This document shows, in pieces, positions 1 through 33,199 of a stretch of 33,199 nt of DNA; positions within the stretch are counted from its first letter, which is position 1; each line of letters starts with the position of its first letter. A program made the position numbers and the translations under genes. Below the pieces are notes generated by a model that saw nothing but the letters and a program-made list of their open reading frames with translations, made no database searches and was not told the DNA's origin. The stretch is from an uncultured Ignavibacteriales bacterium. GTDB lineage: Bacteria > Bacteroidota > Ignavibacteria > Ignavibacteriales > Ignavibacteriaceae. Location: assembly GCA_937858935.1 (NCBI GenBank), contig CALLZX010000010.1:1-33199 (forward strand), written 5' to 3'.

Positions 1-404
1 TCATCATCGTTAAAACTTGGTTTAAGCAATACTTTGCTGAACAAATTTAATGAGCTTTCAAAATTTTCTGAAAGAGTTTGTAAACTTAAATTTATCAGGT
101 CGTTATCTGTTGATACATTAAAGCTTGAACCAAGCATATCAAACTCATCACTCAGCTGTAACGCATTCATTCCATCAGCGCCTTCATCCATAACGAGAGA
201 AGTTAGGTAGGATAACCCACTTTTATTTTCAGGATCATATTTACTTCCGGCATTTAACATTAGATTAAATCTTACTAACGGGAGTTTATCCTTATGAATA
301 AATATTACTCTTAGTCCGTTTTCCAATAAAAAATCATTCAGTTTTGGAAGATTAAAACTAATTTCTGAATTTACTTCGGGTTTGATTTTTCTATCAATCA
401 TCAT
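1..404 (-). CDS. M16 family peptidase, non-catalytic partner (partial)
   Basis: This reading frame runs open off the left window edge and begins with tandem ATG codons (MMIDRKIKPEV). About 134 residues are visible. It looks like an N-terminal M16 (insulinase/pitrilysin) domain, with a LENGLRVIFIHKDKLPLV strand and a RFNLMLNAGSKYDPENKSGLSYL segment. Where an active M16 protease carries the zinc motif HxxEH, this protein has YLTSLVMDEGADG, so no zinc-binding histidines are present. That is typical of the inactive subunit of two-gene M16 pairs (established for heterodimeric M16B enzymes). Its start overlaps the stop of the upstream catalytic M16 gene in an ATGA arrangement, implying translational coupling and probably a heterodimer. 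The C-terminal part, and hence total length, is unseen. Confidence 0.85.
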   Translation of the reverse strand, partial: MMIDRKIKPEVNSEISFNLPKLNDFLLENGLRVIFIHKDKLPLVRFNLMLNAGSKYDPENKSGLSYLTSLVMDEGADGMNALQLSDEFDMLGSSFNVSTDNDLINLSLQTLSENFESSLNLFSKVLLKPSFNDD

Positions 405-1669
405 AATGTTTCCTTTGGAGTGATGCGAAGTTCTACAAATGGCTTGGTTAGATAATTTTGAACTGCACTTTTTAATGAAATTTTATTCACTTCATTGTAC
501 CGTTCAAGATCACGCTCAAAGGAATTTGGTTCATTCAAATGATAATTATAGTGATTAAGATAATCCGCGACTGTATCAAGATTCTGCATTGCAAATACAA
601 ACTGCGCTTTAATTCCGTTTTTAGATTTTTCTAATTCTTTATCACTAACATCTGCAGTTGCTATTGTATTTATCTCTTCCAGAATTATTTTCTTCAATTC
701 ATCAAGATTTGTTCCGGGGCGAGCAGTTGAGATTATCATAAACTGTCCGCCAAACTTTCCAGAATATTGAAATGCTGTCACATCCTGTGCAATCTGTAAA
801 TCAAAAACCAATTTCTTGTAAAGTCTGGAGTTCTTCGAACCTGTTAAAATATCTGCCGTAACTTCTAATGATGAATCATCTTCGCCAAAAATAAAATCTG
901 AATGCCATGCGAGATAAATTCTATCAAGCTGTACATTATCTTTATGCTCAACTAAGATATTTTTATTCAGAGTAAGTTTATTTGATTCAGGTTTATGATT
1001 TGATTCAAATGGTTCAATTAATCCAAAATACTTTTCTATTAATTGAACAGCATTTTCTTTTTCAAAATCTCCTGCTATAACAAGGCAGGCATTATTTGGA
1101 GAATAATATTTTTTGAAAAAGTTTTTCACATCCTCGAAAGTATAACTTTCTATATCCTTTAAGAATCCTATTGTTGACCAACTATAGGGATGACCTTCAG
1201 GATAAAGATTTGTATTAATAAGTTCCCAGGCTAATCCATAAGGCTGATTATCGTATCGCTCTAATCTTTCATTCTTAACAACATCTTTTTGATTATCCAG
1301 TTTTTCCTGAGTAAGAGCAGGTAAAAAATATCCCATTCTATCGGATTCAAGCCAGAGAGCAAGTTCTAAATAGTTAGATGGAAGTTTTTCATAATAATTT
1401 GTTTTATCTGTTGATGTAGAGCCGTTTAAGGTTCCACCTGCTTCTTGTATGTATCGAAAGTGCATTTCTTTAGGAACATTTTCTGATCCCTGGAACATCA
1501 TATGTTCAAATAAATGGGCCAGACCTGTTTTACCTTTTGTTTCATAAGCAGAACCAACTTTATACCAAATGTTTACCGAAACAAGTGGAATAGATTTGTC
1601 TTCATATAAAATGTATTCAAGTCCGTTTTTTAATTTGCCTGTTGTGCAATTAAGATTAAGATGATTCAA
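401..1669 (-). CDS. M16 family zinc metallopeptidase, catalytic subunit
   Basis: This is a processing-peptidase-like zinc protease of 422 residues, the usual size for a single M16B subunit. The inverted zinc motif HLFEH lies at residues 52-56 within GLAHLFEHMMFQGSENVP, and the downstream third ligand is in DVVKNERLERYDN near residue 132. The C-terminal M16 domain follows from about residue 190. No signal peptide is evident, so it may be cytoplasmic, although many bacterial homologues are periplasmic. The chosen start is TTG (TTGAATCATCTT), preceded by AGGAAG about eight bases upstream; no ATG fits better. The gene overlaps the downstream non-catalytic M16 gene by four bases, so the two form an operon. 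Substrate is unknown; peptide degradation is the family role. Confidence 0.93.
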   Translation of the reverse strand: MNHLNLNCTTGKLKNGLEYILYEDKSIPLVSVNIWYKVGSAYETKGKTGLAHLFEHMMFQGSENVPKEMHFRYIQEAGGTLNGSTSTDKTNYYEKLPSNYLELALWLESDRMGYFLPALTQEKLDNQKDVVKNERLERYDNQPYGLAWELINTNLYPEGHPYSWSTIGFLKDIESYTFEDVKNFFKKYYSPNNACLVIAGDFEKENAVQLIEKYFGLIEPFESNHKPESNKLTLNKNILVEHKDNVQLDRIYLAWHSDFIFGEDDSSLEVTADILTGSKNSRLYKKLVFDLQIAQDVTAFQYSGKFGGQFMIISTARPGTNLDELKKIILEEINTIATADVSDKELEKSKNGIKAQFVFAMQNLDTVADYLNHYNYHLNEPNSFERDLERYNEVNKISLKSAVQNYLTKPFVELRITPKETL

Positions 1670-1705
1670 ATTTTTTCTTCCTACTAATTCAAATGATTTC
1701 GTAAC

Positions 1706-1785
1706 TCAGTCCGCTAAGGCGGATTAGTCTGTGATAATTAAAATATCTGTATTCGCAGACTGATCCGCGGTGGCGGACTGCGATA
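1706..1785. repeat. Dispersed hairpin repeat, copy A
   Basis: An intergenic imperfect inverted repeat. One arm (1707-1731) is CAGTCCGC-TAAG-GCGGAT-T-AGTCTG and the other (about 1756-1780) is its near complement CAGACTG-ATCCGC-GGTG-GCGGACTG. Each arm contains its own mini-hairpin TCCGC/GCGGA. A related element lies at 8005-8082, sharing TTAGTCTGTGAT, then ATTCGCAGA, TGATCCGC, TGGCGGACTGC. It sits between the phosphodiesterase stop and the M16 start. Confidence 0.75.
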
Positions 1786-1796
1786 CATTCGTAAAA

Positions 1797-3020
1797 TTAC
1801 TTCAACAAAAACTCAATTCTCTCAAGTTTTCCATCAATATTATTGTTTGGAAAGATACGAAGTATTTTTGCAAGTAATGGATAAATATCAATGTTGTTTA
1901 ATGTGCCGCAAGTATAGCCTGTTTTAAAATCCGGACCAATTGCATAGAATAGTCCATGCATATCAATATTTGATGGATCATATCCATGGTTGCCTAGAGG
2001 AAATCTCTGTGAGTAGTTTTCAATATCCTTTCCGTCAAATAAACTATATCCAACATCGGCAATCAATATAATTTCTGCTACAAATGGATTGTCTTTATAA
2101 TGCAGATAATCCGGCAAGTCTTTTTTCCAATAAGTTTTATAATTTTTTTCAGAGTTTTTCAATGTTTGATAAACTATATTTTTCTCTGCTTCATATGGAT
2201 AAATGAACATCATTGTTCCTTTATCTGAAGATTTGAACTCAAAACCAGCTAGTAATCTATCAATATTAATTACTCTATCTGGACTCAACTCTGTCATTCC
2301 ATGATCAGACAACACAATTACATTGGTACTGTCTGTCAGATTTAGTTCTTTCAGACCCGAGAATAGTTTACCGATTAAACTATCCTGCATCGCAATAGAT
2401 TGATTTACTTCAATCGAATTTGGCCCATAATGATGACCCGAGGTATCTGTAGCATCAAAATAAACCATAATTAAATTGGGACGATCATCATAAGGAAGCT
2501 GTAACCATTCTAAAACACCATTTAATCTATCGTCATAAGGCGTAGTGTAAATAAATTTTTTAGAATATTCTGGTCTACGGTATTCAATATTTAATTCTGA
2601 GCCAGGCCAAAAATAACTTGCTGAAATAACACCCTGTCTTTTTGCTGTCTCCCAAATTGCCTCGCCTTTGTACCAAATTGCATTATCCTTAGCGGTGGAA
2701 TCGTATAAAGAATATTTTAGATTGTTAAAAGGATTAGTAAAACTATTTGCAATAATTCCATGGTTCTCAGGATACATTCCCGTTGCAATAGAATAATGGT
2801 TAGGAAATGTTTTTGATGGAAAGCATGGTTGCAGTGATAGGGCGTGAACTCCATTTTCTCTAATAAAATCAAGATTTGGAGTTAATCCACGGTCTGGATA
2901 ATCCCATCGAAAAGCATCAAATGAAATAAGTATTGTATAGTTTCGTTGCTGTCCTATTAGCTGGATAGAGAGCAGGAATAAAACCAGACTTAAAATTTTA
3001 ATTTTAGATAATTTTTTCAT
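1797..3020 (-). CDS. Secreted nucleotide pyrophosphatase/phosphodiesterase (alkaline phosphatase superfamily)
   Basis: This is a 407-residue ectonucleotide pyrophosphatase/phosphodiesterase-like enzyme that should cleave phosphodiester or pyrophosphate bonds outside the cytoplasm. A signal peptide (MKKLSKIKILSLVLFLLSIQ) precedes the domain. The two-zinc active site is visible: first metal Asp in TILISFDAFRWDY (D35), catalytic Thr in FPSKTFPNHYSIATG (T71), then YFDATDTSGHHYGP, LSDHGM, and GNHGYDP with the downstream DMHGLFYAIGP. These match the NPP family (PF01663) order. Start is ATG. It is followed on the same strand, after a 127-base gap with a hairpin repeat, by the M16 peptidase pair; no functional link is evident. 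Exact substrate (nucleotides, phospholipid head groups) cannot be read from sequence. Confidence 0.92.
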   Translation of the reverse strand: MKKLSKIKILSLVLFLLSIQLIGQQRNYTILISFDAFRWDYPDRGLTPNLDFIRENGVHALSLQPCFPSKTFPNHYSIATGMYPENHGIIANSFTNPFNNLKYSLYDSTAKDNAIWYKGEAIWETAKRQGVISASYFWPGSELNIEYRRPEYSKKFIYTTPYDDRLNGVLEWLQLPYDDRPNLIMVYFDATDTSGHHYGPNSIEVNQSIAMQDSLIGKLFSGLKELNLTDSTNVIVLSDHGMTELSPDRVINIDRLLAGFEFKSSDKGTMMFIYPYEAEKNIVYQTLKNSEKNYKTYWKKDLPDYLHYKDNPFVAEIILIADVGYSLFDGKDIENYSQRFPLGNHGYDPSNIDMHGLFYAIGPDFKTGYTCGTLNNIDIYPLLAKILRIFPNNNIDGKLERIEFLLK

Positions 3021-3288
3021 AATAACTTTTGTTTTTTCATTGTAAAAATGAACAAATAACAGCTAAAAACCTTTCAAATGGTACTAAAAATAAAATAAAA
3101 TTTAAAAGCAAGTATTTATGTAAGATTAACAAAATATTAATTTTTAAAAAAATCCAAAGTATACTTGCATAAAAAATTGTTTAACCTGATATTTCTTATA
3201 CATTTTATTGATTCTTTGCTATGCAGAAAAATTTTACTATTAAACTTATCTTAAATGCACTATCCCTTAATTATCTCAAGGAGAAACA

Positions 3289-4053
3289 ATGATTAATCGT
3301 TACACATTGCTATCGTTTTTCATGTTGCTACTTGTAACCTTTACGCTAATGCAATCTAATGTATTTGCTCAGGGTGTTACAACTGCAGCTATGAATGGTA
3401 TAGTAGTTGATTCGAAAGGTGACCCATTACCGGGCGCTAACATATTGGCAGTTCATACGCCATCAGGAACACAATATGGAACTACCTCACGCGTTGATGG
3501 AAAATATAATTTAAATGGTTTAAGAACCGGTGGTCCTTATAAGGTAACAGTATCTTTTGTTGGATATAAACCACAAGTTTTTGAAGGACAAAATCTTCAA
3601 CTAGGACAAAATGCTAAGTTAGATTACACTCTCTATGAAGAAGCAGTAGAACTTGGTGATGTTACTGTTGTTGGAGATAAAAATGCAGTTATATCCAGCA
3701 ATAGAACTGGTGCGGGACAAAACGTTACTGCAAAAGACATAGAACTATTACCAACAATTAACAGAAGTTTTCAGGATTTTGCTAAGCTATCGCCTCAGTC
3801 CTCTGGAAATTCTAGTTCAGTTGCAAGCAGAAACAACCGTTACAACAATATTCAAATTGATGGTACTCAATACAATGATGTATTTGGTCTTGGTGCTTCT
3901 GGTACACCCGGCGGACAATCAGGAACAACACCTATCAGTTTGGACGCTATCGATCAATTCCAGGTTGTAGTTGCTCCGTACGATGTTAAATACGGCGGTT
4001 TTACCGGTGGCGGGATTAAAACAATTATAAAAAGCGGCACTAAACAATTTTAA
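3289..4053 (+). pseudogene. TonB-dependent receptor, Oar-like, N-terminal part (ends at in-frame TAA)
   Basis: This is the N-terminal 254 residues of an outer-membrane TonB-dependent receptor, with ATG start and a clear AGGAG ribosome site. A signal peptide (MINRYTLLSFFMLLLVTFTLMQSNVFAQ) is followed by a carboxypeptidase-regulatory-like beta-sandwich (about residues 30-115, GIVVDSKGDPLPGANILAV and YKVTVSFVGYKPQ), then the plug domain (about 120-254, with NRYNNIQIDGTQYND and KYGGFTGGGIKTIIKSGT). The frame stops at TAA 4051-4053 just where plug passes into barrel. The same frame then stays open to 6432 and supplies the missing barrel, so the two pieces are one gene of about 1,047 codons. It may be a real nonsense lesion or a base-calling error. 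Confidence 0.9.
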
Positions 4054-6432
4054 AGTTCACCTTACCGGTTTCGGAGAAATGAAACATTTATTGGTAATTC
4101 AGGGTTCAAAGAAACCAATAAAGAATATCCCGATTTTAAGGAATATCAATATGGTTTTAGAGTTGGCGGACCGATAATTAAAGATAAATTATTCTTCTTT
4201 GTTAACGGTGAAATGACAGAAAGAGATTTACCATTAAGCAACATCTCCTTAGTTACTGGTGCAGATACATTAAAAACACTATCTGATAGATTTGCTCAAA
4301 TCTTAAAAGATAAAGGAATGGATGCCGGTTCAAAGGATGCATTTACAACTGAACAACCAAGTCAAAAATTCTTTATCAGATTTGATCTTAACCAGTCTGA
4401 AAATCATAAAATAACATTACGTCACAATTATGTTCATGCATATCGTGATATTCTTGATGGACGTTCAGCTAATAACCAAGTATCCTTTAGCACATTAGCT
4501 TATAGAATTAGAAATATAACTAATTCAACAGTATTACAGATTAATAGTACAAATAATGAAAACATGTCAAATGAATTTATTCTTGGATTTACTTCTATAC
4601 GAGATAGAAGAGCTGGAATAAGTACATTAACACCTGAAGTAAGAGTACTAGAAACTGCAGGTACTTTAATAGCTGGTCCTGATAGATTCTCATCGGCCAA
4701 CGAATTGGATCAGGATATTTTAGAGTTGACAGATAACTTTTCAATCTATGCCGGTGACCACGTAATTACTCTTGGTACACATAATGAATTTTTCTCATTT
4801 AGAAATGTATTCATTCGATCTTTCTATGGATATTATGAATTTCCAACACTTGCTAGATTAGAAAGTGAAGCTCCAAGCTATTTCGAAAGAGCTTATGCAA
4901 GAAGTGGTGATAGCCCAGATAATAAGCCAGCAGCTCAATTCAGTGTTAACCAGTTAGGTTTTTATCTTCAGGATGAATGGACAATAATGCCAACATTTAA
5001 GTTAAACCTTGGTGTTAGAGTCGACATTCCATTCTTACCAACAGAACCGGGAGTTAATGACTCGGTTTCTAAGTACTTCCCTGGTTACTCTACTGGTGAT
5101 GTACCAAGTGGTAATCTAATGTTCTCACCAAGACTTGGTTTTAACTGGGATCTATTTGGAACAAAATCCACTCAGATTCGTGGCGGCGTTGGTATCTTTA
5201 CAGGTAGAGTTCCTTATGTATGGATGTCAAACAATTATGGCAACACGGGATTGTTGACTGCACAGATCAATCAAGCAACAGGTGGCAACGTTGGTTTCTC
5301 AGTTGATCCATATGATCAACCTGGTGTTGGTGATCCTGGAACAGGTGCTCCTACTTTAAGATCAGAAATAAATTTGGTAGATCCTGAATTTAAATTCCCT
5401 CAAATCTTAAGAGCTAATTTAGGTGTTGATCAGGAATTACCTTGGGGAATGATTGGTACACTTGAATTGATGTATTCACAATCTATAAATGATTTGATTT
5501 ATGAAAAATTGAATATTGTTCCTTCAACTAATACCGTTGTTGATGATGGAAGACCTATTTATGGCGGCACAGACAGAAAGAACAACAATTTTAATGATGT
5601 TCTTATCTTAAAAAATACAGACGAAGGATACACTTATAACTTTACAGTACAGTTACAGAAAAACGCTTTATTAGGTTTATCTTTTAACACAGCCTATACA
5701 TACGGTGTAGCTAAAGATCAAAATAGTGTTCTTTCTTCTCAGGCATTATCACAGATCAGATTTAATCCTATTTCCGGAGATCCAAACACTCCTCCACTAA
5801 CAACCTCGAGTTTTGATCTTAGACATAGATTCTTTGCATCTGTTTCATATGGCATCGAATTCTTTGAAAATTCACCTACTACATTCTCATTCTATTATAA
5901 CTATCAATCAGGTCGTCCATACTCATATACAGTTAACGGTGATTTGAATAATGATGGTTTTAACGGCAATGATTTAATTTATATTCCTGGAAGCAATGAC
6001 GAAATACTATTAGGTGCAATTACAGGTGGTGCTTATGTTCCAAATGCACAAATGTATACTGATTTATTTGCGTTCATTGAGAATGATGAATACTTATCAG
6101 ATAATAAAGGTAGTATGTCTGAAAGAAATGGCGCACGTGCACCTTGGAATGATGTTCTTGATGTAAGAGTTGCTCAAGCATTCTCTACACCAATCGGACA
6201 ATTCCAATTATCATTAGACATCTTAAACTTTATGAATCTCATAAATAGTGAATGGGGCTGGTTCCAAACTACACCACAAGACACTTACAGTCTGCTTACT
6301 CTTCGTGGTAATGACCCTGCGACAGGAAGACCAGTATACTCATTTACAAAGCCAGCAACAAATACTGCTTATTCTCCTTTAGATCTTTCTTCACGCTGGC
6401 AGATGCAATTGGGATTGAGATATTCATTCTAA
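4054..6432 (+). pseudogene. TonB-dependent receptor, Oar-like, C-terminal barrel part (after in-frame TAA)
   Basis: This continues frame 1 of the preceding entry with no further stop. The first 53 codons after the TAA still read as receptor sequence (RRNETFIGNSGFK, then YGFRVGGPIIKDKLFFFVNGE), which rules out an independent gene starting at the first ATG, 4213. The remainder is the outer-membrane beta-barrel: repeated amphipathic strands such as NQLGFYLQDEWTIMPTFKLNLGVRVD and FSPRLGFNWDLFG, ending in the terminal aromatic strand signature LGLRYSF. If translated alone from 4213 (739 residues) it would lack a signal peptide and plug and should not reach the outer membrane. Substrate is unknown; Oar-like receptors are assigned to transport or surface functions by homology only. 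Confidence 0.9.
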
Positions 6433-6455
6433 TTAGCACGCATTGTTCTTAAATT

Positions 6456-6484
6456 AAAAGGCGATCTTCGGATCGCCTTTTTTT
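6456..6484 (+). terminator. Rho-independent terminator after TonB receptor
   Basis: The stem AAAAGGCGATC pairs around a TTCG tetraloop with GATCGCC followed by a run of seven T. It lies 24 bases after the receptor stop codon and closes that transcription unit. Confidence 0.92.
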
Positions 6485-6563
6485 ATTACTTAACATAAAT
6501 GAGTTTATCTCGATAATATTAATAAAGAATTTATTTGCTTTACAATTATTGTTGGAGAATAAA

Positions 6564-6923
6564 ATGAAATCATTTGAATCAGTAATACATAAAGGAAAAA
6601 GAATTTGTATTGTTGATATATCAAACTCACAACCGCAGGATGCTCTTACAGTTCTTATCGAAAGTCAAAATCAAATAAGTAAACTTATCTCTAAGACCGC
6701 ACTAATTATTACTGATGTTTCAAACACTGTTTATAATAAAGATAGCACTGCAGCCTTTAAAAAATTTGCATTACGCAATACTCATTATATTAAGGCTTCG
6801 GCAGTTGTCGGTGCTGATAGTATCCGAGCATTTTTATTAAAAGTGGTTGCAGCTTTAACTGGTCGGAATATCAAATCATTTAAAACTAGGGACGAAGCTT
6901 TAGATTGGTTAGCAACAAAGTAG
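6564..6923 (+). CDS. SpoIIAA-like (STAS/SEC14-type) small protein
   Basis: This is a 119-residue soluble protein. The start is ATG 6564, six bases after GGAGA; an in-frame TTG five codons earlier overlaps the ribosome site and is not preferred. The C-terminal half (AVVGADSIRAFLLKVVAALTGRNIKSFKTRDEALDWLAT) matches the pattern of the SpoIIAA-like family (PF11964): a hydrophobic beta-strand, then LTG, then a strand and the closing EALDWL helix. The family's biochemical role is poorly defined; some members bind lipids or act as STAS-like partners. It is monocistronic, flanked by terminators on both sides. Assignment is from pattern resemblance, with moderate certainty. Confidence 0.75.
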   Translation: MKSFESVIHKGKRICIVDISNSQPQDALTVLIESQNQISKLISKTALIITDVSNTVYNKDSTAAFKKFALRNTHYIKASAVVGADSIRAFLLKVVAALTGRNIKSFKTRDEALDWLATK

Positions 6924-6976
6924 TTATACAAATTAGTGTTCGAAGTAAATATTTCCGATTTATAATTTAAAACAGC

Positions 6977-7009
6977 AAACCCAGTTTCTTAATGAAACTG
7001 GGTTTGTTT
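6977..7009. terminator. Bidirectional terminator between convergent genes
   Basis: A perfect 12-bp stem AAACCCAGTTTC / GAAACTGGGTTT with loop TTAAT, followed by GTTT on the plus strand and a T-containing tract on the minus strand. It separates the convergent SpoIIAA-like gene and lepB. Confidence 0.88.
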
Positions 7010-7029
7010 AAGATGAATATCTACAATTT

Positions 7030-7974
7030 TTAATGCAATAATTTTAAAACTCTATCAGGTCTTATTGATCCTAAAAGTTTAAACAATTCTGAAAATGGAA
7101 TATCTCTATCCCAGGAAAATAAAGTAATAAAAGCTTCGCCAACAACCGCATCACGAGGAACTAATCCCCAAAATCGGCTGTCCAAACTATCATCTCTATT
7201 GTCACCCATCATAAAGTAATAATCTTTTTTGAACGTGTATGAAGAAACAGGAATTCCATTAACAACTACCGCATTACCATTTAGTTCAACAACCCGTTTT
7301 CCATACTCTCTATCTATAATTGTTCTCCATTGTTCAACATTATATAAGTTTAATGGAATTTTCATACCTTTTTTAGGGATGACCAAGGGACCATAATTGT
7401 CTTCATTCCATGCCATACCTTTAGGAAAAATTCTTGGTTCAACATAACCTTTTGGTGCGGGTCGCAGATAACTGCCGTATTGCCCTCGATAATATTTTAT
7501 AAAAGGCGGTTTCCAGAATTCTTTTCCGTTTACAAAGACTACTTTATCAACTATTTCTACTGTATCGCCAGGAGTACCAATACACCTTTTAACATAATTA
7601 ATATTTTTTTCTGTCGGCTCAAGCTGGTCGCGATCACCTGGATATTCAAATACAACAATGTCTTTAGCTTTAGGTTCTTTAAAAGCCGGAAGCGTAAAGA
7701 AGGGAAGAGCAACTTCTGTGAATGGAATATAACGAGGTGAGCTTGACCCATAAATAAATTTATTTACAAGAACAAAATCACCAACAAGAATTGTGTCTTC
7801 CATGGATCCAGTTGGTATGCGTGTATTTTGTATAATAAAGGTTATTATTAATAAAGCGGCTATTCCCGCAAAAGCTAACTGTTTAAAGAACTCTGCAATT
7901 TTACCGACGATTGTAGTTGGTTTAGGTTTTTCTTTTTTATTAAAAAAGTTTTTCAGTTTTTCCTGAAATGACAA
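7030..7974 (-). CDS. lepB: Signal peptidase I
   Basis: This inner-membrane serine protease removes signal peptides from exported proteins. It is 314 residues long with one N-terminal membrane segment (about residues 33-49, LAFAGIAALLIITFIIQ). The catalytic Ser is S57 in RIPTGSMEDTI and the general base Lys is K129 in NYVKRCIGTPGDTVEI. The conserved GDNRDDSLDSRFWGLVP box lies near the C-terminus, followed by AVVGEAF. The insert between the catalytic boxes (about residues 75-105) is longer than in minimal enzymes but common in Bacteroidota. The start is TTG 7974, preceded by AGGAG at an eight-base spacing; there is no competing ATG upstream. It lies downstream of gatB on the same strand, separated by a hairpin repeat. 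Confidence 0.96.
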   Translation of the reverse strand: MSFQEKLKNFFNKKEKPKPTTIVGKIAEFFKQLAFAGIAALLIITFIIQNTRIPTGSMEDTILVGDFVLVNKFIYGSSSPRYIPFTEVALPFFTLPAFKEPKAKDIVVFEYPGDRDQLEPTEKNINYVKRCIGTPGDTVEIVDKVVFVNGKEFWKPPFIKYYRGQYGSYLRPAPKGYVEPRIFPKGMAWNEDNYGPLVIPKKGMKIPLNLYNVEQWRTIIDREYGKRVVELNGNAVVVNGIPVSSYTFKKDYYFMMGDNRDDSLDSRFWGLVPRDAVVGEAFITLFSWDRDIPFSELFKLLGSIRPDRVLKLLH

Positions 7975-8004
7975 TGGACACTCCTACGTTAATTATTCTT
8001 GTAG

Positions 8005-8082
8005 CACAGACTTTAGTCTGTGATTTCCTTATACTTATTTTTTCATTCGCAGAATGATCCGCTTTGGCGGACTGCACTACGA
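8005..8082. repeat. Dispersed hairpin repeat, copy B
   Basis: This is related to the element at 1706-1785. It begins with the perfect hairpin CACAGACT-TT-AGTCTGTG (8005-8022) and ends with ATTCGCAGAATGATCCGC-TTTG-GCGGACTGC. Its right end overlaps the gatB stop codon at 8077-8079. Both copies lie between two minus-strand genes in the same orientation. Confidence 0.72.
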
Positions 8083-9513
8083 TGATAACATTTTTCTTAA
8101 AATCTCATTAACAAGTTTTGGATTAGCTTTACCCTTAGATTCTTTCATCACCTGTCCAACAAAAAATCCAAAAACTTTTTCTTTACCTGAACGATACTCT
8201 TCAACTTGTCCTTCATTCACATCAATAATCGTTTGAATTATTGCTTCAATTTCTGATGTATCTGAAATCTGAACAAGATTTTTTTCTTTTACTATTTGTT
8301 CTGGATCAGAATTATTTTCCAACATAATTGGAAAAACTTCTTTCGCAATCTTGCCGCTTATCGTTCCATCTTTAATAAGATTAATAAGCTTACCCAAATT
8401 TAACGGTGACACGGGGAAATCGGAAATATCAATTTTTTTATCATTTATCACCGCAAGCACATCGCCCGTTACCCAGTTGCTTGCGATTTTAAAGTCATCA
8501 GTAACTGAAATCACTTCTTCATAATAATTTGCCAGCGATTTAGTTTGCGTGAGGATTTCGGAATCATAAACAGGAAGTGAAAAGTCATTAACAAATCTCT
8601 GTAATTTAGCATCTGGCAGCTCAGGAAGAGATTTTCTTATTTCATTTTTGCATTCTTTATCAACAATTACCGGCAGCAGATCAGGATCAGGAAAATATCT
8701 ATAATCGTGGGCTTCCTCTTTACTTCTCATTGGATAGGCTTCGTTTGCATCTGCATCCCACAGCAATGTTTGCTGTATAATTCTTTCACCATCTTCTATC
8801 AATTCAATTTGTCTTTTTACTTCATAATCTATTGCACGTTCAACATTTCTAAACGAATTCATATTTTTTATTTCAGTTTTTACACCAAGTTCACTTTCAC
8901 CATTTAATCGAACAGAAATATTCGCATCACATCTTAAAGATCCTTCTTCCATATTCCCATCACAAATACCAAGATATTGCACTATCTGTTTAATCTTACT
9001 TAAATATAAATAAGCTTCTTCAGCCGTGCGAATATCAGGTTCGCTTACAATTTCCATAAGCGGAACTCCACATCTGTTCACGTCCACAAGTGTATCTGAA
9101 GATTGATCGTGAATGGATTTGCCAGCATCTTCTTCCATGTGGATTCTTGTAATCCCAATTTTTTTTGATGAACCATTTAGGGGTTTAATCTCGATAAATC
9201 CATTCTCACAGATTGGTTCTTCGTATTGAGAGATTTGATATCCTTTAGGAAGATCTGGATAGAAATAATTTTTTCTTGCAAAGATTGAATGTTCGTTTAT
9301 ACTGCAATTAGTTGCTAATCCCATCAGGGTGGTGTACTCTACAACTTTTTTGTTAAGTACAGGTAAAACTCCGGGATGTCCTAAACAAACAGGACAAGTA
9401 TTGCTGTTGGGATCATTACCAAACTTAGTTGAACATCCGCAAAAAATTTTTGAGTCTGTTAATAGCTGGGCGTGAACTTCTAAACCAATTACTGCTTCGT
9501 ATTTTGTATTCAT
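8077..9513 (-). CDS. gatB: Asp-tRNA(Asn)/Glu-tRNA(Gln) amidotransferase subunit B
   Basis: GatB is the kinase-like subunit of the GatCAB complex, which converts mischarged Glu-tRNA(Gln) or Asp-tRNA(Asn) to the amide form in the cytoplasm. The protein is 478 residues, the normal family length. The N-terminal signature [28 protein letters not shown] is present with the zinc cysteines (FCGC then [15 protein letters not shown]). The PYPR-like tRNA-recognition region and the RCDANISVR motif ([10 protein letters not shown]) follow, and the C-terminal YqeY-like tail domain spans about residues 330-478. Start is ATG. gatA and gatC are not in the window, so the complex is encoded at separate loci. The stop codon overlaps a dispersed repeat. 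Confidence 0.97.
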
Positions 9514-9860
9514 AAAATGTGATTGTTTCTGCGGGTAAATATATAGATCATATTCTTTATATAGAAAGATGAAAATAAATCTATTATGATAGCCGGATTA
9601 AATGTTTGCTCTGCGGTATTATCTTTCTTTAGATGTAACTGTTTTTTATTGCTGTTAGTCTGTACACATAATCAAATAATTTCTTTAATTTTAACTACCA
9701 ACTAATATCGTCATACTTCGACTTCGCTCAGTATGACGTTTGAGAATTGAGGATAAATCTTAGTTACTCTGAGCGGAGTCGAAGAGTGATTTATATAAAT
9801 ATGCCTACGTTAAAACACTGGTTGCGTGAGGTGATTATTTGATTAACAAAAATTTTTTTT
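9514..9860. other. Intergenic region between divergent gatB and transporter
   Basis: This 347-base gap carries no convincing gene. It must hold the promoters for the two divergent genes, but I could not assign a clear -33/-7 pair. The only recognisable structure is the inverted repeat at 9709-9784, listed separately. Confidence 0.6.
9709..9784. repeat. Intergenic palindromic repeat (CTTCGACT type)
   Basis: CTTCGACTTCGCTCAG (9716-9731) is repeated in inverted orientation as CTGAGCGGAGTCGAAG (9769-9784), with one mismatch in 16. The left arm is also enclosed by its own stem CGTCATAC (9709-9716) and GTATGACG (9731-9738). Its base composition is more GC-rich than the surrounding spacer. Similar CTTCGACT(C/T)CGCTCAG palindromes are, to my recollection, frequent in intergenic DNA of Bacteroidota genomes. 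Confidence 0.8.
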
Positions 9861-11366
9861 ATGCAGAGAATACAAAAAATAGGATTTGTTGTAGGATTGT
9901 TATCCTTTCTGATAATTCTGGTTTTTTTTAACCCTGATCCCGAAAACCCAAACGTTGGTAAAGTTGCTGCAGTTGCTGTTCTGATGGCAATCTGGTGGAT
10001 TACAGAAGCTCTGCCAATGGCTGCAACATCGTTGGTTCCATTAGTCTTTTTTCCGATGCTTGGCGTTTTATCCGGTTCTGAAATTTCAGGTTCATATATT
10101 AACTCTGTTATCTTTCTGTTTATCGGTGGATTTATGTTAGCTATTGCAATGGAAAATTGGGGATTACATAAACGGATTGCTCTTAAAATTATTTCAATAT
10201 TCGGAGGAACAGCAAATTCAATTTTATTTGGATTTATGTTTTCGGGTGCATTTCTTTCAATGTGGATTTCAAACACTGCAACCGCAGTTATGATGCTACC
10301 GATAGCACTCGCTGTTATCACTAAAATTGAAAATGAATTTGGAAAAGAGGAAACTAAAAATTTTTCCAAATCAGTTTTGCTTGGCATTGCATATTCCTGT
10401 TCAATTGGAGGAATAGCTACTTTAATTGGTACTCCACCAAATTTAGCTTTGGTTAGAATCCATAAAATAGCATTTCCAAATGCACCTCAAATATCTTTTG
10501 GCGATTGGATGCTGCTGGCTTTTCCTATTACAATTATCTTATTAATAATTACAGCAATTCTTTTATCGAAAATAGTTTTCAAATCAAATAGGAACATAAG
10601 AATTGGTAAAGATTTTATAGCAAATGAGTACAAATCACTTGGCGGTTTTTCATTTCCTGAAAAAGTAATTGCAGCCATTTTTAGTATAACTTCTTTTCTG
10701 TGGATATTTAGAACGGATTTAAATCTTGGGTTTATAAAAATCAGCGGCTGGTCTTCAATTTTTTCAGTACCGGATTTTATAGATGACGGAACGATTGCAA
10801 TTACAATGGCTTTTTTACTTTTTATGTTTCCATCAAAAAATGAAAAACAAAAAACTATACTTGCGGCAAATGTTTTTGAGCAAATTCCCTGGGGAATAAT
10901 TCTCCTATTTGGCGGCGGATTTGCATTGGCAACTGCGTTCAGTTCAAGCGGGTTATCGCAATTTATTGGAAACAATTTACGTGGTCTATCACATATTCCG
11001 GTTTTTGTACTGGTTCTAATAATTTGCACGATTATTAATTTTCTGACTGAACTCACGTCCAACACTGCCACAACTCAAATGATTCTCCCTATCCTTGCAT
11101 CAGTTTCGGTTGCTATTGGAATAAACCCATTGATACTTATGATCGCGGCAACATTATCAGCCTCTATGGCATTTATGATGCCTGTTGGAACACCGCCTAA
11201 CACAATCGTGTTTGCTAGTAAGAGATTGAGAATATCAGATATGGCAAAAACAGGATTTGCACTCAATCTCATAAGTGTAATTGTCATTGCACTGCTTGTA
11301 TATTTTATAGGCTCAATAATTTTTGACCTAAATACATTTCCTGATTGGGCTAAAATTCCTCAATAG
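9861..11366 (+). CDS. DASS (SLC13) family anion/sodium symporter
   Basis: This is an inner-membrane transporter of the divalent anion:Na+ symporter family, typically moving C4-dicarboxylates, citrate or sulfate. It is 501 residues with about 11-12 hydrophobic segments. The family's two inverted SNT-type motifs are visible: SNTATAVMMLPIALAV (about residues 138-153) with IGTPPNLALV, and LTSNTATTQMILPILA (about 397-412) with PVGTPPNTIVFAS near the C-terminus. These bind sodium and carboxylate in VcINDY. The N-terminal WWITEALPMAATSL is also characteristic. Start ATG 9861 follows a T-rich tract without a clear Shine-Dalgarno. It stands alone, with no metabolic neighbour revealing the substrate. 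Confidence 0.94.
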   Translation: MQRIQKIGFVVGLLSFLIILVFFNPDPENPNVGKVAAVAVLMAIWWITEALPMAATSLVPLVFFPMLGVLSGSEISGSYINSVIFLFIGGFMLAIAMENWGLHKRIALKIISIFGGTANSILFGFMFSGAFLSMWISNTATAVMMLPIALAVITKIENEFGKEETKNFSKSVLLGIAYSCSIGGIATLIGTPPNLALVRIHKIAFPNAPQISFGDWMLLAFPITIILLIITAILLSKIVFKSNRNIRIGKDFIANEYKSLGGFSFPEKVIAAIFSITSFLWIFRTDLNLGFIKISGWSSIFSVPDFIDDGTIAITMAFLLFMFPSKNEKQKTILAANVFEQIPWGIILLFGGGFALATAFSSSGLSQFIGNNLRGLSHIPVFVLVLIICTIINFLTELTSNTATTQMILPILASVSVAIGINPLILMIAATLSASMAFMMPVGTPPNTIVFASKRLRISDMAKTGFALNLISVIVIALLVYFIGSIIFDLNTFPDWAKIPQ

Positions 11367-11514
11367 AAGGCAGCGGTAATATCCTTTTAGTAGCAGAAAT
11401 GCTCATTTCTTATAATCATTCTGATTTTTAGTATATAATTATTGATAGTTAATTATATGCAATAAAAAATTAGTTTTCTTATATTAGTAACCGATTAATA
11501 AACACTTGGAAAAA

Positions 11515-12591
11515 ATGAATTTTAGAATATCTGTAATTTTATTGCTATTTATTTGTCAGTCGATTTTCGCGCAAACAGCCTCAACATATTTTCCATCTCA
11601 AACAGGTTATAAATGGAATTATGAATCAGTCCCACTTGATTCTCTCAATAATCCGGTAAACGAGCAGAAATTTTTCTCAATCGATTCATTTGCCGTTACC
11701 TCCCAATATAATGGAAAGAATGCAAATGTAGTTTTAAGTAAAACGGGTCCACAAAGCACAATTAACTTTCAACCATATACTGATTCAACATATTACAATT
11801 TTGAATCATCAAATGGATTTGAATATTTTGACCCGGAATTATTTTCCGGATTACTCGGGAATGTTGATACGACTTTAGGAATTAATTTTGTAACGTTTTT
11901 TACTTCATTAAAAGGCTGGTATTCTTATTATCGGTTTTCATCAGGAAACGACATAGAATATCAGATATTTAAAAAAGATACTGTAATTACCGTCAATACG
12001 ATTTCAGCTACTATAAGATTTGAATTAATAGGTAAGAAATTGCAGGATGAATCGTTAAACACAGCAATCGGCATCTTTGACTGCAAAAAGTTTTTATTGG
12101 AAGTTAGAATAAGTTATTTATTGTTAAATATCATTCCAGTAAAAATGTTTGGTGTTGAAAACACAGTTTGGTTAGCTCCGGACAATTGGAAAGTTAAAAG
12201 TTATATCCCAACAACTAATGTTGATCTGTCATATTTAGGATTTCCGGCATTTAAGATTCCCGGATTAGAATCAAATATAACTACACCAATTTCTGGTTTG
12301 GAAGAAAACAATTTTGAATTAATAAATAATTTTAAGCTTTATCAGAATTATCCAAATCCATTTAATCCTAGCACAAAAATTAGTTGGCAGTTACCAGTTG
12401 GCTCAAATGTTAAATTAAAATTATATAACTCTCTTGGGGAAGAATTAGAAACTATTGTAAATCAGTATTTGAGTGAAGGTATTCATTCTAAACTCGTAAC
12501 CCTTGATTCTAAATTCCCTAGCGGAGTATATTTCTATCAACTAAAAGTTGGTAATCAAGTTCAATCAAAAAAAATGATTTTAATCAAATGA
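11515..12591 (+). CDS. Secreted protein with type IX secretion sorting domain
   Basis: This protein of 358 residues starts at ATG 11515 (an in-frame TTG three codons upstream is possible). The signal peptide is MNFRISVILLLFICQSIFAQ. The central region (about residues 25-265) is beta-rich and not recognised; it begins with YFPSQTGYKWNYESVPLDS, which resembles other Ignavibacteria secreted proteins of unknown function. The C-terminal 85 residues are a classical type A sorting domain: FKLYQNYPNPFNPSTKISW, LKLYNSLGEEL, then FPSGVYFYQLKVG and the terminal KKMILIK. Such domains direct proteins through the type IX system to the cell surface or medium, and are normally cleaved. The function of the cargo is unknown. 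Confidence 0.9.
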   Translation: MNFRISVILLLFICQSIFAQTASTYFPSQTGYKWNYESVPLDSLNNPVNEQKFFSIDSFAVTSQYNGKNANVVLSKTGPQSTINFQPYTDSTYYNFESSNGFEYFDPELFSGLLGNVDTTLGINFVTFFTSLKGWYSYYRFSSGNDIEYQIFKKDTVITVNTISATIRFELIGKKLQDESLNTAIGIFDCKKFLLEVRISYLLLNIIPVKMFGVENTVWLAPDNWKVKSYIPTTNVDLSYLGFPAFKIPGLESNITTPISGLEENNFELINNFKLYQNYPNPFNPSTKISWQLPVGSNVKLKLYNSLGEELETIVNQYLSEGIHSKLVTLDSKFPSGVYFYQLKVGNQVQSKKMILIK

Positions 12592-12655
12592 TTACTTTGT
12601 ACTCAGATCGAAAAGTAGAATTAATTAATTTTCCATATACTATTTGGGGATATGA

Positions 12656-14503
12656 ATGTTCAACCACAAATTAATTACAAGACTTTACAATCCAGACACT
12701 CATACAATCGAAGTTCCTACCCGAGAGGAAATAGAGGAGCAGTACAAATGGAATTTAACGGATATTTACAGTTCCGATGAGGAATGGGAAATAGATTTTA
12801 AGTTCGTTGAGGAAAGTATTGTAGGCTATGCCCAATTTGAGGGAAGAATTACAGATTCATCCGTAACTTTATTAGCCTGTCTTAAGTTTGATGAAGAAAT
12901 AGGCATGAAATTAGAAAGATTATATCTTTATTCTATGCTTGCTAAAGACAGTGATATGCGGAACACAAAATATCAGGGTATGGATGACAGAATAAAACAA
13001 ATCTACTCTAAAGTGCTTACAGCAAGTTCATTCATCAAACCTGAACTTCTTAAAACAGATGAAGAAAAATTAATTGGCTTAATTAATTCAAATCCCGATC
13101 TAAAAATTTACAAGCAATCATTTGATGATCTCTTAAGATTTAGAAAACACACACTTGAAAGGGAACAGGAAGAACTACTTGCGATGGCAAGTGAAGTTAC
13201 GCAGATTCCTTACAATACATATTCACTATTTACAAATGCCGATTTAAAATTTCCAAAAGTTAAAGATGAGCTTGGCAACGAATTGGAGATGTCACATTCA
13301 CGATTTTATTCTGCTCTTTATTCTAAAGATAGAAGTTATCGTGAACGCGCATTCAAATCATATTTAAAACCATTTATGGAAAATGTTAATTCTTTTAGTT
13401 CTTTGTTTAATGGAAATTTGAAATCAAATATATTTTATGCTAAGGCAAGGAAATATAATTCAGCTAGAGAAGCTGCACTTTTTAAAAATAACATTCCGAT
13501 TTCTGTTTATGATAATCTTGTTGAAGCAGTAAATAAAAATATTGCACCAATGTATAGATGGGCAGCATTAAAGAAAAAACTGCTCAAAATTGATGAACTT
13601 CATCCTTATGATGTTTACGTTACTTTGTTCGATCAAAAACTTGAGAAAAAATATTCTTATGAAGAATCAAAACAGATAGTAAATGATTCATTGAAAATTA
13701 TGGGTGAAGATTATTTAACTTCACTAAATAAAGCTTTTGACAACAGATGGATTGATGTTTACGAAACAAAAGCAAAAAGAAGCGGAGCATATTCTTCGGG
13801 TACAACATTTGGAGTGCATCCATATGTGTTATTAAACTGGACTGATTTGTTAAACGACGTTTTTACACTTGCGCACGAGATGGGACACAATATGCATTCC
13901 TATTATACGGGTCTGCATCAACCATATAGTTATGCTAATTACTCAATCTTTCTTGCTGAAGTTGCATCAACGTTTAATGAAAATCTTTTGCTTGATCATT
14001 TGATCAAAATTTCTGAATCAAAAGAAGAAAAGCTTTTTTTGTTGGAAAAATATCTTAATAACATTACAACCACTGTTTACAGACAAGTAATGTTTGCTGA
14101 GTTTGAATCACTTACTCATTCCAAAGCTGAAAACGGCGAAGCGTTAACTCCTGATGTTCTGTGCAAACTCTATAAAGACGTTTATCAAAAATATTGGGGA
14201 CCCGAAATGAAAATTGATGAAGAAGAAAGTTTTACCTGGGCACGTGTGCCCCATTTTTATTATAACTTTTATGTTTATCAATATGCAACTGGATTTGCGG
14301 CATCAGAAGCACTTGCATTAAAAGTAAAAGCTGAAGGTGAGCCTGCTGTGCAGAAGTATTTAGATTTTTTAAAAGCAGGAAGTTCTGATTATCCAATTAA
14401 TATTTTGGATAAAGCAGGAGTTAATATGAATTCGCAAGAACCGATCTTAGCGGTAACAACAAAGATGAATCAAATAATTGATGAAATAGAAAACTTAATT
14501 TGA
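12656..14503 (+). CDS. pepF: Oligoendopeptidase F (M3 family)
   Basis: This is a cytoplasmic zinc metallopeptidase that degrades oligopeptides. It has 615 residues, matching PepF. The N-terminal motif VPTREEIEEQYKWNLTDIYSSDEEWE is characteristic, and the active site is HEMGH in TLAHEMGHNMHSYYTG (near residue 407), followed by the third zinc ligand region (LAEVASTFNENLLLDHL, glutamate about 26 residues later). The C-terminal YQYATGFAASEALA and FLKAGSSDYPINILDKAGVNM segments complete the M3 fold. Start is ATG 12656, preceded by GGGGA; a different-frame ATG overlaps four bases upstream and is ignored. It is followed after 17 bases by the IMPDH/GMP reductase-family gene, probably in the same transcript. 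Confidence 0.95.
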   Translation: MFNHKLITRLYNPDTHTIEVPTREEIEEQYKWNLTDIYSSDEEWEIDFKFVEESIVGYAQFEGRITDSSVTLLACLKFDEEIGMKLERLYLYSMLAKDSDMRNTKYQGMDDRIKQIYSKVLTASSFIKPELLKTDEEKLIGLINSNPDLKIYKQSFDDLLRFRKHTLEREQEELLAMASEVTQIPYNTYSLFTNADLKFPKVKDELGNELEMSHSRFYSALYSKDRSYRERAFKSYLKPFMENVNSFSSLFNGNLKSNIFYAKARKYNSAREAALFKNNIPISVYDNLVEAVNKNIAPMYRWAALKKKLLKIDELHPYDVYVTLFDQKLEKKYSYEESKQIVNDSLKIMGEDYLTSLNKAFDNRWIDVYETKAKRSGAYSSGTTFGVHPYVLLNWTDLLNDVFTLAHEMGHNMHSYYTGLHQPYSYANYSIFLAEVASTFNENLLLDHLIKISESKEEKLFLLEKYLNNITTTVYRQVMFAEFESLTHSKAENGEALTPDVLCKLYKDVYQKYWGPEMKIDEEESFTWARVPHFYYNFYVYQYATGFAASEALALKVKAEGEPAVQKYLDFLKAGSSDYPINILDKAGVNMNSQEPILAVTTKMNQIIDEIENLI

Positions 14504-14520
14504 ACAAATACAGGATATAA

Positions 14521-15534
14521 ATGAAAGTATACACTAAGGTTGAACTAAATGAGTTCAATCAATCTTTAACTTATGATGATATCAGTCTAATACCTACAGA
14601 GGTATCCAGAATAAAATCTAGAACAGAAGCATCAACCAATTGCACTTTTCTTGGATTAAAACTTAATGTACCTGTAATTTCAAGTCCGATGGATTCTGTA
14701 ACCGGGATTGAAATGGCAAAAGAATTGTCAAATCTTGGCAGTCTGGGAATTTTAAATCGATTTGATTCTTCTCTCGATGCAGTATTAAATTCGAAAAACG
14801 GAAAAGGAATAAAAGCTGTTTCCATAGCATTGAATTCCAATTTAAAGACTATTGAAAAAATTGCTGAGAAAAACTATTTAATTTGTATTGATACTGCTAA
14901 TGCAAACAACAAAGAAGTTTTAAAAAAGACTGAAATGATCAAAAAGAAATTTGATGTTCAAGTTATTATTGGAAACATTGCCCACGGAGGCAGTCTTCAA
15001 CAACTTGAAAATGCTGGTGCAGATGCAGTGCGTGTTGGAATCGGCAGCGGAAGTGTCTGCACAACATCAATACAAACCGGAATTGGAATTGGACAAGTAT
15101 CATCATTGTTAAATATTTTATTTGCCAGAAAAAATAAAAAATTAAAAATAAAAATTATTGCAGATGGCGGAGTTAAAAGTCCTGGCGATGTAGCAAAAGC
15201 AATTGCATTAGGAGCTGATGTTGTAATGTTAGGAAGAATGTTATCAGGAACTAGAGAAACGCCGGGTGAGGTAATAAAATATAACGGACAACTCTGGAAA
15301 AAATATCGTGGTTCTGCTTCGTTTGGAGTAAAAATGCGCAATGAGTTTATTGAAGGCGAAGAAACTATGGTTGCCTATAAGGGAGCAGTAAAAAGTGTTA
15401 TTGATGGGATATCTGATGGATTAAAAAGTTCTATGAGTTATATGAACTGTTTAAATTTAGAAGAACTTAGAAAAACTGAAACTTTTGCAATACTAAGCAA
15501 CAGTTCATATTTAGAACGTCTGCCAAGAATGTAA
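14521..15534 (+). CDS. IMP dehydrogenase/GMP reductase family protein, CBS-less
   Basis: This 337-residue TIM-barrel enzyme is of the IMPDH/GMPR family (PF00478). Visible features are [14 protein letters not shown] at the N-terminus, the [13 protein letters not shown] substrate loop, the catalytic cysteine C180 in [17 protein letters not shown], and [25 protein letters not shown]. It is too short to hold the paired CBS domains of typical IMPDH (about 490 residues), which makes GMP reductase activity (GMP to IMP, NADPH-dependent) the more likely one. However, the usual CTTR is CTTS and GPGS is GSGS here, so the reaction is not certain. It follows pepF by 17 bases and is closed by a terminator. 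No purine genes lie nearby. Confidence 0.85.
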
Positions 15535-15558
15535 TATTAATCTTAAGCTGAAATTCTT

Positions 15559-15583
15559 AAACCGGACTAGTTCCGGTTTTTTT
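15559..15583 (+). terminator. Rho-independent terminator after IMPDH/GMPR gene
   Basis: Stem AAACCGGA / TCCGGTTT with loop CTAGT, followed by TTTT on the plus strand. It ends at the stop codon of the convergent copA gene. Confidence 0.85.
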
Positions 15584-17816
15584 ATAACTTTGCTTTTTTT
15601 AACCTAAGTGAGTTGCTGATCACAGACACAGAACTAAGTGACATTGCTAAAGCTGCAAACATAGGATTTAGTAATCCAGTTGCTGCTAAAGGGATTCCGA
15701 TAACATTATAAATAAATGCCCAGAATAAATTCTGTTTTATAACTGCTATTGTTCGCTTGGAAAGTTTAATTGATTTTACAACTCCACTCAAATCACCACT
15801 AATCAAAACAACATCAGCACTGTCAATCGCAATATCAGTTCCATTTCCAATTGCTATTCCTACATTACTTTGAACAAGTGCTGGAGCATCATTAATCCCA
15901 TCACCAACCATAATTACCTTTTTCCCTTCCTCCTGAAGTTTTTTTACTTTACCTGATTTATGGTTGGGCATAACGCCGGATTCATACTTTATAATCCCTG
16001 TTATAGTGGAAATATATTTTGTTACGTTTTCATTATCACCAGAAAGTAAAATTGGTTCTAATTCCATTTCTTTGATTTGCTTGATCACTTCTGCCGAATT
16101 GCTTTTCACTGAATCAATAACTGAAACAAAACCCTTTATATTCCCATCAATTGCCAGAAAAACTATAGAAGAATTATAAACCAAATCTTTCTTTACCTCG
16201 GCCTTTAGAATGTTAATATCGATTTTATTTTCAAGCATAAAGGATTCATTGCCAGCTAATAATATTTTGTTATCAGTTCTCCCTTTGATGCCTTTGCCTG
16301 GTTTATTTTCAAAGTCTGGAATCAAAATAGGAGAAATACTTTTCATGTTGGCAAACTCAGTAATAGCCGTTGCAATCGGATGCTCAGACTTGCTTTCAAG
16401 TGATGACAACACTGATAAAAATTCATCTTCTGAAATTTGTTTAACAATAATATTTTTTACGGATAATTTCCCTTCAGTAATAGTTCCGGTTTTATCAAAA
16501 ACAATTGTATCAGATCGATGAAGTTCTTCTAAACTTTCTCCACTCTTAAACAAGATTCCATTTTGTGCGGCCTTTCCCATTCCAACAATTAACGCCGTTG
16601 GTGTTGCTAATCCAAGTGCGCAGGGGCAGGCGATTATAAGCACTGCAACAAAATTCATTATTGCAATACTAAAATCATCTGGTTTAATAATCATCCAGAT
16701 GAAAAATGTAACTATTGCAATAAGCACTACAACAGGGACGAAGATCGATGCTACTTTATCCGCAAGATTTTGGATTGGAGCTTTTGATCCTTGTGCTTCT
16801 TCAACTAACTTTATTATTTGCCCAAGAACTGAATTTTTTCCGATAGTAGATATTTCGAATTCAAAATAACCTGTAATATTTATTGTCCCACCTATTACTT
16901 TAGAACCGATAATCTTTTCGACGGGTATACTCTCACCGGTTATCATTGCCTCATTTACGGAGGATGCGCCAGAGGTGATAATTCCATCCGCTGGTATTTT
17001 GCTACCGGGTTTAATCACGATTATATCGCCAGGCTTCAATTCATCTATCTGCCTTTCAATTTCGCGATTTTGTTCTTTCACAATTGCAGTTTTCGGCTGT
17101 AGTTCAATTAATTTTTTTATCGCAGAACCAGTTTTTGATTTGGCTCTACTTTCCAACCACCGGCCTAAAAGTATAAGAGTTATGATTACCGCCGTAGTAT
17201 CATAATATACATGGTTGTTATGTTTAGAATGTGGAAATATTTCCGGGAATAATGTAATCATCAAACTGAATACAAAAGCAGCACCCGTACCTATTGCAAC
17301 TAATGAATTCATATCAGCAGAAAAATGCTTTAAGTTATTCCAGAATATTTTATAGAATCTTTTCCCTGAAACAAAAAGTACCGGGGTTGTTAATATCAAA
17401 AGTGTTTTATTTATCTGATCAATGTTTAAGAAATTATTAAGGAAAAAACTTTCCCACATCATTCCCATGTTAATAATCAAAATAGGAATCGTCAGCACAA
17501 CAGCAAATATTAAATCACTTTTAAGTTCATTAAGATGCGAATCAACATAGTTAGTTTTTTCTTGCGGGGGATTATTTTTTTTTTGTAGAATTGTTAAATC
17601 TATCTTATAACCAATATCTTCTACTGTTGCTGCAATTTCATTCAAATCAACTTGAGAAGGATCATATTCTAATGTGACTTTTTCTGTAGCTAAATTTACG
17701 TTAACCGCAGAAACTCCTTCAAATTTTGTGATAGCTTTTTCAACTCGTGCAACACAACTTGCGCAAGTCATCCCTTCAACTGGCAACGAAATTTTTTCTG
17801 CTAAAATCTGTTTCAT
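15582..17816 (-). CDS. copA: Copper-translocating P-type ATPase
   Basis: This inner-membrane P1B-1 ATPase exports Cu(I) from the cytoplasm. It has 744 residues. One N-terminal heavy-metal domain carries GMTCASC (C18, C21). Eight membrane segments are expected; the transport site CPC is in IACPCALGLATPTALIVG. The actuator TGES (MITGESIPVEK), phosphorylation motif DKTGTITEG, nucleotide-binding EHPIATAI and hinge GDGINDAPALVQ are all intact. The last helices show YNVIGIP and MSLSSVSVISN, the Cu(I)-subgroup signature. It lies nine bases downstream of the small copper-chaperone gene in a two-gene unit. No CueR- or CsoR-type regulator is visible beside it. Confidence 0.96.
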   Translation of the reverse strand: MKQILAEKISLPVEGMTCASCVARVEKAITKFEGVSAVNVNLATEKVTLEYDPSQVDLNEIAATVEDIGYKIDLTILQKKNNPPQEKTNYVDSHLNELKSDLIFAVVLTIPILIINMGMMWESFFLNNFLNIDQINKTLLILTTPVLFVSGKRFYKIFWNNLKHFSADMNSLVAIGTGAAFVFSLMITLFPEIFPHSKHNNHVYYDTTAVIITLILLGRWLESRAKSKTGSAIKKLIELQPKTAIVKEQNREIERQIDELKPGDIIVIKPGSKIPADGIITSGASSVNEAMITGESIPVEKIIGSKVIGGTINITGYFEFEISTIGKNSVLGQIIKLVEEAQGSKAPIQNLADKVASIFVPVVVLIAIVTFFIWMIIKPDDFSIAIMNFVAVLIIACPCALGLATPTALIVGMGKAAQNGILFKSGESLEELHRSDTIVFDKTGTITEGKLSVKNIIVKQISEDEFLSVLSSLESKSEHPIATAITEFANMKSISPILIPDFENKPGKGIKGRTDNKILLAGNESFMLENKIDINILKAEVKKDLVYNSSIVFLAIDGNIKGFVSVIDSVKSNSAEVIKQIKEMELEPILLSGDNENVTKYISTITGIIKYESGVMPNHKSGKVKKLQEEGKKVIMVGDGINDAPALVQSNVGIAIGNGTDIAIDSADVVLISGDLSGVVKSIKLSKRTIAVIKQNLFWAFIYNVIGIPLAATGLLNPMFAALAMSLSSVSVISNSLRLKKAKL

Positions 17817-17825
17817 TTTAAACTA

Positions 17826-18023
17826 TTATTTAACGACAACAAATCCTGCATCTACAATGGCCTTCTGAATATTTTTTTCGCTTACTTTATTTTCATCATA
17901 TTCCACTAATGCTTCACCAATTTTCACTTCAAGATTCTGAACATCTAGCTTTTGAATTTCCTTTTTCACTGCCATTACACAATGTTGACAAGACATTCCA
18001 TCAATTATTATGACTGTTTTCAT
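17826..18023 (-). CDS. copZ: CopZ-like heavy-metal-associated domain protein
   Basis: This is a 65-residue single HMA domain (ferredoxin-like fold), the size of a free copper chaperone. The metal site is GMSCQHC (C12 and C15), followed by VMAVKKEI, and the C-terminal half ends AIVDAGFVVVK. It presumably hands Cu(I) to the adjacent CopA. Start is ATG 18023. It is the first gene of the copZ-copA unit, with a 9-base spacing. A role with other soft metals cannot be excluded, but the MxCxxC site and the Cu(I)-type ATPase partner point to copper. Confidence 0.9.
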   Translation of the reverse strand: MKTVIIIDGMSCQHCVMAVKKEIQKLDVQNLEVKIGEALVEYDENKVSEKNIQKAIVDAGFVVVK

Positions 18024-18133
18024 ATTTCTCGAGTTTTGTTTTCAATAAATTTTATTTTATAAATATAATAAACGATTTAGCGATTAAATTAAACATACAA
18101 CACACGATAAAATAAATTTTTCTGAGTAAGAAG

Positions 18134-18475
18134 TTAAGATTTGTGTTTAATTATCAGTGTTTTTGGTGAGTGCGATTTTTTTTTGAGTGATTTTTGGGAT
18201 TTCTGGTTAACATTAATATCTGAGCTGGGGGTATATACTTCAAATTTTGGGTTTTGTTTAACAGATTCTTTCAATTTTTCAGATTCTGAATTTTTTATGG
18301 AGTCCTGAATGACCTCAGTTTTCTGTGTTTCTATTTTTTTTGATTCATACTTCGGTTTAGGTAGTTCTTTTAATTTGGACTTTGTCCTGTATCCCAAATA
18401 GGAAAAAAGGAAAATAATCGCACTTAACGCGATAAAAAATAAAAGTGCCAATTGTATAATTTCAATAAGCTGCAA
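18134..18475 (-). CDS. Small membrane-anchored basic protein of unknown function
   Basis: No family is recognised. I prefer the TTG start at 18475 because GGAGAG lies about eight bases upstream; the frame is open to 18547, where another TTG would give 137 residues. The 113-residue product has one membrane helix (about residues 7-25, IQLALLFFIALSAIIFLFSYL), then a cytoplasmic, low-complexity tail rich in Lys, Ser, Glu and Gln (KPKYESKKIETQKTE, SQKSLKKKSHSPKT) ending IIKHKS. The tail looks disordered and strongly basic near its end, and could bind DNA, RNA or a membrane. It is divergent from the HU gene and lies upstream of copZ with a 110-base gap; no functional tie is shown. Confidence 0.6.
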   Translation of the reverse strand: MQLIEIIQLALLFFIALSAIIFLFSYLGYRTKSKLKELPKPKYESKKIETQKTEVIQDSIKNSESEKLKESVKQNPKFEVYTPSSDINVNQKSQKSLKKKSHSPKTLIIKHKS

Positions 18476-18727
18476 AATTCTCTCTCCGATATGCCTGTTT
18501 ATATTCAATACGCGTACCACTAAAAAATAGTTAAAAATTGTAGACAAAAAGATATTTACCGCTCTGATTCAGAGAATTCTATCCAAAATGAGATAATAAT
18601 GCCATTTCATATTGCTTAAGTGTTTTCTAATATATTATAAAATAAGCAGTTAGGTTGATTTTAGCACAAATCTTTGATAATTTTCCCGGCCAAAATAAAT
18701 AGACATTATTAATTATTAAGGTTTTAA

Positions 18728-19027
18728 ATGACAAAGGCTGATATTGTAGATAAAGTTGCTGCAGGAACTGGGCTTACTAAGCTTGAAACGGAAGCTATAA
18801 TTGAAGGATTTTTTTCAACAGTAATTGAAGCTCTTAAAGAAGGTCGTGGAATTGAAATACGTGGTTTCGGCAGTTATAAGGTTAAAAAGAAAAATGCCAG
18901 AAATGCTCGTAATCCTAAAACTGGTGAAAAGGTTTTTGTTGATGAACATTTTGTACCTACATTTAAGTTTTCAAAAGAATTTAAAGATATTGTTAATGTT
19001 GGAATGAGCGAAAAGAGGAAAGGTTAA
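18728..19027 (+). CDS. HU/IHF family DNA-binding protein
   Basis: This is a 99-residue histone-like protein that bends and compacts DNA as a dimer. The family pattern is complete: TKADIVDKVAAGTGLTKLETEAIIEGFFSTVIEALKEG for the helical dimer core, IEIRGFGSYKVKKKNARNARNPKTGEKV for the beta arms with the signature GFGSF-like motif, and FKFSKEFKDIVN at the end. Start is ATG. The next gene starts six bases after its stop, so it leads a three-gene unit with the zinc-ribbon/TPR protein and the COX24-like protein. HU and IHF subtypes cannot be separated by eye. Confidence 0.95.
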   Translation: MTKADIVDKVAAGTGLTKLETEAIIEGFFSTVIEALKEGRGIEIRGFGSYKVKKKNARNARNPKTGEKVFVDEHFVPTFKFSKEFKDIVNVGMSEKRKG

Positions 19028-19033
19028 TTCTAA

Positions 19034-19741
19034 ATGCCAAAGTTTTGTAATGAATGCGGATACAAGTTTGAAAAAGAGTATAAGTTCTGCCCTGAATGTG
19101 GTGTAAAAGTATCTAGTTCAAAACATTCTAATTCTAAAACTGCAGATTTAAAAGTTGTAAATGATAATGGTGACAAGACCTTAAATCCTAAAGTATTATA
19201 TGGAATCTTAATTGGCGGGTTTGCTGTTATTGCGATTATCATTTTAACATCGGGAATTCTAGATTCTACTCCTGTAACACAGACAGCAATGAATCAAGAT
19301 CAATTTCAGCCAAATACAAATTCCGGCGTTAATCTTAATAATATGCAGTTGATAAATGATCTAGAGGCAAAGATCAAACAAAATCCTGAGGATTATAAAA
19401 GTTTGCTTGAACTAGCTCATCTGAAAAATGACTCAGGTTTATTTGATGCAGCAATAGTAAACTATAAAACATATTTAGAAAAAAATCCTAAAGATGCTGA
19501 TGCACGCGTTGATATGGGAGTTTGTTATTTTAACCTGCAGGATTTTCCAAATGCAATAAAAGAAATGGAAACAGCATTAAAATATGTGCCTGATCATCAG
19601 ATTGCACACCTAAACCTTGGTGTTGTAAATCTTTCAGCGGGTAATATTGATGTGTCAAAACAGTGGCTAAAAAAAGCCTATGATCTAAACCCAACAAGTG
19701 AAGTTGGAAAAAAAGCAGAACAGTTATTGAATAATCATTAG
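19034..19741 (+). CDS. Zinc-ribbon, membrane-anchored TPR protein
   Basis: This protein has 235 residues. The N-terminus is a zinc ribbon with two CxxC knuckles (FCNECGYKFEKEYKFCPECG, residues 4-23). A single membrane helix follows (about 56-76, YGILIGGFAVIAIIILTSGIL). After a Gln/Asn-rich linker, two to three tetratricopeptide repeats fill the C-terminus (about 110-230; NPEDYKSLLELAHLKNDSGLFDAAIVNYKTYLEKNPKDADARVDMGVCYFNLQDFPNAIKEME). The TPR part should lie on the opposite side of the membrane from the ribbon, acting as a protein-interaction scaffold. It lies six bases after HU. The exact function is unknown. Confidence 0.85.
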   Translation: MPKFCNECGYKFEKEYKFCPECGVKVSSSKHSNSKTADLKVVNDNGDKTLNPKVLYGILIGGFAVIAIIILTSGILDSTPVTQTAMNQDQFQPNTNSGVNLNNMQLINDLEAKIKQNPEDYKSLLELAHLKNDSGLFDAAIVNYKTYLEKNPKDADARVDMGVCYFNLQDFPNAIKEMETALKYVPDHQIAHLNLGVVNLSAGNIDVSKQWLKKAYDLNPTSEVGKKAEQLLNNH

Positions 19742-19767
19742 TAAATTTCTTAAAGGAGAAAAAACCG

Positions 19768-19863
19768 ATGCCTTGTGGTAAAAAAAGAAAACGCCATAAA
19801 ATGTCTACACACAAAAGAAAAAAACGATTACGTAAGAACAGACATAAAAAAAGAATAAGATAG
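19768..19863 (+). CDS. AURKAIP1/COX24-domain mini-protein (bS22/mS38-like)
   Basis: This is a 31-residue, extremely basic protein beginning MPCGKKRKRHKMSTHKRKK and ending RHKKRIR. The ribosome site AAGGAG is excellent, about ten bases before ATG 19768. The pattern KKRKRHKM(x)THKRKKRLRKNRHKK matches the AURKAIP1/COX24 family, whose mitochondrial member is ribosomal protein mS38 and whose mycobacterial member is small-subunit protein bS22 (established knowledge, recalled). By that analogy it probably binds 16S rRNA in the small subunit. It lies 26 bases after the TPR gene and just before a terminator and tRNA-Thr. It is easy to miss because of its length. Confidence 0.88.
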   Translation: MPCGKKRKRHKMSTHKRKKRLRKNRHKKRIR

Positions 19864-19887
19864 TTATTTTTATCTTTAACTTATTTT

Positions 19888-19923
19888 AAGAGGCGAAGAG
19901 CTATATCTTCGCCTTCTTCTTTC
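19888..19923 (+). terminator. Rho-independent terminator after COX24-like gene
   Basis: Stem AGGCGAAGA / TCTTCGCCT with loop GCTATA, followed by TCTTCTTTC. It closes the HU unit before the tRNA gene. Confidence 0.8.
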
Positions 19924-19947
19924 TCATCTTGGAAAGTAATTGCATAA

Positions 19948-20020
19948 GCCAACTTAGCTCAGCTGGTAGAGCAACTCATTCGTAATGAGTAGGTCGCCGG
20001 TTCGATTCCGGCAGTTGGCT
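19948..20020 (+). tRNA. tRNA-Thr (anticodon CGU)
   Basis: All arms fold over 73 bases: acceptor GCCAACT / AGTTGGC, D-arm GCTC-AGCTGGTA-GAGC, anticodon stem ACTCA / TGAGT around loop TTCGTAA (anticodon CGT), and T-arm GCCGG-TTCGATT-CCGGC. The discriminator is T and CCA is not encoded. A truncated integrase lies 160 bases downstream, so the 3' end is a likely attachment site of a former element. Confidence 0.97.
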
Positions 20021-20086
20021 CTTAAAGTTAAGAAAACGAATTATAAAAGCCTTCCATTACACTGACAATTATTGACACATCCCAAA

Positions 20087-20142
20087 TTGATTACCTTTTG
20101 ATTACCCAAATTTCGTAATACAGTAATCAAAATAGTAATCAA
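20087..20142. repeat. Four TTGATTAC octamers in inverted pairs
   Basis: TTGATTACC occurs at 20087 and 20098 in direct orientation, and the complement GTAATCAA at 20123 and 20135. The two pairs face each other over about 17 bases. They lie between the tRNA-Thr 3' end and the integrase fragment, where tyrosine integrases commonly have arm-type binding sites. That reading is inference. Confidence 0.6.
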
Positions 20143-20182
20143 AAATTACAATTGATTCAGGGAGCTTAAGAAGGAGTGGAAA

Positions 20183-20455
20183 ATGTTTGTTTATAAGCGT
20201 TCCAATGGTAAATATTATATTTTCTACGATCAAATAAACGGCAAGAGAACTTGCATATCAACAAAGGTAAAGAACAAAAGTGATGCACTGAAGTTCTTAA
20301 CTGAGTTTCAAAGCAATTTAAGAAGGGCATCTGAGAGTAATGTTACTTTGATTGATCTTAAAACCTTTTCATTCGAGTACTTAAAATTCTCAGAAAGATT
20401 TCATACTTCTAAAACACATTATATGCTGAAGATTATATTTGAGCAATTCGTATAA
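20183..20455 (+). pseudogene. Tyrosine integrase, N-terminal remnant
   Basis: This 90-residue protein resembles only the N-terminus of Bacteroidota-type phage integrases. It has an arm-binding-like start (MFVYKRSNGKYYIFYDQINGKRTCISTKVKNKSDALKFLTEFQ) and the first helix of a core-binding SAM-like domain (FSFEYLKFSERFHTSKTHYMLKIIFEQFV). It then ends at TAA, without the catalytic domain or the R-H-R-Y residues. No continuation is apparent in other frames downstream. It starts at ATG 20183 after GGAG, 160 bases from the tRNA-Thr 3' end, the typical position of an integrase in a tRNA-targeted island. It is most likely a decayed relic, although a short DNA-binding protein remains possible. Confidence 0.75.
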
Positions 20456-20698
20456 AATATCAATAAAACGGTTTTGAATGTAATTACAAATCGAGCGGGA
20501 GTGTTGTCGGCTTGTTGGGCGAATGGACGATTGTGGGATAAAATTATGTCAAGTATTAAATTGAATAAAATATGACATTATCTCATTTATAGACTGTTTT
20601 TCGATTTTAATTGTTAAAAATGGCTCAAAAAATCGCGGTTAAATTGGCATTCAGTTTGTTTATTTAGAAGCCAGCTTACTTAAACTATAGGATTTTTT
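20456..20698. other. Gene-poor spacer of presumed island scar
   Basis: No coding frame is convincing here. A short, more GC-rich block (about 20490-20535) and an ATGTCA...TGACAT inverted pair (about 20546-20577) are visible, without a recognised role. The catalytic half of an integrase is not detectable in any frame. Confidence 0.4.
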
Positions 20699-20848
20699 AT
20701 GATGTTTTTACTTTTAAAGACCATACAAATTGGTTTAATTGGATTTTTCGGATTTTTAGCTTTTTATATTTTGATGATATTTATAATGAATCTTACTCAG
20801 ATAAAGAAAGATAAGGGTAGATTTTTAAATTTCAATAACAAATATTAG
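20699..20848 (+). CDS. Possible 49-residue membrane protein
   Basis: A short frame starting ATGATG, preceded by AGGA about nine bases upstream. It encodes one long hydrophobic helix (IGLIGFFGFLAFYILMIFIM, residues 11-30) and a basic tail NLTQIKKDKGRFLNFNNKY. The hydrophobic-then-charged pattern supports a real single-pass small protein, but AT-rich spacer can mimic this by chance. No family is recognised. It is isolated within the island scar, with no gene adjacent on either side. Confidence 0.4.
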   Translation: MMFLLLKTIQIGLIGFFGFLAFYILMIFIMNLTQIKKDKGRFLNFNNKY

Positions 20849-21133
20849 TTTATATTTTTCGTCAAGTTAGCTTAACTACGAACAGTTTTTAATTCATTTC
20901 AAGCATTTTCATTAAAATTTAATAAAACAATTAATTACCTGATTAATAAATAAGTTATTCATAGGATTCCTTTGCCAATTCAGGCAATCGGCATAGATAT
21001 AAAATGTTTTTTCTGACTCCCAATAGATTACTTCAAAAATTTTAATTCAACTAGAAAAGATTGTTAAAGATCATTTCTTTAATTATAATATATCCATATT
21101 ATGATCCAAAACTAGATTATAAAATAAAATCAG

Positions 21134-21508
21134 TTGGAAAAATTAAAACAAAAAATTTTAGTAATAGATGATGATGAAACTCTTTGCTTAGTAATTGGTG
21201 AGGAACTAGAGCAAGAAAATTATTTTGTAACTTGTTCTTTTAACGGTAGAGATGGACTGGATGAATTAAAGATTGATAATTATAGCTTGGTTATTCTTGA
21301 TTATAATATGCCAGAAATGGATGGATACGAAGTATTAATGAATATTAAAATAACTTACCCATCATTACCAGTCATCATCATAACAGGTGATACAGGTACC
21401 GAAATGGCTAAAAAATTTTTAGAAATTGGGGCCAATGATCTTGTAAATAAACCATTTGAATTTGATGATTTGTTGACAAGAGTGAAAAAATTTATTTTAA
21501 ATGTTTAA
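21134..21508 (+). CDS. Stand-alone response-regulator receiver protein
   Basis: This is a single-domain CheY-like receiver of 124 residues with no output domain. The acidic pocket is D12-D13-D14, the phosphoacceptor is D56 in LVILDYNMPEMDG, the switch residue T84 is in VIIITGDTG, and K106 is in LVNKPFEFDDL. It starts at TTG 21134; no better upstream ATG exists and the ribosome site is weak. No histidine kinase adjoins it, so its partner is encoded elsewhere. It likely acts by protein-protein contact in a phosphorelay or motility pathway. It is flanked on both sides by long non-coding stretches, which fits cargo in a former mobile element or a recent insertion. Confidence 0.9.
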   Translation: MEKLKQKILVIDDDETLCLVIGEELEQENYFVTCSFNGRDGLDELKIDNYSLVILDYNMPEMDGYEVLMNIKITYPSLPVIIITGDTGTEMAKKFLEIGANDLVNKPFEFDDLLTRVKKFILNV

Positions 21509-22101
21509 AATAAATTAATGATCATAAACGGCTAATTACTTTATAAAATTATGTAATAACACATTAGCGATCAATTATATAAGTAATATTTATTCGATAA
21601 GGAGTAATATTGTTATTACAAAAGAATAAAATTCTTTAATTATCTGAGAATGTTGGCAGTGGTCAGTTTTATTTTTAGTTTTTACAAATATATTTGAGCT
21701 GAAAGCATACAATTAAGCTGAATATATTTTTATCATTTGTTTATGTACTTTAGAACAACTTTGGCTAAGAGTAACTCGAACCGAGGGATTTTTATAAGTA
21801 ACAGATTTGATCCTCACTTCTTCCTAAAGGTTTTCTATCTTGGATTCCCACTGTTCCCTCCTTCCATAAATAAAATCACTCTTATATCAACAATTCGAAA
21901 ATTGCAGTCAAATAATTATTATAATATATCATCTTATTACTTGCTAATAGCAAAGCGATAGTTGTTGACTATTGTTAAAATTAATTGCTAATTAATGATA
22001 GAGAATTTGCAGGGTTTGGTAAATTAATATCAATCGCTGTTTATTCTCTTTAATAAAATTATTAAAGATGGGTTTGGTATCTAAGCATTGAGAGGTATAA
22101 A
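21509..22101. other. 593-base gene-poor spacer
   Basis: AT-rich DNA without a recognised gene. One open frame at 21737-21961 (74 codons, no ribosome site, odd composition rich in F, N and I) is judged spurious. The block 21770-21870 is less AT-rich than its surroundings and might be old gene debris, but it matches nothing I recognise. A ribosome site GAGAGG near the right end serves the following lipoprotein gene. Confidence 0.45.
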
Positions 22102-22725
22102 ATGAAAAAGATTTTTTTCATCTGTCTTTTCGTTATTACCTCGGGCTGTACAGTCTTTCAACCCGATGAGACAACTCTTATCCAACCAACATTACTAAAG
22201 CAATCCGAATTACCGCCGTTAAGAGAATCAATTACTAATAACTATTTTGAGTTTTATTGTGAAATGATGATAGATACTAATGGTGATGTTGAAAGAGCAA
22301 GGATTCTAAATGGGACTAATGATCCTGTTTGGGATTCACTTGCAGTATTATCTTTAATGGAATGGAAGTATACACCTGCAATTTATGGTGGACATCCAAT
22401 TAACTTGCTTGTTAGAAGAAAAATTAAAGTGGTATATGCCGAACCAAAATATATCTCTTTAGCAGAAATCCAATGTGATTCCCGAGAAAAGGCTGATTCG
22501 GTATACAGCGCATTATTAAATGGTACTGACTTTACATCTTTAGTATTAACCTATTCTACCAGTAGTTCCAAATCCAGGAATGGGCTTATTGGAGATGTGA
22601 ATGTTAAACATTTTTCAGATGAGATTAGTTTAGCTATAAGTCTGTTAAATGAGGAAGAATTTACTAAACCATTAAGTTATGGTAATCATTTTATTATTTA
22701 TAAAAGATTGAAGCTGAATAATTAG
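22102..22725 (+). CDS. Lipoprotein with TonB_C-like and parvulin-like domains
   Basis: A 207-residue lipoprotein. The signal ends at a lipobox (VITSGC, Cys16). Residues about 36-110 resemble the TonB C-terminal domain: MMIDTNGDVERARILNGTNDPVWDSLAVLSLMEWKYTPAIYGGHPINLLVRRKIKVVY, with the usual DxxGxV, wkYtPA and GxPv positions. Residues about 115-205 resemble a PpiC/parvulin rotamase domain: LAEIQ, then ADSVYSALLNGTDFTSLVLTYSTSSSKSRNGLIGDV, then ISLLNEEEFTKPLSYGNHFIIYKRL. The N-terminal TonB box, proline arm and membrane anchor are absent, so it cannot be a normal TonB. It is probably periplasmic, perhaps an envelope folding or scaffold protein. It is monocistronic, with GAGAGG before ATG. Confidence 0.75.
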   Translation: MKKIFFICLFVITSGCTVFQPDETTLIQPTLLKQSELPPLRESITNNYFEFYCEMMIDTNGDVERARILNGTNDPVWDSLAVLSLMEWKYTPAIYGGHPINLLVRRKIKVVYAEPKYISLAEIQCDSREKADSVYSALLNGTDFTSLVLTYSTSSSKSRNGLIGDVNVKHFSDEISLAISLLNEEEFTKPLSYGNHFIIYKRLKLNN

Positions 22726-22822
22726 TTTTGACCAAAATCTATTTTTTTAAGTTAGACAAATTGTTGATTAGAAAAATTTATAAAAGGGATAAAACTTATT
22801 TAAAATCATAAAGGAGCTTAAA

Positions 22823-23236
22823 GTGGCACACAAAATAAGAAAGGTGGACTATTTCTATTGCACCGTTCAGGATCAACCAGGAGAATCTTATAAGCTGCTT
22901 GCATTATTAGCAGACGAGGGTGTTAATCTTTTAGCATTCACTGCAGTTCCAAGTGGTTTATTGAATACGCAATTCACTTTATTTCCTGAGGATTCCGATA
23001 AGCTTAAAGCTGAAGCAAAAAAAGCTTCATTGGTTATACACGGACCAATACCCGCGTTGCTTGTACAGGGTGATGATGAATTAGGCGCATTAACCGCGGT
23101 TCATAAAAAACTATATGATTATGGTGTGAATGTGGTGGCTTCAACTGCTGTAACTGATGGAAAGGGCGGCTTTGGATATGTTATTTATGTTAGAACTGAA
23201 CAGTTTAATACCGCAGTTGCAGCATTGGAATTATAA
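22823..23236 (+). CDS. ACT-domain protein
   Basis: A 137-residue cytoplasmic protein made of tandem ACT-like beta-alpha folds. The first is VDYFYCTVQDQPGESYKLLALLADEGVNLLAFTAVPSGLLNTQFTLFPED, and the second is HGPIPALLVQGDDELGALTAVHKKLYDYGVNVVASTAVTDGKGGFGYVIYV. ACT domains bind small ligands, often amino acids, and regulate enzymes. This short stand-alone form is widespread in bacteria and has no assigned ligand. The start is GTG 22823, selected by the strong AAGGAG seven bases upstream. It is convergent with the TonB receptor gene and separated from it by a terminator. Confidence 0.88.
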   Translation: MAHKIRKVDYFYCTVQDQPGESYKLLALLADEGVNLLAFTAVPSGLLNTQFTLFPEDSDKLKAEAKKASLVIHGPIPALLVQGDDELGALTAVHKKLYDYGVNVVASTAVTDGKGGFGYVIYVRTEQFNTAVAALEL

Positions 23237-23310
23237 TAGGATATTTTTTAATGCAGCACTTACCTTCACTTAATTATTCTTGATAAAAATGTTTTTACGA
23301 TAACTAACAA

Positions 23311-23336
23311 ATAAAAAGGCGAGTCTAACTCGCCTT
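23311..23336 (-). terminator. Rho-independent terminator after TonB receptor 2
   Basis: Stem AAGGCGAG / CTCGCCTT with a five-base loop. Read on the minus strand it is followed by TTTTTATTTG, so it serves the 23362-25776 gene; it may also stop transcription from the ACT gene. Confidence 0.85.
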
Positions 23337-23361
23337 AATAAATCCTTGAAAACATTTAATC

Positions 23362-25776
23362 TTAAAGTCCAGTTGGAATATCAATATTTTCCCCCTGTCT
23401 TTGAGAACGTTTAAAGTTGTTGAAGTTATAACTAAACAATAATGAAAATACAGGTGATTCCGGTTTAATAGTTGCACCGCCATAAAAATTTGTACCGACA
23501 GTGTTAAACTTCATATCTGAACCGTTAAATAAATTTCTTGCCTGCAGAGTGAGTGACATTGCTTTATCCAGAAAATCCTGACGCAATGATGCACTTACCA
23601 TCATATATGGTTCTGACTCTGATTGAGCATCAATAAATTTCGTATAGTTGGCTGATAGTTGAAAACGAGTATCAGCAGAAAAGTTTACGGTTGCATTTAA
23701 TCTTGCGGACCAGTTAAAGAAATCCTTAACGATAGTTTCACCATTCACTTTTGCATCTAAATGAGTTTGGTATAAATTTACTGCTGGATCAAACTTAAAT
23801 ATTTCTGCAACAGGAAAGCTTGTTGAAATATCAGCACCATAAACATCTGAATTTCCGTAATTATCAAACATTATATTTAATCTTCCCGAACTATCTACTG
23901 CAAAAGTCTGGCTGAAGGAATCTTTAGATTTTCTATAATATGATTGAACCGAAACAAAAACACTGCCGTACATTTTTTGATAATTCAATTCCAATGCATC
24001 AATATATTCCGGCATAAGTTCAGGATTACCTGAGATAGTTATGTTTGGATCTGAATAGAATGCAAATGGGTTTAACATATTATCGTTAGGTCTGTTTATT
24101 CGCCTGCTGTAACCTAATTGCAATTGATGATCATCAATCTTTCTGGAAATATTAAATGAAGGGAAGTAATCCATTTGTTCAAATGAATAAGTTTCGGAAA
24201 GCGTTTTCTGATCAAGGAATCTATCCATATACTCACCGCGTAATCCGATCATATAATTAAAACCTTCAATCTCTGAGTTGAATGAAACAAATCCTGCATA
24301 CACATTATTTCTTAGGAAAAAGTTATTAGTTAGTGCAGGATCAACTACATAATCGTTTAATGACTCATCATATATTTGATTTTCAAGATCAAAGTTTCTG
24401 TAGGCAAGATTAGTTTGTAAACCTGATTCTAAAGTTGTGGCCTCACCAAGTTTATGTTTATAATTTAATTTTGCTCTGCCGTCATTTCGCTTGGAGTCAT
24501 TAGTAAAAATTATATTGCTTAACATGTCTTCTGTTGAAGTGAAACTTGCATCAGACATGAATTGAATTGTAGTTTGTTTATTTGTTAAATCAACATAATT
24601 ATAAGTTAACTCAAGATATAAATCATTTATATCTGGAATAAATTTATATTGGTAAGTAAATGTTGAATTAACAAAACTTACAGGAATATCCTGATTGCTT
24701 TGAATTTTTGAGTAACTATCATTATTAGGCTGTTCATTTGTTACCTGTGTATTTAAAGTACTCAAAACATCCACAAGCCCGATACCCAAAGACAGGCCCA
24801 AAGCATTTTGTTTATCGGCACTATAATCTGCACCGGCTCTTAATGAGTATTGTTTTCTCTGGTTGCTGATATCTACAAGTGAATTATTATACCATACCTG
24901 ATCATTAATGCTCGAGATTCTATTTATGTCCTGAACATTTGTAAAAGTATTGTTACGATAGTCTAAACCTGATGTTAAATTCCACCCATCAACATTATAA
25001 CTAAATGAAAAATCTCCATTGTATTTATCACCTGTTCCGCTGTTAAGATTTACTATGCCGCTCATAGACATATCTTTTTGTGTTTTAAGATTTATATTGA
25101 TTATACCTGCAGATCCTTCAGCATCATATTTGGATGATGGATTTGTGATAAGCTCTATATTTTCAATATTGTTTGCAGATATTTGTCTTAATGCATCTGA
25201 ACCCTGAAGCGGATATGGTTTACCATTTACAAGAATATTAAAACTTGAACTTCCGCGCAGGTAAACAGTTCCATCCGGATCAACTCTTACCGAAGGCTGG
25301 TTTTGCAGAACATCCAGAGCAGTGCCGCCCTGTACATTTTGATTTTGTGAAACGTTTATAACTTTTTTATCCAGGTGAAGCTCCTCACTTACTTTTTCAC
25401 CAACAACTTCAGCACCGCTTATTTCATAAGCGGTTTTTGTAAGAAGAATTTTACCAAGATCAAACTGTGTTTTATTGCTGTTCAGATTTAAACTCGAAAT
25501 ATATTTTGTATCATAACCTACAAAGCTGATCTTTAAATAATAATTTCCTTCAGATACGTTTGATAAAGCAAAAGCGCCGTCTGTACCTGTTGAAACACCG
25601 GTTATAAAGGACGAGTCGGAATTATTATGCAGAGTAATATTTGCAAAAGGTAGCACGGATGCCGAAGCTGAATCAATTACTACTCCCTTTATTATTTTAT
25701 CTGCTGATGATTTTGAGTTATTAGCATTTACTGTAACGCTTACAATAACTAAAAGTATTAATAAATATCTCAGCAT
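23362..25776 (-). CDS. TonB-dependent receptor, outer-membrane beta-barrel family
   Basis: An intact 804-residue outer-membrane receptor. It has a signal peptide (MLRYLLILLVIVSVTVNA), a carboxypeptidase-regulatory-like domain (about residues 30-115, IKGVVIDSASASVLPFANITLHN and YYLKISFVGYDTKYISS), a plug (about 120-230, NVQGGTALDVLQNQPSVRVDPDGTVYLRGS and IELITNPSSKYDAEGSAGIINI), and then a barrel of the OMP_b-brl_3 type. Start is ATG after AAAGGAA. It is monocistronic and closed by its own terminator. The cargo is unknown; this class includes peptide, glycan and siderophore receptors. Unlike the receptor at 3289 it shows no interruption. Confidence 0.93.
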   Translation of the reverse strand: MLRYLLILLVIVSVTVNANNSKSSADKIIKGVVIDSASASVLPFANITLHNNSDSSFITGVSTGTDGAFALSNVSEGNYYLKISFVGYDTKYISSLNLNSNKTQFDLGKILLTKTAYEISGAEVVGEKVSEELHLDKKVINVSQNQNVQGGTALDVLQNQPSVRVDPDGTVYLRGSSSFNILVNGKPYPLQGSDALRQISANNIENIELITNPSSKYDAEGSAGIININLKTQKDMSMSGIVNLNSGTGDKYNGDFSFSYNVDGWNLTSGLDYRNNTFTNVQDINRISSINDQVWYNNSLVDISNQRKQYSLRAGADYSADKQNALGLSLGIGLVDVLSTLNTQVTNEQPNNDSYSKIQSNQDIPVSFVNSTFTYQYKFIPDINDLYLELTYNYVDLTNKQTTIQFMSDASFTSTEDMLSNIIFTNDSKRNDGRAKLNYKHKLGEATTLESGLQTNLAYRNFDLENQIYDESLNDYVVDPALTNNFFLRNNVYAGFVSFNSEIEGFNYMIGLRGEYMDRFLDQKTLSETYSFEQMDYFPSFNISRKIDDHQLQLGYSRRINRPNDNMLNPFAFYSDPNITISGNPELMPEYIDALELNYQKMYGSVFVSVQSYYRKSKDSFSQTFAVDSSGRLNIMFDNYGNSDVYGADISTSFPVAEIFKFDPAVNLYQTHLDAKVNGETIVKDFFNWSARLNATVNFSADTRFQLSANYTKFIDAQSESEPYMMVSASLRQDFLDKAMSLTLQARNLFNGSDMKFNTVGTNFYGGATIKPESPVFSLLFSYNFNNFKRSQRQGENIDIPTGL

Positions 25777-25974
25777 AATTATTCCTTTCTAAAGATTTTA
25801 TTTTCCTGGTGTGAAAATATTTTATAAGTATGCAGATGTGAAGCGGATTTGTGTAAACGGTTGATTTGTTTTTATGAACGGAATAAAATGGAATAATTAA
25901 ATTGGAAGTTGCGATTGAAATATTTAACCGCTATTGTAAACACAGCTTCACAAAGGGTAGAATACGAGGGGCAA

Positions 25975-26250
25975 TTATTTTCTCTCAGACAAATAATTTA
26001 AGATAATTGTTTTTTCATCATTGGTTAGCTTAGCTTTGCTGCCCATTTCATCCAATATCTTCTGCCATTCATCCTTTGTATGAAGTTCCGGTTCATAGGC
26101 TTTATGGCAGGCCGTGCATTTTGAAACGTACAAATCTTTTCCTTCAGGGAATTTTGTTGTGCCTGCAGTGCTATTGTTTGATGAGCCGCTGCAAGCACTT
26201 AACAAAATAATCACTAATAATGAGGAAAATAAAGTGATTGAGGATTTCAT
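25975..26250 (-). CDS. Mono-haem cytochrome c lipoprotein
   Basis: A 91-residue lipoprotein. The signal ends LLSAC at Cys20, followed by a Ser/Asn-rich linker and a single class I cytochrome c fold. The haem site is CTACH (C44 and C47, axial H48) in YVSKCTACHKAYEPELHTKDEW, and the likely axial methionine is in KILDEMGSKAKLTNDEKTIILNYLSER. It should be membrane-tethered in the periplasm and pass single electrons. Start ATG shares one base with the stop of the upstream beta-barrel gene (TAATG), so translation is coupled. The family is common in Ignavibacteria with flexible respiration; its partner oxidoreductase is not present here. Confidence 0.9.
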   Translation of the reverse strand: MKSSITLFSSLLVIILLSACSGSSNNSTAGTTKFPEGKDLYVSKCTACHKAYEPELHTKDEWQKILDEMGSKAKLTNDEKTIILNYLSERK

Positions 26251-27041
26251 TAAAGATTTATTCCGAGTATGGTTCTAATCTCAAAGTTTTCGTGTCCGTC
26301 AAGATCAAGATTATCTTTTGTAGCAGGACTTCCGCCAACTTGTTTTAAAAAGTTTATTGTAAAGTATAACTCTTCTGTCTGGATGTTGAAAGTTGGACCA
26401 AGAAATGTTGCCTGATTTTCTTCTTCTTCATAAATATCTGTATAGTTTCTATGATTTCTGAATTCCAATCCGATGGCAATGTTATTTGATAAATCATAAG
26501 CAATACCTGCTGTTAATTCGAATTTAGATTCATGTTCAGATTCAATTACTTTTCTTTCAATCTCGGCATTAATATTAACTGCAGTAACAACATCACCAAA
26601 TCGTTTTGATAAAATTATTTTTGGTTCATATTCAAGCTCTGAACCGCCGTAAGAAAATTCAAAGTACAATGCAGGATCAATAAAAAATTCATCAGGATTA
26701 GTTAATCTGTATCGTAACTCAAGAGATGATGATGTAAACTCCAGCGGACTTGAACTGTATCCATTATCAGAAGCAGTTCTCTGATCAAAATTCATGTATA
26801 AAGAAGTTGTTAACCTGTCTGTTGCACCATATTCCAATTCAAAACGCGGCTGCATTCTGTAATAATATCCTTCAGTCTTACCGATGCGCATCGTATTCCA
26901 GATTTCAAGCTCCATAGCGCGCTGGGGCAGGGTGTTTGCAAGATAAGATCGTGCAAAGTATTTTCGGTCTGCATAGGAAATATTATTTAATGATAGGGCA
27001 ATTAAAGCCGCTGCTGCAAATAATGTTAGTGTTTTTTTCAT
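26250..27041 (-). CDS. Outer-membrane beta-barrel protein, function unknown
   Basis: A 263-residue exported protein. The open frame extends 22 codons further upstream, but ATG 27041 is chosen because AAGGAGG lies directly before it and the true signal peptide (MKKTLTLFAAAALIALSLNNISYA) begins there. The mature part alternates hydrophobic residues over about 12 strands, for example RMQPRFELEYGATDRLTTSLYMNFD, SLELRYRLTN and FELTAGIAYDLSNNIAIGLEFRNH, ending RTILGINL. No family was named by eye; DUF6662-like and phenol-pathway MetA-like barrels are candidates. Its translational coupling to a cytochrome c lipoprotein suggests a shared envelope function, possibly porin-like. This is inference. Confidence 0.8.
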   Translation of the reverse strand: MKKTLTLFAAAALIALSLNNISYADRKYFARSYLANTLPQRAMELEIWNTMRIGKTEGYYYRMQPRFELEYGATDRLTTSLYMNFDQRTASDNGYSSSPLEFTSSSLELRYRLTNPDEFFIDPALYFEFSYGGSELEYEPKIILSKRFGDVVTAVNINAEIERKVIESEHESKFELTAGIAYDLSNNIAIGLEFRNHRNYTDIYEEEENQATFLGPTFNIQTEELYFTINFLKQVGGSPATKDNLDLDGHENFEIRTILGINL

Positions 27042-27375
27042 AAGCCTCCTTAAATAAATGTGTTTATTATTTATATCTAATCTAAATAAGAATAAGCAAT
27101 TTGCCAAACACTAAATTATTGAATTGAATTCTCGATTTAACTTTGAAGATGTAATTACATCAATTGTATTTATGCTCTTAACTTGCTGCGTTGCAGGAAT
27201 GACCTGCCCCTTGGTCGTTTTGGCCTACGAATATATTTAGATGTGTTGGGTTGAAATTGTAAGTAAGACTTTTGATTGATCGAAATTTTCTTATTTCAAT
27301 AGATTTAATAATGTCCATAATACCTCTGATGAAATACTTTTATAGATGAATAGATGTTGCCTTTGAATTATAGTC
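27042..27375. other. Intergenic region with 14-bp palindrome
   Basis: No gene is apparent. GATGTAATTACATC (27148-27161) is a perfect palindrome, about 107 bases upstream of the beta-barrel gene start, and could be an operator. It occurs only once here. No terminator is seen for the lipoprotein gene to the right. Confidence 0.45.
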
Positions 27376-27869
27376 TCACTCAATCCAAAACTCCCAAACA
27401 TAATATGGGCAGGGGATATTTGGTTTGTTCATTACCGCATAAAAGCTATACTCAATTATAGAGTCATCAAAATCAGAGAGCAGAACAATAAAGATAGGAC
27501 TAAGAGCAATATTTTGTCTTACGTCAGTTATTATTCCCATATCATTATGGCAATCGTATATTGCTGGTCTGTACCACGCAGCCGCAATGTTGAAGCCTTT
27601 TGCATAAAGCATATTAAGAAATGCATCTATTTTATCTTCATTAATGCCTTTTATATCAAACCTAAACTGGTAGTAAAAACCTTCATCAGGCAGCCAATTG
27701 TTTCAAAGGTATCAATAATACTGTAAGTAAAATCAACAATGTGGTCTTTATCAGCTTTTGTTTTCTTTACTGTATGCTTAGGTAAAACAACTTCTGTGTA
27801 ACAGCTTTGCATTGTTAAGGCAAATGCAAGTAAAGCAAACAGCATTTTTATTTTATGGTCAAGTTTCAT
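27376..27869 (-). pseudogene. Small lipoprotein gene broken by a -1 frameshift
   Basis: Two overlapping-frame pieces form one gene. The first, from ATG 27869, encodes a lipoprotein signal (MLFALLAFALTMQSC) and reads to DFTYSIIDTFE. After about 27701-27703 the frame must shift by one base, whereupon it continues NNWLPDEGFYYQFRFDIKGINEDKIDAFLNMLYAKGFNIAAAWYRP to the stop at 27376. Adding one A to the GAAAC run restores one 164-residue protein with no internal stop. The product has no recognised family; it ends CPYYVWEFWIE. It lies six bases after the methyltransferase gene, hence in that operon. Either recent decay or a homopolymer sequencing error could explain it. Confidence 0.75.
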
Positions 27870-27875
27870 TAAAAA

Positions 27876-28397
27876 TTAAAAAACCGTTTTAACCTTATAC
27901 TCTTTATACCCGGCAAATCTTTTTTCTAATTCAATCTCTTCCAGGTGCCGCCAGAACAAAACATTTGCAATAAATAAAACTGCAAGTGCAAAGGAGATAA
28001 CTCCGTTAAAAAATAATGGTCCGCCAAGCAGCCAGCAAATAAAACCTAAATACATCGGGTGCCGCACTTTAGAGTAAATACCCTTTGTTATAAGGTCACC
28101 GGTGTAAGTTTCAAGAGTTTTAATTGTAAACAAAGCTGTAAAAAATAAACCTGCACCTGATATTGTAATTGCAATGCCAATATATCTAACAATAGCGGGC
28201 AGGTTAATTTTGTAAACATCCACACTGCAAAGTAAAAACCAGCTAATCCAGAGCACTGCCATATTTGTAAATATAATTACAAAAGAAAGTTTACTGGCTG
28301 CAATAATTTTTTTGTGCTTTAATATTTCGTAAACAACGCGTACTATATGTGTAAGCACGCATACAATAACTAAGAGAATAAAATTACGGTTGTTCAT
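27876..28397 (-). CDS. Isoprenylcysteine carboxyl methyltransferase-like membrane protein
   Basis: A 173-residue inner-membrane protein of the ICMT/phospholipid N-methyltransferase superfamily. It has four to five hydrophobic helices. The AdoMet-binding signature is GIYSKVRHPMYLGFICWLLGGPLFF, and the C-terminal motif is EEIELEKRFAGYKEYKVKTVF. These match bacterial members with PEMT/ICMT-like folds. The substrate is unknown, since bacteria usually lack isoprenylated proteins; a lipid or small hydrophobic molecule is more likely. Start is ATG, with AAAGG upstream. It lies in a minus-strand run with two small membrane proteins upstream and the lipoprotein gene downstream, with gaps of 15 and 6 bases. 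Confidence 0.88.
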   Translation of the reverse strand: MNNRNFILLVIVCVLTHIVRVVYEILKHKKIIAASKLSFVIIFTNMAVLWISWFLLCSVDVYKINLPAIVRYIGIAITISGAGLFFTALFTIKTLETYTGDLITKGIYSKVRHPMYLGFICWLLGGPLFFNGVISFALAVLFIANVLFWRHLEEIELEKRFAGYKEYKVKTVF

Positions 28398-28412
28398 ATT
28401 TCAACCTTTAAA

Positions 28413-28829
28413 TCAGTTCTTCATCTGTAAATCTATATACAAAACAATAAGGGCACATTTAACCATAGCAATACCAAGTACAAAGTAAATTAACTGCATT
28501 ACTAATCCGGCACCGGTGGGGGAGCCAATTGCAAGTATTTCTATAAATTCAAAAAACATTATTATCAAACCCACAGCTGCAGAAAGCAGTACAGCAAATT
28601 TGTTTTTGCGTATAAGTAAAATAGCTGTTAACAAAGCACTGCCGCCAACAATAATCATAAGAGCAAGTCCGGGTATTGTGTAATCAGTAAAGATGGAGCC
28701 TTTAAGTTCTTCAATCGGCGGGGCGGCAATACCTGTAAGTAAACAGAATCCGCCGGGTATTGCGGTAAGAGCTAAAAATATATTAAGGATAATAAGGCTT
28801 GTGTAAAGAGTTTTTCTAAGTAATTGCAT
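28413..28829 (-). CDS. Four-helix membrane protein, unknown
   Basis: A 138-residue integral membrane protein starting at ATG 28829 (MQLLRKTLYTSLIILNIF). The frame is open to 28934, but the extra N-terminus has an implausible composition. Four membrane helices are apparent: TSLIILNIFLALTAIPGGFCLL, IPGLALMIIVGGSALLTAILLI, FAVLLSAAVGLIIMFFEFIEILAI and MQLIYFVLGIAMVKCALIVLYI. The GSPTGAG loop follows the third. No family is recognised with certainty. It lies 15 bases before the methyltransferase gene. Confidence 0.75.
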   Translation of the reverse strand: MQLLRKTLYTSLIILNIFLALTAIPGGFCLLTGIAAPPIEELKGSIFTDYTIPGLALMIIVGGSALLTAILLIRKNKFAVLLSAAVGLIIMFFEFIEILAIGSPTGAGLVMQLIYFVLGIAMVKCALIVLYIDLQMKN

Positions 28830-28961
28830 CAGTATTGTAAATAGTTTAGTGCAACTTAATTTATTAGAACATTTATAACAATCGACAATTAGCAATAAAT
28901 AAAATTCAAAAGTCAAATACGCTGCTGCGGACAAAATTCAAAAAATACAACTCCACTTTGC

Positions 28962-29417
28962 TTAATGTGATAAGCTTTGCTCAGGATTGCTGTTGAGTAT
29001 TTCTAAAGAATTAGTTTGTTCTTTTTTATAGAATGATTTTTTAGCCCTAGTAAGTAATAAAATTAATATAACTGCAGCTAAAGTATTAATAATTACGGCA
29101 CCATTTATTGTTTGTTCAAAGAATATGTATCCATGTAAAATACTGTTAACAGCAAATATGGCAGAAAGTATAATTCCGCCTGATATATAATTTTCATTTT
29201 GCTCATATAAAGCTATTGCTGTTATAAAAGCAGCAGCACTTAATATTATGTAAGCAAGTGTTAAAATTACTAGTGTAATAGAACTGGAATCAATTTCGAT
29301 CAGTATATCAGTATTGTTTATCAGATCAATAACACCGCCTATACCGCGCACCACACCAAGCAAAAAAAACATTGCAGATGCAGTGCAAAGAAATTTACAT
29401 CTTCCTCTAAGCTTCAT
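28962..29417 (-). CDS. Four-helix membrane protein, unknown
   Basis: A 151-residue membrane protein (ATG 29417, weak GAAG ribosome site). Helices are at about residues 9-30 (FLCTASAMFFLLGVVRGIGGVI), 47-70 (SITLVILTLAYIILSAAAFITAIAL), 78-97 (SGGIILSAIFAVNSILHGYI) and 103-122 (NGAVIINTLAAVILILLLTRA). A short charged tail KKSFYKKEQTNSLEILNSN follows. No family is recognised. It is first of the run leading to the methyltransferase and lipoprotein genes; the gap to the next gene is 132 bases. The linked membrane genes suggest a shared lipid or membrane role, which is inference. Confidence 0.72.
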   Translation of the reverse strand: MKLRGRCKFLCTASAMFFLLGVVRGIGGVIDLINNTDILIEIDSSSITLVILTLAYIILSAAAFITAIALYEQNENYISGGIILSAIFAVNSILHGYIFFEQTINGAVIINTLAAVILILLLTRAKKSFYKKEQTNSLEILNSNPEQSLSH

Positions 29418-29463
29418 ACCGTTACTTCAATCTAATTATGAAATAGTTTTTTAATTAAATAGT

Positions 29464-29543
29464 AATCCGGTCTGTTTACCCCTTACAGAACCGGATTATA
29501 ACTATGCAAAAGTTTCCGGTTTGTTAGCCTCCAACAAACCGGA
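29464..29543. repeat. Two adjacent hairpins sharing a TCCGGT/ACCGGA core
   Basis: Hairpin 1 (29464-29497) pairs AATCCGGT-CTGT with ACAG-A-ACCGGATT, with one bulge. Hairpin 2 (29515-29543) is a perfect 11-bp stem TCCGGTTTGTT / AACAAACCGGA with a seven-base loop. Neither is followed by a clear T run on either strand, so they do not look like ordinary terminators. They lie between the DUF3892 gene and the membrane gene at 29417. Confidence 0.6.
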
Positions 29544-29677
29544 GCGTTACACCTCTAATCGGAAAGAAGTGCAACGTAAAATATTATTCGGCATTCAGTA
29601 CGCTAAACGTAATCTGCGGAATAATTTATTTTTTATTCTTCAAAACCAGACCCTTCCCCCAGCAGGGTGTGGAAAAT

Positions 29678-29986
29678 CTACAGCTCTTGTAAATCAGCAA
29701 GATAATCAAGCTCTGTATATTCGTTATCAGTAATAATAGCTCTGCCATTTTTTGTAACTAATGCAACGTTAGATCCTTTTTTCCATTCACCCGAATTACT
29801 TTTAAGAATGGTATAAAAAGTTTTTCCATCGTACATAGCGTTTATCACTTCGTCCTTGGTCCAGGTAGAACCTGCACCAACCTCATCACCGGTATCCTGA
29901 TGAACTTTAAGATATGCAATAGCGTTCTTGCGCATCTCGTTTTCATATCTTATAGCAGAGATAAGATAATCAGCCCATTTACTCAT
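29678..29986 (-). CDS. DUF3892-domain protein
   Basis: A 102-residue cytoplasmic protein, starting at ATG 29986 selected by GAGGGAAC upstream; the frame extends twelve codons further upstream without support. The pattern KWADYLISAIRYENEMRKNAIAYLKVHQDTGDEVGAGSTWTKDEVINAMYDGKTFYTILKSNSGEWKKGSNVALVTKNGRAIITD matches DUF3892. Family function is unknown. The 28-bp palindromic repeat lies 163 bases upstream of the start, so regulation by the neighbouring two-component system is possible. No second gene is in this unit. Confidence 0.82.
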   Translation of the reverse strand: MSKWADYLISAIRYENEMRKNAIAYLKVHQDTGDEVGAGSTWTKDEVINAMYDGKTFYTILKSNSGEWKKGSNVALVTKNGRAIITDNEYTELDYLADLQEL

Positions 29987-30149
29987 GTTGTTCCCTCGTT
30001 CATTGTTTTTGTTTATTTGCAAACTTCTATGCTGTTAAAATTATTTCTAAGAATATTTCGTTATCTGTAAAATGTGTTAATCTCTTTTGCAGATACCTAA
30101 ATAATTTTCTTAAAAGAACTACCTAATTATAATATCGGAGGGTTGATTT

Positions 30150-30177
30150 TGGTTTAGTACATGTACTAACGATTTTT
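30150..30177. promoter_or_regulatory. 28-bp repeat with 16-bp palindrome, copy 1
   Basis: TGGTTTAGTACATGTACTAA continued by CGATTTTT. The core TTAGTACATGTACTAA (30154-30169) is a perfect palindrome. The identical 28 bases recur at 31297-31324. It lies upstream of the DUF3892 gene on the minus strand. A dimeric regulator operator is the most plausible role. Confidence 0.7.
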
Positions 30178-30204
30178 GATCAAAAACGAAGAAAATGAAA
30201 AAAA

Positions 30205-30786
30205 TTAGTCCTTAAAGGCCGGTGTAACGTTGTAAGTTAGCTTTTGATGGTCTTCTCTGAATGTTGCAAAGAAGATTGCAAGTAGAATTTGAAATGCGAG
30301 ATTTAAATAAAATAAAATTATTGCCTGGTGATCTCCATTAAGATAAATAATCAAACTTGCAACGGAAGTAGTCATATAAAACGCCAGCACTAAATGAAAG
30401 ATATTTACTATCTGTTTATGATGCAGTTCCAGAATTATTTTAAAAATAATTCTTAATAATATAAGTGTATGAATTACAAGCATTATGATATCAAGATTTG
30501 AAATTGTAAAATAAAGTACAGCAGTTAGAATAAATACAAAAATCTCAACCGGAGTTATTGTGAATTTTTTTTGTCTATCAATGTTTATTGAGAAAAATAA
30601 TAACGGTGCAATGATTACGGAAATTACAACCGGGGAGAGGTGAGTTACTTTCATAAACAAACTTGCCAAAGGATCTGATATACCGAGTAACAAAAAAAAG
30701 TAAAATAAATTACATCTATATTGCCTGAATATTGGGAATATCCAGGCAAGCATTGAAAGATATAAAATTATAATTGCTAGCGGCAT
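30205..30786 (-). CDS. Polytopic membrane protein, unknown
   Basis: A 193-residue protein with six likely membrane helices, starting at ATG 30786, which shares one base with the stop of the upstream lipoprotein gene (TAATG) and follows GGAAG. The frame extends nine codons further to another ATG at 30813, less likely. Helices include PLAIIILYLSMLAWIFPIF, CNLFYFFLLLGISDPLASLFM, VVISVIIAPLLFFSI, VEIFVFILTAVLYFTIS, IIMLVIHTLILLRIIFKI, and SLIIYLNGDHQAIILFYLNLAFQILLAIFFATF. No family is recognised. It ends downstream of a lipoprotein and a two-component system, suggesting membrane-stress or envelope function. Confidence 0.78.
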   Translation of the reverse strand: MPLAIIILYLSMLAWIFPIFRQYRCNLFYFFLLLGISDPLASLFMKVTHLSPVVISVIIAPLLFFSINIDRQKKFTITPVEIFVFILTAVLYFTISNLDIIMLVIHTLILLRIIFKIILELHHKQIVNIFHLVLAFYMTTSVASLIIYLNGDHQAIILFYLNLAFQILLAIFFATFREDHQKLTYNVTPAFKD

Positions 30787-31229
30787 TAATCTTCCGGACA
30801 AAGTGGCGGACATTTAGCGCCGCTTTCAAGTGTATAATTTCCAAGTGAAACAGAGAGAACTTCTCTTCTTTGTTCGATTACAACTGATTGTGAATTACTT
30901 TTAGAAAGTAATTCTTGAACAGCAGAAACATTATAAGCTGTAAAAACATCAGTGTCTGAATATTCAGCTTTTGCAGGGTATAGTAATTTACGGTTGTTAT
31001 CCAATATGATAGTAATCTTATTAACCATGCCAAACATTATCGTCTTTTCAGTTTTATATAAGAGTTCAATAACTTTTTCGCGCTGTACTTCGCCCGAAGA
31101 AATTACAGCTCCAAATTGCTGATATGCTTCTGTGTTTGTATAAACTTTACCGATTTGTTGTGTTGGACTACAGGACAAAAACAACAAAAGTAATACTGAA
31201 ATAGTGATGAAGTGATAAATTTTGTTCAT
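30786..31229 (-). CDS. Small lipoprotein, unknown
   Basis: A 147-residue lipoprotein starting at ATG 31229, with AAGGA ten bases upstream; the frame is open to 31337 but the preceding 36 codons lack support and overlap the repeat. The signal ends FLSC (MNKIYHFITISVLLLLFLSC, Cys20). The mature part has a beta-strand pattern (GKVYTNTEAYQQFGAVISSGEVQREKVIELLYKTEKTIMFGMVNKITIILDNNRKLLYP) and a Cys pair near the end (CPPLCPED). No family is recognised. It is preceded by palindrome copy 2 and its stop overlaps the next start, so the two genes are coupled. Confidence 0.78.
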   Translation of the reverse strand: MNKIYHFITISVLLLLFLSCSPTQQIGKVYTNTEAYQQFGAVISSGEVQREKVIELLYKTEKTIMFGMVNKITIILDNNRKLLYPAKAEYSDTDVFTAYNVSAVQELLSKSNSQSVVIEQRREVLSVSLGNYTLESGAKCPPLCPED

Positions 31230-31296
31230 AGCGATCCTTGCATATAATGATAAAAATATTTTTTGCAATGGGAACATATTAAAAATACTCGGATAA

Positions 31297-31324
31297 TGGT
31301 TTAGTACATGTACTAACGATTTTT
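31297..31324. promoter_or_regulatory. 28-bp repeat with 16-bp palindrome, copy 2
   Basis: Identical to 30150-30177; core TTAGTACATGTACTAA at 31301-31316. It lies nine bases beyond the response-regulator stop and 67 bases upstream of the lipoprotein start, a position suited to an operator or upstream activator site. Confidence 0.72.
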
Positions 31325-31333
31325 TAGGATTCA

Positions 31334-32011
31334 TCATACAGGCTTCTCCTTTTTTTGCTCAAAATGCTTAATTCCACACTTTGCTAACTCGATCTGTGTC
31401 TTAATATTAAACTTTCTTAAAAGATTAGAACGGTAATAATCAATAGTTTTTTTACTTAACAGCATTTTATCAGCAATATCTTTGCTGGTTGCTCCATCAA
31501 TTATCATTTGCAGTATTTGTTCTTCGCGAAAATTTAAATCAACATTAAAAAATAAATCTTCTTCTGATTTTTTTTCATAGTCATTAAATAACTGAGCAAG
31601 AGCTTCCTCGGTCCACTTACTGCCGAAATATTTTTCTCCGTTATAGACTTTATCTATTGCTAAAAATAATTCATCTTCTAAAATATTTTTGTTAACTAAA
31701 CCCATTCCACCGGATTTAATAACTTTATATACATATTCACCGGCATCGTACATTGATAAAAACAATGCTTTAGCTTTAGTATCCTGTTTAAGAATTTCCT
31801 GCACACTTTGTATTCCGGTTAATCCAGGCATTGCAATATCTGCGAGCATAATATCAGGATGATAATAAAAATACTTCTCAATAAGTTCAATACCGTTTTC
31901 AGCTTCTGCTATAACAGTAAAATCTTTATGATCCTCCAGAAGTCTGATAACACCTTGCCTGAACAAAGTATGATCATCAGCTACTAATATTTTTATAACT
32001 CGATTTTTCAT
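31334..32011 (-). CDS. LuxR/NarL-family response regulator
   Basis: A 225-residue DNA-binding response regulator. The N-terminal receiver has the acidic pocket D12-D13, phosphoacceptor D58 (IMLADIAMPG), S86 and K108 (GLVNKN). The C-terminal GerE/LuxR helix-turn-helix is LNFREEQILQMIIDGATSKDIADKMLLSKKTIDYYRSNLLRKFNIKTQIELAKCGI. Its ATG lies inside the end of the histidine kinase gene, overlapping by 35 bases, so the pair is transcribed and translated together. The stop is followed by palindrome copy 2, so its own target may be the downstream genes; direct binding is not shown. Confidence 0.95.
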   Translation of the reverse strand: MKNRVIKILVADDHTLFRQGVIRLLEDHKDFTVIAEAENGIELIEKYFYYHPDIMLADIAMPGLTGIQSVQEILKQDTKAKALFLSMYDAGEYVYKVIKSGGMGLVNKNILEDELFLAIDKVYNGEKYFGSKWTEEALAQLFNDYEKKSEEDLFFNVDLNFREEQILQMIIDGATSKDIADKMLLSKKTIDYYRSNLLRKFNIKTQIELAKCGIKHFEQKKEKPV

Positions 32012-33199
32012 CTTGATTTATAGTTTCAATCGGGAAAGCGGCTATAACTACAGTTCCGCTGTTGTTAGTAGAATCTATTTGAAAAGTGCCGTTTAATTTT
32101 TCAACAGTTTCCTGCATATTCATAACACCAAGGCCGTCTGAGATATATTTATCATTTAAAAGTTTCTTTGGCTTGAATCCAATCCCATCATCAGAAATAA
32201 ATAACACAAGTGTATCATCATCCAGCAGCAAATTAATATTGAATGAAGTTGCTTTTGCATGTCTTATTATGTTGTTAAGTGATTCCTGTATAACTCTAAA
32301 TATACAAACTTCAAGTTCTTTAGAAATGCTTAATTGATGTTCCGGAAATTGTAGTTGATACTTAAAACCTGCTTCACGAGCAACATTGTTACACATTGAT
32401 TTAACGACTGTTTCTAATCCAAGTTCTTCTATGTTAAGTGGTTTTAAATTGTGTGCAAGTTCGCGTATATCTTTTAATGTTGAATCGAGAATGTTTATCG
32501 TTCTTAGATATTCATGTTCATCTAACCCGGCATTTATAAACTTTTTATAGTTACCAACATTAAGTTTAATCAGTAGCATATTCTGTGCGATAGAATCGTG
32601 CAAAATTCTTGATAATCTGTTTCTTTCTTCTTCTATTACTTTTTGTAAATGAGCTGAAGAGTTTCTAAGCAGGTTTTGATAGTTTGTCATTTGTCTATCA
32701 TATTCCTTCTGTGCAGTTGTATCCCAAAAGTAAAGTTGAGCCATATCCAGAAAAGAGATTCCATGAAAATTGATATCATAATATCTGTCCTTCAATTCCA
32801 AAGGAAGTATAAATGATTTATCATTCTGGATTATTCCTTTTATATCAATTTCAATTTTAGAAACAATTGAATCAAGGCTGCTTTTATTTATTTCAAGCAG
32901 CGGAAATCTTTCTTTGGCCGATTTATTTAAACTTGTTATTAAACCGGAAGAGTTAATTCGCATAATAGGATTCGGATCAAGTTCAGAAAACATAGCAAGT
33001 ATTTTTGCAGTGGTCAACTCAAATTGCTTTTGATCTTTTCTGTGTTTTCTCAGCATCGGATTATAAATATATCTATAGGATATATAGATAATTGCTGTAA
33101 CCAAAATAAAAATTAAGATAGATATGTAGACAGGATTATAAAAGCTCGGTAAAGATTTTAGATATTCGTTTACCTCGCTGGATTTTTGAAATAGAAGCT
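31977..33199 (-). CDS. NarL-type sensor histidine kinase (5' end beyond window)
   Basis: A sensor kinase visible for about 406 residues; the frame runs open through the right window edge, so the N-terminal sensor is cut off. A membrane helix (YISILIFILVTAIIYISYRYI) is visible near the edge, followed by a PAS-like segment (DPNPIMRINSSGLITSLNKSAKERFP). The HisKA_3 dimerisation site is EEERNRLSRILHDSIAQNMLL with the phospho-His in LHDS, and the ATPase domain shows VIQESLNNIIRHAKA (N box), DDGIGF (G1) and DGLGVMNMQETVEKLNG (G2). It overlaps the cognate regulator gene. The input signal is probably detected at the membrane or periplasm, from residues outside the window. Confidence 0.93.
   Translation of the reverse strand, partial: LLFQKSSEVNEYLKSLPSFYNPVYISILIFILVTAIIYISYRYIYNPMLRKHRKDQKQFELTTAKILAMFSELDPNPIMRINSSGLITSLNKSAKERFPLLEINKSSLDSIVSKIEIDIKGIIQNDKSFILPLELKDRYYDINFHGISFLDMAQLYFWDTTAQKEYDRQMTNYQNLLRNSSAHLQKVIEEERNRLSRILHDSIAQNMLLIKLNVGNYKKFINAGLDEHEYLRTINILDSTLKDIRELAHNLKPLNIEELGLETVVKSMCNNVAREAGFKYQLQFPEHQLSISKELEVCIFRVIQESLNNIIRHAKATSFNINLLLDDDTLVLFISDDGIGFKPKKLLNDKYISDGLGVMNMQETVEKLNGTFQIDSTNNSGTVVIAAFPIETINQDEKSSYKNISS

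Follow-up and report, generated by a model that had tools for sequence, protein, structure and literature searches.

In the LiaSR and VraSR systems of Firmicutes, a HisKA_3 kinase and a NarL-type regulator switch on neighbouring membrane-protein genes. For regulators of uncultured Ignavibacteriota almost no operators have been mapped to our knowledge, and literature searches by regulator subfamily, motif type and phylum found no study of the subfamily described here. NarL of Escherichia coli binds 7-2-7 operators such as TACCCCTAAAGGGGTA; at napF, where it acts as an activator, its 7-2-7 site is listed at -40 to -49 (PMC4549865). The window analysed here, a 33,199-nucleotide stretch of DNA from an uncultured Ignavibacteriales bacterium, encodes a two-component system whose candidate operators share this geometry, namely inverted heptamers with a 2-bp spacer, 16 bp in total, and a GerE-type helix-turn-helix dimer as the predicted binder. 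The half-site is TTAGTAC instead of the TACCCCT-like half-site of NarL, and the NarL helix KVHVK aligns with DYYRS in the window regulator. The NarL regulon serves nitrate respiration whereas the window regulon is tiny and local. The regulator scores 110.6 bits on the NarL equivalog model, whose cut-off is 250, and is not a NarL orthologue; the circuit is predicted from its sequence to work like a NarL-type class II activator. The LiaSR/VraSR systems resemble the locus in their HisKA_3 kinase, NarL-type regulator and adjacent membrane-protein targets, and VraR is the best solved relative of the regulator, followed by NarL; DevR is another solved relative. They differ in phylum and operator, and the accessory lipoprotein and 7-helix protein of the window match no Pfam or NCBIfam family; no LiaF or LiaIH homologue was identified in the window system. 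UhpAB and NarXL, which are also HisKA_3 systems, share the catalytic part of the kinase and the regulator architecture, but NCBIfam scores fall far below the equivalog cut-offs and the kinase N-terminus and the targets differ. The half-site, the regulon and the accessory proteins appear to be undescribed.

Two identical palindromes in the window are best explained as operators of the adjacent NarL-type regulator, which would activate two promoters from a class II position (probability about 0.87). All genes concerned lie on the minus strand, and sites, flanks and -10 hexamers are given in gene sense. The transcription order is sensor kinase, regulator, operator 2, lipoprotein, polytopic membrane protein, operator 1 and DUF3892-like protein, with the following features:

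31977..33199, minus strand: HisKA_3/HATPase_c sensor kinase, 406 amino acids, open at the contig end (Pfam)
31334..32011, minus strand: NarL/FixJ-type response regulator with receiver and GerE helix-turn-helix, predicted binder of both operators (Pfam, alignments, solved relatives)
31317..31324, minus strand: A-rich upstream flank of operator 2, AAAAATCG (flank conserved, 21 aligned sites)
31301..31316, minus strand: candidate operator 2, 5' of the lipoprotein/membrane-protein genes, 17 bp beyond the regulator stop (conserved in relatives)
31273..31278, minus strand: -10-like hexamer TATGTT, exactly 22 bp 3' of operator 2
30786..31229, minus strand: lipoprotein, 147 amino acids, conserved C-terminal CPPxC, predicted target gene and probable sensor accessory
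30205..30786, minus strand: polytopic (about 7-helix) membrane protein, 193 amino acids, second in the lipoprotein operon
30170..30177, minus strand: A-rich upstream flank of operator 1, AAAAATCG, putatively UP-element-like (21 aligned sites)
30154..30169, minus strand: candidate operator 1, TTAGTACATGTACTAA, a 7-2-7 inverted repeat 5' of the DUF3892-like gene (conserved in relatives)
30126..30131, minus strand: -10 hexamer TATAAT, exactly 22 bp 3' of operator 1
29678..29989, minus strand: DUF3892-like protein, 103 amino acids, predicted target of operator 1

The repeat pair is exact and confined to this locus. Positions 30150-30177 are identical to 31297-31324, and both 28-bp copies contain TTAGTACATGTACTAA as a perfect 16-bp palindrome (30154-30169 and 31301-31316, the palindrome coordinates given in the original prediction). 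The pair represents the sole exact direct repeat of at least 20 bp in the whole window, where about 2e-7 pairs of 28-mers are expected by chance at the window composition. The gene-distal side of the palindrome carries a conserved block, AAAAWTC[AG], in 21 aligned sites, and it is the conservation of this A-rich flank, potentially a UP element, that extends the identity past the palindrome. A pattern search of the bacterium's own genome (3.46 Mb, 472 contigs) found no third exact copy of the 28-mer or the core in this 84.8% complete assembly, and the look-alikes of the core that differ at two bases fall within a long open reading frame or at its end. Combining the core with the -10 pattern at up to two mismatches revealed no further place in this genome. 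At three mismatches a search of the genus returned background only, with controls outnumbering matches, so that weak sites are not callable. The scan that had been proposed together with the original prediction thus yields two copies, both beside the regulator, and not dozens at random.

The regulator shows both expected domains (PF00072, 1.4e-20; PF00196, 4e-15) and its active-site residues D12, D13, D58, S86 and K108 are invariant among ten homologues. Its recognition helix, TIDYYRS, comprises residues 189-195. By inspection, the kinase has one hydrophobic stretch near the N-terminus; its promoter is not visible in the window because the contig breaks off within the kinase gene or at its edge. 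The palindromes lie in gaps upstream of minus-strand genes as originally described, with one adjustment: the lipoprotein reading frame as listed, from 31337, would overlap operator 2. Its true start is probably the ATG at 31229 (MNKIYHF...LSCS), which places operator 2 upstream of the gene and not inside it. The product of the gene 3' of operator 1, called a DUF3892 protein at the time, scores 13.9 bits against a PF13031 cut-off of 22.3 and is consequently only DUF3892-like. Its homologues reach 18-20 bits, and an additional neighbour gene in one relative, G096, encodes a true DUF3892 protein (34.9 bits).

The lipoprotein and the membrane protein are likely part of a sensing apparatus. Of 391 genomes in the class, 61 encode a member of the lipoprotein family, and 60 of these belong to the same order. 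The lipoprotein gene is mostly followed by that of the membrane protein and often accompanied by a kinase like the HisKA_3 one, even where the regulator is missing. It is this company with a kinase, kept without the regulator, that points to sensing. An AlphaFold model of the lipoprotein (pLDDT 87), with the C-terminal CPPxC invariant, weakly resembles one sliding-clamp-like half (best match with Z 8.9 and an rmsd of 3.0 across 105 residues; Foldseek E 0.03), and the membrane protein gave generic 7-helix matches (Z about 10). Given such weak or generic matches, functional assignment from fold was set aside for both proteins.

The sites are conserved at the same module in all nine genomes that carry the regulator, our own and eight relatives at 52-83% identity, in the form TTAGTACnnGTACTAA. 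The full arrangement of kinase, regulator, site, lipoprotein, membrane protein, site and DUF3892-like gene is found in G000 (the genome of the window), G001, G003, G005, G018, G061 and G096, while G004 and G062 show the same gene order as far as their contigs extend. Every member of the genus that has a close regulator shares this order, and so do two further genera of the family (g14 and g15). G018 and G096 possess an additional site 5' of the kinase gene. The two central bases are AT, AA or TT, a variability that fits a 7-2-7 site. Ahead of the lipoprotein gene, the site is decayed or lost in G001 and G003, and with the shortening in G004 this leaves only the DUF3892-side site near-universal. 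In G004, the gap between regulator and lipoprotein genes (L067) contains an operator centre that naturally lacks 2 bp, TTAGTATGTACTAA; this variant could serve directly to test the 2-bp spacer. The core is thus conserved upstream of orthologues, a check suggested with the original prediction. Sequences from one genus are related and do not represent independent tests; the cases of G002 and of the separate clade g37, described below, are more independent.

The palindromes go with the regulator and not with its target genes. Among 164 genomes of the order, TTAGTACnnGTACTAA occurs in 18, including 9/9 of those with a regulator above 50% identity, and a mirrored-pattern control was nearly empty. 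So that the motif was not picked by eye, we took the intergenic DNA surrounding 49 regulator homologues and sorted every perfect 6-4-6 palindrome in it by inner triplet. GTA accounts for 53 of 123 palindromes in this census, the next best triplet for 6. Lipoprotein homologues had been tried as a route to more operators and failed in this respect; the 40 further loci found in this way, mostly without this regulator, became the negative control, showing no GTA excess (2/63 palindromes). It is the difference between these two sets that assigns the palindromes to the regulator. Tandem sites are spaced 31, 33 or 42 bp apart, about 3 or 4 helical turns. Sites that track the regulator, are few in number and are conserved 5' of orthologues agree with what had been proposed as the simplest reading, in which the neighbouring two-component system controls a few genes close by, and we consider this local regulon the probable one.

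The position of the sites relative to the -10 hexamers indicates a class II activator arrangement. We scanned offsets of 0-60 in both directions for TAnnnT, with a mean over offsets of 1.0. At 13 of 17 promoter-proximal module sites with the outer triplet TTA, the hexamer starts exactly 22 bp after the palindrome (binomial about 2e-13); only offset 22 stands out, and the opposite direction gives 0 at this offset. All orphan sites of G018 and G002 show the same spacing (7/7, of which six are paralogous), as do 4/9 sites of g37; outside the TTA class it is weaker (5/30 in each direction). If the hexamers 22 bp on are -10 elements, the palindrome reaches from about -50 to about -35 and is centred near -42.5. 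A promoter scan found no -35 hexamer pairing with TATAAT at 30126-30131 or TATGTT at 31273-31278. The fixed distance combined with the lack of a paired -35 is what a class II position calls for, and the best reading predicts that the sites stand in place of the -35 box. In G018 (L070, L071 and L072), the genes of several secreted paralogues, whose products bear a type IX secretion tail (Por_Secre_tail), each have TTAGTACnnGTACTAA-type sites 43-67 bp 5' of the listed start with TAT(A/T)AT 22 bp on; the regulon is predicted to be expanded in this genome.

Operators and recognition helices vary together. Modules with YY or FY at residues 192-193 (window numbering) have the outer triplet TTA (9 modules), those with TH or SH have TAC, TCA or TCC (14 modules), those with AH have TAG (2 modules) and the one with KH has GTA. 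TTA is found with Y at residue 193 in 9/9 modules versus 0/17 without it (Fisher 3e-7, kinship ignored). By genome, 14 of 15 with a [YF]YR regulator carry the exact motif as opposed to 4 of 149 without one (Fisher 7e-16, kinship ignored); in one of the 15, G045, A replaces D before YYR. The motifs in the four genomes lacking [YF]YR are two copies inside open reading frames, one orphan in G002 and one at a contig end. Helix positions 192-193 leave part of the variation unaccounted for, since TCA and TAC operators share the [TS]H helix.

The same-genus genome G002 and a separate clade provide the more independent cases. The module regulator of G002 has diverged (41% identity) and has the helix TVDTHRT. 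In its module, tandem sites of the TACGTACnnGTACGTA type, spaced by 31 bp, precede the kinase and follow the regulator. Exact TACGTACnnGTACGTA is present in 1/164 genomes, in three copies, all at this diverged module. G002 also retains one orphan TTAGTAC site with window-like flanks, 5' of a gene for a 246-amino-acid protein. A second, separate regulator clade with YY ([YF]YR) is found in f2/g37, where five of six g37 genomes have exact TTAGTAC sites and the sixth, G123, has TTAGTACAACTACTAA with TATAAT at the same spacing; the TTAGTAC sites of g37 lie at other genes and not at the kinase-regulator module. The f2/g37 palindromes (L081, L082, L084, L085, L086 and L089) are paired 53-54 bp apart around a T/A-rich middle that is often TTTTTGGCAAAAA-like, 5' of other NarL-type regulators and of orthologous genes of unknown function, and possibly represent looping or cooperative double operators. 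Tentatively, and with considerable doubt, a general rule may be drawn for this regulator subfamily in which the core GTA-N4-TAC stays fixed and two or three helix positions (residues 192, 193 and 195), a swap of which would re-address the regulator, mainly determine the outer triplet (TTA, TAC, TCA, TAG, TCC or GTA), and in which lipoprotein, 7-helix protein and kinase form an undescribed sensor unit. If the operator reading is true, the window regulator would be expected to prefer the 28-bp duplex over TACGTACATGTACGTA and the G002 regulator to do the reverse.

In the proposed circuit, the sensor kinase (31977-33199) would phosphorylate the regulator (31334-32011), whose dimer would bind TTAGTAC-NN-GTACTAA and take the place of the -35 box, centred near -42.5 relative to the transcription start and with the -10 hexamer 22 bp 3'. 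The bound dimer would activate the promoters of the lipoprotein/membrane-protein operon and of the DUF3892-like gene, and the output would feed back on the system's own sensing part. Because the lipoprotein and the 7-helix protein travel with such kinases, switching them on is probably feedback, and a circuit including feedback on this pair is likely. Support by sequence comparison covers conservation, genomic restriction, tracking with the regulator, covariation of helix and operator and the -10 spacing, while binding as such, its dependence on phosphorylation, an activating and not a repressing effect, and feedback are our inferences.

The same operators could serve repression, with the dimer over the -35 region blocking RNA polymerase. 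A site over about -50 to -35 could act in this way too, and NarL itself activates some promoters and represses others (PMC4549865). Neither -10 has a good -35 hexamer at the right spacing, though, and the exact 22-bp distance is needed by an activator at -42.5 but not by a repressor, leaving repression unlikely. Control by a different, unlinked transcription factor that governs the neighbourhood by chance would accommodate the sites far from the regulator, such as those at the secreted paralogues of G018 and the g37 genes. Such a factor would need to diverge in step with the adjacent regulator, and the sites go with the presence of the regulator and with the type of its recognition helix, and not with the target genes, which makes this explanation improbable. 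The 7-2-7 geometry fits a NarL/FixJ dimer site, and its covariation with the helix argues for the adjacent regulator as the predicted binder.

The remaining explanations treat the palindromes as something other than operators. A recently spread mobile or REP-like repeat, raised as the alternative in the original prediction, would account for 28 identical bases including asymmetric flanks, and the g37 pairs at 53-bp spacing resemble repeated elements at first sight. We regard it as very improbable: the assembly holds two exact copies, orientation to the downstream gene and the -10 is conserved, the repeat is vertically conserved within the genus, and the flanks prove to be conserved, oriented promoter parts (the A-rich block and the -10 at 22 bp). 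Least credible of all is a transcription terminator or RNA element. Operator 2 does follow a stop codon closely, as a terminator would, since the palindrome lies just past it with a T run on the plus strand, but that T run is on the strand used by no gene here. Terminator-like sites number 0, single-strand folding of the palindromes is no better than that of shuffled sequences (z between -1.0 and +0.2) and Rfam returned no family match for them. Mobile repeat, terminator and RNA family were rejected on these grounds, and class II activation by the adjacent regulator remains our preferred reading.

Operator, promoter position and regulon are thus legible from sequence in an uncultured member of the Ignavibacteriota. 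New relative to the original prediction are the predicted class II placement, the joint variation of operator and helix, and the kinase-upstream sites in two relatives. Regulators and operators that have diverged in step form a natural series on which a change in response-regulator DNA specificity could be tested directly, using short duplexes and a small number of helix mutants, and a defined output promoter offers a handle on the signal of a putative envelope sensor composed of lipoprotein, 7-helix protein and kinase. Separately, the gap after the regulator in G039 (L149) contains an array of GC-richer palindromes (ACGATGTTTACATCGT, ACGAGCTAAAGCTCGT and others), each present three to four times, that looks like a REP-type repeat array. 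Elsewhere in the window, at 27376-27869 on the minus strand, two short open reading frames in different frames (78 and 72 amino acids) match a single 163-168 amino acid reading frame of relatives (L065 and L068), representing either a frameshifted gene or an assembly error.
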